Part shown: positions 1 through 64,000 of the stretch, one piece after another
Position numbering within the stretch: the stretch's first letter is position 1
Layout of the letters: each line of letters opens with the position of its first letter
Notes under the pieces: generated by a model
What the model was told of the DNA's origin: nothing
What the model saw: only the letters and a program-made list of their open reading frames with translations
The model's database searches: none
Program-made: the position numbers and the translations under genes
Source of the DNA: Luteibacter sp. Sphag1AF
GTDB taxonomy: Bacteria; Pseudomonadota; Gammaproteobacteria; Xanthomonadales; Rhodanobacteraceae
Direction: 5' to 3'
NCBI RefSeq assembly: GCF_014192715.1
Contig: NZ_JACHYH010000006.1
Location: 62,001 to 126,000 of the forward strand
DNA length: 64,000 bases

Positions 1-156
1 CAGGCCGTACTTGCTCTGGGTGACCGTGATCGTGCCAACGGAGGCGCCCACCCCATCTGGCGTAACGGCATTCATGGGCACTTCGATGGATTGGTCGGCG
101 GCGAAGGCCGCGGAACACGCCAGCAGGCTGGTGAGTGCGAATGCGATCTTTCTCAT
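1..156 (-). CDS. sodC: Cu/Zn superoxide dismutase, N-terminal part (runs off window)
   Basis: Only the first 52 codons are in the window; the gene continues past base 1. The product begins with a Sec-type signal peptide (MRKIAFAL..., cleaved about residue 20 after AFA). The mature start reads as the first beta strands of bacterial periplasmic SodC, with the characteristic GVGASVGTITV and the following SKYGL. SodC removes superoxide in the periplasm. The copper/zinc ligands lie downstream and cannot be checked here. The call rests on the N-terminal family pattern alone. Confidence 0.8.
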   Translation of the reverse strand, partial: MRKIAFALTSLLACSAAFAADQSIEVPMNAVTPDGVGASVGTITVTQSKYGL

Positions 157-218
157 CGGGCAATTCCTTTCCGTTAAGTAGTGCATTGATACTGCAGGAG
201 GGGTGTACGCCACGTCTA

Positions 219-608
219 TCAGGCCGGCTGGAGCAGATCCCAGCGATTGCCATAGAGGTCTTCAAACACAGCCACGGTCGCATAGCTTTCGTGACGCGGC
301 TCTTCCAGAAAGCGCACGCCTGCGGCCTGCATGCGCGCGTGGTCAGCGGCAAAATCCGTGGTGTGCAGAAAGTACCCTACCCGCCCACCGGTCTGTTGCC
401 CCACAGCGGCACGTTGCGGCGGCGTGTCCGCTACAGCGAGCAGAAGACAACTGCCGCGTGCACCCGGCGGCGCCACGCGAACCCAGCGTTTGGTCGGCGA
501 GAGCGGCGTGTCTTCAAGGAGCGCAAAGCCCAGCACATCCGTGAACCACGCAATGGCCTCGTCGTAATCGTTGACCAGATAGGTGACGGCAGACAGTTCC
601 TGGCTCAT
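219..608 (-). CDS. VOC (glyoxalase/bleomycin-resistance fold) family protein
   Basis: 129 residues, a single VOC unit of two beta-alpha-beta-beta-beta modules, starting MSQELSAVTYLVNDYDEAI. The typical opening (YLVNDYDEAIAWF, then LGF) and the closing VFEDLYGNRWDLLQ are visible. I chose the start at 608 because it makes a four-base ATGA overlap with the end of rsuA and coincides with the start of recognisable homology; an upstream in-frame start would lie inside rsuA. Substrate unknown: the family includes glyoxalase I, dioxygenases and antibiotic-binding proteins. It is probably co-translated with rsuA. Confidence 0.85.
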   Translation of the reverse strand: MSQELSAVTYLVNDYDEAIAWFTDVLGFALLEDTPLSPTKRWVRVAPPGARGSCLLLAVADTPPQRAAVGQQTGGRVGYFLHTTDFAADHARMQAAGVRFLEEPRHESYATVAVFEDLYGNRWDLLQPA

Positions 609-1315
609 GCGTTTTCCTTGTTGAAGATGCGGGCCAGATCGTCGGCGCCCAGCGCACGCCATTGCCCGGCGGGCAGACCGTCCAGAGTGAGGCCACCGAG
701 CGACACGCGCTCCAGCGATTCCACGTGGTTGCCCACGGCGGCGAACATGCGGCGCACCTGGTGATAGCGGCCTTCGGTGACCGATACGCGCGCCTTGCGC
801 GGCGACAGCACTTCCAGCACGGCAGGAGCCAGCGGGTCGGTCTCGCCATCGAGCATCAGCGTGCCAGCGGCAAAAAGCTCGCCCTCATCACCACGCAGGT
901 CCGAGGCGAGTGTCGCTTCATATACTTTGGACAGCCGCGACTTGGGCGAGATGATCCGGTGCAGCAGCGGGCCATCATCGGTAAACAGCAGCAACCCGGA
1001 TGTCTCCCGATCCAGCCGGCCGACGGTCGAGAGCACCGGATTGCGCAACGCGAATCGCGGCGGCAGCAGGTCGTAAACCAGCCGGCCCACGTCCTTGCGC
1101 GAGCAGGTCACACCCAGCGGCTTGTTGAGCAGCACCACCAGACCCTGCGGGGGATCAAGCGGCTCGCCTTCGACAAGAATCTGGTCGTGCCCGACCTTGT
1201 CGTCCGTGTACAGCACTTCACCGGCAAGATCCGTAACCAGACCCTCGCGGAACATCGCGGTGACCTGCTTGCGGCTGCCATAGCCCAGATTGGCGAGAAG
1301 TTTCACCAGTTTCAT
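605..1315 (-). CDS. rsuA: 16S rRNA pseudouridine synthase RsuA-type
   Basis: 236 residues. An S4 RNA-binding domain (about 1-45) precedes a TruB/RsuA catalytic domain. The catalytic motif GRLDRETSGLL is at about 99-109 with Asp102 as the expected nucleophile, and the C-terminal YHQVRRMFAA motif of the RsuA/RluB/E/F branch is present. RsuA converts U516 of 16S rRNA to pseudouridine. Stop and start overlap its neighbours by four bases on both sides (RsmC-like gene upstream, VOC gene downstream), giving a three-gene operon that joins two rRNA-modifying enzymes. Confidence 0.9.
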   Translation of the reverse strand: MKLVKLLANLGYGSRKQVTAMFREGLVTDLAGEVLYTDDKVGHDQILVEGEPLDPPQGLVVLLNKPLGVTCSRKDVGRLVYDLLPPRFALRNPVLSTVGRLDRETSGLLLFTDDGPLLHRIISPKSRLSKVYEATLASDLRGDEGELFAAGTLMLDGETDPLAPAVLEVLSPRKARVSVTEGRYHQVRRMFAAVGNHVESLERVSLGGLTLDGLPAGQWRALGADDLARIFNKENA

Positions 1316-2367
1316 CGCACACCCCGTGCTTCAAAGACTTTAAAGCCGTCGCGTTCCACGACGGTACGTACCTGGATAAATCGCGACAGCAAGGTCGCTT
1401 CATACGGAAGGTGCCGGTTGGCCACCATCCACAGCACACCGTCCTTGACCAGCGCATCGGCCGCGCGCTCAATGAAGGCACGACCCAGTTCGGGCAGGTC
1501 GGCACGTCCCTGGTGGAACGGCGGATTGGAGACGATGGCCTGATAACGGCGGTCGATGCCAGCGGTCACGTCACGCCACAGCACATCGAACAATGCAGGC
1601 TGCGCGCGTGCTTCGACGGCTGCGGCAAGATTGCGCCGCGCCGGCTCCAGTGCGCGGCCCTCCGCTTCGTACAGATCCACGCGCGTCACCGCCGGGCAAC
1701 GCGCCAGCACCTGTGCGGACAGGTAACCGAAGCCAGCGCCCAGATCGGCCACGGCACCATGCAAGTCGCCAGGCAGCACCTCGGCCAGCAACGCGGACGC
1801 CACATCGACGCGATCCCATGCGAACAGACCGCGCCGACTCACGTAACGACCGCCGGCAATGCACACCGGCTCGTCCAGCGCCAGCCAGTCGCGCATCAAC
1901 GCTGGGTCCGGCGTGGCGTCTGGCCGCGTCCAGAAGACCCGGCATTTGTGTTTGGACAGCGAGGCAACACCACCGGCAAGGAGCGCCAGATCAGCTTCGG
2001 CCGTGCGGGCGCCTTCGGCATTGGGCACGCTGGCCAGCACCACGCCGCCCGGGGCGACGCGCGAAAGCGCGCGGGCGTACAGCGCGCGCGTTTCTTCGCG
2101 TTGACGGGTGGGCAGCAGCAGCACCAGCGGAAAGGTTTCCTCCGGCACATCGGCCACCACCTGCCATCCCGACCGCTCCAGTGCATCGGCGAACGGGCGG
2201 AACGACTGCTGCATGACCCAGCCGGGACGCCGCAACTCACGCGCACGGAAGCCATCGCGGGCGCGCAGCACCAGCACGCGGCCATCCGCAGGGAAGCGCA
2301 GGTCGCCGGTATCGAAGGGCACGAACAGGGCGTCAGACGCCGCGTCGGATAAAGGGCCTGAGGCCAC
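1312..2367 (-). CDS. rsmC: RsmC-like 16S rRNA (guanine-N2) methyltransferase
   Basis: 351 residues, the size and two-domain build of RsmC: a degenerate N-terminal Rossmann-like domain (about 1-160) and an active C-terminal one. AdoMet motif I is VADLGAGFG (207-215), and the N6/N2 amino-methylase motif SNPPFHQG lies at 280-287, as in RsmC, which methylates G1207 of 16S rRNA. It is first in the operon with rsuA. RsmC and RlmG are close relatives, so the exact target base is an inference from family resemblance. Confidence 0.85.
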   Translation of the reverse strand: MASGPLSDAASDALFVPFDTGDLRFPADGRVLVLRARDGFRARELRRPGWVMQQSFRPFADALERSGWQVVADVPEETFPLVLLLPTRQREETRALYARALSRVAPGGVVLASVPNAEGARTAEADLALLAGGVASLSKHKCRVFWTRPDATPDPALMRDWLALDEPVCIAGGRYVSRRGLFAWDRVDVASALLAEVLPGDLHGAVADLGAGFGYLSAQVLARCPAVTRVDLYEAEGRALEPARRNLAAAVEARAQPALFDVLWRDVTAGIDRRYQAIVSNPPFHQGRADLPELGRAFIERAADALVKDGVLWMVANRHLPYEATLLSRFIQVRTVVERDGFKVFEARGVR

Positions 2368-2436
2368 GGGATACCTTGAAGCGGGAAACGACCGCCGATT
2401 CTACCCCGGGCCGGCGTCCCGGGAAGCCTGCGCTCT

Positions 2437-4005
2437 TCAGGAACTGCACGAAAGCATGGAGCACCCGGCCTTGACCCGTGCCCAGTCCGGGCGACGGGCA
2501 AGGTAATGCGCGTCTTCCGGAGCCACGTCATAGGGCGTGCGCAGCACGCGCATCAGGTCGTGGATGCCCGAATCGTCGCCCTCGGTCGCCTTGTCGATGG
2601 CCTGCTGTGCCAGGTAATTGCGCAGAACGAAAGCCGGATTGGCGGCATGCATCAACGCCGTGCGCTCCGCCACCGAGGCGTCATCCTGAGCGACCCGGGC
2701 GACGTACCTGCCGAGCCAGTCCACCAGGAGAGGCTCCGCAGACTGGCGGCGTGCGTCATCATAGAACGTGTGGGCAAAGGCATCGGACTGCGGCGTCTGA
2801 AGGCAGATATCACCCAGTGCCCGGTAGAACAGCGTCATGTCCATCTCGCCGGCCACCAATACCTCATGCAGCGACTCCACCAGTGCCTCGTCACCTTCGC
2901 GCCATCGGGCAAGGCCAAGCTTGGCGGTGGTGAAAGCTGCATGGTCAGCCTGGAAGCGGGTGACGTACGCGGCAAGTCCTTCCTGCAAGGCCTCCACCCC
3001 GTGGAACAGGGGGGCCAGTGCCTGCGCCAGCCGCTGAAGGTTCCAGTAAGCCACCTGCGGCTGCTGCCCGTAGCGATAGCGCCGGTGCTGGCGGTCGGTG
3101 GTATTGGGGGTCCAGTCCGGATCGAAGTTGTCGATCCAGCCATAGGGGCCGTAGTCGATGGTCAGCCCAAGAATGGACATGTTGTCGGTGTTCATCACGC
3201 CGTGCACGAAGCCCACGCGCATCCAGTGCGCCATCAGCGTGGCGGTGCGCTCGCATACTTCCCTGAACCAGCTTGCCAGCGTGGATTCCGGGTAAGTGTC
3301 TTCCACGCCGTAGTGCGCAAAGCCCTGGCGGATCGCGTGATGGACCAGCGCGCGCAGCAAATCCACGTCATTGCGCGAGGACGGCAGTTCAAAGGAACCG
3401 AATCGCAGGAACGTGGGAGCGACGCGGCAGACGATGGCACCCGGCTCCGCGGCCGGGTGGCCGTCATAGAACATGTCCCTGACGACCTGGTCGCCCGTGC
3501 GCACCAGACTCAACGCCCGCGTGGTCGGCACGCCCAGGTGATGCATGGCTTCGCTGCACAGGAACTCGCGCACCGACGAACGCAGCACTGCCCGACCGTC
3601 GGCTCCTCGCGAATACGGCGTGCGCCCGGCACCTTTCAGCTGCAACTCGAAGCGCTGGCCGTCCGGGGCAATCATGGCGCCAAGACCAATCGCCCGGCCG
3701 TCGCCCAACTGCCCGGCCCAGTGGCCAAACTGATGGCCGCCGTAATTGGCGGCGTGCGGCTCCATGCCAGGCCACAGCGCGTTGCCGGCAAAGACCCTGG
3801 CGAACGCCGGATCGTCGGCCATCCGCGCGGGAAGACCCAGCAGACTCATGACCTCAGCCGATACTGCAACAACCTGTGGGTCAGCCACCGGCGTCGGTGT
3901 CACCCGCGACCATGCGGCACCCTCGACCTGCCGGGGTGGCCCATCAGTCATGGCTTCGCCCGGCAACTCGCGGAGAAAGGAATTGTCGAACCGGGGGAAT
4001 GACAT
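2437..4005 (-). CDS. selO: Protein adenylyltransferase SelO (YdiU family)
   Basis: 522 residues from the start at 4005 ([14 protein letters not shown]), which matches the usual family N-terminus; an in-frame extension upstream looks non-coding. The pseudokinase-fold landmarks [15 protein letters not shown] and [13 protein letters not shown] are all visible, as is the block around NTDNMSI and DYGPYG that binds metal and nucleotide. SelO transfers AMP to Ser/Thr/Tyr of redox proteins under oxidative stress. The C-terminus ends in LSCSS, the conserved tail where eukaryotic homologues carry selenocysteine; here the position is ordinary Cys. It is transcribed singly, divergent from the exported protein gene at 4133. 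Confidence 0.93.
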
Positions 4006-4132
4006 AAAGGCGCTTGGGGATATGGTGGGGAACTGGCAACCGATATCCGGGCGCAATTGCGCATTGCAAGGCACCCCAAACCGGGCCGCCTCAGGCACAC
4101 TGTGCGCCCGCGCCTCTCCCGATCACGGCCCC

Positions 4133-4783
4133 ATGCGACCAAGACGCCAAACGGCCGCCCTTCTGGCCGCCCTGCTGACCCCCACCCTGCTCGGCGCGGC
4201 GCCGACGACCGTGCCGCACAGCGAAAAGACCCTGGTTGAACTCATCAACGTCACGATGGGCACCCTGCCCAACGCGATGGATGCGTTGTCCGGGCGTGTG
4301 CCCGGCGGGCTCAATCCCACCGAGGACGCCCCGCCGCAGATCGTGCGCAGTGGCGCGTTTGTCACCCGGGACGGGTTCCGGGTCTCGGCATTCGAGGCGC
4401 GTGGCAACGACGAAGGCGGCGATGTGCCCATCGTGCGCTTCACCAGCATTCAACTGGAACAGAAGCCCTGCTTTTCGCGGGCGGACGTGGGCACGATCTT
4501 CCACGGCGCTTCGTCGGAAACCAACCTGCCGTCCGCCCCGCCCATGCTGCCGAACAAATACACCGTCGTGCAGATGCCGTGGGGCAGGCTCTCCTTTGGC
4601 ACCTCCCAGGACAGCGGCAACTGTGTGATCGCCATTGTGGGCGATGCCACCAACGGACTGAGCATGCCCGGCCCACTGCCCATGCCCCTGCCCACCTCGG
4701 TGCCCGGGATGCCGGATCTGCGACGCAGCTGGCCGGTGTCAAACATGCCGTACAACGGCCAGCCCTACAACGGTCAGCAGTAA
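4133..4783 (+). CDS. Exported protein of unknown function
   Basis: 216 residues starting MRPRRQTAALLAALL, which gives a clean Sec signal peptide (cleavage about residue 22, after LGAAP begins). The in-frame ORF runs much further upstream but that part lies antisense to selO, so the signal peptide decides the start. The mature protein has two cysteines (CFSRA and NCVIAI) that could form a disulfide, and a Pro/Gly/Asn-rich tail ending PYNGQPYNGQQ with the repeat PYNGQ. No family is recognised. It ends 10 bases before the convergent GGDEF-EAL gene. Confidence 0.7.
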   Translation: MRPRRQTAALLAALLTPTLLGAAPTTVPHSEKTLVELINVTMGTLPNAMDALSGRVPGGLNPTEDAPPQIVRSGAFVTRDGFRVSAFEARGNDEGGDVPIVRFTSIQLEQKPCFSRADVGTIFHGASSETNLPSAPPMLPNKYTVVQMPWGRLSFGTSQDSGNCVIAIVGDATNGLSMPGPLPMPLPTSVPGMPDLRRSWPVSNMPYNGQPYNGQQ

Positions 4784-4793
4784 CCGTCCGCCG

Positions 4794-6434
4794 CTACAGA
4801 CCGAATTCGGCCAGCCGATCCGCCGGCAGTGCCGGCGAGAACAGGTAACCCTGAAGCTCGTTGCAGCCGACCTCGCGCAGGAAGTGACGCTGCTCTTCGG
4901 TTTCCACGCCCTCGGCCACCACGCACAGCCCCAGCGCCGCACCCAGGTTCGACACGGCGCGCACGATGGCGGCCGAGTCCTCGGCCTGCGTGGCAAGCTG
5001 CACGAACGAGCGGTCGATCTTCACCTTGTCCACGTCCAGATCCTTCAGCAGAGTGAGGCTGGAATAGCCGGTTCCGAAGTCGTCCAGCGAAATGCGTACT
5101 CCCGCCGCACGCAACCGCTTCAGCAATGACACGGCGGCGCCATCCGCGTGCACGATGGCCGTTTCGGTGATTTCCAGTTCCAGCCGGGACGGCTCCAGCC
5201 CGGTCTCGCCCAGGATGGCAAACACCTTGTCCGGAAAGGTGCTGTCACGCAGCTGCACCGCGCTGACGTTGACCGCAACAAACAGATGGGCATACGGCTG
5301 CACGCGCATGCACGCGGTACGCAGCACCCAGTCGCCCAGCGTCCCGATCAGGCCGGTTTCCTCGGCCACCGCAATGAAATGGACGGGAGGCACCACACCC
5401 AGGGTGGGATGCACCCAGCGCGCCAGCGCTTCCAGCCCCACCATCACGCTATCGTCGGCACGGACCACGGGCTGGTAGTGGCACGACAGGCCCTGCCCGG
5501 TTTCCAGTGCGCGGGACAACGCGTGCTCCACCTCGCGGCGATGATGCAGCGACGCATCCAGCGCGTCGGAGTAGATCTCGTAGCGATTGCGCGAACGCTT
5601 GGCTTCGTAAAGGGCGCTGTCTGCCTTGCGTGCCACTTCACCGGCCGCGACGTCCTCTGCCGTGATGATGACCACGCCAATGGATGCCCCCACGAATGCC
5701 GTGGTGGCCAGCACGTCGAAGGGCAACGAGGCCAGGGTCAGCATGTTTTCGCACAGTGCCGGGATGGCCGCATCGGGCAGGCTTTCCACCAGCAGGGCGA
5801 ATTCGTCTCCCCCGATACGGGCCACCACATCATCGGGCGAAACCTGTTCGCGCAGGCGCTGGCTGAACTTCACCAGCAGTTCGTCACCGGTGAGATGGCC
5901 ATAGGTGTCGTTGATTTTCTTGAAGCCGTCCAGGTCCAGATAAAGGAGGCTGGCCGTGGTGCCTTCGGACGCGCGCCGGACAATGGCCCGGTCCAGCCGG
6001 TTGAACAGCTGCGTGCGATTGGCCAGGCCGGTCAGCGCGTCGTGACAGGCCAGCCAGCGGACCTGCGCCTCCGACTCGCGCACCTCGGTGATGTCGGTGA
6101 CCGACGCAAGAACATGCGGATGGCCGTCGATATCAACGCGGGTCTTGCGCGTGATGAGCGTGCGGGAGCGGCCCTGTGCGTCGACAATGGTTTCTTCCGA
6201 CTCCACGACCTGCTCGCTACGCAGCACCGCATCGTCACCGGTGGTAAAGCGGGCCGCCTGCTCGGGCGGAAACAGCTGGCTGTCGGTGCGGCCCAGCACC
6301 TCGTCCCGGCGGATACCGTAGAAGTCGCATCCCATCTGATTGGCCGCCACCCACCGATGATGCGCATCGCGGATGAACATCGGGGTCGGCATCAGCTCCA
6401 GCATCGTCGACCAACTGGCGAGATCGTCGATCAT
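4794..6434 (-). CDS. PAS-GGDEF-EAL cyclic-di-GMP signalling protein
   Basis: 546 residues with no membrane segment, so a cytoplasmic sensor. A PAS domain (about 5-120, with a PAC-like end DITEVRESEAQ) is followed by a diguanylate cyclase domain with intact GGDEF at 208-212 and a phosphodiesterase domain with EAL at 335-337. The EAL region keeps the later DDFGTGYSS motif and the KIDRSFV block, so both c-di-GMP synthesis and breakdown look possible; the dominant activity cannot be decided by eye. The ATG at 6434 has an AGGTG ribosome site just upstream. The ligand of the PAS domain is unknown. Confidence 0.93.
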   Translation of the reverse strand: MIDDLASWSTMLELMPTPMFIRDAHHRWVAANQMGCDFYGIRRDEVLGRTDSQLFPPEQAARFTTGDDAVLRSEQVVESEETIVDAQGRSRTLITRKTRVDIDGHPHVLASVTDITEVRESEAQVRWLACHDALTGLANRTQLFNRLDRAIVRRASEGTTASLLYLDLDGFKKINDTYGHLTGDELLVKFSQRLREQVSPDDVVARIGGDEFALLVESLPDAAIPALCENMLTLASLPFDVLATTAFVGASIGVVIITAEDVAAGEVARKADSALYEAKRSRNRYEIYSDALDASLHHRREVEHALSRALETGQGLSCHYQPVVRADDSVMVGLEALARWVHPTLGVVPPVHFIAVAEETGLIGTLGDWVLRTACMRVQPYAHLFVAVNVSAVQLRDSTFPDKVFAILGETGLEPSRLELEITETAIVHADGAAVSLLKRLRAAGVRISLDDFGTGYSSLTLLKDLDVDKVKIDRSFVQLATQAEDSAAIVRAVSNLGAALGLCVVAEGVETEEQRHFLREVGCNELQGYLFSPALPADRLAEFGL

Positions 6435-6507
6435 TCACCTGCCCCATAGGATGAATTCCGGAAGCATGAAGGTGCGACGGCGCACGTGATATTTCCGTGT
6501 GCGCCGG

Positions 6508-7905
6508 TCAACGCTGGCGATGTCCACTCATCTGTGCTCCAGCGTTGCGCGGCAGCAAGGCGCAGATCGGCGCCGCCACGGCAGAAACCAGGGTTACCAC
6601 AAGGAAGGCCACGCTGAAATCGTCCAGCTGCGGCTGGGTGTGACCGTGCAGGGTGACCGAGGCGTGCAGCGCCGCGGCGGCCACACAGATGCCCAGCGAA
6701 AGCATCAATTGCTGGAAAGTCGTATAGAAACTGGTTGCACTGCTGAACCGCTCGGAGGGCACGTCCGCATAGGCGACGGTGTTATAGGCGGTGAACTGCA
6801 ACGACTGGAAGAACCCGCCCGTCAGCAGGATCACGTAGATGATCCACAGGGGCCAGTCCGGCCGGAAGGCCGCGCACATCGCGATGAAGACCACCGAGAT
6901 CACGCCATTCCATACCAGCACGCGTCGAAAGCCGAAGCGACGGATCACGGGCGCGGCGGTGGCTTTCATCAACATGGCGCCCAGCGCCGATACGAACGTG
7001 ACAATACCGCTGTGCGCGGCGGACATGCCGAAACCCAGCTGCATCATCAGGGGCAGCAGGAACGGTACGGAGCCTGCGGTGATGCGCATGAGGGAGCCGC
7101 CCACGACCGACAGACGGAAGGTCTGAAAGCGCATCAGCGACAGATCCAGGATGGCGTTACTGGTGCGCCGGGCGTGCCACACATACAGCGCCCCGACCAG
7201 GATGCCGGCGCCAATCAGCCCGGTGGAGCCGAACGGCGCGGTGACGCCACGACTGGCCATCTCCAGGCCGAACACCAGGCACGACAGCGAAACGCCCGAC
7301 AGGACGAAACCCAGCGTGTCAAAACGCGTGCGCTCGGCCGCGCGCACGTCCGGCACATAACGGGTAGCCAGCCACACCCCGACGATGCCGATGGGCACAT
7401 TGATGTAGAAGATCCAGCGCCATGACAGCCACGTGACAATGAGGCCGCCAAGCGGCGGCCCCACCACCGGGCCAATCAGCGCGGGCACCAGCAGCCAGGA
7501 CATGGCGGACACCAGTTCGTGTTTGGGCACGGAGCGCAGCAGCACCAGCCGCCCGACAGGCACCATCATCGCGCCACCGATACCCTGAAGCAGGCGCGCC
7601 AGCACCAGCATCGGCAGATTGGGCGACGCGCCGCACAGCATGGAGCCGATGGTGAAAAGCACGATGGCCGTCCGGAAGACGTTGCGCGCGCCGTACCGAT
7701 CCGCCACCGCGCCACTGGCAGGGATGAACACCGCCAGGCTCAGCATGTAGGACGTGAGAGCCACGCTCATATGCAACGGCGACACGTGGAACGAGCTCGC
7801 CATGCTGGGCAACGCGGTTGCGAGGATGGTGCCATCAAGCTGCTCCATGAACATCGCGCTTGCGATGATCAGGGCAACGGTGCGGAAACCTGGGGCGGCG
7901 CTCAT
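6508..7905 (-). CDS. MFS multidrug exporter, DHA2 (EmrB/QacA) type
   Basis: 465 residues, strongly hydrophobic, with the length and layout expected for 14 transmembrane segments. DHA2 features visible are the N-terminal LDGTILATALP (motif D1 region), the loop 2-3 motif GAVADRYGARNVF, GGAMMVPVGRLV, and motif C-like PVVGPPLGG. It should export drugs or other lipophilic compounds by proton antiport across the inner membrane. It lies alone between the GGDEF-EAL gene and the pseudouridine synthase gene. A second protein of the same type is encoded at 55360-56820. Confidence 0.9.
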   Translation of the reverse strand: MSAAPGFRTVALIIASAMFMEQLDGTILATALPSMASSFHVSPLHMSVALTSYMLSLAVFIPASGAVADRYGARNVFRTAIVLFTIGSMLCGASPNLPMLVLARLLQGIGGAMMVPVGRLVLLRSVPKHELVSAMSWLLVPALIGPVVGPPLGGLIVTWLSWRWIFYINVPIGIVGVWLATRYVPDVRAAERTRFDTLGFVLSGVSLSCLVFGLEMASRGVTAPFGSTGLIGAGILVGALYVWHARRTSNAILDLSLMRFQTFRLSVVGGSLMRITAGSVPFLLPLMMQLGFGMSAAHSGIVTFVSALGAMLMKATAAPVIRRFGFRRVLVWNGVISVVFIAMCAAFRPDWPLWIIYVILLTGGFFQSLQFTAYNTVAYADVPSERFSSATSFYTTFQQLMLSLGICVAAAALHASVTLHGHTQPQLDDFSVAFLVVTLVSAVAAPICALLPRNAGAQMSGHRQR

Positions 7906-7963
7906 CCGGAAGGAACACGGCGGGGAAGCGCATAGTCTGCGCCCGTTTGGCCGTTCCGTCGAC

Positions 7964-8845
7964 CTATGCTTTCAGAATGCGCTGGCTGGTGAACACGCGC
8001 GGCAACCCGCTCACCGGGTCGCTGAAGCGCAATTCACGCGCAAGCAGTTGCAGCGGTGAGGAAAAATCAGCCGGATCTTCATCACGCAAATCCGGATAAA
8101 ACGCATCGCCTGCGATGGGCGCCCCGAGTCCGTGCATATGCACGCGCAACTGATGTTTGCGGCCGGTGACCGGGCGCAACTGGTAGCGCCATAGTGGCCC
8201 TTCCCGGTCGAGCACGTCCACCTCGGTCCACGCGTTGGGCTCGCCCGATACTTCTGTCATGCGGAAAAAAGGTTCTCCCCGCTCCATCCGTGTGGCACGG
8301 GTCAGCGGAAATTCCCGATGCGGCAGTGGCGCAGCCAGCGCCTCGTAGACTTTTTCGATGCGACGTTCGCGGAACAGTTGAAGATACGCATCGCGTGTTG
8401 CGGGCCTGGCCGAGAACATCACCAGACCCGCAGTACCCCGATCCAGCCGGTGCAGCGCTACCAGATCCGGATTGCCCAGCGCACGCACAACGCGACGCGA
8501 CAGCGTTTCTTCCACGAAGCGTCCTGCCGGCATCACCGGAAGAAAGTGGGGCTTGTCGACCACGACCAGATCGTTGTCCACGTGCACGATGTGTTCGGCG
8601 AACGGGATCACCGGCTCGGTACCCACGTCGCGAAAGTAATGTAGCGCGAGCCCGCGACGGAACGGGCGGTCGCTGCGTACCGGCTCGCCCGTTGCCTCCA
8701 GCACCCGACCCGTATCCATTCGTTGCACCCACCCGTCACGCCCGACGGACGGAAAGCGCTCGTCGAGGAAATCGAGCACCAGCGTCCATTCACCGTCGGG
8801 AAGGTGGACACGGCTGGCGGATGAAAGGTCAGGCGGATGGGACAT
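7964..8845 (-). CDS. RluA-family pseudouridine synthase
   Basis: 293 residues from the ATG at 8845 (MSHPPDLSSASRVH). The long in-frame upstream extension is antisense to the HDOD gene and is not coding. The catalytic motif HRLDRGTAGLVMF places the nucleophile at Asp135, and the C-terminal RKHQLRVHMHGLG matches the family. There is no N-terminal S4 domain; residues 1-80 resemble the short N-terminal region of the TruC/RluA-like uncharacterised group. It should isomerise a uridine in rRNA or tRNA; which one cannot be said. The start overlaps the divergent HDOD region. Confidence 0.88.
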   Translation of the reverse strand: MSHPPDLSSASRVHLPDGEWTLVLDFLDERFPSVGRDGWVQRMDTGRVLEATGEPVRSDRPFRRGLALHYFRDVGTEPVIPFAEHIVHVDNDLVVVDKPHFLPVMPAGRFVEETLSRRVVRALGNPDLVALHRLDRGTAGLVMFSARPATRDAYLQLFRERRIEKVYEALAAPLPHREFPLTRATRMERGEPFFRMTEVSGEPNAWTEVDVLDREGPLWRYQLRPVTGRKHQLRVHMHGLGAPIAGDAFYPDLRDEDPADFSSPLQLLARELRFSDPVSGLPRVFTSQRILKA

Positions 8846-8881
8846 GATGCATACCGTAGGCTTACACTGGCGCGGAGCCCG

Positions 8882-9952
8882 ATGGGGGGCCTTCACAGGA
8901 TACGGCACAGCGTGATCGGCAAGTTTTTCAAGCGCCTGTTTGGCACACGGACGGAGCGACGCGCGCCCGAAGCGGGCTATGCGCTGCGCGAGCCCCGCAC
9001 GGACGTTATCCCGGCCGCCGAACGCAGTCCGCATGCCCTGCCGCCGGAGGATATCGAGGATCGCTTTTACCGGCTGATTCTGGGCGTGGAAGACAGCGTC
9101 GACGTGGGCCTGTCGCCTGCTGAGCAGGCTGCGCTGCGGCGCATGCGCGAGTCGTTCGGCGGTGACCGGTTCGACGTGGCCCAGTTGCCACGCCTTCCTG
9201 CGGTGGTGCCTCAACTGCTGCGCTCGCTGCGCAATGACGATGCGGACAGCAAGCGCCTGGCCGAACAGATCGCGCGCGATACCGTGCTGGTGGGCGAAAT
9301 CATCCGCGTGGCCAACACCGCGTATTTCCGTACCACGCGCCCGGTGTCCAGCCTGCCCCAGGCCATCGTGCTGATTGGTCAGGACGGACTGCGTCGCGTA
9401 GTCATGCAACTGGTCATGCGCCCGATCCTGCACTTCGACACGGGTCGCGGTGGCAGTTCCGCGGGCGAGCGCCTGTGGCAATACGCCGAACGATGCGCGC
9501 ATGCGGCCATGTTTCTTGGCAAGGGCACGTGTGATCCGTTCGAGGCTTATCTGGCCGGGCTGGTCAGCAATACTGGCGCGCAGGCGGCGATGGTGGCGAT
9601 GGATACGCATTCGGACATGGGCGCCCTTCCCGCGTCACGCGCGTTCGTTGCCGCGTTTGGCCAACAGGTGGAGCGCCTGTCATTGCACGCTGCGCGGCAC
9701 TGGGCCTTCCCTGCCCGCGTCGTGCAGGCACTGGCCGAGCGTGCGGACCCGACCGATGCGGGCGCGAAAACGCCGCTCGGACGTTCGCTTCTGGCGGCCA
9801 GCCGGCTTGCCATGCTTGACGTACTGGTAGAGCACGGTGCGGCCGAGCCGGAAAACACCTTGCTCGCCGTGCCGGAGCAGCGCATTGCGGACGAACAGCT
9901 CAAGCGCGCACAGGAAGACCTGCGGCGCGCGTTCTCCAGCGTGGAAGCCTGA
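8882..9952 (+). CDS. HDOD domain protein
   Basis: About 356 residues. The start is uncertain: ATG at 8882 has GGAG four bases upstream, while GTG at 8912 (giving VIGKFFKRLFG) has an AGGA about 11 bases ahead and may be the true start. The HDOD domain, an HD-superfamily fold that has lost its metal ligands, spans roughly residues 95-290, with the family-typical LPRLPAVVPQLLRSL, NTAYFRTTRPVSSLPQAIVLIG and GLVSNTGAQ blocks. HDOD proteins act in signalling, often with c-di-GMP or histidine-kinase systems. The next gene encodes a lone receiver domain, a plausible partner. Confidence 0.88.
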   Translation: MGGLHRIRHSVIGKFFKRLFGTRTERRAPEAGYALREPRTDVIPAAERSPHALPPEDIEDRFYRLILGVEDSVDVGLSPAEQAALRRMRESFGGDRFDVAQLPRLPAVVPQLLRSLRNDDADSKRLAEQIARDTVLVGEIIRVANTAYFRTTRPVSSLPQAIVLIGQDGLRRVVMQLVMRPILHFDTGRGGSSAGERLWQYAERCAHAAMFLGKGTCDPFEAYLAGLVSNTGAQAAMVAMDTHSDMGALPASRAFVAAFGQQVERLSLHAARHWAFPARVVQALAERADPTDAGAKTPLGRSLLAASRLAMLDVLVEHGAAEPENTLLAVPEQRIADEQLKRAQEDLRRAFSSVEA

Positions 9953-10061
9953 CGCCATTGTGTGAAGAGGCGTTGACGAATCTCTTCTGGCGCGTCTCAC
10001 ATCCCGTGCCTTAAGCTCGCGCGTCATTCTGTCGTGTTGACAGAACCCAAGGAGCCTCACC

Positions 10062-10424
10062 GTGACGAACGCGCGCATTCTGCTTGTGGAAGACGACGCC
10101 GTGGTCGCGATGGTGGTGGAAGAGATGCTGATCGAGCGCGGCTACGATGTGCTGGTGACCAGCAATCTCGACGACGCGTTGCACGACCTGGACTTCGGGA
10201 GCTTCGACGCGGCCGTTCTTGACCTGCATCTGCGCGGCGACGACGGCCTCCCCGTGGCGGAGGGTCTGAGTACCCGCGGCATTCCGTTCCTGTTTCTGAC
10301 CGGCAGCGACACGTCCGGCCTCAAGGGCCGCTATGCGTCGGCCCCGATTGTCCGCAAACCCTTTGACCGGGCCACGCTGGAAAGCGCCGTGGCCGCATTG
10401 CTGGCTGCGCCGACAGCTCCCTGA
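10062..10424 (+). CDS. Single-domain response regulator receiver
   Basis: 120 residues, only a CheY-like receiver. Acidic pocket Asp11/Asp12, phospho-acceptor Asp54 (AAVLDLHL), switch Thr80 and Lys99 (VRKPF) are all present, so it should be phosphorylated normally. It has no output domain. Initiation is at GTG 10062 with CAAGGAG a few bases upstream. It follows the HDOD gene by 109 bases in the same direction. Receivers of this type often serve phosphorelays fed by HWE-family kinases, but no kinase is in the window, so its partner is unknown. Confidence 0.92.
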   Translation: MTNARILLVEDDAVVAMVVEEMLIERGYDVLVTSNLDDALHDLDFGSFDAAVLDLHLRGDDGLPVAEGLSTRGIPFLFLTGSDTSGLKGRYASAPIVRKPFDRATLESAVAALLAAPTAP

Positions 10425-10445
10425 TGAGCCATCGGCGCCAGCGCC

Positions 10446-10979
10446 TTACTTGCGTGAGGTGTCGATGCTGCCAGCCGTTGCCCAGATCTGCGCGGCCACG
10501 TCCTGCGAGGTCAGCTCGATCAGGTGCGGAATGGCCGTCTGGTAATCCATGTCGTTACCCGATGCCTTGACCGCCACGGCCTGGCGCACCTTGTAGACCT
10601 TCGACACGACAGAACCCCGCGAGGTCACCCGGCAAGTGGCTTGCAGATCCATGGTGGCGGTAGCGGGCACGGCTTCCCGATCAACGACCACCGCCGCTTC
10701 CACGCCGCGGCAACCCACGATGAGGTCGGTGTAGTACTTCGGCTGAAGCGCCTTGCGCAACTGCGCTTCCACGCCCGCGGTCAATGCCGGCGACGGCTCG
10801 ACCTTCACAGTGCCCGAAAGCCCCGTGACCGGAACGATGTTGCCGGCGGGCTCCACAGTGAGCCACGGCGATGCCGGGCCTGCCGCCACGATGGTGTCCA
10901 GACGGACAGGCACTTTGTCGTTTGCGGCTCCACAGCCGGACAGCACGGCGATGGCCGCGACGGCCAGAACACGATTCAT
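10446..10979 (-). CDS. Predicted lipoprotein of unknown function
   Basis: 177 residues. The N-terminus MNRVLAVAAIAVLSGCGAA is a lipoprotein signal with lipobox LSGC, acylation at Cys16. The Ala and Asn after the Cys do not give a classic inner-membrane retention signal, so outer-membrane anchoring is likely. The remainder is soluble, with two further cysteines (VGCRG and ATCRV) that may pair in the periplasm. The middle (QLRKALQPKYYTDLIVGCRG) and the tail resemble the general layout of small periplasmic beta-rich lipoproteins, but I do not recognise the family. It converges with the receiver gene, 21 bases apart. Confidence 0.75.
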   Translation of the reverse strand: MNRVLAVAAIAVLSGCGAANDKVPVRLDTIVAAGPASPWLTVEPAGNIVPVTGLSGTVKVEPSPALTAGVEAQLRKALQPKYYTDLIVGCRGVEAAVVVDREAVPATATMDLQATCRVTSRGSVVSKVYKVRQAVAVKASGNDMDYQTAIPHLIELTSQDVAAQIWATAGSIDTSRK

Positions 10980-11167
10980 AAGTTATCCCCCAACCCCGAT
11001 GAATCGGGAAATTTACCGCCTGCCATGCTGCATAGCAACGGTGAGAAACCTTCCCGGACGTGACTGAATCGCCGGATTTGTGTGTTGGGGCACCAGGTTG
11101 CCTGCAAATAATCCGCGTCGAGGGCTGCGTGGAAGCACGCCCAAGGGGGCATAAGGGGACACATCGG

Positions 11168-11404
11168 ATGTTTCGCTGGATCAGCATCATGGCCGGAGGC
11201 CCGCAGGACGGCGAACGGTTGATTCGCGAGTTTTACGATGCGCGACCTTCTCCACCATCCCTGCGCGCTGAAGACGGAAAAATCTGCTGTGCCATCGCCA
11301 CGCGAACCGGCGTGCCGGCATCCCATTGCGTGCTGGTGCACCCGGCCGCCACCCACGAGCAGATCGAGCGTGCGGTGGACCGGATGCTGGAGGAATCCCT
11401 CTGA
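11168..11404 (+). CDS. Small conserved-looking hypothetical protein
   Basis: 78 residues starting MFRWISIMAGG. An AAGGGGACA stretch upstream can serve as ribosome binding site, which is why I prefer 11168 over the longer in-frame ORF starting at 11060. The sequence is acidic-basic mixed, with a Cys pair (ICCAIA), no signal peptide and no membrane segment. No family recognised. It ends 71 bases before the nuclease-like gene, in the same direction, so the two may be co-transcribed. Confidence 0.5.
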   Translation: MFRWISIMAGGPQDGERLIREFYDARPSPPSLRAEDGKICCAIATRTGVPASHCVLVHPAATHEQIERAVDRMLEESL

Positions 11405-11475
11405 ACCGGCGTACGGTTCGCGACCCGACGTCCTCATTCGCTATCATGGCGGCCGGACGTACGTGGGATCTTTCG

Positions 11476-12261
11476 ATGGCTGGCCCGAATAACGAGAGCA
11501 GGCGCGGTACGGACGCGCTCTCCCGCCTGTCCTGGCACGACTTCGAGCACCTGCTCGCCGAGCATTTCCGCGACCAGGGTTATCGCGTGGAGCATTTTGC
11601 CGCAGCCGGCAGCCTGAAGGCACTGGAAGGCGGCGTGGATCTGCGGCTTCGTCGCGGGTCGGAGTTTGTGATCGCCCAGTGCAAGCACTGGAATGCGGCG
11701 GAAATCGCTGCCAGCGATGTGCAGGCCCTGCTGGGCACCATGCTGGACGAAGCCGCCAACAGCGCCATCCTGATTACCCGCGGACAGTTTTCTGCCGATG
11801 CCCGTCGCGCCGCACTTCGACAGCCGCGCCTGCGACTGGTGGATGCGGACGTGCTTCGGGTGATGCTCAAGCTGGGCGACCCGATGGAGCCTGCCGCGCT
11901 CCCGGCAACGACGCGGACGCGCGACAGGCCCAGGCCGTCACGGCGCGGTTCGGATGCCTCCGTCTCCCGTTTCCTGCCGATTGCCCTGGTGGCGGTGATC
12001 GTGCTGATGCTGAGCGTGCTGGTATGGCGCAACATGCATCCGGCCCACCCGCCCGTGGCCCCGCTGCCTCCGCCCCCGGCCCCCGATGTGCCGTTGAGCG
12101 CCATCGTGGGCCCGGCGCCGCCGACCACCACGGCACCACCGGTCATTCCTTATGTTCCGCCCGTGCCCACTGACCATGTACATGCCGCGCCTGCGGCGCG
12201 TCAGTCGGACGATGCGATGAAAGTGATGGAGCGCAATACGCGGGAAGTCGGGCAGCCCTGA
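11476..12261 (+). CDS. Membrane-anchored Mrr-like restriction-endonuclease-fold protein
   Basis: 261 residues from ATG 11476; an in-frame ATG at 11446 is an alternative. Residues 15-135 form an Mrr_cat-type PD-(D/E)xK nuclease core: catalytic Asp55 (GGVDLRL) and Gln68-Cys-Lys70 (IAQCKHW), the QxK variant typical of Mrr and its relatives. A hydrophobic span at about 162-180 (LVAVIVLMLSVLVW) then a Pro-rich tail (APLPPPPAPD and similar) follow, so the nuclease domain is cytoplasmic and tethered to the membrane, with the tail probably periplasmic. Mrr-type enzymes cut methylated or foreign DNA. No methyltransferase partner lies nearby. Role is inferred. Confidence 0.8.
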   Translation: MAGPNNESRRGTDALSRLSWHDFEHLLAEHFRDQGYRVEHFAAAGSLKALEGGVDLRLRRGSEFVIAQCKHWNAAEIAASDVQALLGTMLDEAANSAILITRGQFSADARRAALRQPRLRLVDADVLRVMLKLGDPMEPAALPATTRTRDRPRPSRRGSDASVSRFLPIALVAVIVLMLSVLVWRNMHPAHPPVAPLPPPPAPDVPLSAIVGPAPPTTTAPPVIPYVPPVPTDHVHAAPAARQSDDAMKVMERNTREVGQP

Positions 12262-12297
12262 GGGCACCGCAAGAGAGCCCGCTCCCACGCGCTCATG
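12262..12297. repeat. REP-like intergenic segment
   Basis: The 36 bases between two convergent genes contain CCGCAAGAGAGCCCGCTCCC. On the opposite strand this reads as a GGGAGCGGGCT core like that of the palindromes at 58058-58090 and 60084-60109. There is no strong stem here, so it may be a single half of a repetitive extragenic palindrome. Confidence 0.35.
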
Positions 12298-13041
12298 TCA
12301 TCGCATGGTTAGGCGGCCCCATCCGCCACGCCCCCAGCGCTGCCTCGCTCCCACGAGCGATGCCGTGGCTTTATCCAGCGCGTCGCCCAGATAGAGCCAT
12401 CCGCAGGTCGCTGGCCGGGTGCGCGCGCACAGCGCGATGTGCTGCTGCGCAAGCCTTTCGTCGGCGGGTACCACCACATGATCTATACCCGCATGCACGG
12501 CCAGTGACGCACCCGTGGTGACGTCGCCGTCATACATCAGCGCCGTCGCAATGCCTTCCGCGCGCAATGCCGCGCAGCAGGCGCGCACGCCCGGACGCAG
12601 ATCATCCCGCCAGCGCACCAGACCCAGCGCGCGATCCGCATCCACCACAATCCAGCTCTCGTCCCCCTCGGCGGCGTATTCGTCCACGCGCTCGTCAAAC
12701 CAGCCGGGCAAGTGACTGTGCGCGGCGTCCAGCCAGTCTTCCACGGCCGGACGGTCACCCTTGCGGTACGCATGTCCGTCTACATCGGCACCACTCAAAT
12801 GACGGTGCGCGGTATGCGCCAGCGTGCTGCCTCCCGGCATGTCCTGCCGCCGCGCCAGCGCGGCAAGCAGGCGCCCCTCAGGCGACGCGTCGCCCACGCT
12901 GGCCAGCGCGGCGGCGTGGGCCAGTTCAAGCAGGGAGACGCCCGGCGCAGGCTGCAATGCGAACGCGCGACGCTGCCCCAGCGTGACGACGCCCCGATGT
13001 TCCAGCACCACCATGTCGATGCTCGGTGCACCCCAGCTCAT
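12298..13041 (-). CDS. Soluble KdpB-like P-type ATPase pseudoenzyme (P and N domains only)
   Basis: 247 residues with no transmembrane segment. Read against KdpB from memory, the sequence follows its cytoplasmic loop from start to end: VVTLGQRRAF for KdpB's TITLGNRQA, HAAALASVGDASPEGRLLA for DAAQLASLADETPEGRS, an RKG at 93-95 for the nucleotide-pocket RKGS, then ALGLVRWRDDLRPGV and GIDHVV. The catalytic residues are gone: the phosphorylated Asp of DKTGT is Glu14 (LEHRG), TGD is YDGD (170-173), and the hinge motif is LGDALDKA (218-225). It cannot be a working pump. Its start overlaps the end of the dehydroquinase-like gene by four bases, so the two are co-translated. It probably binds a ligand or a partner; function unknown. 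Confidence 0.75.
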   Translation of the reverse strand: MSWGAPSIDMVVLEHRGVVTLGQRRAFALQPAPGVSLLELAHAAALASVGDASPEGRLLAALARRQDMPGGSTLAHTAHRHLSGADVDGHAYRKGDRPAVEDWLDAAHSHLPGWFDERVDEYAAEGDESWIVVDADRALGLVRWRDDLRPGVRACCAALRAEGIATALMYDGDVTTGASLAVHAGIDHVVVPADERLAQQHIALCARTRPATCGWLYLGDALDKATASLVGARQRWGRGGWGRLTMR

Positions 13042-13421
13042 GCCGCCATCCTCGCCGGATCAGCGAGATAACGCAGCGCGATGGACAGCGCCATGTTGAC
13101 CCCGGCCACGCGATCACCCGGCACTACCACGGTAACGAGCGCGGGATGGGTCATCGCGTCGTCACGGTCGTGCACTTCAATGAAGGGCACTTCCAGCCTC
13201 GCCAGCGCGTCGCTCAGCGGATCACCCTCTGCGGGGACGTCCATGTCCAGCAACACCAGATCAGCGCCTTCCTGGCGCGAGGAACGCAGGCAGGCGGTGG
13301 CACCGTCAACGCCGTCGCAGACTTTCCATAGCAGCGTCTGCCCCGCTGCCTGTGCCCGCGTGACGCAGGTGAAGGCACTCGCCGCAGCCTTCGCGCTTTC
13401 GCTGATAACCATGATCGACAT
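13038..13421 (-). CDS. Type II dehydroquinase-like pseudoenzyme
   Basis: 127 residues from ATG 13421, which has GAGGTG eight bases upstream; longer in-frame starts lack a ribosome site. The fold reads like AroQ: GADLVLLDMDVPAEGDPLSD aligns with the GVDFLLINPGAFTHTS stretch, PFIEVH at 79-84 is the family hallmark, and the end (VVVPGDRVAGVNMALSIAL) matches the GVICGLGxxGYxLAL helix. Active-site parts are missing: no NLNLLG/Tyr loop at the N-terminus, no FQSNHEG (here KVCDGVDG), and HLSNVHARE has become HDRDDAMTH. It therefore should not dehydrate dehydroquinate. It is co-transcribed with the KdpB-like pseudoenzyme and divergent from xfp-ackA. Confidence 0.7.
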   Translation of the reverse strand: MSIMVISESAKAAASAFTCVTRAQAAGQTLLWKVCDGVDGATACLRSSRQEGADLVLLDMDVPAEGDPLSDALARLEVPFIEVHDRDDAMTHPALVTVVVPGDRVAGVNMALSIALRYLADPARMAA

Positions 13422-13495
13422 CAATGCACACCTCATGAAACCCGTGGCATCAATGTAGGACTGGCTCCTGTAAACAAGCTGCGCTGAATGTGGCC

Positions 13496-13527
13496 GGATC
13501 GGGTAACGATTGCGTAAAACCTGATCC
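13496..13527. promoter_or_regulatory. Inverted repeat in the divergent promoter region before xfp
   Basis: Nine-base arms GGATCGGGT and ACCTGATCC (one G-U pair) separated by 14 bases, in the 188-base gap between the divergent pseudoenzyme pair and xfp. It could be an operator or leader hairpin. No promoter elements were strong enough to call. Confidence 0.3.
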
Positions 13528-13609
13528 TTCACGCGGCGAGCATCGGGCCCGCACCAAGCTGACACGCTGGACCTCCCCCTTCTCCAGCCTGCCTCGAAAG
13601 GATCGTCCC

Positions 13610-15967
13610 ATGCCCGATACGCTATCTCCGGATCTGCTGCGGCGTATGCACGCCTACTGGCGCGCCGCCAATTATCTGTCCGTTGGCCAGATCTACCTGC
13701 GCGACAACGCGCTGCTGGAAGAGCCGCTGCGACGCGAGCACATCAAGCACCGGCTGCTCGGGCATTGGGGCACCACCACCGGCCTGAACTTCCTCTACGT
13801 GCACCTGAACCGGGTGATCGTGGAGCGCGACATCAACATGATCTATGTGATCGGCCCCGGCCACGGCGGCCCGGGCCTGGTGGCACATACCTGGCTGGAA
13901 GGCTCCTACACCGAGATCTATCCCCAAGTGGAACGCAGTGCCGCCGGCATGCGCCTGCTGTTTCGCCAGTTCTCCTGGCCGTATGGCGTGCCCAGTCACG
14001 TGGCGCCCGAGACGCCCGGTTCCATTCACGAGGGAGGCGAGCTGGGTTATTCGCTGTCTCACGCGTATGGCGCGGCGTTCGACAACCCCGACCTCGTGGT
14101 GGCATGCATCATTGGCGACGGCGAAGCGGAAACCGGCCCACTGGCCACCAGCTGGCATTCAAACAAATTCCTCAACCCCGTCCGCGACGGCGCCGTGCTT
14201 CCGATCCTGCACCTGAACGGCTTCAAGATCGCCAATCCGACGGTGCTGGCACGCATCGAAAAGGAGGAGCTGACTTCCCTCATGCACGGCTACGGTTACG
14301 AGCCGTATTACGTGGAAGGCCACGAGCCTGAGGCGATGCATCAGGCCATGGCGGCCACCATGGACAAAGCGATGGACGAGATCGCGCGCATCCAGAAGGA
14401 AGCTCGCGCCACCCCGGGCGAGGTGAAGCGCCCGCGCTGGCCCATGATCGTGATGCGCAGCCCGAAGGGCTGGACCGGTCCGAAGGAAGTGGATGGTCTT
14501 CCGGTGGAAGGCACATGGCGCGCGCATCAGGTGCCCATTGCCTCGTTCGACGACCCGACACACGTGGCGCAGCTCGAAGCGTGGATGAAGAGCTACGAGC
14601 CGAGGGAGCTCTTCGACGACGGTGGCCGGTTCCGCGAGGAATTTGCATCACTGGCGCCCACCGGTCAGCGACGGATGGGGGCAAACCCGCATGCCAATGG
14701 CGGCGGATTGCTGAAACCACTGGCGATGCCGCACTTCCGCCAGTTTGCCGAAGACGTGAAGACCCCCGGCGATCACAAGGCCGAAGCGACGCGCGTGCTC
14801 GGCAGGTTTCTCCGTGAGGTCATGCGCCAGAACATGACCAACTTCCGCCTGTTCGGGCCCGACGAAACGGCGTCCAACCGGCTGGAAGCCGTGTATGAGG
14901 TCACCTCGAAAACCTGGCTGGCGCGCGTGGAAGAGGTGGACATGAACCTCGCGCCGGATGGGCGGGTAATGGAGATACTGAGCGAACACCAGTGCCAGGG
15001 CTGGCTGGAGGGTTATCTGCTGACCGGCCGCCACGGCCTGTTTTCCTGCTACGAAGCCTTCATCCACATCATCGACTCGATGTTCAATCAGCACGCCAAG
15101 TGGCTGAAAGTGACAAGGAAGATGTCGTGGCGACCGCCCATCGCGTCGCTGAATTACCTGCTGACCTCGCACGTGTGGCATCAGGACCACAACGGCTTTT
15201 CGCACCAGGACCCGGGCTTCATTGACCATGTGGCCAACAAGAAATCGGAGATTGTCCGCATCTACCTTCCACCGGATGCGAACTGCCTCCTGTCAGTCGC
15301 CGATCACTGCCTGCGCAGCCGCCACTATGTGAACGTGATCGTGGCGGGCAAACAGCCAGACTGGCAGTGGCTGGACATCGAATCGGCCATTCGCCATTGC
15401 ACGGCGGGCGCGGGTATCTGGTCGTGGGCAGGCCGTGGCGAAGACGATCCGGATGTGGTCATGGCCTGCGCGGGTGATGCCCCCACCCTGGAGGTGCTGG
15501 GTGCCGTGATGCTGCTGCGCGAATACGTGCCGGACATCCGCATCCGCGTGGTCAACGTGGTGGACCTGATGTGCCTGGAGACGGCGGACGAACACCCGCA
15601 CGGCATGGATGATGACCAGTTCGATGAGCTTTTCACCCGCGACAGACCGGTGATTTTCGCCTTCCACGGCTATCCGGGCATCGTGCACAAGCTGACCTAC
15701 CGGCGGCACAACCACGACAATATCCATGTGCGCGGCTACAAGGAGGAAGGCACCACCACCACGGCGTTCGACATGATGGTGTTGAACAACATGGATCGCT
15801 TCCAGCTCGCGCTGGACGCCATCAACCGCATCGAGCGGCTGGCCGATCAACGTGAACGGGCCCGGCTGCGCTATTGGAGCGACATCGAGCGGCACAAGCT
15901 GTACGTCAGCGAGCACGGCCAGGACTTGCCCGAAATCCGTAACTGGCAATGGAAGGCAGAAGCATGA
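13610..15967 (+). CDS. xfp: Xylulose-5-phosphate/fructose-6-phosphate phosphoketolase
   Basis: 785 residues, the full family length, from ATG 13610 with AAAGGAT about seven bases upstream; the upstream extension is intergenic. The enzyme uses thiamine diphosphate and phosphate to cleave xylulose-5-P or fructose-6-P to acetyl phosphate plus glyceraldehyde-3-P or erythrose-4-P. Visible signatures are [27 protein letters not shown], the ThDP/metal motif [11 protein letters not shown] followed by WHSNKF, and [13 protein letters not shown]. It overlaps ackA by four bases (ATGA), so acetyl phosphate is handed directly to ATP formation. Confidence 0.97.
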
Positions 15968-17016
15968 GCGTGCGCCATGTGCTGGCCCTCAATTCGGGGT
16001 CCTCTTCGCTGAAGTACGGCCTTTACGCTACGGATGGCGCGAGTGCGCGAGCGCTTCTGTCTGACCAGACCGACGCTCCTGCCCGCGGCGACGATCCGCT
16101 GAACACGATCATCGGCGCATTGAAGGAGAAAGCGCTGCCGGCGCCGGATGCGATCGGCCATCGCATTGTCCACGGCGGGCCCTCTGTCCGCGCGCATGCC
16201 GTTATCGACGATGCGCTGCTCGTCAAACTGGATGAAGCGCGTGCGTTTGCTCCGCTGCATGTACCGCAGGCACTGGCCATCGTGAAACGGGCGCGGGAGG
16301 CTTTTCCCGATCTGCCACAGGTGGCCTGTTTCGACACGGCATTCCATGCATCCATGCCCGACGTGGCGCGCATCCTTCCCCTGCCCGCCGACCTGCGTGC
16401 AGACGGAATCGAGAAGTACGGATTTCACGGACTGTCGTGTGAGTTCATCGTGCGCCAGCTGGGCGACCAGCTGCCGTCGCGCACGCTGATTGCGCATCTG
16501 GGCAACGGCGCGAGCATCACCGCGGTTCGCGACGGCCGATCCATCGACACCACGATGGGACTGACCCCAACCGGCGGCATTGTGATGGGAACGCGGCCGG
16601 GTGATCTTGATCCGGGCGTGCTGCTTTACCTGCTGCGGGAACGCGGTTACGACGCAGACGCGCTGGAACGTCTGGTGGATCGCGAATCGGGTCTTGCCGG
16701 CTTGTCCGGCGGTTCGCATGACGTGCGCGAATTGCGTTCGTCCGCTGCACCGCAGGCTCGTCTGGCCCTGGAGGTATTTGCGTACGTGGCAGCGCGCCAC
16801 GTCGCGGCCATGGCGACGGCGCTGGGCGGCGTGGACCTGCTGGTGTTCACCGGAGGCATCGGCGAGCACGACGCCGCCACCCGCGACGATATCAGCCGGC
16901 GCATCGCATGGATGCGCTCGGCCGCTTCGCCACTGGGCATACGCGTCATCACCACGGAGGAGGACGAACAGATCGCCCGCCACACGTGGCAGCTGACACG
17001 TAGCGCGACGGCTTAG
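15964..17016 (+). CDS. ackA: Acetate kinase
   Basis: 350 residues, shorter than the usual ~400. Present are the N-terminal [12 protein letters not shown] (Asn10 for magnesium), HRIVHGG with the substrate Arg, [12 protein letters not shown] with the catalytic Asp, [20 protein letters not shown], the [21 protein letters not shown] block and FTGGIGEHD with the catalytic Glu. All key residues therefore survive and the shortening comes from loops. It makes ATP and acetate from acetyl phosphate. Translation is coupled to xfp. Its stop codon overlaps that of the convergent frnE-like gene. Confidence 0.95.
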
Positions 17017-17675
17017 GCGTTCTCTTTGGCCAGCTGACGCAGGGCCTGCTCGAACACTTCCACCGGCTGTCCACCGGAGATGAGGTGGCGCTCGTTGATG
17101 ATGACGGCAGGCACGCTGCGGATGCCCTGCGACATGAAGAACTGCTCTTCGCGACGCACGTCGTCGGCGAACTCGTCGGAAGCCAGAATCGCGCGGGCGC
17201 GCTCCGGATCAAGGCCCACGCGCTTCACCACCTGCACCAGTGCCTCGTGGTTGCTGGTGTCTTCACCCAGCGTGAAGTACGAGGTCAGCAGAGCCTTCTT
17301 GAGCTCGAGCTGCTTGTCTTCCAGCCCCGCCCAGTGCAGCAGGCGATGCGCATCGAATGTGTTGTAGATGCGGTTGCGACGGCCGAAATCGAATGCGAAG
17401 CCGACGTCTGCGCCGCGCTGGCTGATGGCCTCGCTGTTGTGCGCAATCTGCTCCGGCGTGCTGCCGTATTTGTGGGCCAGATGCTCCACGACGTCTTCGC
17501 CTTCGGGGGGCATGTCCGGATTGAGTTCAAACGGATGAAAGTGCAGTTCCACATCCACATCGTCGCGGACCCGCGCCATGGCCTGCTGGAGCGAACTCAA
17601 ACCCACCGCGCACCAGGGGCAGGCCACGTCGGAGACAAAGTCGATCTTCAAGCGCTGGGTCATCACAGAATCCAT
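17013..17675 (-). CDS. DsbA-family oxidoreductase, FrnE type
   Basis: About 220 residues. The start is at 17675 (MDSVM) or 17663 (MTQRLKIDFVSD); homology begins with the latter. Thioredoxin fold with an inserted helical domain. The motif CPWC (Cys15/Cys18 counting from 17663) follows the first strand, then VGL, as in FrnE and the polyketide-associated oxidoreductases. There is no signal peptide, so it is cytoplasmic. FrnE-like proteins act as dithiol isomerases or oxidoreductases in redox stress. The cis-Pro loop is visible as GIRSVPAVIIN. It converges on ackA with overlapping stop codons. Confidence 0.88.
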   Translation of the reverse strand: MDSVMTQRLKIDFVSDVACPWCAVGLSSLQQAMARVRDDVDVELHFHPFELNPDMPPEGEDVVEHLAHKYGSTPEQIAHNSEAISQRGADVGFAFDFGRRNRIYNTFDAHRLLHWAGLEDKQLELKKALLTSYFTLGEDTSNHEALVQVVKRVGLDPERARAILASDEFADDVRREEQFFMSQGIRSVPAVIINERHLISGGQPVEVFEQALRQLAKENA

Positions 17676-17734
17676 GGTGGGGGGTACCGACACGGTACCC
17701 GATGTTATGCACATCGGGCCCGTGAGGCGGGAGT

Positions 17735-18634
17735 TCAAGCTTTCAGCATGTCCTTGCCGATCCAGTCAAACACCGAAGGTGCCGAGGGCGCCCAGCCCAG
17801 CTCCTGGCGACCCCGGTGACCGCGCACGCGGCTGTTGGAGCCCAGGCCATAGGAGGCCATTTCGTAGCCCCATTCCGCAATGGCGTCGTCCAGCGGCCAG
17901 TCCTGCGCCTTGCCCAGACCCATGGCCTCGGCCATCGCCTGGCTCATGTCGCCGAACGACGCTTCACCCGACTCCACGAAGTAGAACGTGCCTGCCGTGA
18001 CACCGGCCAGCGCGCAGCGGTAGAACTCGACCACATCGTCGATATGCGTGGTGGACCAGATGTTCCGGCCCGGACCCACGTGGCGCACGATGCCACTTTT
18101 TTCTGCCTGCCTGCGCAAGCGCGGAAGCTGCACGCTGTCGCGGGCCAGGCCGCGACCGTGTCCATAGATCAAGGTGTTGCACAGCACCGCAGAGCGCACG
18201 CCGCGGGATGCGGCGGCAAGCACGAGGTTGTCGATATCCACGCGCTTGGCCTTGTCGGCCGTGGGCTCGGGCAGCGCGTCTTCTTCGTAGATGCGGTCAG
18301 AAGCCTGACCGCCGGAGGCGTCGCCCACGATGCTGGAACCGCTGGTATGCAGGAAGGTTTTGCCCGAGCCTGCCAGGCCCTCGATGATGGCCTCCACCGC
18401 GCCACGGTGATCGCTGCTGGCTGCATTGATCACGGCATCCGCCTCACGCGACTGGCGGATGATGATGTCGCTGTCGTTGAGGTCGCCGAGGACGGGCGTC
18501 ATGCCAAGCGCGGCGACCGCGCTGCTCTGTTCGGGCTTGCGCACCAGCGCAATGACCTCGTGGCCGTCCTTGAGAAGACCTGCGGCAATCGAGCCACCAA
18601 TGAAGCCTGTGGCACCGGTAAGAAAGATTTTCAT
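17735..18634 (-). CDS. NAD(P)-dependent epimerase/dehydratase-like protein
   Basis: 299 residues starting MKIFLTGATGFIGGSI, with the dinucleotide motif TGATGFIGG at 6-14, so an extended SDR Rossmann fold. The start at 18634 puts the motif at the expected place; the longer frame upstream is not supported. Unlike true sugar epimerases it lacks a clear YxxxK pair in the usual spacing, and sections such as NAASSDHRGAVEAIIEGLAGSGKTFLHTS look like the atypical NmrA/SDR5-like group. Substrate unknown. It is 60 bases upstream of the DsbA-family gene on the same strand and may be co-transcribed with it. Confidence 0.85.
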   Translation of the reverse strand: MKIFLTGATGFIGGSIAAGLLKDGHEVIALVRKPEQSSAVAALGMTPVLGDLNDSDIIIRQSREADAVINAASSDHRGAVEAIIEGLAGSGKTFLHTSGSSIVGDASGGQASDRIYEEDALPEPTADKAKRVDIDNLVLAAASRGVRSAVLCNTLIYGHGRGLARDSVQLPRLRRQAEKSGIVRHVGPGRNIWSTTHIDDVVEFYRCALAGVTAGTFYFVESGEASFGDMSQAMAEAMGLGKAQDWPLDDAIAEWGYEMASYGLGSNSRVRGHRGRQELGWAPSAPSVFDWIGKDMLKA

Positions 18635-18718
18635 GTGGCCTCCATCGGCCTGAAACGATGGAGCCAGTGTGCGCGGACGGCGGCCAGGGAAACAGGCCGC
18701 ACGCCCCAAAACATCCTT

Positions 18719-18742
18719 GCGGCGCGCGCAAAGGCGCGCCGC
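18719..18742 (-). terminator. Probable terminator of fumarase gene
   Basis: Perfect nine-base GC-rich stem (GCGGCGCGC and GCGCGCCGC) with a six-base loop directly after the fumarase stop codon at 18749. On the minus strand, TTTT follows a few bases later, so rho-independent termination is plausible. Confidence 0.55.
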
Positions 18743-18748
18743 GATGGA

Positions 18749-20266
18749 TCAGACCACCACCACCGGAATCTTGCCGATGCGCGACTGCCATTCCTTCGGG
18801 CCAGTCTGGTGGACCGACGTACCCTGGCTGTCGACGGCCACGGTCACCGGCATGTCCTGCACGTCGAACTCGTAGATCGCTTCCATGCCCAGGTCTTCAA
18901 AGGCAACGACGCGCGAGGACTTGATGGCCTTGGACACCAGATACGCGGCGCCACCCACGGCCATCAGATACACCGCCTTGTTGTCGCGGATGGCGTCGAT
19001 GGCCAGCGGGCCACGCTCCGCCTTGCCCACCATGCCAAGCAGACCGGTGGTCTCCAGCATCTGCCGGGTGAACTTGTCCATGCGCGTGGCCGTGGTCGGG
19101 CCTGCGGGGCCAACCACTTCATCGCGCACGGGATCGACCGGACCCACGTAGTAGATGAAACGATTGGTGAAATCGACCGGCAGTGACTCACCACGGTTCA
19201 GCATGTCGATCATGCGCTTGTGCGCAGCGTCGCGACCGGTGAGCAGCTTGCCGTTCAGAAGCAGCACTTCACCGGGCTTCCAGCTGGCCACTTCGTCCGG
19301 TGTGACCGTGTTCAGATCGACACGGCGCCCCTTGGAGGAGTCGTAAGTCAGCTTCGGCCAGTCTTCCAGCGACGGCGGATCGAGCGCGACCGGGCCGCTG
19401 CCATCCATGACGAAATGCGCATGGCGGGTGGCCGCGCAATTGGGAATCATGGCAACCGGCAGATTGGCCGCGTGGGTCGGGTAATCCTTGACCTTGATGT
19501 CCAGGACCGTGGTCAGGCCACCCAGGCCCTGCGCACCAATACCCAGCGCGTTGACCTTCTCGTAGATCTCAAGACGCAGCTCTTCGGCGCGATTGGACGG
19601 GCCACGAGCGATGAGGTCGGTGATGTCGATGGGCTCCATCAGCGATTCCTTCGCCAGCAGCATGGCCTTTTCGGCGGTGCCGCCAATGCCGATGCCCAGC
19701 ATGCCCGGCGGGCACCAGCCGGCGCCCATCGTGGGCACGGTCTTGAGCACCCAGTCGACGATGGAGTCGGACGGGTTGAGCATGGCGAACTTCGACTTGG
19801 CTTCCGAACCGCCACCCTTCGCCGCGACGATCACGTCCAGCGTGTCGCCCGGCACCACGGTGATGTTGACCACGGCAGGCGTGTTGTCACGCGTGTTCAT
19901 GCGCTTGCCGGCCGGGTCGGCCAGCACGGACGCGCGCAGCTTGTTGTCCGGATCGTTATAGGCGCGACGGACGCCCTCGTTCACCATGTCCTCCACACTC
20001 ATGGTGGCGTCGTCCCAGCGGACGTTCATGCCGATCTTCAGGAAGACCGTGACGATGCCGGTGTCCTGGCAGATGGGACGGTGGCCTTCGGCACACATGC
20101 GCGAGTTGATGAGAATCTGCGCGATGGCGTCCTTCGCCGCCACGGACTCTTCGCGTTCGTAGGCTGCCGCGAGGTTCCGGATGTAATCGACCGGGTGGTA
20201 ATAGGAGATGTACTGCAGAGCGTCGGCAACGCTCTGGATAAGGTCGTCCTGCTTGATCGAGGTCAT
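18749..20266 (-). CDS. fumA: Class I (4Fe-4S) fumarate hydratase
   Basis: 505 residues from ATG 20266. Class I, oxygen-sensitive fumarase with the alpha and beta parts in one chain. The three cluster ligands are visible: Cys66 (ICQDTG), Cys185 (GAGWCPPG) and Cys277 (IPNCAATRH). The C-terminal beta domain has the GPAGPTTATRMD and FEDLGMEAIYEF blocks. It interconverts fumarate and malate in the TCA cycle. It is a single gene with its own downstream hairpin, divergent from the thioredoxin-like gene. Confidence 0.95.
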   Translation of the reverse strand: MTSIKQDDLIQSVADALQYISYYHPVDYIRNLAAAYEREESVAAKDAIAQILINSRMCAEGHRPICQDTGIVTVFLKIGMNVRWDDATMSVEDMVNEGVRRAYNDPDNKLRASVLADPAGKRMNTRDNTPAVVNITVVPGDTLDVIVAAKGGGSEAKSKFAMLNPSDSIVDWVLKTVPTMGAGWCPPGMLGIGIGGTAEKAMLLAKESLMEPIDITDLIARGPSNRAEELRLEIYEKVNALGIGAQGLGGLTTVLDIKVKDYPTHAANLPVAMIPNCAATRHAHFVMDGSGPVALDPPSLEDWPKLTYDSSKGRRVDLNTVTPDEVASWKPGEVLLLNGKLLTGRDAAHKRMIDMLNRGESLPVDFTNRFIYYVGPVDPVRDEVVGPAGPTTATRMDKFTRQMLETTGLLGMVGKAERGPLAIDAIRDNKAVYLMAVGGAAYLVSKAIKSSRVVAFEDLGMEAIYEFDVQDMPVTVAVDSQGTSVHQTGPKEWQSRIGKIPVVVV

Positions 20267-20536
20267 GGCGCTTGGGCTGGCTCGTGGCGGCTGGCAAAGA
20301 CGGGATTCTACCAAACCCGGCGGGCACGCTGGTTTGCGACGGAGCGGTCATGGGCGCCGCCCAGGGGGAATTTCCCGGAGGCTGAGCCACTTACGGCGTT
20401 TGCGTAAGATGGCCCTGGCGTCGCTCCGGGGCGTTTACGCCAGCGTGGCGCACGGGTTGCCACCATCGGCGCGCCTGCAATCGAATGCCCCGAGCCCCGG
20501 TCTGTGTATCGGAGCCACCCGTACAAGGAATCTTTC

Positions 20537-21502
20537 ATGCGTCGCCTGTTTACCGTTCTGCTTACCGCCGCGACACTGCTGACGGCCGCCATGGCCAGCC
20601 CGCCCGCCCATGCTGTGCAACAAGCGCCCGAATTCGCCGGCATCAGCAACTGGATCAACTCCAAGCCGCTCACCATGCAAAGCCTGCGCGGCAAAGTGGT
20701 GCTGATCGACTTCTGGACCTACTCCTGCATCAACTGCCTGCGCACCCTGCCCCACGTAACGCGCTGGTATGACACGTACAAGGACAAGGGTCTGGTCGTC
20801 ATCGGCGTGCATTCTCCGGAGTTTCCGTTCGAGCAGCAGACCGCCAACGTGAAAGACGCCGTGGCGCGATTCGGCATTCATTACCCCGTGGCACAGGACA
20901 ATGACCTGGCCACGTGGGATGCGTGGGAAAACCGCTTCTGGCCTGCCGAGTATCTGGTAGACCAGCGCGGCAACGTCATCGGACATCACTACGGCGAAGG
21001 CAACTACGCCGAGATGGAAAATGCCATCCGCGTTCTGCTGGGTCTGCCGCGCCTTGAAAAGGCGGTAGAGATGGATAAAGACGCGCCCAACTTCTCAGCC
21101 ATCGGCTCACAGGAAATGTACTTCGGCAGCGACCGCAGCGAATTCAATGCCAGCCCCGAAGGAAGCAAGAACGGCATCCGCGATTTCACTGCACCCGCAC
21201 GCCTGGACATGAACCGCTTCGCGCTCGTGGGACGCTGGGGTGTTGATCGCCAGAACGTCAACCTGATGAATGCCAATGGCGAAATCCGGTTGCACTTCAA
21301 GGCAGCCAAGGTGCACATGGTGGCAAGTGCGATGGAACCGACCACGCTGGAAATTCTGGTAGACGGCAAACCGCAGCCGCCGGTAACCGTACAGAAGAGC
21401 ATGCTGTACACGCTGTACGACAGCAACGACTACAAAGAGCATGTGCTCACGATCCGGATTCCCAAGGCCAATTTCCACGCGTTCACGTTTACGTTTGGGT
21501 AA
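20537..21502 (+). CDS. Exported thioredoxin-like protein (DipZ C-terminal type)
   Basis: 321 residues from ATG 20537 with AAGGA eight bases upstream. A signal peptide (MRRLFTVLLTAATLL..., cleavage near AHA at 26) leads to a redoxin domain with CINC at 64-67 (DFWTYSCINCLRTLP), then a C-terminal beta-rich domain (about 190-321). This matches the periplasmic part of DipZ/CcdA-fusion proteins without the membrane domain. It probably keeps periplasmic thiols reduced or acts in cytochrome maturation; partners are unknown. A good terminator follows at 21545. Confidence 0.9.
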   Translation: MRRLFTVLLTAATLLTAAMASPPAHAVQQAPEFAGISNWINSKPLTMQSLRGKVVLIDFWTYSCINCLRTLPHVTRWYDTYKDKGLVVIGVHSPEFPFEQQTANVKDAVARFGIHYPVAQDNDLATWDAWENRFWPAEYLVDQRGNVIGHHYGEGNYAEMENAIRVLLGLPRLEKAVEMDKDAPNFSAIGSQEMYFGSDRSEFNASPEGSKNGIRDFTAPARLDMNRFALVGRWGVDRQNVNLMNANGEIRLHFKAAKVHMVASAMEPTTLEILVDGKPQPPVTVQKSMLYTLYDSNDYKEHVLTIRIPKANFHAFTFTFG

Positions 21503-21544
21503 ATGGCAGGCGTCGTTTCGGCGCACATTCTGCGAGTGATACGA

Positions 21545-21580
21545 GCCATCCTGCGGCGACGCAGGGTGGCTTTTTCTTTT
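21545..21580 (+). terminator. Rho-independent terminator
   Basis: Eleven-base stem (GCCATCCTGCG with CGCAGGGTGGC, one wobble pair) closed by a GCGA tetraloop of the GNRA type and followed by TTTTTCTTTT. It ends the thioredoxin-like gene and insulates it from the secretion cluster. Confidence 0.9.
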
Positions 21581-21655
21581 TGCGCACAAGCGATGATTGC
21601 AGCCGCTGAGTCTCACTGCATCGCGACATCAAGAAAAATAATTCGGCAACGTTTT

Positions 21656-21669
21656 TCAGACTCGTCTGA
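21656..21669. promoter_or_regulatory. Palindrome upstream of the secretion cluster
   Basis: TCAGACTCGTCTGA, perfect six-base arms around TC, preceded by an A/T-rich stretch (AAGAAAAATAATT). The size fits a dimeric repressor or activator site. No match to a known operator is claimed. Confidence 0.4.
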
Positions 21670-21801
21670 ATGTACCCGTCGCCCAATCCCGGCATGCTCC
21701 TGCTCCGAAACTCATGGAGCAAAAAGCAACGTGGCACGTAGCCAGACAACCCGGGTGGACGTACAACATACATCGCACGTACGGACGCTTCCTGGCGCGC
21801 G

Positions 21802-21836
21802 GTAAGCACGTGCTTACTGCGGCGGTCGACCGCCGC
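21802..21836. promoter_or_regulatory. Two adjacent perfect palindromes upstream of virB7
   Basis: GTAAGCACGTGCTTAC (16 bases, 21802-21817) and GCGGCGGTCGACCGCCGC (18 bases, 21819-21836) are each perfect palindromes and are separated by one base. They lie about 245 bases before virB7 in otherwise gene-free DNA. The arrangement suggests paired operators, but no binding protein is encoded next to them. Confidence 0.45.
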
Positions 21837-21866
21837 CCTCCACGCGCGGCTTCTATCCGCCGCTGC

Positions 21867-21894
21867 TTGTGCAAAAGCGACGGGGGATATGCTC
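21867..21894 (+). promoter_or_regulatory. Candidate sigma70-type promoter for the secretion cluster
   Basis: TTGTGC and TATGCT separated by 16 bases, 30 bases downstream of the double palindrome and about 190 bases before virB7. The match is only moderate. It would leave a long leader before the first gene, which could carry post-transcriptional control. Confidence 0.25.
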
Positions 21895-22080
21895 GAAAGC
21901 ACGCTGAATCTGCTGTTTTCACCGTGTTCTGTTGCCGCTACCGCTGCCTGCCGGCCCCGAGTGCAACGACGCTTTCGGCCAGAACACCTGTCCTTAAAAA
22001 AAACGCCACCACCTCTTCTGGTTGGCCCTGACCCCGGGCCACCGCCCATTAGCCGCTAACGATCCATCGCGAGATTACAT

Positions 22081-22554
22081 GTGAAAACGGACTTTCAAAC
22101 GCACGGGCTTCGCGCCACGACGCTTGCACTCATCGCACTGACTGCCGCATGCAGCGGCCCTTCTGCCCGGGACATCGGCGGCCGATGGCGGCCGGTCAAC
22201 CACTTCGACAAGAGCATTCAGGAAATCCCGCTCTCCTCTGCCTACGTGTACTACGCCGCGCCCACGGATAGCACGTTGAAAACGCTGCTGACCCGATGGG
22301 CAAACGACACAGGTCTCCCACTGACGTACGGATTGCCCTCGGACTTCACCATCCCGGCGGCAGCATCCACCCTCAGAACCACCGATCGCAACGACGCCGC
22401 GGTCCAGATCAGCGGCGTATACGCAGCGCAATACGTCGCCGTGTCCATCAACCACGATTCGATCACAGTCAGTGATGCGCGTGTTTCCGACGCGCCACCG
22501 GAAAACGTGCCCGAAGCTCGCGAGGCTGCCGCCCATGGGGACGCTGCCTCGTGA
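22081..22554 (+). CDS. virB7: VirB7-like outer-membrane lipoprotein with N0 domain
   Basis: 157 residues starting at GTG 22081. A lipoprotein signal ends at Cys24 (LTAAC). The mature part GGRWRPVNHF, then YVYYAAPTDSTLKTLLTRWA and ISGVYAAQYVAVSINHDSITV, has the pattern of the globular N0-like domain found in Xanthomonas VirB7 but not in short VirB7 of Agrobacterium. VirB7 joins VirB9 and VirB10 in the outer-membrane core complex; the N0 domain forms an extra outer ring in that family. It is the first gene of the cluster. Its stop overlaps the GTG start of virB8 by four bases. Confidence 0.88.
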   Translation: MKTDFQTHGLRATTLALIALTAACSGPSARDIGGRWRPVNHFDKSIQEIPLSSAYVYYAAPTDSTLKTLLTRWANDTGLPLTYGLPSDFTIPAAASTLRTTDRNDAAVQISGVYAAQYVAVSINHDSITVSDARVSDAPPENVPEAREAAAHGDAAS

Positions 22555-23408
22555 TACGCAAGAAAAAACTGCGCGGCACCGACGGCGTAGAAGCCGAAGT
22601 ACGCACGTCCACCCAGTTCGAACTGACCATCGCCGACCTCATGCGGAGCAGTGCGAGGCGCGCATGGTGGGTGGCGGTCGGGGCCGTGGGCATGGCACTC
22701 ATCCTGGCGCTGGTGCTTCTCTACGTACTCCCGCTGAAAGAGAAAGTGCCCTATCTCGTCATCGCCGATGCCTACACCGGCACTGCCAACGTGGCGAAAC
22801 TCACCGCCGATGCCACACATCAGCGGGTAGTCACCAGCGATGCCATCAACCGCAGCAATGTGGCGCACTTCGTGCTGGCCCGTGAGTCGTATGACGTGGC
22901 GATGATGAACCTGCGTGACTGGGTGACCGTACTGACCATGTCCTCGTCCAATGTCGTGGCCGCTTACCGTGCGCTACATGCGCCCTCCAACAACCAGGCG
23001 CCTTACAACGTATACGGCGCGGAACGGGCCATCCGCGTGAACATCCTCAGCATCGTGCTGATTGATGGCGAGCCGGGAAAACCACCGGGCGGAGCCACCG
23101 TGCGTTTTCAGCGCCGCATCTACAACAAGCGGACGGGAAGCTCGCAGCCGCTGGATAGCAAGATCGCCACGATGGCGTTTACGTACAAGCCCAACCTCAG
23201 GATGGACGAGAAAAGCCGTATCGAGAATCCCCTCGGCTTTCAGGTCACCAGCTACCGGGTGGACAACGATTTCGCCACGCCTCCGCCGGAAGAAGTCACC
23301 GAGGAAGCGGCGGACGAACAGCCTGCCCCGATCGCCATTGAACACCCGACGCCCGGAGCGGCGCCGGAATCGGCAAACAGTCGCCCCATCGACGAGAGCA
23401 CACGATGA
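22551..23408 (+). CDS. virB8: Type IV secretion inner-membrane protein VirB8
   Basis: 285 residues with a short cytoplasmic N-terminus, one transmembrane segment at about 40-62 and a periplasmic NTF2-like VirB8 domain ending near 245. The closing VirB8 block is visible (GATVRFQRRIYNK, then MAFTYKPNLRMDEKSRIENPLGFQVTSYRVD). A Pro/Glu-rich tail follows. VirB8 is part of the inner-membrane complex. GTG start inside the virB7 stop; ATGA overlap with virB9. Confidence 0.95.
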   Translation: MIRKKKLRGTDGVEAEVRTSTQFELTIADLMRSSARRAWWVAVGAVGMALILALVLLYVLPLKEKVPYLVIADAYTGTANVAKLTADATHQRVVTSDAINRSNVAHFVLARESYDVAMMNLRDWVTVLTMSSSNVVAAYRALHAPSNNQAPYNVYGAERAIRVNILSIVLIDGEPGKPPGGATVRFQRRIYNKRTGSSQPLDSKIATMAFTYKPNLRMDEKSRIENPLGFQVTSYRVDNDFATPPPEEVTEEAADEQPAPIAIEHPTPGAAPESANSRPIDESTR

Positions 23409-24187
23409 AAACGATCACTACTACCAGCATCCTGGCATGGACGGCGATGCTGTGCGAACCCGCCTTCTGCACGACCCAGGCGCAGACGGTGGAAGTCTAC
23501 GAATACCAGGAAAGCCAGATTTATCAGGCAAAAACCGGGCTGGGCATCACCACCCAGATCGACCTTGGCACCACCGAGGCCGTCCTGGACTACAGCACGG
23601 GCTTCAGCACTGGCTGGGACATCACCCGGCGCGACAACGTGTTTTACCTGAAGCCGAGGAACGTGGATGTGGATACGAACCTTCTGATCCGCACGGCCAA
23701 TCACTCGTACATCTTCGAACTCAAGGTAGTCGCCACCGACTGGAAAGACCTGGAATCGGCTCGCCGCAAGGGCGTGCAGTACAAGATCACCTTCACCTAT
23801 CCCCACGAATCGGCCACGCCGCGTACGCCCCCGCCCAAGGCTTTGGACAAGCAGGACCCCACGGCGGGTCTGAACACCAACCTTGCCAAAGACCGCAGCT
23901 ACCACTTCGACTACGACGTGGCAGCGCGCAGGAAGCGGGACAAGTGGCTGGTGCCCACCAACGTCTACGACGATGGCAACTTCACCTACATCCGCATGCC
24001 GGACACGCGCGCCATGCCGTCCGGAGGATTTCCGGCCGTCTTCATGCGTGCACGTCGCAGCGATACCGACGCTGCCGTAAACACCACCGTGCAGGGCTCC
24101 ACCATCGTGGTGCACGGCACCTATCCCTTCCTCGTCATCCGCCACGGCAATGACGTAGTCGGCCTGCGCAGGAACGCAAAGAAATGA
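23405..24187 (+). CDS. virB9: Type IV secretion outer-core protein VirB9
   Basis: 260 residues with a signal peptide (MKTITTTSILAWTAMLCEP..., mature start near TTQAQT). VirB9/CagX features: the N-terminal domain with TQIDLGTTEAVLDYSTGFSTGWDI and the C-terminal beta-sandwich with NYH-type RSYHFDYDV and PTNVYDDGNFTYIRMP, which holds VirB7 and forms the outer-membrane pore wall. It is translationally coupled on both sides by ATGA overlaps with virB8 and virB10. Confidence 0.95.
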   Translation: MKTITTTSILAWTAMLCEPAFCTTQAQTVEVYEYQESQIYQAKTGLGITTQIDLGTTEAVLDYSTGFSTGWDITRRDNVFYLKPRNVDVDTNLLIRTANHSYIFELKVVATDWKDLESARRKGVQYKITFTYPHESATPRTPPPKALDKQDPTAGLNTNLAKDRSYHFDYDVAARRKRDKWLVPTNVYDDGNFTYIRMPDTRAMPSGGFPAVFMRARRSDTDAAVNTTVQGSTIVVHGTYPFLVIRHGNDVVGLRRNAKK

Positions 24188-25431
24188 CCCATACCGATAC
24201 GCCTGATGCCAGCAAGAGCGAGCCCGCAGCCGCTCCCGAGAACATGTCTTCCCCGAACGACAAGGCATCCCCTGACAACGCCTACGGAACTGGCAAGAAG
24301 GGAAGCCATGCCCCTTCTCTTCCCGAAAGCGAATTCGTCGGTGAAGACAGCGCCGCCAAGAACAAGAAAAGCCTCAACGCCAGCGCGATGCTTTGCCTGT
24401 TCGCCGTGGTGGCGCTGCTGGGGACCGTGGCGGGGATGACGATCTTCAGCAGCAGCCAGTCAAATGCCGACAAGGAGCCAGTTCGGGAAGAAACGGTCAC
24501 CGTGGATGCGCCCCCGGTGACAGATTACCCCAGGCAGCGGCCGCCTTCGCCAGGCTCGACGGAGTCGCCCGGAAGCGTATATGCCAAGACAGCGGCCATC
24601 ATGCTCTCCGAGGCCAACTCGCTCTCGCCGAACGGCGCAGGCGATGCAGACGCATCGGCCTCGTCGCCGCAGGGCCCGTCGCTGATGGAGCGCCGGATGA
24701 TGGGCCAGGACAGCTTCTTCGCCTCGCCAACCGGACAGCTCGCTGGAACAGGCCTGCCCGACATGACAGGCGTGCCCATGCCGCCGGCTGGCTTCGCCGG
24801 CCCCACCGAGGACAACAAGCCGACTTCTGCCATGCCTCTGGAACGCGCCGATGCGTTGCTGGTACGCGGCACATTCATCCGTTGCGTACTGCAAACGCGC
24901 ATCATCACCGACATCCCCGGTTTCACCTCGTGCGTGGTCAACGAACCGGTCTATTCGTTCAACGGACAGCGCCTGCTCGTTCCAAAAGGCTCCCGTGTCA
25001 TGGGCAAGTACGGTTCGGAGCCCAATGGGGCCCGGGTCGCGGTTATCTGGGACCGCGTGGTTACGCCCACAGGTATCGACGTGAACATGGCCAGCCCCGG
25101 CGTAGACAACCTGGGCGGTGCGGGTCATCCCGGTCTTTACCGTGCGCATTGGGGAAGTCGCATCGGTGCGGCGATGCTCATCAGCCTGCTCAGCGATGCC
25201 TTCAAATATGCGGCAGCTGAGCACGGCCCGCCGGAGAGCACGGTCAGTAACGGCGTCGTCACCCAAACCCCGTTTCAGAGCAACACCGCCGACACCGTGC
25301 AGGACATTGCCGGACAAGCCGTTCGCAAAAGCGCCAATCGCCCGGCCACCGTCACGATCAACCAGGGCTCCATCGTCAGCATTTACGTAGCACGCGACAT
25401 CGACTTCAGCGGCGTCATCGCCCGCCTCTGA
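24184..25431 (+). CDS. virB10: Type IV secretion channel protein VirB10
   Basis: 415 residues. Cytoplasmic N-terminus, one transmembrane helix at about 66-88, a Pro-rich periplasmic linker (RQRPPSPGSTESPGS) and a C-terminal TrbI/VirB10 domain from about 225 with LVRGTFIRCVLQTRII, VPKGSRVMGKY and NQGSIVSIYVARDIDFSGV. It spans both membranes and links inner and outer complexes. It ends 91 bases before virB2. In Xanthomonas virB11 and virB1 stand at this point, but no ORF for either is present. Confidence 0.95.
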   Translation: MTHTDTPDASKSEPAAAPENMSSPNDKASPDNAYGTGKKGSHAPSLPESEFVGEDSAAKNKKSLNASAMLCLFAVVALLGTVAGMTIFSSSQSNADKEPVREETVTVDAPPVTDYPRQRPPSPGSTESPGSVYAKTAAIMLSEANSLSPNGAGDADASASSPQGPSLMERRMMGQDSFFASPTGQLAGTGLPDMTGVPMPPAGFAGPTEDNKPTSAMPLERADALLVRGTFIRCVLQTRIITDIPGFTSCVVNEPVYSFNGQRLLVPKGSRVMGKYGSEPNGARVAVIWDRVVTPTGIDVNMASPGVDNLGGAGHPGLYRAHWGSRIGAAMLISLLSDAFKYAAAEHGPPESTVSNGVVTQTPFQSNTADTVQDIAGQAVRKSANRPATVTINQGSIVSIYVARDIDFSGVIARL

Positions 25432-25522
25432 CGTCACTCCTCAATTCAAGCCATACCCGTCGGAAGCCCGCGAGGGCAGCCGCCGACCTCCTGCAACCTG
25501 ATTTCTCACCAAGGACTCCGAC

Positions 25523-25915
25523 ATGGACGCCAACCGCATGCCCCACCCGCCCGTTGAACCCGGCCTCGACCTCAGCCGAATCCTCTGCACTGCTCTCCTG
25601 CTTCTTGCAGTCACAACGTTTTCCGACCCGCTGCTGGCTCAGGAATTCGCGGGCGCGGATACCAAAGTGTGCGGCTTCTTCAAGAGCATCAACGGCCTTT
25701 TGAACATGGCGTCCATCGCCGTGGTCACGGTAGCCATCGTCTTCTCGGGCTATCAGATCGCCTTCGCGCACAAACGCGTGGGTGATGTCGCCCCCATTCT
25801 GATCGGGGGCGTGCTGGTCGGCGCAGCGACGCAGGTCGCCAGCATGATCGTCGGCGACACCGGGCAAACGTCCTGCACTGCGCTGGTGATGCAAGCGGCA
25901 GGCCTCTATGCGTAA
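25523..25915 (+). CDS. virB2: VirB2-like major pilin/channel subunit
   Basis: 130 residues with a long leader (about 1-41, signal cleavage near LLAQEFA) and two hydrophobic helices at about 62-80 (MASIAVVTVAIVFSGYQIAF) and 90-110 (APILIGGVLVGAATQVASMIV), the VirB2/TrbC layout. Two cysteines (KVCGF and TSCTA) flank the helices and could form a disulfide. There is an AAGGA site 11 bases upstream of the ATG. It overlaps virB3 by eight bases. Confidence 0.85.
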   Translation: MDANRMPHPPVEPGLDLSRILCTALLLLAVTTFSDPLLAQEFAGADTKVCGFFKSINGLLNMASIAVVTVAIVFSGYQIAFAHKRVGDVAPILIGGVLVGAATQVASMIVGDTGQTSCTALVMQAAGLYA

Positions 25916-26216
25916 GGACACTCTCTTCCGCGGCTGCACGCGGCCGGCCATGTTTCTTGGTGTCCCACAGATGCCGTTCTTCATCGGCGCGGGATTCTGG
26001 CTCATCGCCGCGATGTATCTGAACATGCTGTTTCTCATCGGCATTCCGCCAACGATTTTCGTCATGCGGCAGATGGCGCGCCGCGACGAAATGATCTTCC
26101 GGCTGCTCGGCCTGCGCCTGCAATTTCGCTTGCGTACGCGAAACATCGCCGCGCACGGGGGTATCTGGGCGTTCACGCCCAACGCTTATCGCGACACCTC
26201 GCGCCGCGTGAGCTGA
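25908..26216 (+). CDS. virB3: Type IV secretion protein VirB3
   Basis: 102 residues. It opens with the family-typical LFRGCTRPAMFLGVPQMPF, followed by two hydrophobic segments (about 25-57) and a basic C-terminus (LRLQFRLRTRN). VirB3 is a small inner-membrane partner of VirB4. The position between virB2 and virB4 agrees. Confidence 0.9.
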   Translation: MRKDTLFRGCTRPAMFLGVPQMPFFIGAGFWLIAAMYLNMLFLIGIPPTIFVMRQMARRDEMIFRLLGLRLQFRLRTRNIAAHGGIWAFTPNAYRDTSRRVS

Positions 26217-26245
26217 TAGCTACACCTCGCCACCTTTCCTACTTC

Positions 26246-28681
26246 ATGGCATCGCACATGTTCACACCCGATCAGGGCATCGACGAGTTTCTGCCGTTCT
26301 CCACGCATGTTTCTCCCACGGTCGTCAAAACGACAGGTGGCGATTACCTCATGGTGTGGCGCCTGGCCGGCCTGCCCTTTGTGGGCAGGGAGGAGTGGGA
26401 CCTTCAGCACCGGCACGACACCTTCAATCGCATGCTTCAAACCTTGCGCGCGCCGGACTTCACCAACGTGGCCTTCTGGACTCACGACATCCGGCGCGTC
26501 CGCAACATGAAGGACGCCAGCAAATTCACAGACGCCTTCAACCAGCAGCTTTCAGATGCCTATTACGACGCCCTCAGCACCCATAAGCTGATGGAGAACG
26601 AACTGTATCTGACGATGCTTTACCGGCCAGTGGTTAGCGGAAAGCGCTTCATGGCACGGACATCGGACATCGACACGCTGGCTGCCGAGCAAAAGCACGC
26701 CATCACCACCATCCATGATCTGGCCAGCAACCTTGAAGCTGTGCTGGCCGACTACGCACCCGAGCGGCTGGGCATGTACGAGGCCACCCACGGCCTCATC
26801 TTCTCCGAAACCCTTGAACTCTTCGGTTACCTGCTCAACCGGATCGACGAACCCGTTCCCGTTCTGCGCGCCTCCGTGCGGGACTATCTGCCGGTCAGCC
26901 GCCATCGCTTCGCGGCCAGGGCGGGCGACTTCGTCCTCAGCACACCCGATGGCATAAACCATTTCGGCGCCATCCTGAACATCAAGGAATTCGCCGACGG
27001 CACCTTCCCCGGCGTGCTCAACACCCTGAAGTATCTGGACTTCGAGTACGTCATCACCCATTCGTTCACACCCATGGGGCGCCAGGATGCCCTGAAGGCG
27101 CTGGATCGCACCAAAGGCATGATGATCTCGTCCGGCGACAAGGCCGTCAGCCAGATCATCGAACTCGATCACGCCATGGATCAGCTGGCGTCGGGCAACT
27201 TCGTTCTCGGCGAGTACCACTTCACCATGGCCGTGTACGCGGCTACCCGGGAGCTGCTGCAAACCCACCTGGCAGCCGCCCGGGCCGAGCTCTCCAATGC
27301 GGGCTTTGTGTCGGTAAAAGAGGATCTCGCCGTCACCTCGGCGTTCTACTCGCAATTTCCGGGCAACTGGAAATACCGCACGCGGCTGGCCAATCTCAGT
27401 TCACTGAACTTTCTTGGCCTGTCACCCCTGCACAACTTCGCCACGGGCAAGCGTCAGGGCAACCCATGGGACAACTGCGTCACCACCCTGCAAACGACCA
27501 ATGGCCAGCCTTACCACTTCAACTTCCACGCGACCGCGCCGGGCGAGAACTCACTCGGCGAGAAGGCCATTGCCAACACCCTGGTCATCGGCAAATCCGG
27601 TACCGGCAAAACAGCACTCATCAACTTCCTGCTGAGCCAGGTCCAGAAGCTGGACCCCTGCCCGACCATCTTTTTCTTCGACAAGGACCGCGGAGCCGAA
27701 ATCTTCGTTCGCGCCTGCGGGGGCAATTATCTGGCGCTTGAAAACGGCCACCCCACCGGCTTCAACCCATTTCAATGCGAGCGAACGGAAGAAAACCTCC
27801 AGTTCCTCTGCGGCCTGATCAGGCAACTCGCCGGCAAAGCCGAATACACGCCCCGCGAAGACGAAGACATCTTCCGTGCGGTGGAAAGCATGCTCGACAC
27901 GCCCGCCCATCTTCGCAGCATGGGCAGTTTCCAGAAGAGCCTGCCCAACATGGGCGATGACGGTCTGTACGTGCGCATGCGCAAGTGGATCAAAGGCGGT
28001 GCGCTCGGCTGGGTCTTCGACAACCCGAAAGACACCATCGACCTGACCCGTGCCCGGATCATCGGCTTCGACTACACGCACATCATCGACAACCCCGAAG
28101 TCCGCACGCCCGTCATCACCTACCTGCTCCACCGGCTGGAATCGCTTATTGACGGTCGTCGCCTGATCTACGTGATGGACGAATTCTGGAAAATCCTCGA
28201 CGGCGACGGCGGCCTGAAGGACTTCGCCCGCAACAAACAGAAAACCATCCGAAAGCAGAACGGTCTCGGCATCTTCGCCACCCAAAGCCCTGAAGACGCG
28301 CTGGCGAGCGACATCGCCTCGTCGCTGATCGAACAGACGGCAACGATGATCCTCCTGCCCAATCCCAACGCAAGCAAGAGCGACTACGTCGACGGTCTGA
28401 AACTCACCGAATCGGAGTATGCCGTGGTCAAGAGCCTCGACGAGCGATCCCGTTGCTTCCTCGTCAAGCAAGGCCACGCATCGTCGGTGTGCCAGCTCAA
28501 CCTGCGCGGCCTCGACGATGAGCTGGCGGTGATCTCCGCATCCACGGACAACATCGAAATCATGCACACCGTGATGGCCGAATCCGCTGCCACGCATGGC
28601 ATCCCTGCCGACGACCTCGTGCCTGCGCAGTGGCTCCAGATGTTCTACGACCGCCGGAAAGGCAGCGGCAAGACCCGCTGA
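26246..28681 (+). CDS. virB4: Type IV secretion ATPase VirB4
   Basis: 811 residues, full length. The N-terminal VirB4/CagE domain runs to about 400. The ATPase domain has Walker A GKSGTGKT at about 449-456 and Walker B YVMDEFWK near 641-648, then FATQSPEDAL. It powers assembly or transport at the inner membrane. With virB11 absent from the locus, VirB4 and VirD4 are the only ATPases of this system seen here. It starts 29 bases after virB3. Confidence 0.97.
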   Translation: MASHMFTPDQGIDEFLPFSTHVSPTVVKTTGGDYLMVWRLAGLPFVGREEWDLQHRHDTFNRMLQTLRAPDFTNVAFWTHDIRRVRNMKDASKFTDAFNQQLSDAYYDALSTHKLMENELYLTMLYRPVVSGKRFMARTSDIDTLAAEQKHAITTIHDLASNLEAVLADYAPERLGMYEATHGLIFSETLELFGYLLNRIDEPVPVLRASVRDYLPVSRHRFAARAGDFVLSTPDGINHFGAILNIKEFADGTFPGVLNTLKYLDFEYVITHSFTPMGRQDALKALDRTKGMMISSGDKAVSQIIELDHAMDQLASGNFVLGEYHFTMAVYAATRELLQTHLAAARAELSNAGFVSVKEDLAVTSAFYSQFPGNWKYRTRLANLSSLNFLGLSPLHNFATGKRQGNPWDNCVTTLQTTNGQPYHFNFHATAPGENSLGEKAIANTLVIGKSGTGKTALINFLLSQVQKLDPCPTIFFFDKDRGAEIFVRACGGNYLALENGHPTGFNPFQCERTEENLQFLCGLIRQLAGKAEYTPREDEDIFRAVESMLDTPAHLRSMGSFQKSLPNMGDDGLYVRMRKWIKGGALGWVFDNPKDTIDLTRARIIGFDYTHIIDNPEVRTPVITYLLHRLESLIDGRRLIYVMDEFWKILDGDGGLKDFARNKQKTIRKQNGLGIFATQSPEDALASDIASSLIEQTATMILLPNPNASKSDYVDGLKLTESEYAVVKSLDERSRCFLVKQGHASSVCQLNLRGLDDELAVISASTDNIEIMHTVMAESAATHGIPADDLVPAQWLQMFYDRRKGSGKTR

Positions 28682-28711
28682 TCAGCGTCCACCCCCGATA
28701 TGGAATTCGAC

Positions 28712-29530
28712 ATGACCATCAAGACCTCCCACTTTCGTTTGTCCCTGCGCCGAACGCTGTGTGCTCTGTGCCTGACCATCGCTTTCGTTCCCGACCCCAC
28801 CCACGCACAGCTGGCGGTCATTGACGTACCGGGCCTTACGGCCAGCACGGTCCAGTGGGCAAAAGAAGCGGTGCAATGGGGGAAGCAAGCACAGATATGG
28901 TCAACAGAAGCCATGCGCTGGATAGAAACCAAAAAGTTCTATCTCGACATGGCGATCAATTGGCAAGCCACCGCCTCGCATTACGCCCAACAGCTTGTTG
29001 GCTTCGGCCCCATTGAATTCAAGGACATCGAGGCCAAGAGCGAATTCAAGCCGCGCGACATCGACTTCAGCCTCGAAGAGCGATGCCCGGGAGCGAACAA
29101 GGGACTGCTTTCAGGCTTACTCAATCGCGATTTTCCAAAGCTGACCGGCAATCTCCGGGAAGAGCAGCGAGAGCTCTGCGCCACCATCGTTCACGCGGAA
29201 AATCAGCAGTACAACATTACGGTGGAACTGCTCGACCAACTCGTGGAGAGCCACAACACCTTCCGCGCGAAAATTGATGCTCAACGCGCCAAGGTTGGCA
29301 CCAGCGAAGGCAAGCTGGCCGCCAACACAAACGAAGCGCAACGTTTCGCAGCACGACTTCAGGCGCAAATCACACACGCCGAGCAGCAGATCAAAGCGTA
29401 CGACACGGTGATCGCGTCCCTGAAAACGCACCAATCGGTGCTTTCGCGGCGTGCCTTCAAAGGAGACGTCGAGAAGCTTGGAGGAAAACTTGTCCAGGCT
29501 GCGACGCTGGCGGCTGCGCTACGCCTCTGA
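28712..29530 (+). CDS. virB5: VirB5-like minor pilus protein
   Basis: 272 residues from ATG 28712; an ATG at 28700 (MEFD) is an alternative. Signal peptide with cleavage near THA-QLA (about residue 32), as usual for VirB5, whose mature forms often begin with a Gln- or Ala-rich start. The rest is largely helical, with a coiled-coil-prone stretch at about 160-245 (rich in Q, E, A and K). VirB5 sits at the tip of the T-pilus. The family is poorly conserved, so the call leans on its place between virB4 and virB6 and on the predicted architecture. Confidence 0.72.
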   Translation: MTIKTSHFRLSLRRTLCALCLTIAFVPDPTHAQLAVIDVPGLTASTVQWAKEAVQWGKQAQIWSTEAMRWIETKKFYLDMAINWQATASHYAQQLVGFGPIEFKDIEAKSEFKPRDIDFSLEERCPGANKGLLSGLLNRDFPKLTGNLREEQRELCATIVHAENQQYNITVELLDQLVESHNTFRAKIDAQRAKVGTSEGKLAANTNEAQRFAARLQAQITHAEQQIKAYDTVIASLKTHQSVLSRRAFKGDVEKLGGKLVQAATLAAALRL

Positions 29531-29569
29531 TCAGCCCCACCCCTCATTTCCTCGCATACCGGGCAATCC

Positions 29570-30679
29570 ATGGAAACGCTAGTTCCCTCCGCTGTGTCGT
29601 CGGCGCCCCTGCGGCTTCTGTCGCTTGTCGATCCGTCCAATATTCCCGACTTCATCTTCTTCGGCCTGATCTACAAGTACCTCAACAAGGAGATCGCGAC
29701 CACCGGCCTTCACATGATGGCTCGGTCCATGAAACTGGCGAGCGGCGTTGCTCTGTCGCTGGTGACCATCTGGGTGTTTGTTACCGGCTACCGCCTGATC
29801 ACGGGGCAGTATCGCGAATCCATCACCCTGGTCATCAACCGCATGGCGCGGATAACGCTGATTGTCAGTGCCGCGAGTTCCATGGCGCTCTTTGGCGGGA
29901 GGATTCATACGTTCTTTACGGTCGACATGGGCAAGGAGATCAACCACCTTTTCACAGGCGAATACGAGGACACCGCGCATGCCATTGACAGAAATCTTGC
30001 ATACACACAGGTCGCCCTGACTGCCATTGACGCTGTGGAAGTCGTGGATGGTGATAACGACACGCGCGATCGAAAGGCGGCCGCCATGTTCTACGCAGGC
30101 GTGGGGACGGCGAGCCCGCCGATGGCAGCCGCCGCCATGCAGATGCTCTATCAATTCACCCTGGCCTTCTTTATTGGGCTGGGGCCCCTCTTCATCCTTT
30201 GCCTCATCTTCGACCAGTCAAAAGACCTGTTCCGACGATGGCTCCTCTACGGCATTGGAACGCTCTTCTCCATGGCGGCACTGAATGTCGTCTGCGCCAT
30301 CGCCATGAAGCTGTCGTACAAGGTTGCCGTGGCCATGTGGGCTTCCAGCTTCGTCAACGACCTGCTCATCGGAAGCGCCGCAGAAGGCTTGTCGAGCCTG
30401 TCTCTTCAGCAAGGTGGCGTCGGACTGCTGATGTCCGTCCTCATCGTGTCCGTACCCCCCATGGCGGCCATGTTCTTTCAGGGCACGGCAGGCCACTTCG
30501 CTACACACAACATGTTCGGAACCCCTCCCCAAAGCCAGCAGCAACCGACCGGTGGCGCGGCAAACGCTGCATCCAGCCAGACGTACGCACCGGCGCCATT
30601 CGCCAACGAGCAAACCGCACGGGCTGCCACACCACTACAAAGCCATCCACACACCGACACGATCAAGACACGCACATGA
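29570..30679 (+). CDS. virB6: Type IV secretion polytopic membrane protein VirB6
   Basis: 369 residues with about five to six transmembrane segments (about 45-75, 80-110, 185-215, 220-250, 275-300) and a soluble Pro/Gln/Thr-rich tail. TrbL/VirB6 features include FTLAFFIGLGPLFILCLIFDQSKDLFRRWL and the closing VSVPPMAAMFFQG. It forms the inner-membrane part of the channel. It is coupled to the next gene by an ATGA overlap. Confidence 0.93.
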   Translation: METLVPSAVSSAPLRLLSLVDPSNIPDFIFFGLIYKYLNKEIATTGLHMMARSMKLASGVALSLVTIWVFVTGYRLITGQYRESITLVINRMARITLIVSAASSMALFGGRIHTFFTVDMGKEINHLFTGEYEDTAHAIDRNLAYTQVALTAIDAVEVVDGDNDTRDRKAAAMFYAGVGTASPPMAAAAMQMLYQFTLAFFIGLGPLFILCLIFDQSKDLFRRWLLYGIGTLFSMAALNVVCAIAMKLSYKVAVAMWASSFVNDLLIGSAAEGLSSLSLQQGGVGLLMSVLIVSVPPMAAMFFQGTAGHFATHNMFGTPPQSQQQPTGGAANAASSQTYAPAPFANEQTARAATPLQSHPHTDTIKTRT

Positions 30680-31926
30680 ACGGACACAGGAAAATGAAGG
30701 CAATTATTTCGCACGTGGCTGCGGCCGCGCTTCTAGGCCTCGCCTTGATGCCTCCCATCGCTCGTGCAGCGATCCAAAGCATTTCCGCGGAAGGCGTTCA
30801 CGGGGCGATACCCGTACCCGAAGGCTTCAGCACCACGACCGACACGGTTCCTTACGGCGGCATCGCGATCTTCTACCCAGTAAGCGAACCCGCCGACAAA
30901 GAGGCGATTGCGGGCTTCATTGCCGCATTTCCTCCGCCCAATGCGATTGATCGTGCCAACTCCATGGCCAACTTCATGGAGAAGACCTGGGTAAAGGACT
31001 GCAAATCGTACTCACGAAAGAATGTGACGGAAGCTACCGAAACCACCGAACTCTGGTTGCAATTCTGCATAAGGGCGGAGATGCCAGGCACATACATGAC
31101 GCGCCTTGTCAGGTACCGGAAAGAAGAGTCAGGAAGCCTGATTGCACAGATCCTGTTTCGCGGCATGCCCACCGATGCTGACGTTCAGAAGTGGTCTGCT
31201 TACCTGTCTTCCATTCAACCGACCATCCAGCAGACCACCCCGCCGACTGCCGCTGTCGAGCCGGACGCTGCGCCTGCGCCGGCGAGGCGGGACGCGTCCT
31301 ATCGCGTGACTCCTGCCGTAATCGAGCAGGAAGCAGAAGCGAAGGTAAGGACAGCGAAAGCGCTAGCGAGGCTCCGGGGCGAGCGTGAGTATCGCTTCCC
31401 CACGCAGACGTTTTCGGAGACGGACGCCGAGCGTGCCCTCGAAAAGGGCAAATCCACGATCAAAGGCCGCGCGTGCACTGGAACCGTGTCCATGACCCAG
31501 ATCAACAAAAAGGGACCCATCTACCTCTACCCGACATCGCCGCACTTTGAAGCATGGGCGAAGATGTTCAAAGAGAGAAAGGAAGGTGATCCGATCCCGT
31601 CACTCTCTCCAGATGCGGAGCGCCTCCGTATTGAAACCAGAACGGACAAAGACGGGTACTTCAAGTTCGATGAACTGAAGCCAGGAACCTACTACCTCCT
31701 GATGAATCACTCCTTCGTGAAAGCCTTCACCGCCTCGGTGCCTTTTGCGTACAGCACCGATGGAGTCAGCTCGGTAACTCACTACCAGTCACACAGGGGG
31801 TTAGACGAATACCTCTACACAGCCATCAAGAAAGTCGACCTGAAGAACGACGGCGATGTTGAAGATGTAAAGCTCGTCGCGGGCTCGGCGTACTTCCGCC
31901 TTCGCGGCTGCTGGACCATCTTCTGA
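30676..31926 (+). CDS. Exported protein of unknown function in the secretion cluster
   Basis: 416 residues from ATG 30676 overlapping the virB6 stop; ATG 30694 (MKAIISHVAAA) is an alternative with an AGG close by. Signal peptide, cleavage near ARA at 31. An N-terminal domain (about 32-180) with paired cysteines (KDCKS and QFCIRA) is followed by a Pro/Ala linker (about 190-215), a charged helical part, and a C-terminal domain whose TDKDGYFKFDELKPGTYYL (about 323-341) is the signature of the carboxypeptidase-regulatory-like beta-sandwich. In Xanthomonas an uncharacterised gene stands at the same place. It may be a periplasmic accessory of the channel; not identified. The last 30 bases are copied ahead of the second immunity gene. 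Confidence 0.75.
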   Translation: MNGHRKMKAIISHVAAAALLGLALMPPIARAAIQSISAEGVHGAIPVPEGFSTTTDTVPYGGIAIFYPVSEPADKEAIAGFIAAFPPPNAIDRANSMANFMEKTWVKDCKSYSRKNVTEATETTELWLQFCIRAEMPGTYMTRLVRYRKEESGSLIAQILFRGMPTDADVQKWSAYLSSIQPTIQQTTPPTAAVEPDAAPAPARRDASYRVTPAVIEQEAEAKVRTAKALARLRGEREYRFPTQTFSETDAERALEKGKSTIKGRACTGTVSMTQINKKGPIYLYPTSPHFEAWAKMFKERKEGDPIPSLSPDAERLRIETRTDKDGYFKFDELKPGTYYLLMNHSFVKAFTASVPFAYSTDGVSSVTHYQSHRGLDEYLYTAIKKVDLKNDGDVEDVKLVAGSAYFRLRGCWTIF

Positions 31927-32670
31927 AAGCCTCTGAACAACAGAGCGTTCCCTCATGCGTCCAACCCAAACAGAACCTTGGCGCGACAAGATTCGCGCCA
32001 CCCGGCGACGCCAACTCATAGGCTCGTGCATCTTCATTGCCGCATTGCTCGCCTATGCCTATGAGCCCGAGGCAAACGTCCGACACAACCCACATCCCAG
32101 TCAGCCGTATGAAATCACCATTGACCTTCACGACATGACCTACCCCGAAGACAGTGTCATCGCGGAGGCGCAGTTCGACATTATTGATCTGTCGTGCATC
32201 CCTGTCAGGGGTCGTCTATGGAATCCGATGCGTATTCCTCCTGCCACAAAATTTGTGGACATACCGCTTACGAAAGGGACGGACGGAAAGTATCGAGGCT
32301 ATGCGTTCTTCGATGAGTTCATGGATGAGGACTACTTTGGCCTGGGGGTATGCAAGTGGACGATGCCGTTCATGGCGACAAGAATAAGTTCACGAGGCAT
32401 CTCGTTCTCCGCGTCCGTTAAGACGAAACCGAGCCACAAGGAATCTCATCAAACGACGTATTTTCATCGCAAATTGTTCGACCCAACTTCCGCGCCAAAC
32501 ACGATTCTCGGATATCACACCCCAGAGGCTTTTGAAAACGCCACTTTGTCCGATTTATTTCAGATACACCTAGACGGTAGGGACGCTAGTCAATGACAAC
32601 GAGTACATTTACTTTTGCACGACTGAGAAATGCGACTTACAAACGTGCTGTCTCTTCCGAAGCGGAGAAG
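31900..32670 (+). repeat. Tandem duplication, copy A
   Basis: Direct repeat with a period of 830 bases. The unit holds the last ~27 bases of the 416-residue protein gene, the immunity-like gene and the first ~26 codons of the effector. The homologous stop codons (31924 and 32754), immunity starts (31955 and 32785) and effector starts (32593 and 33423) are all exactly 830 bases apart. Confidence 0.85.
31955..32596 (+). CDS. Putative immunity protein, first copy
   Basis: 213 residues. Short basic cytoplasmic N-terminus (MRPTQTEPWRDKIRATRRR), one membrane anchor at about 20-36 (GSCIFIAALLAYAY) and a periplasmic domain with two cysteines (DLSCIPV and GVCKW). It belongs to no family I know. About 79 % identical by eye to the second copy, with the first 60 residues nearly unchanged. 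It stands directly before effector sequence with an ATGA overlap, and a periplasmic-facing anchored protein is what a phospholipase-type effector would need as antidote. The role is inferred from position. Visibly lower GC than the VirB genes. Confidence 0.7.
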   Translation: MRPTQTEPWRDKIRATRRRQLIGSCIFIAALLAYAYEPEANVRHNPHPSQPYEITIDLHDMTYPEDSVIAEAQFDIIDLSCIPVRGRLWNPMRIPPATKFVDIPLTKGTDGKYRGYAFFDEFMDEDYFGLGVCKWTMPFMATRISSRGISFSASVKTKPSHKESHQTTYFHRKLFDPTSAPNTILGYHTPEAFENATLSDLFQIHLDGRDASQ

Positions 32671-32766
32671 ATATTACGGCGCTTGCGCAGGGCGATTAGC
32701 ACGACGAAACCGCGAGTCACGTCGATCAGCGTCGCGACTGCTGGGCCCGCGTTTGAAATCCTGTGA
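32593..32766 (+). pseudogene. Remnant of the lipase effector gene (5' end only)
   Basis: A 57-codon frame whose first ~26 codons match the start of the intact effector: MTTSTFTFARLRNATYK against MTTHSLTYARLSSAAYK, then EAEK against REEK. Homology then stops and the sequence jumps, between about 32670 and 32730, to a copy of the 3' end of the 416-residue protein gene. The lipase core and secretion domain are missing, so it cannot make a working effector. It keeps the ATGA coupling to the first immunity gene. It marks the duplication joint. Confidence 0.8.
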
Positions 32767-33500
32767 ACAACAGAGCGTGCCTTCATGCGTCCAACCCAAA
32801 CAGAACCCTGGCGCGACAAGATTCGCGCCACCCGGCGACGCCAATTCATAGGCTCGTGCATCTTCATCGCCGCATTTCTCGCCTATACCTATGAGCCCGA
32901 GGCAAACGTCCGACACAACCCACACCCCAGTCATCCGTATGAAATCACCATTGACCTTCACGACATGCCCTACCCCGAAGACAGAGTTACCGCATCCGGG
33001 CAGTTCGAGATTGTTGATCTGTCGTGCATCCCCGTCAGGGGCGGCCCCTTGAATCCAATGCGCATTCCGCCCGCTACGAAATTCGTCAACATACCGCTTT
33101 CTAAGGGAATGGATGGCAAGTATCGAGGGTATGCGTTCGTCGATGAGTTCATGGATGAGGACTACTTTGGTTTGGGGGTATGTAAATGGATACTCCAGTT
33201 CATGTCGACAAAAATAAGTTCACGAGGCGTCTCATTCACCGCGTCCGTTAGAACGAGAAAGGATCACAAGGAATCCCAGCAAACGTCGTACTTTCATCGA
33301 AATTGGTACAACCCAACTTCACACCCAATCCCGTTTCATGGATATCACACCCCAAAGGCCTTTGAATCCTCCACTTTGTCCGAATTATTTCAAATCCACC
33401 TCAACGGCAGGGATGCTAGTCAATGACAACACACTCGTTAACTTACGCGCGACTGAGCAGTGCGGCATATAAAAATACCGATCCTTCCCGGGAAGAAAAA
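32730..33500 (+). repeat. Tandem duplication, copy B
   Basis: Second copy of the 830-base-period unit. It is followed by the complete effector, whereas copy A breaks off after ~26 effector codons. Divergence between the copies is concentrated in the second half of the immunity gene. Confidence 0.85.
32785..33426 (+). CDS. Putative immunity protein, second copy
   Basis: 213 residues, same build as the first copy: basic start, membrane anchor at about 20-36, periplasmic domain with two cysteines. It differs at roughly 45 positions, clustered at about 62-90, 136-160 and 173-196, while MDEDYFGLGVCKW and the last eight residues (GRDASQ end) are kept. The stop overlaps the start of the intact lipase effector (ATGA), so this copy is the likely cognate antidote. 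Function inferred from context. Confidence 0.75.
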   Translation: MRPTQTEPWRDKIRATRRRQFIGSCIFIAAFLAYTYEPEANVRHNPHPSHPYEITIDLHDMPYPEDRVTASGQFEIVDLSCIPVRGGPLNPMRIPPATKFVNIPLSKGMDGKYRGYAFVDEFMDEDYFGLGVCKWILQFMSTKISSRGVSFTASVRTRKDHKESQQTSYFHRNWYNPTSHPIPFHGYHTPKAFESSTLSELFQIHLNGRDASQ

Positions 33501-35291
33501 GACGTCGAATTTAAAGGGGAAATATATAAGTTAATGCTGGAGACGTCGTCGCGCTTTACCGGCTACCAGGGAAGAGCCTACGTTAATACCATCACGAAGG
33601 AGATCGTCATTGCTCATCGTGGCACGGAAACATCCTTCCCCTCGGTGTTTCCAGATGCGCTGACAGATGCTGGCATGGTGCTGATCGGCTGGAACGACCA
33701 ACTGAACGAAGCGCGCGCTTTCACCAACCACGTGCTTCGACATGACGCGGAAAGTGCTTCGCCTGCAAATGGATCCACACCACTGGATCGCAGCCGCGTC
33801 ACCGTCACCGGTCACTCCCTCGGCGGCACGCTTGCCCAGATCACGGCCTATGAATTTGGCTTGCGCGGTGAGACCTTCAACGCGTTTGGTGCTGTCAACC
33901 TGGACCATGACATACCGGTGGGTGGCAGTCAGGTCATCAACCATGTGCGGGCGACCGATGTGGTCAGTGCCGCCAGCCACCATTTTGGTGAGGTACGCAT
34001 CTACGCTACCGAGACCGATATTGCCAAGCTTGCGAACGGCGGTTACCACGACGAGACCACGGATCACACCATTCGCAACGCGCTCACGCCGATCAGTATC
34101 GCGGCCCACAGTATCGACAACTTTGCGCCGCCGGACAGAGACGCGACCATCCCGACGGGGCCCGTTCAGGCGTCGGATATGACCGAGGCCAACGCCAGGC
34201 GGGCCATTGAGCATTCCCATGCCATCGGCATGTTCCGGCGAGATGTGCATTCCCTGCGCGGCAATACCGTGTCGCTTCCCTGGCAGCTCGCTCACAAGGC
34301 GGAAACCGCCATGCAGATGGCTCAGGACGCAGCCGGTCAAGCCCTGCGCGGGGACTTCAGCGCTGCCCGGCAGACCCTGGATGCGATGGAGAAGCACACG
34401 GCCGCGTCGCTCGGCAAGGGACTGTCCACCGCCACGCATACCGCCTCGCTGGGCATTGCCTACGGTCTTCAGACCATGGAACGCGCCGAACAGTGGACCG
34501 GCTACCAGATAGACCGCACGACGCGCGCCGTCGACGAAGGCGCTACCCGGGTCATCGAGACACTGCATACCGCCGAAACTGCCGCCCGGCGCACCATGGA
34601 TCAGGTCACCGATCGTATCGGGACGGAGGCACGCCACCTGCAGGACGCGGCCTCACGCGCAGCAGATGAGATCAGTGCAAAGGTGCATCGCGGCCTTGAC
34701 GCGGTCGGCGACGCGGCCGCTTCGATCAGCATGAGGATGGAACGGGGGGCTCGCGTCATCGGCGAAGCGGCCACGGTCGGCATGCACGCCATCGGCGATG
34801 CCCTGGCGGCTCCCGGCACCGAGGGCATCTGGTACGGCGCCCCACGCGCCGCCATAACCGCCCCGCCCGCTTCCGCCACCGTTCTGCTTGATGACAAGCG
34901 CCACCCGGATCACGCCCTCTACGAGCAGGCCCTGGCGGGAGTGCACCTACTCGATGCCAGCCTCGGGCGCACCCCTGACCAGCGCAGTCGCAACGTGGCC
35001 GCGGCATTGACGGTGTCCGCCCGCCAGCACGGCATGGACCGCATTGATGCGGTCAGCCTGAATGAAGACGGCACGAAGATCGTCGCCGCACAGGACGTCA
35101 TTCCCGATGCATGGCGCGAGTTTGCCCTGGTGGATGCCATCCAGGCCCAGCACCAGTCGATCCAGGAAAGCAGCCGCCTCTGGCCCGACGCCATGGAGCA
35201 GATGCAGACCAATGAACGACAACTGCAACAGACCATCGACCAGCGCATGACCCACGAAAGAAACGCGCCTGCCATGTCGATCAGCCGTTAA
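33423..35291 (+). CDS. Lipase-type antibacterial effector with XVIPCD secretion domain
   Basis: 622 residues in three parts. (1) Residues 1-240: alpha/beta-hydrolase of the class 3 lipase type, nucleophile Ser132 in GHSLGG (130-135), a likely catalytic His229 in AHSIDNF, and an early HRGTE oxyanion-region motif. (2) About 260-470: helical, Ala-rich, amphipathic (many AxxTMD/VIET repeats). (3) About 495-615: the XVIPCD that VirD4 recognises, seen as HPDHALYEQALAGVHLLD, GMDRIDAVSL (537-546) and a Gln-rich end. No signal peptide, as expected for type IV substrates. It should hydrolyse phospholipids of target bacteria. Preceded by its probable immunity gene and followed by virD4, 40 bases on. Confidence 0.9.
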   Translation: MTTHSLTYARLSSAAYKNTDPSREEKDVEFKGEIYKLMLETSSRFTGYQGRAYVNTITKEIVIAHRGTETSFPSVFPDALTDAGMVLIGWNDQLNEARAFTNHVLRHDAESASPANGSTPLDRSRVTVTGHSLGGTLAQITAYEFGLRGETFNAFGAVNLDHDIPVGGSQVINHVRATDVVSAASHHFGEVRIYATETDIAKLANGGYHDETTDHTIRNALTPISIAAHSIDNFAPPDRDATIPTGPVQASDMTEANARRAIEHSHAIGMFRRDVHSLRGNTVSLPWQLAHKAETAMQMAQDAAGQALRGDFSAARQTLDAMEKHTAASLGKGLSTATHTASLGIAYGLQTMERAEQWTGYQIDRTTRAVDEGATRVIETLHTAETAARRTMDQVTDRIGTEARHLQDAASRAADEISAKVHRGLDAVGDAAASISMRMERGARVIGEAATVGMHAIGDALAAPGTEGIWYGAPRAAITAPPASATVLLDDKRHPDHALYEQALAGVHLLDASLGRTPDQRSRNVAAALTVSARQHGMDRIDAVSLNEDGTKIVAAQDVIPDAWREFALVDAIQAQHQSIQESSRLWPDAMEQMQTNERQLQQTIDQRMTHERNAPAMSISR

Positions 35292-35331
35292 GCACACCAC
35301 TCCAACACTTTCAGGCAATACGGATGGAATC

Positions 35332-37077
35332 ATGAATTTAAAAAAAGGGGCGGTTGCAGTGCTTCTTCTCATCGCAGGATATTTCGCTGCGAAATCTATA
35401 GCCAGCTATCTGCTCGTACTCATGTTGGGAAAGGGAGCCGAGCCGTTCCTAGTCTTCCGGTACATGGGATACGTCTCAAGTATCCCCAATGGATACGCAC
35501 CACTCCAGGAGCATTTCTGGCAAATCATCTTTGCCGGCACAGTGTCGTTCATCCTGACTGGCCTCATCGTCGTCCCACTGCTCAAGCGCCTTCTCCGCTC
35601 CGCACCCAAAAGCTCGCACGGCGATGCACGTTTCGCCACGTACCTTGAATTGTGGCTCGCGGGCATGTTCCGGTCGTCGAGGCGGGGAATCATCGTGGGG
35701 AAAAAGGGAGGACGCCTCGTTCGGCTGGATGGCCAGCAGTTCGTCATCCTCGCGGCGCCCACGCGCTCGGGCAAGGGCGTGAGTGTGGTCGTGCCCAACC
35801 TCCTTGAGTACGGCGAGTCCATCGTTGTGCTCGACATCAAGCAGGAAAACTTCCAGCTGACGAGTGGATGGCGGGCGAGTCAGGGGCAGAAGGTCTATCT
35901 GTTCAATCCCTTTGCGGAAGACGGCAAGACTCATCGGTGGAATCCCCTTGGTCTCGTGCCCGAGGGTCATGATGAACGTATCGCCGCACTCATGAGCATC
36001 GCCGCTGCGCTGTATCCGGATGCCTCGGCAGATCAGAAGTTCTGGGTCAGCCATGCGCGCAACGCTTTCATGGCGTTCACTCTGTGGCTCTTTGAAACGC
36101 GGGCGAAGGGTGTCGACGACGGAGTCAGCCCCGGCGCATGCGTGGCACCCACCCTTGGCGCTGTCTACCGGCTGTCATCAGGTAATGGAAGCGATCTCAA
36201 GAACCACTTTCAGCGCATGTCACTCACCCCTGGTTTGAGCGCGAACGCACGGAGCGCATTTGCCAACCTGCTGTCTCAGGAGAAGGAAACGTTCAGTTCG
36301 ATCATGGGCTCGTTCCAGGAACCGCTGAACGCCTGGATCAACCCCACCCTGGATGCTGCCACCAGCTGCAACGATTTTGATCTTCGTGACGTGCGCAAAC
36401 AGAAGATGACCATCTACATCGGCATCCAACCGAACAAGCTGGCAGAGAGCCGCCTGATCGTGAACCTGTTCTTCAGTCAGTTGATCCAGGAGAACACCAG
36501 GACACTTCCTCAAAACGATTCGGATCTGAAGTACCAATGCATGCTTCTGATGGACGAATTCACCGCTATCGGAAAAGTCGAAATCATCAGTTCAGCCATT
36601 GCCTATATCGCCGGATACAACCTGCGTCTTGTTCCTGTCATTCAGAGCATGTCGCAGCTCAACGCCGTTTACGGACACGAGAATGCGCGAACCATCATCA
36701 CCAATCATGCGCTGCAGATCATCTTTGCGCCGCGCGAGCAACAGGACGCGGTGGAATATTCGGACATGCTCGGCTACCAGACCGTGAAGCGCGAACAGGT
36801 CACCCGTGGCCACAAGCGACGCGATGTCTCCCGCAGCGTGGGGGATGAGAAGCGCGCCCTGCTACTTCCGCAGGAGCTGAAGGCGCTGGGTCCGAACAAG
36901 GAAATCTTCATGTACGAAGGTCTGCCGCATCCGGTGAAGTGCAGCAAGATCCGCTATTACAAGCAGCGCCGTTTCAGGAAGCGCCTGCTTCCCGCCGTGG
37001 ACATCGCCGCAGTGAAAGTCGCAGCAACTCCCAAGGCGCCACCGGCTCGATCACCTGACCAGAAGCCCTGCGCTTGA
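35332..37077 (+). CDS. virD4: Type IV coupling protein VirD4
   Basis: 581 residues. Two N-terminal membrane segments (about 8-32 and 64-85), then the hexameric ATPase: Walker A APTRSGKG at 142-149, Walker B LLMDEF with the following TAIG, and the all-alpha domain between them that binds XVIPCD in related systems. It selects effectors and feeds them to the channel. The tail (about 550-581) is basic and Pro/Ala-rich. It ends the cluster; in Xanthomonas citri virD4 lies on the other side of virB7, so the order here is rearranged. Confidence 0.96.
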   Translation: MNLKKGAVAVLLLIAGYFAAKSIASYLLVLMLGKGAEPFLVFRYMGYVSSIPNGYAPLQEHFWQIIFAGTVSFILTGLIVVPLLKRLLRSAPKSSHGDARFATYLELWLAGMFRSSRRGIIVGKKGGRLVRLDGQQFVILAAPTRSGKGVSVVVPNLLEYGESIVVLDIKQENFQLTSGWRASQGQKVYLFNPFAEDGKTHRWNPLGLVPEGHDERIAALMSIAAALYPDASADQKFWVSHARNAFMAFTLWLFETRAKGVDDGVSPGACVAPTLGAVYRLSSGNGSDLKNHFQRMSLTPGLSANARSAFANLLSQEKETFSSIMGSFQEPLNAWINPTLDAATSCNDFDLRDVRKQKMTIYIGIQPNKLAESRLIVNLFFSQLIQENTRTLPQNDSDLKYQCMLLMDEFTAIGKVEIISSAIAYIAGYNLRLVPVIQSMSQLNAVYGHENARTIITNHALQIIFAPREQQDAVEYSDMLGYQTVKREQVTRGHKRRDVSRSVGDEKRALLLPQELKALGPNKEIFMYEGLPHPVKCSKIRYYKQRRFRKRLLPAVDIAAVKVAATPKAPPARSPDQKPCA

Positions 37078-37139
37078 ACGACCGGCGCACGTCAGCCGCA
37101 TAGGCAACGCACACAGATCGTGCTCGCGCACGTCAACGT

Positions 37140-37463
37140 TCACAGCGACTCAAGCAACGACGAAAGCGCTCCCGCCTCAACCACCCGCCCGTTGACGTAA
37201 AGCCCGGGCGGTTCCACCGTGATGCGCAGTTTCAGATCGTCGCAATCGCCGGGGTACTTCCGCATCGTGAGTTCAATGCCACCGTCACTTTCTTCCACGT
37301 GCATGAGGTCCCAGGGACTGCCGATCAGGTCGATCAGCAACACGCCGCGGTGCACGTCGGTCACGCGGGGCGCGTACACCCAGTGACTCATGCGCACTTC
37401 GTGCGGCTCAACTTCGACCATCAGGCGGCCTTCGAGGTAATGGCGAATGTCGTCATCGGTCAT
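37140..37463 (-). CDS. Hypothetical protein
   Basis: 107 residues, soluble, starting MTDDDIRHYLEGRL. Strand-rich, with no cysteine motif apart from one Cys (GDCDDL). No family recognised. The start overlaps the end of the LysR gene by four bases (ATGA), so it is probably translated from the same message and lies downstream in a two-gene operon. Confidence 0.65.
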   Translation of the reverse strand: MTDDDIRHYLEGRLMVEVEPHEVRMSHWVYAPRVTDVHRGVLLIDLIGSPWDLMHVEESDGGIELTMRKYPGDCDDLKLRITVEPPGLYVNGRVVEAGALSSLLESL

Positions 37464-38338
37464 GCAAGCTGCTCCAGCAGGTAATTGACCAGGCTCATGA
37501 GCTTGGGACGCGGACGACGATCTGCGAGATAAACCACGTGCAACGGTCGCGGTGCGGGAAGAAAAGATTCCAGCACGGGAATCAGGCGCCCGGCGTGCAC
37601 GTCTTCGGCGAGCAGCACTTCCGGCTGCATGACCAGGCCAGCACCGGCCACGGCGGCCGCGCGCAGCGCGTGTCCGTCGTTGGACGTGAAGCGGGCATCG
37701 GCCGCCCAGTCATCCTCTGCGTGATCTTTCAGGCGCCAGCCATGGCCGCCGCGCCATGCAGTGTGCGCAAGGCAGGAGTGCCGGGCCAGGTCGGCGGGTG
37801 TCTGAGGCACGCCGTAGCGGGCAAGGTACGCTGGCGACGCGCAGATGCTCATGCGATACGGCTGCACAGGCCGGGCAACCAGATCGGGAGAATCAATGCG
37901 GCCCATGCGCAGGGCGAGGTCGAAGTTGTCTTCGATGAGGCCGACCCGGCTATTGCTGAGGATCAGCTCCACGCGCACTTCCGGATACCGGTCCAGATAG
38001 CCACAGATCAGCGGCGCCACGATGCAGCTGCCGTAAGTTACCGACGCACTTATGCGAATGCTGCCACGCGGCTCCTGCCGAAGACCTTCCACGGACGCTT
38101 CGGCCCATTGCAGTTGCTCCAGCACTTTGCGGCAACTGTCGTAGAAGTGCGTACCGCTCTCGGTCAGGCTCTGACGACGCGTATTACGCTGGAGCAGCCG
38201 TGTGCCCAAGTGATCTTCCAGCTGACGGACCTGCTTGCCGACCATCACCGAGGACACGCCAAGCGCCTCCGCTGCCGCGCTGAAGCTGCCCCGGTCGACC
38301 GCCGCCACGAAGGCCTCCATACAGCGCAGCTTGTCCAT
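37460..38338 (-). CDS. LysR-family transcriptional regulator
   Basis: 292 residues. N-terminal winged helix-turn-helix (about 1-60, FSAAAEALGVSSVMVGKQVRQLEDHLGTRLL), then a LysR substrate-binding domain of the CrgA/DmlR-like subgroup. Divergent from a short-chain dehydrogenase gene 94 bases away, the usual arrangement for a LysR regulator and its target. A palindrome with T-N11-A spacing lies just upstream of its start (38341-38355). Inducer unknown. Confidence 0.93.
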   Translation of the reverse strand: MDKLRCMEAFVAAVDRGSFSAAAEALGVSSVMVGKQVRQLEDHLGTRLLQRNTRRQSLTESGTHFYDSCRKVLEQLQWAEASVEGLRQEPRGSIRISASVTYGSCIVAPLICGYLDRYPEVRVELILSNSRVGLIEDNFDLALRMGRIDSPDLVARPVQPYRMSICASPAYLARYGVPQTPADLARHSCLAHTAWRGGHGWRLKDHAEDDWAADARFTSNDGHALRAAAVAGAGLVMQPEVLLAEDVHAGRLIPVLESFLPAPRPLHVVYLADRRPRPKLMSLVNYLLEQLA

Positions 38339-38340
38339 TA

Positions 38341-38355
38341 CTAACCCTGAGTTAG
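38341..38355. promoter_or_regulatory. Likely LysR-type operator
   Basis: CTAACCCTGAGTTAG: five-base arms around CCTGA, containing TAAC-N5-GTTA, a T-N11-A box. It sits three bases upstream of the LysR start and within the divergent promoter to the SDR gene. Confidence 0.6.
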
Positions 38356-38432
38356 GAGTGATGGAAGCATTTTGCTCTTTTATGAACCCATAAGCACATC
38401 AACACTTCGCTCCTCACTCACGGAGTCTGCAA

Positions 38433-39032
38433 ATGAAAATTGTCCTTATTGGCGCCACAGGCACGCTCGGCCGGGCCATTGACGCCCAGCTTTCGGCAAG
38501 TCACCAGATCATTCCTGTCGGCCGCAGCCGTGGCCAGCATCAGGTCGACATCACGAGCCAGGCCAGCGTTGAAGCGCTGTTCAAGGCCATCGGCCGTGTG
38601 GACGCCATCGTCAGCGCCACGGGCTCGATGCACTTCGGCCCACTCACCGAGATGACGGCCGAGCAGTTCAACATCGGCCTGCAGGACAAACTGCTCGGCC
38701 AGGTCCGCCTGGCGCTGGTAGGCCAGCACTACCTGGAAGACGGGGGCTCCATCACGCTGACCAGCGGCATTGTTGCCAACGAGCCCATCCGCTATGGCGC
38801 CAATGCCACGGCCGTGAACTCCGCCGTGGAAGGCTTTGCCCGCGGTGCGGCCATCGAACTGCCCCGTGGCCTGCGCATCAACGTGGTCAGCCCCACGGTC
38901 GTAACCGAGTCCATGGACGTTTACGCCCCCTACTTTCCCGGTTTTGAGCCTGCGCCCGCGGCTCGGGTCGCCCTCGCGTACCAACGCAGCGTCGAAGGCC
39001 CGCAGACCGGGCAGGTCTACCGTGTCTGGTAA
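38433..39032 (+). CDS. Short-chain dehydrogenase/reductase
   Basis: 199 residues, a compact SDR. Cofactor motif IGATGTLGRAI at 5-15, with Arg27/Arg29 after strand 2 (VGRSRGQH), which favours NADPH. Active-site Ser in LTSGIV and the Tyr-x-x-x-Asn-like RYGANATAVNSAVEG, where the usual YxxxK Lys is replaced by Thr/Ala, so catalysis may be altered. This fits the YbbO/short SDR group often next to LysR regulators. Substrate unknown. Confidence 0.85.
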   Translation: MKIVLIGATGTLGRAIDAQLSASHQIIPVGRSRGQHQVDITSQASVEALFKAIGRVDAIVSATGSMHFGPLTEMTAEQFNIGLQDKLLGQVRLALVGQHYLEDGGSITLTSGIVANEPIRYGANATAVNSAVEGFARGAAIELPRGLRINVVSPTVVTESMDVYAPYFPGFEPAPAARVALAYQRSVEGPQTGQVYRVW

Positions 39033-39064
39033 TCGCTGACGATACAGTTGCGCGATACGCTCTT

Positions 39065-39101
39065 ACGATATATCGTGCGATCACTACGTACGATATATCG
39101 G
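39065..39101. promoter_or_regulatory. Tandem operator for the PadR regulator
   Basis: ACGATATATCGT (39065-39076, a perfect palindrome) and ACGATATATCGG (39090-39101), centres 25 bases apart, end nine bases before the PadR start. Half sites are ACGATAT. Autoregulation by the PadR protein is likely. Confidence 0.7.
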
Positions 39102-39109
39102 AGTCTGCC

Positions 39110-39727
39110 ATGCATCGTTTTTTCAGGGATCACCAGGGTTTCCGCGATCGCCTTGAGGCATTTCGTGCCATCGGCCGGGGTGGGCGCTTCGGCGGCGGCG
39201 CGCCGTTCGGGTTCGATGAACGCGACGGGATGCGCGGTGGCCGGGGCGGTGGACGCTTCGGCGGCCGCATGTTCGGCCACGGCGATCTTCGCCTGTTGCT
39301 TCTGGCGTTGATCGAGGAGCAGCCCCGCCACGGTTACGAGCTGATCCGCACCATCGAGGAAATGTTCGACGGTCAGTACAGCCCGAGCCCCGGCGCCATC
39401 TACCCCACCCTCACCATGCTCGAAGAACTGGGCTACGCCCGTGTCGAAGCAGAAACCGGCGGCAAGAAGCTTTACGCCATTACCGAATCAGGCAAGGCCT
39501 TCCTTGCCGAGAACCGCGACACGCTCGATGCGCTGACGGAGCGCCTGCAAGTCATGGCACGCTCGATGAACCGCCTTTCAGTGCCCGCATCCGTCAAGGA
39601 AGCGATGCACGCGCTGAAGCATCAGCTCATCAGTCACCATCGCAGTTGGGACGAAGCCGAAGCCCGCCGCGTCATTGCGCTGCTGGATGCCACGGCACGC
39701 GCCATCGCGGAGCGCAACCATGGCTGA
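39110..39727 (+). CDS. PadR-family transcriptional regulator
   Basis: 205 residues. A Gly/Arg/Phe-rich head (1-60) is followed by a PadR winged helix (about 62-140: LRLLLLALIEEQPRHGYELIRTIEE, GAIYPTLTMLEELGYARVEAETGGKKLYAIT) and a helical dimerisation tail. The Gly-rich head is typical of this Xanthomonadales subgroup. It overlaps the siderophore-interacting protein gene by eight bases and so probably regulates the pair. Confidence 0.92.
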   Translation: MHRFFRDHQGFRDRLEAFRAIGRGGRFGGGAPFGFDERDGMRGGRGGGRFGGRMFGHGDLRLLLLALIEEQPRHGYELIRTIEEMFDGQYSPSPGAIYPTLTMLEELGYARVEAETGGKKLYAITESGKAFLAENRDTLDALTERLQVMARSMNRLSVPASVKEAMHALKHQLISHHRSWDEAEARRVIALLDATARAIAERNHG

Positions 39728-40508
39728 GGCATCCATCACACGCCACGCATCGCAGCGGGTCCGCCACACCCTGACACTTCGCCGCCTCACGGTGAAACGC
39801 GTCGTCGACCTGACCCCGCACATGCGTCGCATCACCCTCGAAGGCCGCGATCTGGCAGGGTTCACTTCGGCCTCGCCGGACGATCACGTGAAGCTGTTTT
39901 TCCCGGTGGCCGATGGCTCGCTGAATCCGCCGGCATTCACCCCCGAGGGTCCCGTGTACCCGGAAGGCGTGCATCCATCACCTGCACGGGATTACACGCC
40001 GCGCCGTTTCGACGCCGCTGCGGGTGAGCTGGATATCGACTTCGTGCTGCACGGCGAAGGCCCGGCGTCCACATGGGCCGAAAAAGCGCAACCCGGCGAT
40101 CTGCTGGGCGTCGGTGGGCCGCGCGGCTCCCTGCTGATCGCGGCGGACTTCGACACCTATGTGATGGTGGGCGACGAAACCGCCCTGCCGGCCATTGGGC
40201 GCTGGCTGGAAGAACTGCCTGCCACGGCCCATGCCATCGTCATCGCCGATATCACGGCCACGGGTGAAAAACAGGCGCTCACCACCTCGCCACGCATCGA
40301 CGTTCGCTGGATTCACGGCGATCAACCCTCGCAGTCCGTGGAAAACGCGCTGCGCGAGCTGTCGCCTCCGGGCGACACGTTCTGGTGGGTGGCCACCGAA
40401 TCGAAGCGTGCCCGCGCGCTGCGGCAGTACCTGGTGGAAGAGCGAGGCATCGACAAGGATTGGGTCAAGGCGACGGGTTACTGGAAAGCCGACCCAAACG
40501 ATGAGTGA
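39720..40508 (+). CDS. Siderophore-interacting protein (ferric-siderophore reductase)
   Basis: 262 residues from ATG 39720. FAD-binding beta-barrel (HMRRITLEGRDL, then DYTPRRFD, the SIP version of the RxY-S/T flavin motif) and an NAD(P)-binding part (GDLLGVGGPRGS, then VGDETALPAIGRWLEE, and the closing YWKAD with the family's GYW). Such proteins release iron from imported siderophores in the cytoplasm. It is co-transcribed with the PadR regulator. No siderophore genes are in the window. Confidence 0.9.
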   Translation: MAEASITRHASQRVRHTLTLRRLTVKRVVDLTPHMRRITLEGRDLAGFTSASPDDHVKLFFPVADGSLNPPAFTPEGPVYPEGVHPSPARDYTPRRFDAAAGELDIDFVLHGEGPASTWAEKAQPGDLLGVGGPRGSLLIAADFDTYVMVGDETALPAIGRWLEELPATAHAIVIADITATGEKQALTTSPRIDVRWIHGDQPSQSVENALRELSPPGDTFWWVATESKRARALRQYLVEERGIDKDWVKATGYWKADPNDE

Positions 40509-40564
40509 ACGGGTCTTCAGGTGAATCGTCGCCTGAACACATAATTTTGTCGGCAATCACGCTA

Positions 40565-40594
40565 CCTCTGTCCCTCGGAGTTTAGGGACGGAGG
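40565..40594 (+). promoter_or_regulatory. Hairpin covering the ribosome binding site of the AsmA-family gene
   Basis: Arms CCTCTGTCCCT (40565-40575) and AGGGACGGAGG (40584-40594), 11 pairs with one wobble, loop of eight bases. The 3' arm contains the Shine-Dalgarno GGAGG, four to ten bases before three successive ATG codons (40599, 40602, 40605). In the folded mRNA the site would be closed, so a temperature or protein switch is possible. Confidence 0.6.
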
Positions 40595-40598
40595 CAGC

Positions 40599-42758
40599 AT
40601 GATGATGAGGCGCGGCAGCAAGATACTGGCATGGGTGGTTGGCGTCCTGCTTGCCCTTATCGTGATCGTGATTCTCATCGTCGCGTTTTTCGACTGGAAC
40701 CGGCTGAAGCCCACCATCAATGAAAAGGTGTCCGAAGCCATTGGCCGCCCCTTCGCCATCAACGGTGACCTGAGCGCGCACTGGTCGCGCGAACCCACGG
40801 AAACCGGCTTCCGCAGCCTCATGCCCTGGCCGCACTTCGTCGCCCGGGACATTTCCGTCGCCAATCCGGACTGGACCAAAAGCCGGCAGTTCGCCACGCT
40901 GGACGCGCTGGAATTCCGGCTTTCCCCGTTACCGCTGATCGGCAAGCGCATCGTCATTCCCGACGTGCAATTGCGCGCACCGCGCATTGATCTGGAACGC
41001 GTCAGCGACGGTCGCGACAACTGGACATTCAAGCTGCCGGAGAGTGCCGGCCCGTCGGAATGGGCGCTGGAGCTCAACGCCATCGGCTTTGACAAGGGCC
41101 ACATTGATCTGGCCGATGCCGCAAGCAAAGTAGACCTTGGTGTCGATATCACGCCACTGGACAAGGCCATTCCGTTCGCCGACATCATGGCGGCGCAGGA
41201 AAAAGATTCGCGCGACCAGGCAGGCAAAACCACCGGCGCCTCGGCAAAGGCGATGAGCCGCAGCGGCGCGGACGAAAAAGACCGCGCCGACTCCACGAAA
41301 CAGAAGCAGACCTATGCGTTCGCGTGGGCAGCGAAAGGCTCTTACAAGGGCGCTGCGGTCACGGGGAAGGGTCATACCGGCGGCGTGCTCGCGCTGCGCG
41401 ATGCGAATCGCCCCTTCCCCGTCCAGGCAGACGTTCGCGTTGGGCAGACCCATATCGCACTGGTGGGCACGCTGACCGACCCGGTGAATCTGGGCGCGCT
41501 GGACGTGCGCCTGTGGTTCTCTGGCCAGAGCATGGCCAACCTGTATGCACTGACGGGTGTAACGCTGCCGGATACGCCGCCGTTCGCCACCGAAGGTCAT
41601 TTGATCGCGTCGCTGAAGAAAGACGCCAGCGTCTACAAGTACGAGGACTTCACCGGACGGGTGGGCGGAAGTGATCTCGGCGGCTCGCTCACATACAACG
41701 CTGGCGGCCCGCGCCCGAGTCTGGTGGGTGTGCTGAAGTCCAACGTGCTCCAGTTCAGCGATCTGGCGCCCTTGATTGGCGCGGATTCCAACGCCGAGAA
41801 GAAGCAGCGTGGCGACGGCACTACGCAGCCGACCGACAAGGCGCTGCCTGTCGAGCCGTTCCGCACGGAGCGCTGGCGCGCGATGGATGCAGATGTGCAG
41901 TTCACCGGCGCACGCATCAGTCACGGCGACAAACTGCCTATCGACAAGCTGTCGACCCATCTCATCATGAAGGACGGCGTGCTGACGCTGGACCCGCTCG
42001 ATTTCGGCGTTGCCGGTGGCACCGTCGGCAGCAACATCAAGCTGGATGGCTCGACCACGCCCATGAAGGGGCGCATCAACCTGGGCGCGCGCCATCTTCA
42101 GCTCAAGCAGCTTTTCCCGGGATTCGAGCCGATGAAGACGAGCTTCGGCGAGGTGAATGGTGACGCAGCACTGTCCTCGACCGGCAACTCGGTCTCCGCC
42201 CTGCTCGGCAGCAGCAATGGCGAAATCAAGCTGCTGGTGAACGATGGCGCCATCAGCAAGACGCTGCTTGAAACAGCCGGACTCAACGTCGGCAACATCG
42301 TCATCGGCAAGCTGTTTGGCGACAAGACGGTGAAGATCAATTGCGCCGCCGCCGATCTGGATGCCACCAACGGCCTCGTGCAGACGCGCCTGTTCGCGTT
42401 CGACACAACCGACGCCCTCATCAATGTTGAAGGCACGGTCGACTTCAAGACGGAGAAGCTGGACCTCGACGTCAAACCGCATACGAAGGGCTTCCGCGTG
42501 TTCTCCCTGCGCTCGCCGCTGTATGTCAAAGGCACGCTGAAGAACCCGTCTGTGGGCGTGCAGCCGGGACCGCTGATTCTTCGTGGTGGTGGTGCCGTGG
42601 CGCTCGCGGTGTTCGCAGCCCCTGCTGCGGCGCTTGCGGCCCTGGTTGTCCCGACCAGCGGGAAGAACGACGACAACACATGTCGCCCGCTGCTGGAAGA
42701 ACTACGCAGGAACCCATCCGTGGCGCCGGGCGTCCCGCGCAAGCCCCCGACTAAATAG
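40599..42758 (+). CDS. AsmA-family envelope protein
   Basis: 719 residues. One N-terminal membrane helix (about 8-32, ILAWVVGVLLALIVIVILIVAF) followed by an AsmA start (DWNRLKPTINEKVSEAIGRPFAINGDL) and a long beta-rich periplasmic body with an AsmA C-terminal domain (LGARHLQLKQLFPGFEPMKTSFGEVNGDAALSS region). AsmA-like proteins bridge the periplasm and carry phospholipids to the outer membrane. Any of three ATGs may be the start: the ribosome site is best spaced for 40602. Residues 200-235 form a charged low-complexity insert. Confidence 0.9.
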   Translation: MMMRRGSKILAWVVGVLLALIVIVILIVAFFDWNRLKPTINEKVSEAIGRPFAINGDLSAHWSREPTETGFRSLMPWPHFVARDISVANPDWTKSRQFATLDALEFRLSPLPLIGKRIVIPDVQLRAPRIDLERVSDGRDNWTFKLPESAGPSEWALELNAIGFDKGHIDLADAASKVDLGVDITPLDKAIPFADIMAAQEKDSRDQAGKTTGASAKAMSRSGADEKDRADSTKQKQTYAFAWAAKGSYKGAAVTGKGHTGGVLALRDANRPFPVQADVRVGQTHIALVGTLTDPVNLGALDVRLWFSGQSMANLYALTGVTLPDTPPFATEGHLIASLKKDASVYKYEDFTGRVGGSDLGGSLTYNAGGPRPSLVGVLKSNVLQFSDLAPLIGADSNAEKKQRGDGTTQPTDKALPVEPFRTERWRAMDADVQFTGARISHGDKLPIDKLSTHLIMKDGVLTLDPLDFGVAGGTVGSNIKLDGSTTPMKGRINLGARHLQLKQLFPGFEPMKTSFGEVNGDAALSSTGNSVSALLGSSNGEIKLLVNDGAISKTLLETAGLNVGNIVIGKLFGDKTVKINCAAADLDATNGLVQTRLFAFDTTDALINVEGTVDFKTEKLDLDVKPHTKGFRVFSLRSPLYVKGTLKNPSVGVQPGPLILRGGGAVALAVFAAPAAALAALVVPTSGKNDDNTCRPLLEELRRNPSVAPGVPRKPPTK

Positions 42759-42878
42759 TCGTCGCAGGAGCCTGCCGCCAACGGGTGCCTGCCAAAGCCT
42801 GCAAGGCGGCGCCCGCAGCAACTTCCCCCACACCCATAGCCGCTACACTTCACGCCATCTCCTCGCGCGCGCTTCCCC

Positions 42879-43811
42879 ATGCAACCCGTCACCCGAGCCC
42901 GTTTGCAGATTCACTTCTGTGTGCTTCTGTGGGGCTTCACCGCCATCCTCGGCAAGCTGATCACGCTGCCCGCACTGCCGCTGGTGTGGTGGCGCATGTT
43001 GATGGTGGTGGTTGCCTTGCTGCTGGTGCCGTCCGTGTGGCGAGGTCTCAGGGCGCTGCCGCGCCGCCTGCTGCTGGGTTACGCCGGCATCGGCGTGCTG
43101 GTGTCGTTGCATTGGCTGACCTTCTACGCGGCCATCAAGCTGGCGAACGCCTCCGTGGCTGCCACCTGCATCGCGCTGGGACCGGTATTCCTGTCGGTGG
43201 TAGAACCGTGGATCGCCGGACGCCGCTTCGAGCCACGTGAACTGCTGCTGGGGGTGGCTGTCGTGCCGGGGGTCGCGCTGGTAGCGGGCGGTGTGCCAGC
43301 CACGATGTACCTGGGCATGGCCGTGGGTGTTCTCTCGGCCATTCTGGTGGCGTTGTTCGGCGCGCTCAACAAGCGCCTCGTCGACCATGCCGATCCACTG
43401 ACGGTCACCTGCGTGGAGTTGGGCACGGGCACCTTGTTTCTCACGCTGCTGGCGCCGCTGCTGAGCTTCGGAGCGCCAGCCTTCGTCCTGCCAGGCTGGC
43501 ACGACACGGGGCTGATCCTGATTCTGGCCTTCGGCTGCACGCTCCTGCCGTTCGCCCTGGCACTGGTAGCGCTTCGCCACATGACCGCCTTCGGCACGCA
43601 GATGGTCACCAACCTCGAACCGATCTACGCCATCGTGCTGGCCATTCCGCTGCTGGGCGAACAACACGATCTGGGCTGGAAGTTCTATGCCGGCGTGGCG
43701 GTGATCCTGGGCGCGGTCTTCATCCACCCCCTGCTCCACCGCAATCCGGCGCCACCAGCCGTGGAACAACTGGGAGCCAGCGAGGCCCACGGCATCGTGG
43801 ACCCCGACTGA
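42879..43811 (+). CDS. DMT-superfamily (EamA) transporter
   Basis: 310 residues with ten predicted transmembrane segments in two EamA repeats (about 5-135 and 148-288). The first opens with RLQIHFCVLLWGFTAILGKLI, the second contains GLILILAFGCTLLPFALALVALRHMTAFGTQMVTNLEPIYAIVLA. Such proteins export or import small metabolites; substrate unknown. It stands alone, with a small basic ORF converging downstream. Confidence 0.88.
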   Translation: MQPVTRARLQIHFCVLLWGFTAILGKLITLPALPLVWWRMLMVVVALLLVPSVWRGLRALPRRLLLGYAGIGVLVSLHWLTFYAAIKLANASVAATCIALGPVFLSVVEPWIAGRRFEPRELLLGVAVVPGVALVAGGVPATMYLGMAVGVLSAILVALFGALNKRLVDHADPLTVTCVELGTGTLFLTLLAPLLSFGAPAFVLPGWHDTGLILILAFGCTLLPFALALVALRHMTAFGTQMVTNLEPIYAIVLAIPLLGEQHDLGWKFYAGVAVILGAVFIHPLLHRNPAPPAVEQLGASEAHGIVDPD

Positions 43812-43820
43812 AAAACGTGC

Positions 43821-43925
43821 TCAGCGACGTCCGCGCGCACGCACAGTGCGCATGCGACGGGCCCGCTGGGCGGCGCGGGAGGATACGGTGCGGGATTTTG
43901 CAGGGCGACGCGCGACAGTATTCAT
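43821..43925 (-). CDS. Very small Arg-rich protein (34 residues), doubtful
   Basis: The frame reads MNTVARRPAKSRTVSSRAAQ and continues with a run of Arg-rich residues to the stop, giving 13 Arg and one Lys in 34 and no acidic residue. It has no clear ribosome binding site. It lies between the DMT transporter and the oxygenase gene. It could bind nucleic acid or be non-coding; it resembles the short basic proteins seen in some Gammaproteobacteria but is not identified. Confidence 0.35.
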   Translation of the reverse strand: MNTVARRPAKSRTVSSRAAQRARRMRTVRARGRR

Positions 43926-43999
43926 GGGGAAAGTCCCAAGGAAGGCCGGGACAAGCGATGCTGTCCGTCAGCGGGTAAAAATGCTGCTAACAGGATGTG

Positions 44000-44031
44000 C
44001 TTGCCACGATGACAGGCGTCATCGTGGCAAG
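44000..44031. terminator. Strong inverted repeat after the oxygenase gene
   Basis: Perfect 14-base arms CTTGCCACGATGAC and GTCATCGTGGCAAG with loop AGGC, ten bases after the oxygenase stop codon. No T-run follows directly on either strand (TTTTT lies about 15 bases further on the minus strand), so it may stabilise or end the transcript. Confidence 0.6.
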
Positions 44032-44040
44032 CGGGCGTCG

Positions 44041-44976
44041 TCAGATCAGTTTGATCTCGCGCAGACGCTGAAGCAGGTACTCGTGCGCCGTGATGGCTTC
44101 CGGGTAACGGCTGGGGTTTTCCGCCGACACGCATGACGGAAGCACGTCCAGCACGACATCCGGGTTCGGATGCAGGAAGAACGGCACCGAGTAGCGCGGT
44201 TTGCGCGCATTGTCGTTCTGCGGGTTGGTTACCCGATGGGTGGTCGACGGGTACACATGGTTGGTCAGGCGCTGCAGCATGTCGCCAATGTTCACCACGA
44301 TGGCATCGCCTTCGGTGGTGATGGGCAGCCAGTCGCCCTCGCGAGTCAGCACTTCAAGGCCTTCGGCACTCGCACCCACCAGCAGCGTGATGAAGTTGAT
44401 GTCTTCATGCGCGCCAGCGCGGACGTTGGGGATGTTCTCCTGGGTCAGCGGCGGGTAGTGGATGGGACGGAGAATGGAGTTGCCGACATCGGTCTTGTCG
44501 TCGAAGAAGTGTTCCGGCTCACCGATGTGCAGCGCCAGCGCACGCAGGACGCGGGTGCCCAGCTGGTCCAGCGCCTCGTAGAGGCCGTAACCGAATTCCC
44601 GGAAGTCGGGCACTTCGGCGGGCCACACGTTGGGCGCCATCACGTCGGCGAACTTCGAGTCGCGCGGAATCTCCCGACCGATGTGCCAGAACTCCTTCAG
44701 GTCAGGATGCTCGCTGTCTTTCGCCGTTTCGACCTTGAACGGCGTATAGCCGCGCGCACCACCGCCACCGGGCACGTGGTATTTCATCTTGGTGTCGGTC
44801 GGCAGCGCGAAGAAACGCACGAAGGCGTCATAGGCGCCGTCGATGTGTTCCTTGGGAATGCCGTGGCCGCTGATGCAGCAGAAGCCAAATTCACGATACG
44901 CGGCACCCAGTTCCGCGACGAAGGCGTCGCGGTCGGTGTCGTAACGGCGGATGTCGAGCGTGGGGACCTTTTTCAT
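44041..44976 (-). CDS. 2-oxoglutarate/Fe(II) oxygenase, isopenicillin N synthase family
   Basis: 311 residues from ATG 44976 (MKKVPTLDIRRYD). N-terminal DIOX_N region with AYREFGFCCISGHGIP, then the double-stranded beta-helix core: iron ligands in HEDINFI (His and Asp) and the distal His in STTHRVTNP, and the 2-oxoglutarate Arg in RYSVPFF. The iron site is complete. Substrate unknown; such enzymes hydroxylate or cyclise diverse small molecules. It stands alone, with glmM upstream on the same strand. Confidence 0.9.
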   Translation of the reverse strand: MKKVPTLDIRRYDTDRDAFVAELGAAYREFGFCCISGHGIPKEHIDGAYDAFVRFFALPTDTKMKYHVPGGGGARGYTPFKVETAKDSEHPDLKEFWHIGREIPRDSKFADVMAPNVWPAEVPDFREFGYGLYEALDQLGTRVLRALALHIGEPEHFFDDKTDVGNSILRPIHYPPLTQENIPNVRAGAHEDINFITLLVGASAEGLEVLTREGDWLPITTEGDAIVVNIGDMLQRLTNHVYPSTTHRVTNPQNDNARKPRYSVPFFLHPNPDVVLDVLPSCVSAENPSRYPEAITAHEYLLQRLREIKLI

Positions 44977-45033
44977 GGGCGACCTGCGGAACGAGTACAC
45001 GCCTGGTTCCCGAAGCGGTGTCGGGATAGGAAA

Positions 45034-46392
45034 TCAGGCGATGGCTCTGGCCGCCGATTTTACGGCTTCTGCCAGCCGTGTGGCCAATTCATTCACTTCA
45101 TCGGCATCGGCGGCCTCGATGGTGACCCGGACCAGCGGCTCTGTGCCTGACGCCCGCAGCACCACGCGGCCCCGGCCTTCGAGCTGGGTTTCCACCTCGG
45201 CCAGGGCGTTGCGCACCGTGCCGGTTTCCAGCACCTGGCGGGCGGCGCCTTCGATACGGACGTTGAGCATGGTCTGTGGCAGCTTCGTCAGGCCGGCACG
45301 GGCCTGACCGAATGTTTCGCCCGAATGGACCAGGGCTTCCAGCACCGCCAACGCCGCCACGATGCCGTCGCCGGTGGTGAAGCGATCCAGGCAGAGGATA
45401 TGCCCGGAGGTCTCGCCACCCAGGATGCCGCCATGTTCCTTGAGCTGCTGAAGGACGAAACGGTCGCCCACGTTGGCGCGGATCAGGGCGATGCCCATCT
45501 CGCGCAGCGCACGCTGTATGCCGTAGTTGCTCATCAGCGTGCCGACCACCGGCCCACGCAGCAGACCACGGGCAGACCAGTTGCGGGCCAGCACGTAGAT
45601 CATGTCGTCACCGTCGGTGACCGTGCCGTCGCGATCCACCAGCCGCACGCGGTCGCCATCACCATCAAACGCGATGCCCAGATCGGCTCCGCGCTCGACC
45701 ACCGCTTTGGCCAGCGCCTCCGGATGGGTGGAGCCCACCCCCAGATTGATGTTCAGGCCATCGGGCTCGGCACCGATGGAATGTACCTCGGCACCCAGCT
45801 CTGAAAAGACCTTCGGTGCTACCTGATAGGTTGCGCCATGCGCGCAATCGAGCACCAGCTTCATGCCGCGCAGGCTGAATTCCTGCGGGACCGTGGCCTT
45901 GCAGAATTCAGCGTAACGGGCAACGGCATCGTTGACGCGCGTGGCCTTGCCGAGGGTTTCGGAGGACACGGTTTCAAACGGCGCGTCCACCTCGGCTTCG
46001 ATGGCGGCCTCAAGTTCGTCGGAGAGCTTTTCGCCCTGCGCCGAGAAGAACTTGATGCCGTTGTCATAATGCGGGTTGTGCGAGGCGCTGATGACAATGC
46101 CTGCATCCGCACGCAGCGAGCGGGTCAGGAAAGCCACGGCGGGAGTGGGCATGGGGCCCAACAGGCGCACGTCGGCGCCCGCCGCCACAAGGCCGGCTTC
46201 CAGGGCGGACTCGAACATGTAGCCGGACACCCGGGTGTCCTTGCCGATCACGACGGTGACGCGGCGGCCACGCTGGCGGGCCAGCACGGCGCCCAGCGCC
46301 CGGCCGAGCCTCAGGATGAAGTCCGCACTGATGGGTGACTGCCCCACCTGCCCGCGAATGCCGTCCGTGCCGAAATATTTACGTTGGCTCAT
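45034..46392 (-). CDS. glmM: Phosphoglucosamine mutase
   Basis: 452 residues, full length. The start [12 protein letters not shown], the phosphoserine loop [12 protein letters not shown] (about 101-112) that accepts phosphate, the magnesium loop [12 protein letters not shown] and the sugar-binding GGETSGHIL are all visible. It converts glucosamine-6-P to glucosamine-1-P for peptidoglycan and LPS. It follows folP by 50 bases on the same strand, the common gammaproteobacterial order. Confidence 0.97.
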
Positions 46393-46442
46393 GTCGATCC
46401 CTCACGTTGCTGCCGACCCACAAGCATAGCGGCTACGCCGGT

Positions 46443-47348
46443 TTATTCGTCGTCCGGCCAGCGGGGCATGGCGGGACGTTCGTCACGTTTGACGCGATCA
46501 CCCGCTTTGACAGCCTGCCAGACGGCCAGTGCATCCACCGTGGCGGCCACGTCGTGCACGCGCACCAGCATCGCGCCGCGCTGCACGGCAATCACGGCCG
46601 CCGCTGCCGAGCCTGCCGCACGATCCAGCGGCTGGGTCTTGCCCGTGATAGCACCGATCATGGACTTGCGCGACAGCCCCACGTACGCACCCGCGCCCAG
46701 CTGGGCAAAGCGCTCCATGGCACGCAGAAGCTCCAGATTGTGTTCCAGCGATTTGCCGAATCCGAAGCCCGGGTCCACCAGCACTTTTTTGCGGGGAATG
46801 CCCGCCAGCTCGCAGGAAAACAGCCGGTCGGTGAGAAACCGATGAACCTCGCCCACCACGTCGTCGTACTGTGGGTCGTCCTGCATGGAGCGCGGCTCGC
46901 CCTGCATGTGCATGAGGCAAACCGCAACGCCAAGCTCGGCCGCTGCATCCAGGGCGCCTTCGCGCCGCAGGGCGTACACGTCGTTGATCATGCCCGCGCC
47001 GGCCGCCACCGCCGCGCGCATGACCTCCGGCTTGGAGGTGTCGATGGAAATCGGCACCGTGGTTGCCGCCGCCAGTCGCTGGATCAGCGGCACGACGCGA
47101 CGGATTTCTTCCTCGACAGGCACGTCGGCGGAACCCGGGCGCGTGGATTCGCCGCCGATATCGAGCATGTCGGCTCCCTCTTCCACCAGCCGCAGCGCAT
47201 GCTCAAAAGCAGCATCGGTGGTGTGATGACGGCCACCATCGGAGAATGAATCCGGCGTCACGTTCACGATGCCCGCTACACGGGCGCGATCAAATACCAG
47301 TGCGCGCCCGGCGCAGTCCAGTACGGTGGCAAAGGGATCCATGCTCAT
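46443..47348 (-). CDS. folP: Dihydropteroate synthase
   Basis: 301 residues. TIM-barrel enzyme with the family motifs NVTPDSFSDGG, DIGGESTRPG, ISIDTSKPEVM, LMHMQG and VDPGFGFGKSLEHN. It joins pterin pyrophosphate and p-aminobenzoate in folate synthesis and is the sulfonamide target. Upstream of glmM, downstream of orn (12 bases), so probably one operon. Confidence 0.97.
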   Translation of the reverse strand: MSMDPFATVLDCAGRALVFDRARVAGIVNVTPDSFSDGGRHHTTDAAFEHALRLVEEGADMLDIGGESTRPGSADVPVEEEIRRVVPLIQRLAAATTVPISIDTSKPEVMRAAVAAGAGMINDVYALRREGALDAAAELGVAVCLMHMQGEPRSMQDDPQYDDVVGEVHRFLTDRLFSCELAGIPRKKVLVDPGFGFGKSLEHNLELLRAMERFAQLGAGAYVGLSRKSMIGAITGKTQPLDRAAGSAAAAVIAVQRGAMLVRVHDVAATVDALAVWQAVKAGDRVKRDERPAMPRWPDDE

Positions 47349-47360
47349 GCGTTGCTGTCC

Positions 47361-47930
47361 TTATGCCACCGGCTGCTGGCCGCCCAGGGCGCCCATGAAA
47401 CGACGGTAATAACGCAGCTCGTCGATGGAATCGCGGATGTCTGACAGCGCCGTATGCGCCGAGTCCTTCGCAAAACCGCGCCCGATATCGGGCGACCAGC
47501 GCCGCGACAGCTCCTTGAGCGTGGATACATCGAGGTTGCGATAGTGGAAGTAGCGCTCCAGCCGCGGCATCTGCCGGTGGAGGAAGCGACGGTCCTGGCA
47601 GATGGAGTTGCCGCTCATCGGCGACTTGCCGGCCGGCACCCACTCGCGCAGGAAAGCGATGGTGGCCTCTTCGGCTTCCGCATGCGTGGCGGTCGAGTCC
47701 ACCACCTGACCCCACAGTCCGGAACGGGTGTGCTGATTGCGGTTCCAGGCGTCCATGCCCTGGAGGCGGGCCTCGTCGTGGGCAATGGCAAACACCGGAC
47801 CTTCCGCCAGCACGTTCAGGTGCTTGTCGGTAACGATGGTGGCGATCTCGAGAATCGAGTCGTTGTCCGTATCGAGCCCCGTCATTTCCAGGTCGATCCA
47901 GATCAGGTTGTCTTCGTGTGGTGATGTCAT
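47361..47930 (-). CDS. orn: Oligoribonuclease
   Basis: 189 residues from ATG 47930; the open frame continues far upstream, antisense to sbcB, and is not coding. DEDDh exonuclease: DLEMTGLD at 13-20, then the SICQDRRFL and [11 protein letters not shown] blocks supplying the other metal ligands. It degrades 2-5 nucleotide RNAs and linear pGpG, the last step of c-di-GMP breakdown, which ties it to the GGDEF-EAL protein at 4794. First gene of the orn-folP-glmM series. Confidence 0.97.
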
Positions 47931-48002
47931 GCTGTCCTCCGGGTGCGCGCAGTTTAACGGGTCGGCCCGTGCAAGGGAGGTCGACCATGCGATCATTCGT
48001 TC

Positions 48003-49433
48003 ATGGCTCAACCAACTTTCCTCTGGCACGACTACGAGACCTTCGGCGCCGATCCGCGCCGCGACCGCCCCTCCCAGTTCGCCGCCATCCGCACGACGGC
48101 TGATCTGGAGATCGTGGGCGAACCGGTCATGATTTACTGCAAGCCGCCCCGGGACATGCCCCCGCAGCCGGTGGCCTGCCTCATTACAGGCATCGAGCCG
48201 CAGCTGGCCGAGCGCGAAGGCCTCAACGAAGCCGCCTTTGCCGCCGCCGTGCATGAGCAGATGGCGACCCCGGGCACCTGCGTCGTGGGCTACAACTCGC
48301 TGCGTTTCGACGACGAGTTCACCCGCCATCTCCTGTATCGCAATTTCTACGATCCGTACGGACGGGAGTGGGAAAACGGCAATTCGCGCTGGGACCTGAT
48401 CGACCTGGTGCGCATGTGCCAGGCGCTGCGTCCGGAAGGCATCCAGTGGCCGCTGCGCGATGACGGCACGCCCAGTTTCAAGCTGGAGCACCTGGCCACA
48501 GCCAACGGACTGAAACAGGAACGCGCGCACGATGCGCTGTCCGACGTGGAGGCACTGATCGCCCTCGCCCGCCTCATCCGCGTGCGCCAGCCGAAGCTGT
48601 GGGACTGGTACTTCGCCCTGCGCCGCAAGCAGCGGGTGTTCGAGTTGCTGGACGTGGCCAACATGACGCCGGTCGTTCACGTATCGTCGCGCTATCCGGC
48701 AAGCCGGCAGTGCCTTACCGTGATTGCGCCGATCTGCGCCCATCCGTCCCGCGCGGGCGAGATCATCGTTTACGACCTCACCGTCGATCCCACGGACCTG
48801 CTGGCCCTGCCGGACAGCGCTATCGCCGACCGGGTGTTCACGTCGCGGGCCGACCTGCCCGAAGGCGTCGAACGCATCGCATTGCGCACCGTGCGCGCCA
48901 ACCATGTGCCGGCGCTTGCCCCCCTGTCGGTGTTGAAGGATGTGGATCATGCGCGGCTCGGCCTCGACCTCGCCCGCGTGCACGCGCACCGGGAAGCATT
49001 GCTCGGTGCGCCGGATCTTGCCGAAAAAATGCGCCGTGTTTATGGACAGGCCTCCGCCCTGCCCCCGGCAGACGACGCGGAACTCGGGCTCTACGGCGCA
49101 TTCCTTCCGGATGCCGACCGTCGCCTTCTTGCCGACGTTCGCGCTACGCCTCCGGAGGAACTGGGCACGAGAAACTTCCCGTTCCGCGACACGCGCTACC
49201 CGGAGCTGCTGTTCCGCTATCGTGCGCGAAACTGGCCGGAAACCCTCAACACTGACGAAGCCGCGCGCTGGGAAGCCTTCCGCGTTGATCGCCTCACCCG
49301 CCGCAGTGTGCTGACCACGCTGACACTGGAAGATTATTTCGCCGAGCTGGCCACCTTGCGCACCGCTCCCGACGCCCGCCAGGCTTTCCTCGATCAACTG
49401 GAAGCCTGGGGACACGAACTCCTCCGACCCTGA
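48003..49433 (+). CDS. sbcB: Exodeoxyribonuclease I
   Basis: 476 residues, the full ExoI length. DEDD nuclease core starts at [20 protein letters not shown] (Asp10, Glu12), the ExoIII-like block [11 protein letters not shown] follows, and [12 protein letters not shown] carries the last two ligands. An SH3-like and a helical C-terminal domain complete ExoI. It degrades single-stranded DNA 3' to 5' in recombination and mismatch repair. Divergent from orn; 11 bases before the DUF2461 gene. Confidence 0.95.
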
Positions 49434-49444
49434 CCGCGATCACC

Positions 49445-50131
49445 ATGTCTGAAGCCTATTTCTCGCCCGCCACGTTTCGCTTCCTCAAAGCGCTGGCCAA
49501 GAACAACAGCCGTGAATGGTTCCATGCGCACAAGGACGACTACGAGCGTCACGTCCGCGACCCGTTCCTGAGCTTCATCACCGACCTGCAACATCCGCTG
49601 GCGAAGATCAGCGAACACTACCGTGCTGACCCGCGCAAGGTGGGCGGATCGCTATTCCGCATTCATCGCGATACGCGCTTTGCCAACGACAAGACGCCTT
49701 ACAAGGGCTGGTCCGGCGCGCGCTTCTTTCACGCACGTCATCTGGAAATTCAGGCGCCGGCGTTCTACATGCACATCCAGCCGGGCGACTGCTTCGCCGG
49801 CGGCGGCATGTGGCATCCGGAACCGGCATCACTGAAGAACATCCGCGCGTTCCTGGCCGACAATCCCGAATCGTGGAAGCGCGCCACGCGCAGCAAGGCA
49901 TTCACCGAACACTTCGACTTCTGGGGTGAAAGCCTCACCCGGCCGCCGCGTGGATTCGATCCGGCCCATGAACTGATCGACGACCTGAAGCGCAAGAACT
50001 TCGCGGCCGGCCAGGGCTTCGACGAATCGCTGGCGTGCTCAAGCGAACTGATGCCCCACATCGTCGCCACATTCAAACGCGTGGCGCCCATGATCGACTA
50101 TCTGTGTGCCGCGCAGGAACTGGACTTCTGA
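49445..50131 (+). CDS. DUF2461 (TIGR02453) family protein
   Basis: 228 residues, soluble. Starts YFSPATFRFLKALAKNNSREWFHAHKDDYE, the usual opening of this family, and continues with SLFRIHRDTRFANDKTPYK and GGGMWHPEPASL. Function unknown in the literature I can recall. It may be co-transcribed with sbcB, 11 bases upstream, which hints at a DNA-related role, but that is inference. Confidence 0.88.
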   Translation: MSEAYFSPATFRFLKALAKNNSREWFHAHKDDYERHVRDPFLSFITDLQHPLAKISEHYRADPRKVGGSLFRIHRDTRFANDKTPYKGWSGARFFHARHLEIQAPAFYMHIQPGDCFAGGGMWHPEPASLKNIRAFLADNPESWKRATRSKAFTEHFDFWGESLTRPPRGFDPAHELIDDLKRKNFAAGQGFDESLACSSELMPHIVATFKRVAPMIDYLCAAQELDF

Positions 50132-50144
50132 TCCGCCGCAGGCC

Positions 50145-51455
50145 TCAACGTTCGTAGAACGTGCGGCCTGTACGCAGCAGGTAAATGCCCGTGGCGATGC
50201 CGCCGAACACGGCGGCACATGCCACGTAGTGCGCCGGGGCCATGGGCCCGAGGCGCGAGGCCATGAACGACACCAGCGGCGGCGTGGCCGCGCCGAACAC
50301 GGCATAGGCCACGTTGTACGAAAACGAAATTCCCGAGAAACGTACGGCGGGTGGAAACGCGGCCACCATCACGGCCGGCACAGCCCCCACCACGCCGACG
50401 AAGAAACCCGCCAGCGTATACAGCGCCATGAAGTGCTGGCCGCCTGCCACCAGGTCGACGTACAGCGCGTACGTGCTTGCCAGCAACAGCACGGCACCCG
50501 GAAGCAGCGTGCGCGCACGGCCCAGTCGATCCACCGCCAGGCCCGCCACGAGGCAACCGATGGTCAATGCCAGCGCCGCTGCACTGCCGCCTCGCGTGGC
50601 AGTTTCACGGTCGATGTGAAACACGCTCTGCACGAGCGTCGGCGTCATCAGGATCACGACCACGATGGCCGCCGTCAGCAGCCAGGTCACCAGCATTGAA
50701 AGCACCACGCCCGGAAGATGATCGCGAATCACGCGCTTGACCGGCAGTTCGTCAGCCAGCTCACGGCGCTCGCGCATCTGCGCAAATACCGGCGTTTCGT
50801 GCAGCCAGCGACGCAGATACACCGCCAGGAATCCGAAGATACCCCCCAGCAGGAAGGGGATGCGCCATGCGAAATCGAGCACGGTGGCTTCCGGATAATG
50901 CGAAGTGATGCCCGTGGCCACCAGCGAACCGATGAGGATGCCGGCCGTGAGGCCCGAGGTCAGGCTTGCGCAGGCAAAGCCCACACGACTGGCGGGTACA
51001 TGTTCCGCAACGAATACCCAGGCGCCAGGCACTTCGCCACCAATGGCAACGCCCTGCACCACGCGCATCAGCAGCAACAGCAGTGGCGCGAGTATGCCGA
51101 CCTGCGCATACACCGGCAGCAGGCCGATGCACAGCGTGGGCAACGCCATGAGAAACACGCTCAGCGAGAACATCCGCTTGCGCCCCACGCGGTCGCCGAA
51201 ATGCGCCATCACCACGCCACCCAGCGGTCGGGCGAGATAACCCGCCGCGAAGATGCCGAACACCTGCAACTGCGCCAGCCATGCTGGCATGTGTGCGGGG
51301 AAAAAGAGCTGGCCAAGTTCTTTCGTGAAGAACACGAAGATCACGAAGTCGTAGAACTCAAGCGCGCCGCCAAGAGCGGACAGGAGCAGCGTGCGGACAT
51401 CCCGGGAACCCAGTCGGGCATGGCCGGTGGCGCGAACTTCGATGTCGTGGGTCAT
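50145..51455 (-). CDS. MFS transporter, metabolite:H+ symporter (MHS) type
   Basis: 436 residues from ATG 51455. Twelve predicted transmembrane segments. MHS features: EFYDFVIFVFF near the start, FGDRVGRKRMF in the loop between segments 2 and 3, and VQGVAIGGEVPGAWVFVAEH. Relatives (ProP, KgtP, CitA) import carboxylates, sugars acids or osmolytes with protons. Substrate cannot be told. It converges with the DUF2461 gene (13 bases). Confidence 0.9.
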   Translation of the reverse strand: MTHDIEVRATGHARLGSRDVRTLLLSALGGALEFYDFVIFVFFTKELGQLFFPAHMPAWLAQLQVFGIFAAGYLARPLGGVVMAHFGDRVGRKRMFSLSVFLMALPTLCIGLLPVYAQVGILAPLLLLLMRVVQGVAIGGEVPGAWVFVAEHVPASRVGFACASLTSGLTAGILIGSLVATGITSHYPEATVLDFAWRIPFLLGGIFGFLAVYLRRWLHETPVFAQMRERRELADELPVKRVIRDHLPGVVLSMLVTWLLTAAIVVVILMTPTLVQSVFHIDRETATRGGSAAALALTIGCLVAGLAVDRLGRARTLLPGAVLLLASTYALYVDLVAGGQHFMALYTLAGFFVGVVGAVPAVMVAAFPPAVRFSGISFSYNVAYAVFGAATPPLVSFMASRLGPMAPAHYVACAAVFGGIATGIYLLRTGRTFYER

Positions 51456-51501
51456 GAGGCCAGTCGTCGGGACGATAGCCTTGAGTATGCCCGGAACCGA
51501 A

Positions 51502-51891
51502 TCAGCTTTCGTAGATCTCAAGTGGAAGATCGTCCGGATCAGCAAAAAAAGTGAAGCGTCGGCCGGTGTACTCGTCCACACGTACCGGCTCGCATGCCAC
51601 CCCGCGTCGCGTCAGTTCAGCAACAGCCGCATCCACATCGGGCACGGCGAACGACAGATGCCGCAGGCCCTGTGCCTCCGGCCGCGATGGCCTGGCCGGC
51701 GCGCCGGGAAACGAGAAGAGTTCAATCTGCACGCCCGGCGACACTTCCAGATCCAGCTTCCACGACTGCCGCGCCTCGCGGTACACCTCGTGCACGACGC
51801 GCAGGCCAAGCGTTTGCGTATAGAACGCCTTGGAGCGCGCGTAATCGGAGCAAATGATCGCAACGTGGTGAATGGCGTGCAGCAAGGGCAT
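51502..51891 (-). CDS. VOC protein of the YaeR/GloA2 group
   Basis: 129 residues starting MPLLHAIHHVAIICSDYARS. The pattern HHVAIICSDYARSKAFYTQTLGL, then SFPGAPARPSRPEAQGLRHL and FFADPDDLPLEIYES, is that of the glyoxalase-I-like group represented by E. coli YaeR, with the metal-site His and Glu kept. Substrate unproven. Ten bases downstream of epmA on the same strand; yaeR-type genes often lie by tRNA- or translation-linked genes. Confidence 0.88.
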   Translation of the reverse strand: MPLLHAIHHVAIICSDYARSKAFYTQTLGLRVVHEVYREARQSWKLDLEVSPGVQIELFSFPGAPARPSRPEAQGLRHLSFAVPDVDAAVAELTRRGVACEPVRVDEYTGRRFTFFADPDDLPLEIYES

Positions 51892-51901
51892 GTCGATGAA
51901 C

Positions 51902-55344
<3,443 letters not shown>

Positions 55345-55359
55345 CTATAATGCGAGGCC

Positions 55360-56820
55360 ATGCCCGTTGACGTCCTCGCCCATCCCACGCGCCGTGAAGA
55401 GCAGGCTGCCCCCGCCGCGCCGCCTTCACCCGCCCCGGAAGCACCTCCCAATCCGGCCGCGTTTCGCGGGTTGATCTGGCTGGTGTCTGCCGCCTTCTTC
55501 ATGCAGGCGCTGGATTCAACCATCGTGAACACCGCCGTGCCCGGCATCGCTGCCGCGCTGGAGGTCACTCCGCTCAGCATGCGCACGGCGTTAACCAGCT
55601 ACGTGCTGACCCTGGCCATCTTCATTCCCGCCAGCCCCTGGCTATGCGACCGATTCGGCACACGCCGGGTATTCGGGGGCGCCATCATCGTGTTCGCCCT
55701 GGGCTCGCTGCTCTGCGGGCTCTCGCAGACCCTGCCCCAGCTCGTGGCCGCCCGCGTCATTCAGGGACTGGGTGGCGCGGCGCTGATGCCCGTCGGCCGC
55801 TACGTGCTGGTAAGAACCATCGACCGGCGCGACTTCGTCCGCGCGATGACCACCGTGGCCACCTTCGGCCTGATGGGCTCGGTACTGGGCCCCCTGCTGG
55901 GCGGCGCACTGGTGGAATACACCTCCTGGCGAGTGATCTTTCTCATCAACGTGCCTTTCAGTCTGATGGGTATCTGGTTGAATCTGCGGGAAATGCCTGA
56001 CTACAGACTGGATCAGGCACACCCGTTCGACATGAGCGGCTTCCTGCTGTTTGCCGGCGCGTCAGCCCTTTACCTGATTGCCGCCGAGCGTGCGGCAGAC
56101 GGTCACTGGCATGGCTGCATCGGCTTCGTGCTGTCAGCTACGGTGTTTGCGCTGGCGTACGTCTGGCACAGCCGGCGTACCGAATACCCGGTCAGCGACC
56201 TTAAGCTGCTGCGCGTGCGCAGCGTCTGGGTGTCGCTGGCGGGCAACCTGTTTACCCGCCTGGGTGTGTCGGGCATGTTCCTGCTGCTGGTGCTGTTCCT
56301 GCAGATTGGCTGCGGCTGGTCGCCCCTGTGGGCCGGCCTCACCATGGTGCCGCAGGCGGTCGGGTCGATATGCATCAAGCCTTACGTGCATCGCCTGCTG
56401 GCTCATTTCGGCTATCGCAAGCTGCTGCTGGTCAACACCATCGCCATTTCGATCGTGCTGTGCTGCTTCGCCCTGCTCTCCCCGACCACGCCCGGCTGGG
56501 TCATCGGCGCGTTTGTGTTCGTGTATGGCGCCTTCATGTCGCTGCAATACAGCTCGATGAACACGCTGGCCTATGTGGATCTGGACATCAGTCACGCCTC
56601 GATGGCGTCCTCGATGGCATCCACGGCGCAATACCTGTCCATGAGTTTCGGCATTGCGCTGGCGTCCATGCTGATGGAGTTCTTCATCGGTGACCGCAGC
56701 CCCGAACGCTATGTCTGGGCGTTCCGCTACTCGGTCATCATTCTGGGCGTGGTCACGCTGTGCGCCAGCTGGGTTTTTTCGCGCCTGCGCGACACGCGCG
56801 CGCAACTGGCCACGCACTAA
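55360..56820 (+). CDS. MFS multidrug exporter, DHA2 type (second copy)
   Basis: 486 residues. A Pro/Ala-rich cytoplasmic head (1-45) leads into a 14-segment DHA2 body: ALDSTIVNTAVP, WLCDRFGTRRVF, GGAALMPVGRYVLV, GSVLGPLLGGALV. Exports hydrophobic toxicants by proton antiport. Its nearest relative in the window is the protein at 6508-7905, sharing LSMRTALTSYVLTLAIFIPAS-type stretches. It is divergent from ligA with a 117-base gap. Confidence 0.92.
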   Translation: MPVDVLAHPTRREEQAAPAAPPSPAPEAPPNPAAFRGLIWLVSAAFFMQALDSTIVNTAVPGIAAALEVTPLSMRTALTSYVLTLAIFIPASPWLCDRFGTRRVFGGAIIVFALGSLLCGLSQTLPQLVAARVIQGLGGAALMPVGRYVLVRTIDRRDFVRAMTTVATFGLMGSVLGPLLGGALVEYTSWRVIFLINVPFSLMGIWLNLREMPDYRLDQAHPFDMSGFLLFAGASALYLIAAERAADGHWHGCIGFVLSATVFALAYVWHSRRTEYPVSDLKLLRVRSVWVSLAGNLFTRLGVSGMFLLLVLFLQIGCGWSPLWAGLTMVPQAVGSICIKPYVHRLLAHFGYRKLLLVNTIAISIVLCCFALLSPTTPGWVIGAFVFVYGAFMSLQYSSMNTLAYVDLDISHASMASSMASTAQYLSMSFGIALASMLMEFFIGDRSPERYVWAFRYSVIILGVVTLCASWVFSRLRDTRAQLATH

Positions 56821-56874
56821 CGGTATAAAGGACACCGCGCCTTTCTTCGCGGCAACCGATCAAGGCTGATCTAC

Positions 56875-58041
56875 ATGCACGACGCAAGCGACATCCTGCT
56901 CACCCTCTTCATCATTTTCGTCGCCGCCCAGATCGGCGGCGAAATTGCCCAGCGCATCAAACTTCCGGCCGTGGTCGGCGAGATTGCGGCAGGCTGCGCC
57001 ATCGGCCCCTCGGCACTGGGCTGGCTGCACGTGGAGCAAATCGCGCCCGGCATGCCCATCGACGTGCTGGCCGAAATCGGCGTGATCCTGCTGCTGTTTT
57101 CGGTGGGCCTGGAAACGCGGCTGGACGATCTGAAGAAGGTGGGGCGCAGCGCGGTGATGGTCGGCGTCCTTGGCGTCATCATTCCTTTTGCGCTCGGCGC
57201 GCTCTGGGCGCATGGCTCGGGCTTTGACTGGATTCGCGCGATGTTCGTGGCGGCCGCTTTCGTGGCGACCTCGGCGGGCATCACGGCGCGCGTGCTTCAG
57301 GAACTGGGCGTGCTGCAACGGCAGGAGGCCCGCATCATTCTCGGCGCCGCGGTGATCGACGACATCCTGGCCATGCTGCTGCTGGGCATTGTCTCGTCGT
57401 TGCAGGACGGCGGTAAGCTGGATGTGGGTTCGCTGGCGCTGACGCTGCTGGGTGCCATCGGTTTTGTTGCCGTGATCGGCTGGGGTGGTACGCGGGTGAT
57501 GCGGCGCACATCCGGATGGCTGGACAAGCCCAGCAACCCGCTTTCACCCCTGACCATCGTGCTGGCGCTCTGTCTTGGACTGGCGTTTCTGTCCACGCGC
57601 TTTGGGCTTGCGGCCATCATTGGCGCGTTTCTCGCGGGGATGATCGCCTCCGAGTCCCGCCAGCGCGAAGAGCTGGAACATCAGACCGCACCGCTGCTGG
57701 CGTTTCTGACGCCGTTCTTCTTCGTGGTCACGGGTGCCAAGGTCAATCTGCAGGAACTGGCGGATGGAAAAGCCCTGCTCGCGCTCGCCGTGGTCACCGT
57801 GATCGCCATCGTGTCGAAACTGGCAGGTGGTTTTCTGGGCGCGCTGTCGCTCGGCAAGCGTGGCGCCACCATTGTCGGCTTCGGCATGGTGCCGCGCGGC
57901 GAGGTGGGCGTGGTCATCGCGTCACTCGGCCTTGCCGCAGGCGTGTTCAATGAACAGATCTACGCCATCATCGTGGCGATGTCCCTGCTGACCGCCATGG
58001 TTACACCGCCGATTCTGGCGCTGCTGCTACGCAAGCCATAA
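56875..58041 (+). CDS. CPA2-family cation:proton antiporter
   Basis: 388 residues, twelve or so membrane segments, no C-terminal TrkA-N/RCK domain, unlike KefB/KefC. Family features: QIGGEIAQRIKLPAVVGEIAAGCAIGPS, LLLFSVGLETRLDDL, VAAAFVATSAGITARVL and the closing GFGMVPRGEVGVVIASLGL. It exchanges Na+ or K+ for protons across the inner membrane; specificity unclear. Separated from the photolyase gene by an inverted repeat. Confidence 0.92.
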   Translation: MHDASDILLTLFIIFVAAQIGGEIAQRIKLPAVVGEIAAGCAIGPSALGWLHVEQIAPGMPIDVLAEIGVILLLFSVGLETRLDDLKKVGRSAVMVGVLGVIIPFALGALWAHGSGFDWIRAMFVAAAFVATSAGITARVLQELGVLQRQEARIILGAAVIDDILAMLLLGIVSSLQDGGKLDVGSLALTLLGAIGFVAVIGWGGTRVMRRTSGWLDKPSNPLSPLTIVLALCLGLAFLSTRFGLAAIIGAFLAGMIASESRQREELEHQTAPLLAFLTPFFFVVTGAKVNLQELADGKALLALAVVTVIAIVSKLAGGFLGALSLGKRGATIVGFGMVPRGEVGVVIASLGLAAGVFNEQIYAIIVAMSLLTAMVTPPILALLLRKP

Positions 58042-58057
58042 TCCCTGCTTTGCGGTG

Positions 58058-58090
58058 GGGGCGAGCTTGCCAGCGATGGAAGCTCGCCCC
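58058..58090. repeat. REP-like palindrome between convergent genes
   Basis: Perfect 11-base arms GGGGCGAGCTT and AAGCTCGCCCC with an 11-base loop, preceded by TGCGGTG. The core GGCGAGCTTGCC resembles repetitive extragenic palindromes of Pseudomonas and Xanthomonadales. It may also act as terminator for both flanking genes. Confidence 0.6.
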
Positions 58091-58096
58091 GCCAGC

Positions 58097-59506
58097 TCAA
58101 CCCTCGCGCGTCAGCTGATACGCCGCCAGGGCATCGTCCCGTGACACTTTCAGGTCCACGATGGGCGCCGGATATCCCGTGCGCCGCAGGATCTCCGGGT
58201 CCTCCCAGGGCGCATGAATCGCCCTGGACGGCACATCTTTCAGCTCCGGCACCCAGCGCCGGATGTACGCCGCGTCGGCATCGAACTTCGCCGACTGAGT
58301 CACGGGGTTGAAGATGCGGAAGTACGGCGCGGCGTCCGCGCCACTCCCCGCCACCCACTGCCAGCCCAGGCTGTTGTTCGCCAGATCAGCGTCCACCAGC
58401 GTTTCCCAGAACCACTTCGCGCCATACAGCCAATGCTGGCGCAGATTCTTCGTCAGCAGGCTGGCGACCAGCATCCGCACGCGGTTGTGCATCCAGCCGG
58501 TGGCCCACAGCTCACGCATCCCCGCATCCACGATGGGAATGCCCGTACGGCCACGCTGCCATCGGTGCAGCAGCGCCTCGTCTTTCCGCTTCCAGCGGAA
58601 GCCATCGAACCGCGGATTGAAGTTCTCCCGCGGCGTCTTCGGGAAGTGGAAAAGAAGATGGTGCGCAAACTCGCGCCACCCCAGCTGACGCAGATACGGC
58701 TCGATGTCCGCATGCCGCCGTGACGAGGCGATGTTCGCACGCAGACCTGCCGCCACCTGCCTGGGCGTGATTTCGCCGAAGTGCAGGTGCGGGGAGAGAC
58801 GCGAGGTGCCGTGTCGTGCAGGCAGGTCGCGGGCCTCGGCATAGGCAGAAACGGCATCGTCGCCGAAGAGTTCAACCAGTTCTGCCGCCCCGGCCTCGCC
58901 GGGCATCCATTCGGCAAATCCGGTGGCCCAGTCCAGCGTGGGCAGGAGCTTTAGATCATCAATGCTCAAGCCGCCATCCAGACTCATGCAGCGCAGCGAA
59001 GCAGGAACGGGCAGCGGCTCGCCCAGGTCCAGGTCGGCGCGCAGGGTCCGCCAGAACGGCGTGAACACCTTGTAGGGCTGGCCCTGCTGGGTCTGGATGT
59101 CCCACGGCTCAACCCAGAGGTTGCCCCGATACATCGCAACCTCGATACCGTCAGAGGCCAGCGCCTTCTCCACCCGGGCATCGTGACGCAGCGCGTAAGG
59201 CTCATAGAGTCGGGACGCGTACACCGCCACCGCCCCGGTCTGCGCGATCACATCCTTGAGAACCTCAAGGCTGCCGCCGCGCCGGATATGCAGTGCACCC
59301 TGGTGGGGACCGAGCGAACGATTCAGCGCCTCCAGGGAGTGATGCAGCCACCACCGGCTGGCAGCACCGGGGGCCCACTCGCCGTCCTCTTCTGGAGCGT
59401 CGATATACAGGGGTAGGATGTGCTCATGCGCCGCTGCTGCCGCCGTGAGGGCAGCGTGATCTTCCAGGCGCAGGTCGCGGCGAAACCAGACAATCGCGAT
59501 AGTCAT
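58097..59506 (-). CDS. phrB: Deoxyribodipyrimidine photolyase
   Basis: 469 residues. Antenna domain (WFRRDLRLEDHAAL near the start) and FAD domain with the photolyase signatures TGIPIVDAGMRELWATGWMHNRVRM and the nearby ASLLTKNLRQHWLYGAKWFWETLVDADLANNSLGWQWVAGSG. It repairs cyclobutane pyrimidine dimers with blue light. A class I (folate-type) enzyme is most likely. Convergent with the CPA2 gene and divergent from the glycine-zipper gene. Confidence 0.96.
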   Translation of the reverse strand: MTIAIVWFRRDLRLEDHAALTAAAAAHEHILPLYIDAPEEDGEWAPGAASRWWLHHSLEALNRSLGPHQGALHIRRGGSLEVLKDVIAQTGAVAVYASRLYEPYALRHDARVEKALASDGIEVAMYRGNLWVEPWDIQTQQGQPYKVFTPFWRTLRADLDLGEPLPVPASLRCMSLDGGLSIDDLKLLPTLDWATGFAEWMPGEAGAAELVELFGDDAVSAYAEARDLPARHGTSRLSPHLHFGEITPRQVAAGLRANIASSRRHADIEPYLRQLGWREFAHHLLFHFPKTPRENFNPRFDGFRWKRKDEALLHRWQRGRTGIPIVDAGMRELWATGWMHNRVRMLVASLLTKNLRQHWLYGAKWFWETLVDADLANNSLGWQWVAGSGADAAPYFRIFNPVTQSAKFDADAAYIRRWVPELKDVPSRAIHAPWEDPEILRRTGYPAPIVDLKVSRDDALAAYQLTREG

Positions 59507-59623
59507 TGCATAAGTATCGTACGAAAAGTCTGAATTTCGTCGTATTCAGTTCAGCCTGAATGCTTAGACTTGATATCCATGCGATCTGACAGATCGTCGG
59601 GCCATCCACCAGGAGACAAGAAT

Positions 59624-60073
59624 ATGAAACTGAAGTACGTACTCGGCATTGAGATGGCTGTCCTTCTCGCTCTCGCTGTCAGCGGGTCGGCGAACGCCGC
59701 CACGCTCACCCGCAGCGACGGCATCTATGTGCGCTGCGACCAGTGCGGCGTGGTGCAGAGCATCGAACACAACATCACCCAGGGCCGTGACCACGGCACA
59801 GCGGGTGCGGTCATCGGCGCCATTGCCGGTGGCGTGCTGGGCAACCAGGTCGGCAAGGGCAATGGTCGCAAGCTGGCCACGGTGGGCGGCGCAGTGGGCG
59901 GCGGCTTCGCCGGCAACGCCATCGGCAAGGGCGGCGGCAGTGAAAGCTACACCCTGCGCCTGAAGATGGGCACGGGCGGCTACTCCAACGTGCAGGTCAA
60001 GGATGCTTCCGCGATCCGCCAGGGCGACATCGTCGTCGTGGACGATCAGGGCAACGTCTCGCGCGTGCAGTAA
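59624..60073 (+). CDS. Glycine-zipper 2TM-domain envelope protein
   Basis: 149 residues from ATG 59624 with AGGAG nine bases upstream. Signal peptide (cleavage near ANA at 22), then a YVRCDQCGVVQSIEHN block and a glycine zipper at about 60-105 (AGAVIGAIAGGVLGNQVGKG, GGFAGNAIGKGGG), like the SlyB/17-kDa antigen family, though without an N-terminal lipid Cys. Probably an outer-membrane structural or stress protein. It ends before a perfect inverted repeat. Confidence 0.9.
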   Translation: MKLKYVLGIEMAVLLALAVSGSANAATLTRSDGIYVRCDQCGVVQSIEHNITQGRDHGTAGAVIGAIAGGVLGNQVGKGNGRKLATVGGAVGGGFAGNAIGKGGGSESYTLRLKMGTGGYSNVQVKDASAIRQGDIVVVDDQGNVSRVQ

Positions 60074-60083
60074 TTGAATACAT

Positions 60084-60109
60084 GAGGGAGCGGGCTTGCC
60101 CGCTCCCTC
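60084..60109. repeat. Perfect palindrome (REP-like) between convergent genes
   Basis: Twelve-base arms GAGGGAGCGGGC and GCCCGCTCCCTC around TT, ten bases after the glycine-zipper gene and eight before the lpxK stop. It fits a shared two-way transcription end. The GGGAGCGGGCTTGCCCGCTCC core is a REP-type motif. Confidence 0.6.
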
Positions 60110-60116
60110 TGCGCGG

Positions 60117-61097
60117 TCAGCCCCGCCGGGCGCCCGCCACGCGGGACGCCACCGCATCAAAGAACGCCTCGTCCAGCACCGCCTGCACGGGCACGCGCCA
60201 CCAATGGGGGCGTGCGAAGGCACGGCATTTCACCGCGTCCTTGTCGGTCATCAGCACCGGACATCCGTCATCAAACGTGAGGTCGCTCGCCGAAAACGCA
60301 TGGTGATCGGCGAATGCGTGATCGCGCACGTCCACGCCCTGATCGCGCAGGCTGCGAAAAAATCGCCCCGGATTGCCGATGCCGGCCACCGCGTGTACCG
60401 GCCGCTCCGTGAAGTCCGATAGCGGCAGCACCTGCTCTGGATCAGCCATGTTGATAGCGAAGCCGCCGCGCAGCGTCATCGGTATTTCGTCATCCACGAG
60501 CCGGCCGCCGTTGTTCACGATGAAGTCGACCCGATCCAGGCGCGACAGCGGCTCACGCAGCGGGCCGGCCGGCAGCAACCGCGCATTACCGAAACGCCGC
60601 TCGCCGTCGATCACGCAGATTTCGACGTCACGCGCCAGCCGGTAGTGCTGCAATCCGTCGTCAGCCAGCACGACGTCGCACCCTTCATTGATCAACAGCC
60701 GTGCCGCTTCCGGGCGCTGCCTGCCGATGGCAACCGGTACGCCACTCTGGAAAATCAGGCACGGCTCATCGCCAACCGTCGCGGCGGAGGATTGGGCATC
60801 CAGCAGCGCAGGACCACGCTCGGAGCCGCCATACCCACGACTGACGACACCCGGCCGGTATCCGCGCTCCACCAGTGCCCGCGCGAGCGCAATGATCAGC
60901 GGTGTCTTGCCGGTGCCACCGATGGTGATGTTGCCCACGACGACCACGGGCACAGCCAGGCGCACGGCCAGCGAAGGATCGCGGCGAAAGCGCTCTTCTT
61001 TGCGGGTGACGGTGCGCCGGTAAAGCGCTTCCAGCGGCAGCGTCCACAAGGGAGGCTGCCGCCCGTCGTACCAGCGCCGCTGCAGGGCGTCGGCCAT
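60117..61097 (-). CDS. lpxK: Tetraacyldisaccharide 4'-kinase
   Basis: 326 residues from ATG 61097; GTG at 61103 (two residues more) is possible. P-loop GGTGKT at about 60-65 (VVVGNITIGGTGKTPL), a membrane-associated N-terminus (PLWTLPLEALYRR), and the VVSRGYGG and VVLADDGLQHYRLARD motifs. It phosphorylates lipid A precursor on the inner membrane's cytoplasmic side. Directly follows msbA. Confidence 0.96.
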   Translation of the reverse strand: MADALQRRWYDGRQPPLWTLPLEALYRRTVTRKEERFRRDPSLAVRLAVPVVVVGNITIGGTGKTPLIIALARALVERGYRPGVVSRGYGGSERGPALLDAQSSAATVGDEPCLIFQSGVPVAIGRQRPEAARLLINEGCDVVLADDGLQHYRLARDVEICVIDGERRFGNARLLPAGPLREPLSRLDRVDFIVNNGGRLVDDEIPMTLRGGFAINMADPEQVLPLSDFTERPVHAVAGIGNPGRFFRSLRDQGVDVRDHAFADHHAFSASDLTFDDGCPVLMTDKDAVKCRAFARPHWWRVPVQAVLDEAFFDAVASRVAGARRG

Positions 61098-61108
61098 GCT
61101 CACGAGGG

Positions 61109-62881
61109 TCAGTTCGCCAGGGCCTGATCGTGGAACTGCATGCGATGCAGTGCCGCGTAGTGACCGCCCTGCTCCAGCAACGCGCGATGTGTGCCCAGCT
61201 CCACGATGCGACCCTGATCCATCACCGCAATCTGGTCGGCGTGTTCGATGGTGGACAGGCGATGGGCAATGACCAGCGTGGTGCGGTCGCGCATCAGGCG
61301 ATGCAGCGCATCCTGGATGAGCCGCTCGGATTCGGTGTCCAGCGCGCTGGTCGCCTCGTCCAGCACGAGGATGGGCGAGTTCTTCAGAATGGCGCGCGCA
61401 ATGGCGATGCGCTGGCGCTGGCCGCCCGAAAGCGAATTGCCTGCCTGCCCGATCTGCGTGTGCAGCCCGTCCGGCATCCGCTCAATGAACTCCATGGCGT
61501 TGGCGGCCTTCGCCGCCGCCACGATGTCGGCTTCCGAGGCGCCAGCCAATTCGCCATAGGCAATGTTGGCGGCAACCGTATCGTCGAACAGCACCACGCT
61601 CTGCCCCACCCACGCGATCTGCCTGCGCAGTGACGCCAGGGTGTATTCCTCGTAGTTGGCGCCGTCCAGCAGGATGCGGCCGCTGGTCGGTTCGTAGAAG
61701 CGCGGCAGCAGGCTGACCAGGCTGCTCTTGCCGCTGCCGGAACGTCCCACCAGCGCGGTGACGGTGCCGGGACGGCAATGCAGGTCCACGCCACGCAGCG
61801 CCACATGCTGATTGCGCGGGTAAACCAGCTTGATGTCTTCAAAACGGATGTCGCCTTCCACGCTGGCGACTTCACGTGTGCCGACGTCGCGCTCGGGCGC
61901 CTCGTCCATGATGCCGAACAGGTCCTGGCACGCCGCCAGGCCGCGTTGCAGGCTGGACTGCACGCTGGTCAGGCGCTTGAGCGACGGCAACATGGCACCC
62001 ATCGCGGTCAGCACGGCGAAGAACACACCCGGGGTGATGTGCTGCAATGCCTGAGGCCGGGTGCCGAGATACACCAGAAGCGCCAGCGCAAAGGCGCCGG
62101 TCGTCTGGATGGTCGCGCTGGACAGCGCGCTGGTGGAGGAAATCTTGAGGTTCAGCGAACGCGCGTGATCGGCCACCTCGTCAAACCGGGCCGTCTCATG
62201 CACCTGACCGCCATAGATGCGTACTTCGCGATTCGCACCCACGGCTTCCTCGACAACACTGGTGACCGAACCCATGTTGCCCTGCAAGCGCTTGCTGATG
62301 CGACGATAGCGACGGCTGACCACGGTGACGATCAATACGACGCACGGCACCAGCACAAGAAGCGCCAGGGTCAGGTACGCGCTTTGGTAGAGCATCACCG
62401 AGAGCATGCCGACCACGGTCAGGCCTTCGGTCACCGCCACTTTCAGTGCGTCGGTGGACGCCTGGGCCACCTGCTCACTGGTATAGGTGATGCGGGAAAT
62501 CTGCTGACCACTGGGCTCACGATTGAAGAACGTGGCCGGCAGGCGCATGTACGAGGCGAACACATCTTTGCGGATCGACTGCACGACACCGCGCCCGATG
62601 TACGCCACGCCGTAGTCGGTGGCATAGGACGCCACGCCGCGCACAAGGAAGATGCTCATGATCCAGATGGGCATCCAGAAGATCGTGTGCGCGTCCTTGT
62701 TGGTGAACAGGTCGTCGATCAGCGGGCGGATCAGGTTGGTGAACAGCGCCAGGCAGGCCGGATCAATGATCATGCCGACGATGGCGATGAGGCCGATGCT
62801 CCAGTAGCGGCTGGTGTAGCCAAGCAGGCGCTTGTAGGTGCGCCAGCTCTCGACGTCCCAGACTTTCAATTTGGCACTCAC
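61109..62881 (-). CDS. msbA: Lipid A export ATP-binding/permease protein
   Basis: 590 residues. Six membrane segments in the first ~320 residues and a C-terminal ATPase: Walker A VGRSGSGKSS, signature NSLSGGQRQRIAIARA, Walker B ILVLDEATSALD, and H-loop VIAHRLSTIEH. It flips core-lipid A across the inner membrane as a homodimer. Its start overlaps the exbD stop by four bases, and lpxK follows 12 bases after, so the two lipid A genes share a message. Confidence 0.97.
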   Translation of the reverse strand: MSAKLKVWDVESWRTYKRLLGYTSRYWSIGLIAIVGMIIDPACLALFTNLIRPLIDDLFTNKDAHTIFWMPIWIMSIFLVRGVASYATDYGVAYIGRGVVQSIRKDVFASYMRLPATFFNREPSGQQISRITYTSEQVAQASTDALKVAVTEGLTVVGMLSVMLYQSAYLTLALLVLVPCVVLIVTVVSRRYRRISKRLQGNMGSVTSVVEEAVGANREVRIYGGQVHETARFDEVADHARSLNLKISSTSALSSATIQTTGAFALALLVYLGTRPQALQHITPGVFFAVLTAMGAMLPSLKRLTSVQSSLQRGLAACQDLFGIMDEAPERDVGTREVASVEGDIRFEDIKLVYPRNQHVALRGVDLHCRPGTVTALVGRSGSGKSSLVSLLPRFYEPTSGRILLDGANYEEYTLASLRRQIAWVGQSVVLFDDTVAANIAYGELAGASEADIVAAAKAANAMEFIERMPDGLHTQIGQAGNSLSGGQRQRIAIARAILKNSPILVLDEATSALDTESERLIQDALHRLMRDRTTLVIAHRLSTIEHADQIAVMDQGRIVELGTHRALLEQGGHYAALHRMQFHDQALAN

Positions 62882-63306
62882 TTGTCGGAGGCCGCTTCGG
62901 TGGGCGTGGTGGCAATGGACAGATGGCTGAAGCCAAGCTGGCCCAGCGCGTCCATGGCGCGCACGACATTCTGGTGCGCCGTCATGGCGTCGGCACGAAT
63001 GACGACAAGCCGTTCGCGATCGTTGCCGGCCACGCGTTCGATCGCCGTTTTGAGCGGATCAATGCCATCTCCCAGCACTTCATCGCTGCCCACGGAGTAA
63101 TGACCATCGCGATCGACCACGACGGTGAGCGCCTGGGCGGTGGCGTCCCTGGCCTCGGCGCTCGCCTTGGGCAGGTTGACCTGCATGCGCGAGTGCTCAA
63201 TGAACGTGGTGCTGAGCACGAAGAACATCAACAGTGTGAGCAGCACGTCGATCAGCGAGATCACGTTGATCTCGAAGTCGTCTTCTCTGCGGGAACCAAT
63301 GCGCAT
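62878..63306 (-). CDS. exbD: ExbD/TolR-family energy transducer subunit
   Basis: 142 residues from ATG 63306. One membrane helix near the start (about 14-36) with the proton-path Asp20 in ISLIDVLLT, then a periplasmic domain ending MTAHQNVVRAMDALGQLGF. With ExbB and TonB it uses the proton gradient to power outer-membrane transport. Between exbB and msbA, in the order usual for Xanthomonadales. Confidence 0.95.
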   Translation of the reverse strand: MRIGSRREDDFEINVISLIDVLLTLLMFFVLSTTFIEHSRMQVNLPKASAEARDATAQALTVVVDRDGHYSVGSDEVLGDGIDPLKTAIERVAGNDRERLVVIRADAMTAHQNVVRAMDALGQLGFSHLSIATTPTEAASDK

Positions 63307-63310
63307 GGGA

Positions 63311-63964
63311 TCAGCCGGCGGTCGACACGCTGTCGGCCGGTGCGCGGCGGCGCACGACCGGACGCGGTGCGGACAGGTCGTCCAGCAGCGCGGTGGCTTC
63401 CTTTTCCATTTCGACAACGTAGCCGCTGACGCGCGAACGGAAGTAGCGGTGCAGGACGTACGCGGGAATGGAAACGATCAGGCCGAACGCGGTGCAGATC
63501 AGTGCTTCGCCGATGCCACCGGCCATTTTCATGGGGTCGCCAATACCGCCCATCATCACGTTGAGGAACATGCGGATGAGACCGATGACGGTGCCGAGCA
63601 GTCCGAGCAGCGGGCCGATGAGCGCAATGGTGCCCAGGGTGCTGAGGTAACGCTCCATGCGGTGGACGACGTGGCGGCCGGTGTCTTCGATGCGCTCTTT
63701 GATGAGTTCGCGCGGACGGTCGCGCACGGCCAGTGCGCCGGCGAGCAGTTCGCCCAGGGGGGAGCCGTTTTCAAGGGCCTTGAGGTGTGCGGCGTCGAGT
63801 GTGTTGGAACGCGCCCACTGGCGCACTTCAGCACCAAGGCCAGGCGGAAGCACGGAGGAACGGCGCAGCGCCCAGAAGCGTTCGAGCACGATCGCCAGGG
63901 CGATCGCGGAGCAGATAAGAATCGGCAGAAGGGCCCAGCCGCCTGCCATCAAGATATCGAGCAC
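63311..63964 (-). CDS. exbB: ExbB/TolQ-family proton channel subunit
   Basis: 217 residues from GTG 63964 (VLDILMAGGWALLPILICSAIALAIVLERFWALRR), with GGGG six bases ahead; the in-frame ATG at 63994 would add ten residues. Three transmembrane segments, the latter two around LIGPLLGLLGTVIGLIRMF and IGEALICTAFGLIVSIPAYVL. It forms the pentameric channel around ExbD. First gene of the exbB-exbD-msbA-lpxK operon. Confidence 0.93.
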   Translation of the reverse strand: MLDILMAGGWALLPILICSAIALAIVLERFWALRRSSVLPPGLGAEVRQWARSNTLDAAHLKALENGSPLGELLAGALAVRDRPRELIKERIEDTGRHVVHRMERYLSTLGTIALIGPLLGLLGTVIGLIRMFLNVMMGGIGDPMKMAGGIGEALICTAFGLIVSIPAYVLHRYFRSRVSGYVVEMEKEATALLDDLSAPRPVVRRRAPADSVSTAG

Positions 63965-64000
63965 GTTTACCCCAACCTGAAGCCGGAATGACAAGCGCGC

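Follow-up and report, generated by a model that had tools for sequence, protein, structure and literature searches.

Why would a soil bacterium retain, as a gene of its own, a soluble P/N module of a potassium pump whose catalytic residues have been replaced, and retain it beside what appears to be a second degenerate enzyme? The question is posed by a KdpB-like gene in the window, the 64,000-nucleotide stretch of Luteibacter sp. Sphag1AF that was analysed here, which an earlier note made from the sequence alone had described as a maintained, membrane-free and catalytically dead derivative of KdpB. The features discussed are collected in Table 1. What is new beyond the earlier note is that the overlapping neighbour is apparently degenerate too, and of another family, and that the gene pair is an insertion.

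Table 1. Positions of the KdpB-like gene, its partner, the upstream motif and the flanking genes (numbering of the window).
Feature	Position	Strand	Description	Basis
KdpB-like gene, 247 aa	12298..13041	-	KdpB P and N domains only	phmmer, hmmscan, alignment, orthologue
AroQ-like gene, 127 aa	13038..13421	-	apparently degenerate type II 3-dehydroquinate dehydratase	profile, hhalign, alignment
TTTACG-N6-TTACC motif	13502..13518	-	upstream of operon; common to genus AroQ-like genes	19-region alignment, pattern search
Mrr-like nuclease gene	11476..12261	+	convergent flank	Pfam Mrr_cat 8e-22, synteny
Phosphoketolase gene (presumed)	13610..15967	+	divergent flank, other side of insert	ORF, synteny

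Judged by sequence comparison, descent from KdpB, and not from some other P-type ATPase, is secure, because the NCBIfam KdpB model TIGR01497 scores 80.1 bits (1e-22; residues 7-193 on model positions 298-492 of 675), the best non-KdpB P-type model (ZntA-type pumps) reaches 32 bits, and PDB and profile matches agree: phmmer found 5mrw_B at E 3.3e-27 over residues 5-194, and a profile of this protein and its Luteibacter rhizovicinus orthologue found KdpB at E of about 4e-30. The orthologue scores 77.8 bits with TIGR01497, and the window copy falls below that model's curated whole-protein cut-off of 527.9 bits. Pfam Hydrolase PF00702 (HAD-like) was matched by the window copy only, at 27.2 bits and above the gathering cut-off of 26.4. 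Mapped on the E. coli chain of 682 residues, the similarity starts at residue 298, just ahead of the phosphorylation motif, and runs to 495-497; across this region the P/N sequence, its order and its spacing are those of KdpB (KdpFABC; PDB 5mrw and 7bgy; isolated N domain 1svj). The likeness was originally thought to run almost the whole length of the protein; the P/N homology stands, but it covers about 77% (residues 5-194, or up to 205 in plasmid KdpB matches), and the final 42-53 residues have no secure alignment to KdpB. Whereas KdpB has about 690 aa with an A domain and membrane helices, the 247-aa protein begins at KdpB residue 298, lacks both the A domain (TGES) and the helices, and ends in a C-terminal tail of its own. 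Its maximum 19-residue Kyte-Doolittle mean is 1.25 compared with 3.02 for the genome's own KdpB, in keeping with the earlier reading that it has no membrane helices. AlphaFold2 run on the two-row alignment returned a pLDDT of 34.8.

The motifs were compared in an alignment of the orthologue pair with 19 KdpB sequences chosen for DKTGT; TGDN and GDGxND are present in all 19, one of which (L071) is cut before TGES. E. coli D307-K-T-G-T is E-H/R-R-G-V in the two orthologues (E-H-R-G-V in the window copy), the nucleophilic Asp of HAD motif I being Glu14 in both, and T471-G-D-N is Y-D-G-D in both. These two substitutions had been read correctly from the sequence alone, as had the retained Arg394-Lys395-Gly396 (RKG) of the nucleotide pocket. 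The same cannot be said of LGDALDKA, which had been equated with the GDGxNDAP hinge: YLGD(A/D)L(D/A)KA is kept in the tail of both species, but homology to KdpB stops near residues 194-205 and MAFFT did not place this segment at GDGxNDAP, which makes the equation a guess. The statement that every catalytic motif is lost is likewise slightly strong; DKTGT and TGD are gone, but Gly310, Thr313 and Asp447 of KdpB remain. Besides RKG, the N domain retains Asp344, Pro347-Glu348-Gly349 (PEG) and Ser384-Gly385 (SG), as in KdpB itself, whereas both orthologues have His in place of Phe377 and of Arg382. KdpB-invariant columns are kept more often in the N domain (17/28) than in the two P-domain parts (11/39), with 3/36 kept in the tail; the N versus P difference (Fisher p 0.012) is indicative only, as the KdpB rows are related to one another.

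By established P-type chemistry, a protein that has lost the phosphorylated Asp and TGD cannot run the usual pump phosphoenzyme cycle, and without Asp307 the phosphoenzyme itself is unlikely. A changed P domain (E14, DGD) or N domain that still hydrolyses ATP or a phosphoester would account for the conservation of Glu for Asp and of DGD in both species; HAD chemistry requires an Asp nucleophile, however, and Thr and Lys of DKTGT are gone, as are TGD and probably the GDGxND hinge, which leaves an altered enzyme unlikely. A flat denial of catalysis is nevertheless not certain, given that a soluble catalytic domain of PfATP4 is reported to show ATPase activity that does not depend on its Asp (PMC12152296). 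Nucleotide binding by the N domain is possible from the residues retained. Phe377His and Arg382His make it less certain; F377A and K395A together are reported to abolish ATP binding by E. coli KdpB (PMC11018627), and the isolated KdpB N domain is reported to bind ATP with 1.4 mM (PMC5089723). The remaining capacity of the protein would thus be mainly binding.

The frame of the KdpB-like gene contains no internal stop, and its start codon shares the ATGA with the stop of the upstream gene, so the intact frame and precise overlap described earlier are confirmed. An orthologue of equal length (247 aa, 68% identical) occurs in L. rhizovicinus LP_13_YM (NZ_SMCS01000005.1), with the same truncation and the same DKTGT and TGD substitutions. 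Orthologues that keep DKTGT and the membrane domains were not found, the only one recovered being truncated and altered alike, and a local truncation in the window strain was rejected on this ground. For the pair, the NG86 method gives dS 1.58, dN 0.232 and dN/dS 0.147, a rough value with dS near saturation; differences at the three codon positions number 54/43/140. In the same neighbourhood of both genomes, dN/dS is 0.255 for the AroQ-like gene, 0.212 for the Mrr-like gene, and 0.209, 0.169 and 0.128 for three further neighbours, which we take to be HDOD-like, lipoprotein-like and RluA-like, so that the KdpB-like value sits inside the range of the five (0.128-0.255). The gene is under purifying selection of ordinary strength. 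We conclude that it is maintained because the orthologue shares truncation and substitutions and dN/dS is about 0.15, which upholds the earlier description of a maintained gene rather than debris. A chance ORF or pseudogene was rejected for the equal-length intact frames and neighbour-like dN/dS, and the same observations nearly exclude a decaying relic without function, to which the narrow distribution and the very long branch to KdpB would otherwise point. Identity between the species is highest in the second P-domain part (38/47), followed by 91/125 in the N domain, 14/22 at the P start and 24/51 in the tail.

The truncated form was found in two of the 23 genus genomes examined. All 23 show some match, those in the others lying in frames of at least 690 aa, bar one weak 166-aa match (E 1e-3). 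Broader searches scored the best 11, 6 or 7 candidates per genome for family, order and class, respectively, and more diverged soluble forms below their thresholds would escape the counts. In the family (E<=1e-32), 3/233 genomes match, and the truncated form is counted in 2/233 because the third match (G194) is a full-length 696-aa frame with intact DKTGT. The order (E<=1e-36) gave the truncated form in 2/398 genomes, and the class (E<=1e-20, 369 genomes) gave 40 matches, of which the 39 besides the window gene lie in open frames of at least 516 aa. A genome-contig scan with the single protein yielded 24 pattern-matching stretches, among which no relative was confirmed; with the two-row alignment it yielded one locus, that of L. 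rhizovicinus. Viral contigs held no relative of the KdpB-like/AroQ-like pair, and a KdpB query found seven loci on them, 27-36% identical in the best segment. By tblastn, 445 plasmid and five phage records were matched, each at <60% identity; among the 12 plasmid rows listed, seven are annotated kdpB and five have no annotation. Phage and defence family models gave one match to the gene, at E 0.018. In the tree the orthologue pair stands on a branch of 3.49 from KdpB, too long for the donor kdpB to be named. The window strain's own genome (4.18 Mb) also encodes two KdpB-like pumps of full length in which DKTGT, TGD and GDGxND are intact (L002 and L003, on contigs C8 and C3), which are rather diverged from one another on the tree.

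The gene upstream, which overlaps the KdpB-like gene as ATGA in both species, belongs to a different family. Its profile gave a weak match to type II 3-dehydroquinate dehydratases in the PDB (best E 2.1e-4), and hhalign of 21 Luteibacter relatives against two canonical AroQs, from the window strain and L. rhizovicinus, gave 96.5% probability (E 8.5e-10) in a single comparison. The window copy matched no Pfam, NCBIfam, PHROGs or PADLOC family; with NF003804 its orthologue reached E 0.17 and another relative (L021) E 0.0036, both far under the cut-off. The profile similarity to type II AroQ spans most of its length, but GPNLN, REPDVYG, NPAAFTHTS and REPFRHHS of the strain's own AroQ, segments that we presume to serve the catalytic site, are missing, and EVH/EIH alone is kept. 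To judge from these losses, the AroQ-like protein is a degenerate enzyme without its catalytic residues. Its structure prediction is weak (pLDDT 56.0). Strong relatives (E<=5e-22) occur in 21/23 genus genomes, with G021 and G022 lacking them; other genera have weaker ones.

Synteny identifies the pair as an insertion. The best Mrr-like locus was compared in 19 other genus genomes (L040-L058), and in 17 of them the Mrr-like gene is followed 74-134 bp on by the gene that we take, from its sequence, to encode phosphoketolase (start estimated by alignment); in L045 and L050 phosphoketolase was not found within the stretch fetched beside the Mrr-like gene, and two genus genomes had no Mrr-like match. 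The corresponding gap in the window is 1,348 bp and contains the operon, antisense to both flanks. Directly after the phosphoketolase gene comes what is presumably an acetate kinase-like gene, the two together occupying 13610-17016 (+), and the Mrr-like gene weakly matches PADLOC models for type IV restriction. L. rhizovicinus has the same Mrr-like/KdpB-like junction, with different ORFs past the AroQ-like gene. At 18 AroQ-like loci elsewhere (L019-L036, up to 1.5 kb per side) there was no convincing KdpB-like remnant; the best matches, in L034 (E 0.026, strand opposite the AroQ-like gene) and L036 (E 0.083, same strand), are taken as chance, and the best overall (E 0.006) lies at the Mrr-like locus L059.

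An alignment of 19 upstream sequences showed that TTTACG-N6-TTACC and a later TTTAC box are common to the window, L. rhizovicinus and other AroQ-like loci. Exact copies of the motif occur in the window, at 15 of the loci L019-L036 and at L087; it is inexact in L034-L036 and one base off in L. rhizovicinus. From its sequence this region looks like a regulated promoter. GATACT follows the later TTTAC box by 11 bp upstream of AroQ-like genes, and a -35 reading of the TTTTTACG box was dropped for this short distance between the hexamers. No regulon is proposed, since TTTACG-N6-TTACC occurs twice in the strain's genome with the second copy inside a transporter-like ORF. Because the motif region is shared with AroQ-like genes elsewhere, the operon seems to have arrived complete with the upstream region proper to its AroQ-like gene, the KdpB piece having probably been added behind that gene.

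We propose that the AroQ-like gene was already degenerate when a kdpB piece comprising the P and N domains alone was captured behind it, probably once, in an ancestor of the two Luteibacter lineages, and that the two-gene operon came to adjoin the Mrr-like gene. The product would be unable to form an aspartyl phosphate or move ions and would be kept because it binds something. Coupled translation would make the two proteins side by side, to work together, and the KdpB-like protein would most likely be a non-catalytic regulatory or scaffold subunit alongside the AroQ-like protein, its N domain perhaps still loosely holding nucleotide and its conserved second P-domain half forming a contact surface. 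The KdpB origin and the dead module are very probable. The partnership with the AroQ-like protein is a tentative suggestion, in which complex formation, nucleotide binding and the regulatory role are extrapolated from sequence, and the explanation as a whole, from capture to partner, is offered as a working proposal that could well be wrong. It has to contend with the AroQ-like genes of other Luteibacter genomes, beside which no convincing KdpB-like neighbour was found, so that the AroQ-like protein would do without one there.

The same absence, together with an upstream motif that belongs to the AroQ-like gene, could reflect a stand-alone binder of a nucleotide or protein ligand that merely shares the AroQ-like promoter. 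The ATGA overlap, present in each of the two species, points instead to matched production, and such independence is doubtful. The two unrelated pseudoenzymes might also be a signalling pair, with nucleotide state relayed by the KdpB piece to the AroQ-like protein or the other way round; the operon would then encode a regulatory pair made entirely of pseudoenzymes, so far in two species of one genus, but this is unlikely. Still less likely is a soluble decoy or modulator that would adjust potassium uptake by binding one of the real KdpB's partners (KdpFABC subunits or KdpD). The genome does have the two intact pumps, and an interaction of KdpD with KdpB has been reported (PMC11018627); the same source gives Ser162, in the A domain missing here, as the target of the KdpD serine kinase, and a decoy for that kinase was rejected as the main reading on this account. 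The operon also lies far from both kdpB genes, which sit on other contigs, and its KdpB-like protein is only 33-36% identical to their products.

The KdpB-like protein and its partner have partial parallels. A free-standing P-type protein of Methanococcus jannaschii is reportedly an ATPase that keeps its phosphorylation motif. Compared by description only, this soluble P-type ATPase (Ogawa 2000, referenced in PMC4281712) is likewise a catalytic part without a membrane domain, whereas the Luteibacter protein is KdpB-derived and has lost the motif. For the AroQ-like partner, a further case is an analogy only. Fungal quinate repressors (QUTR / qa-1S type), which descend from AROM, reuse shikimate-enzyme folds in a regulator. 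One is predicted to leave its activator upon ligand binding, according to PMC12610400; these repressors are eukaryotic, with other domains and no KdpB partner. Literature searches returned no paper joining KdpB with Luteibacter, P-type ATPase with pseudoenzyme, or 3-dehydroquinate dehydratase with Luteibacter, which does not prove absence from print.

The KdpB-like protein is best regarded as a pseudoenzyme variant of a known family rather than a new kind of protein, and the unusual part is its pairing with another degenerate enzyme. With relatives of the AroQ-like protein in 21 of 23 genus genomes, the pair is a small system in which gene deletion can probe both roles. P-type ATPases have been studied as pumps of the membrane. 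A free-standing P/N module that is maintained without its phosphorylation motif shows that the cytosolic domains of such pumps can find new use as proteins in their own right.
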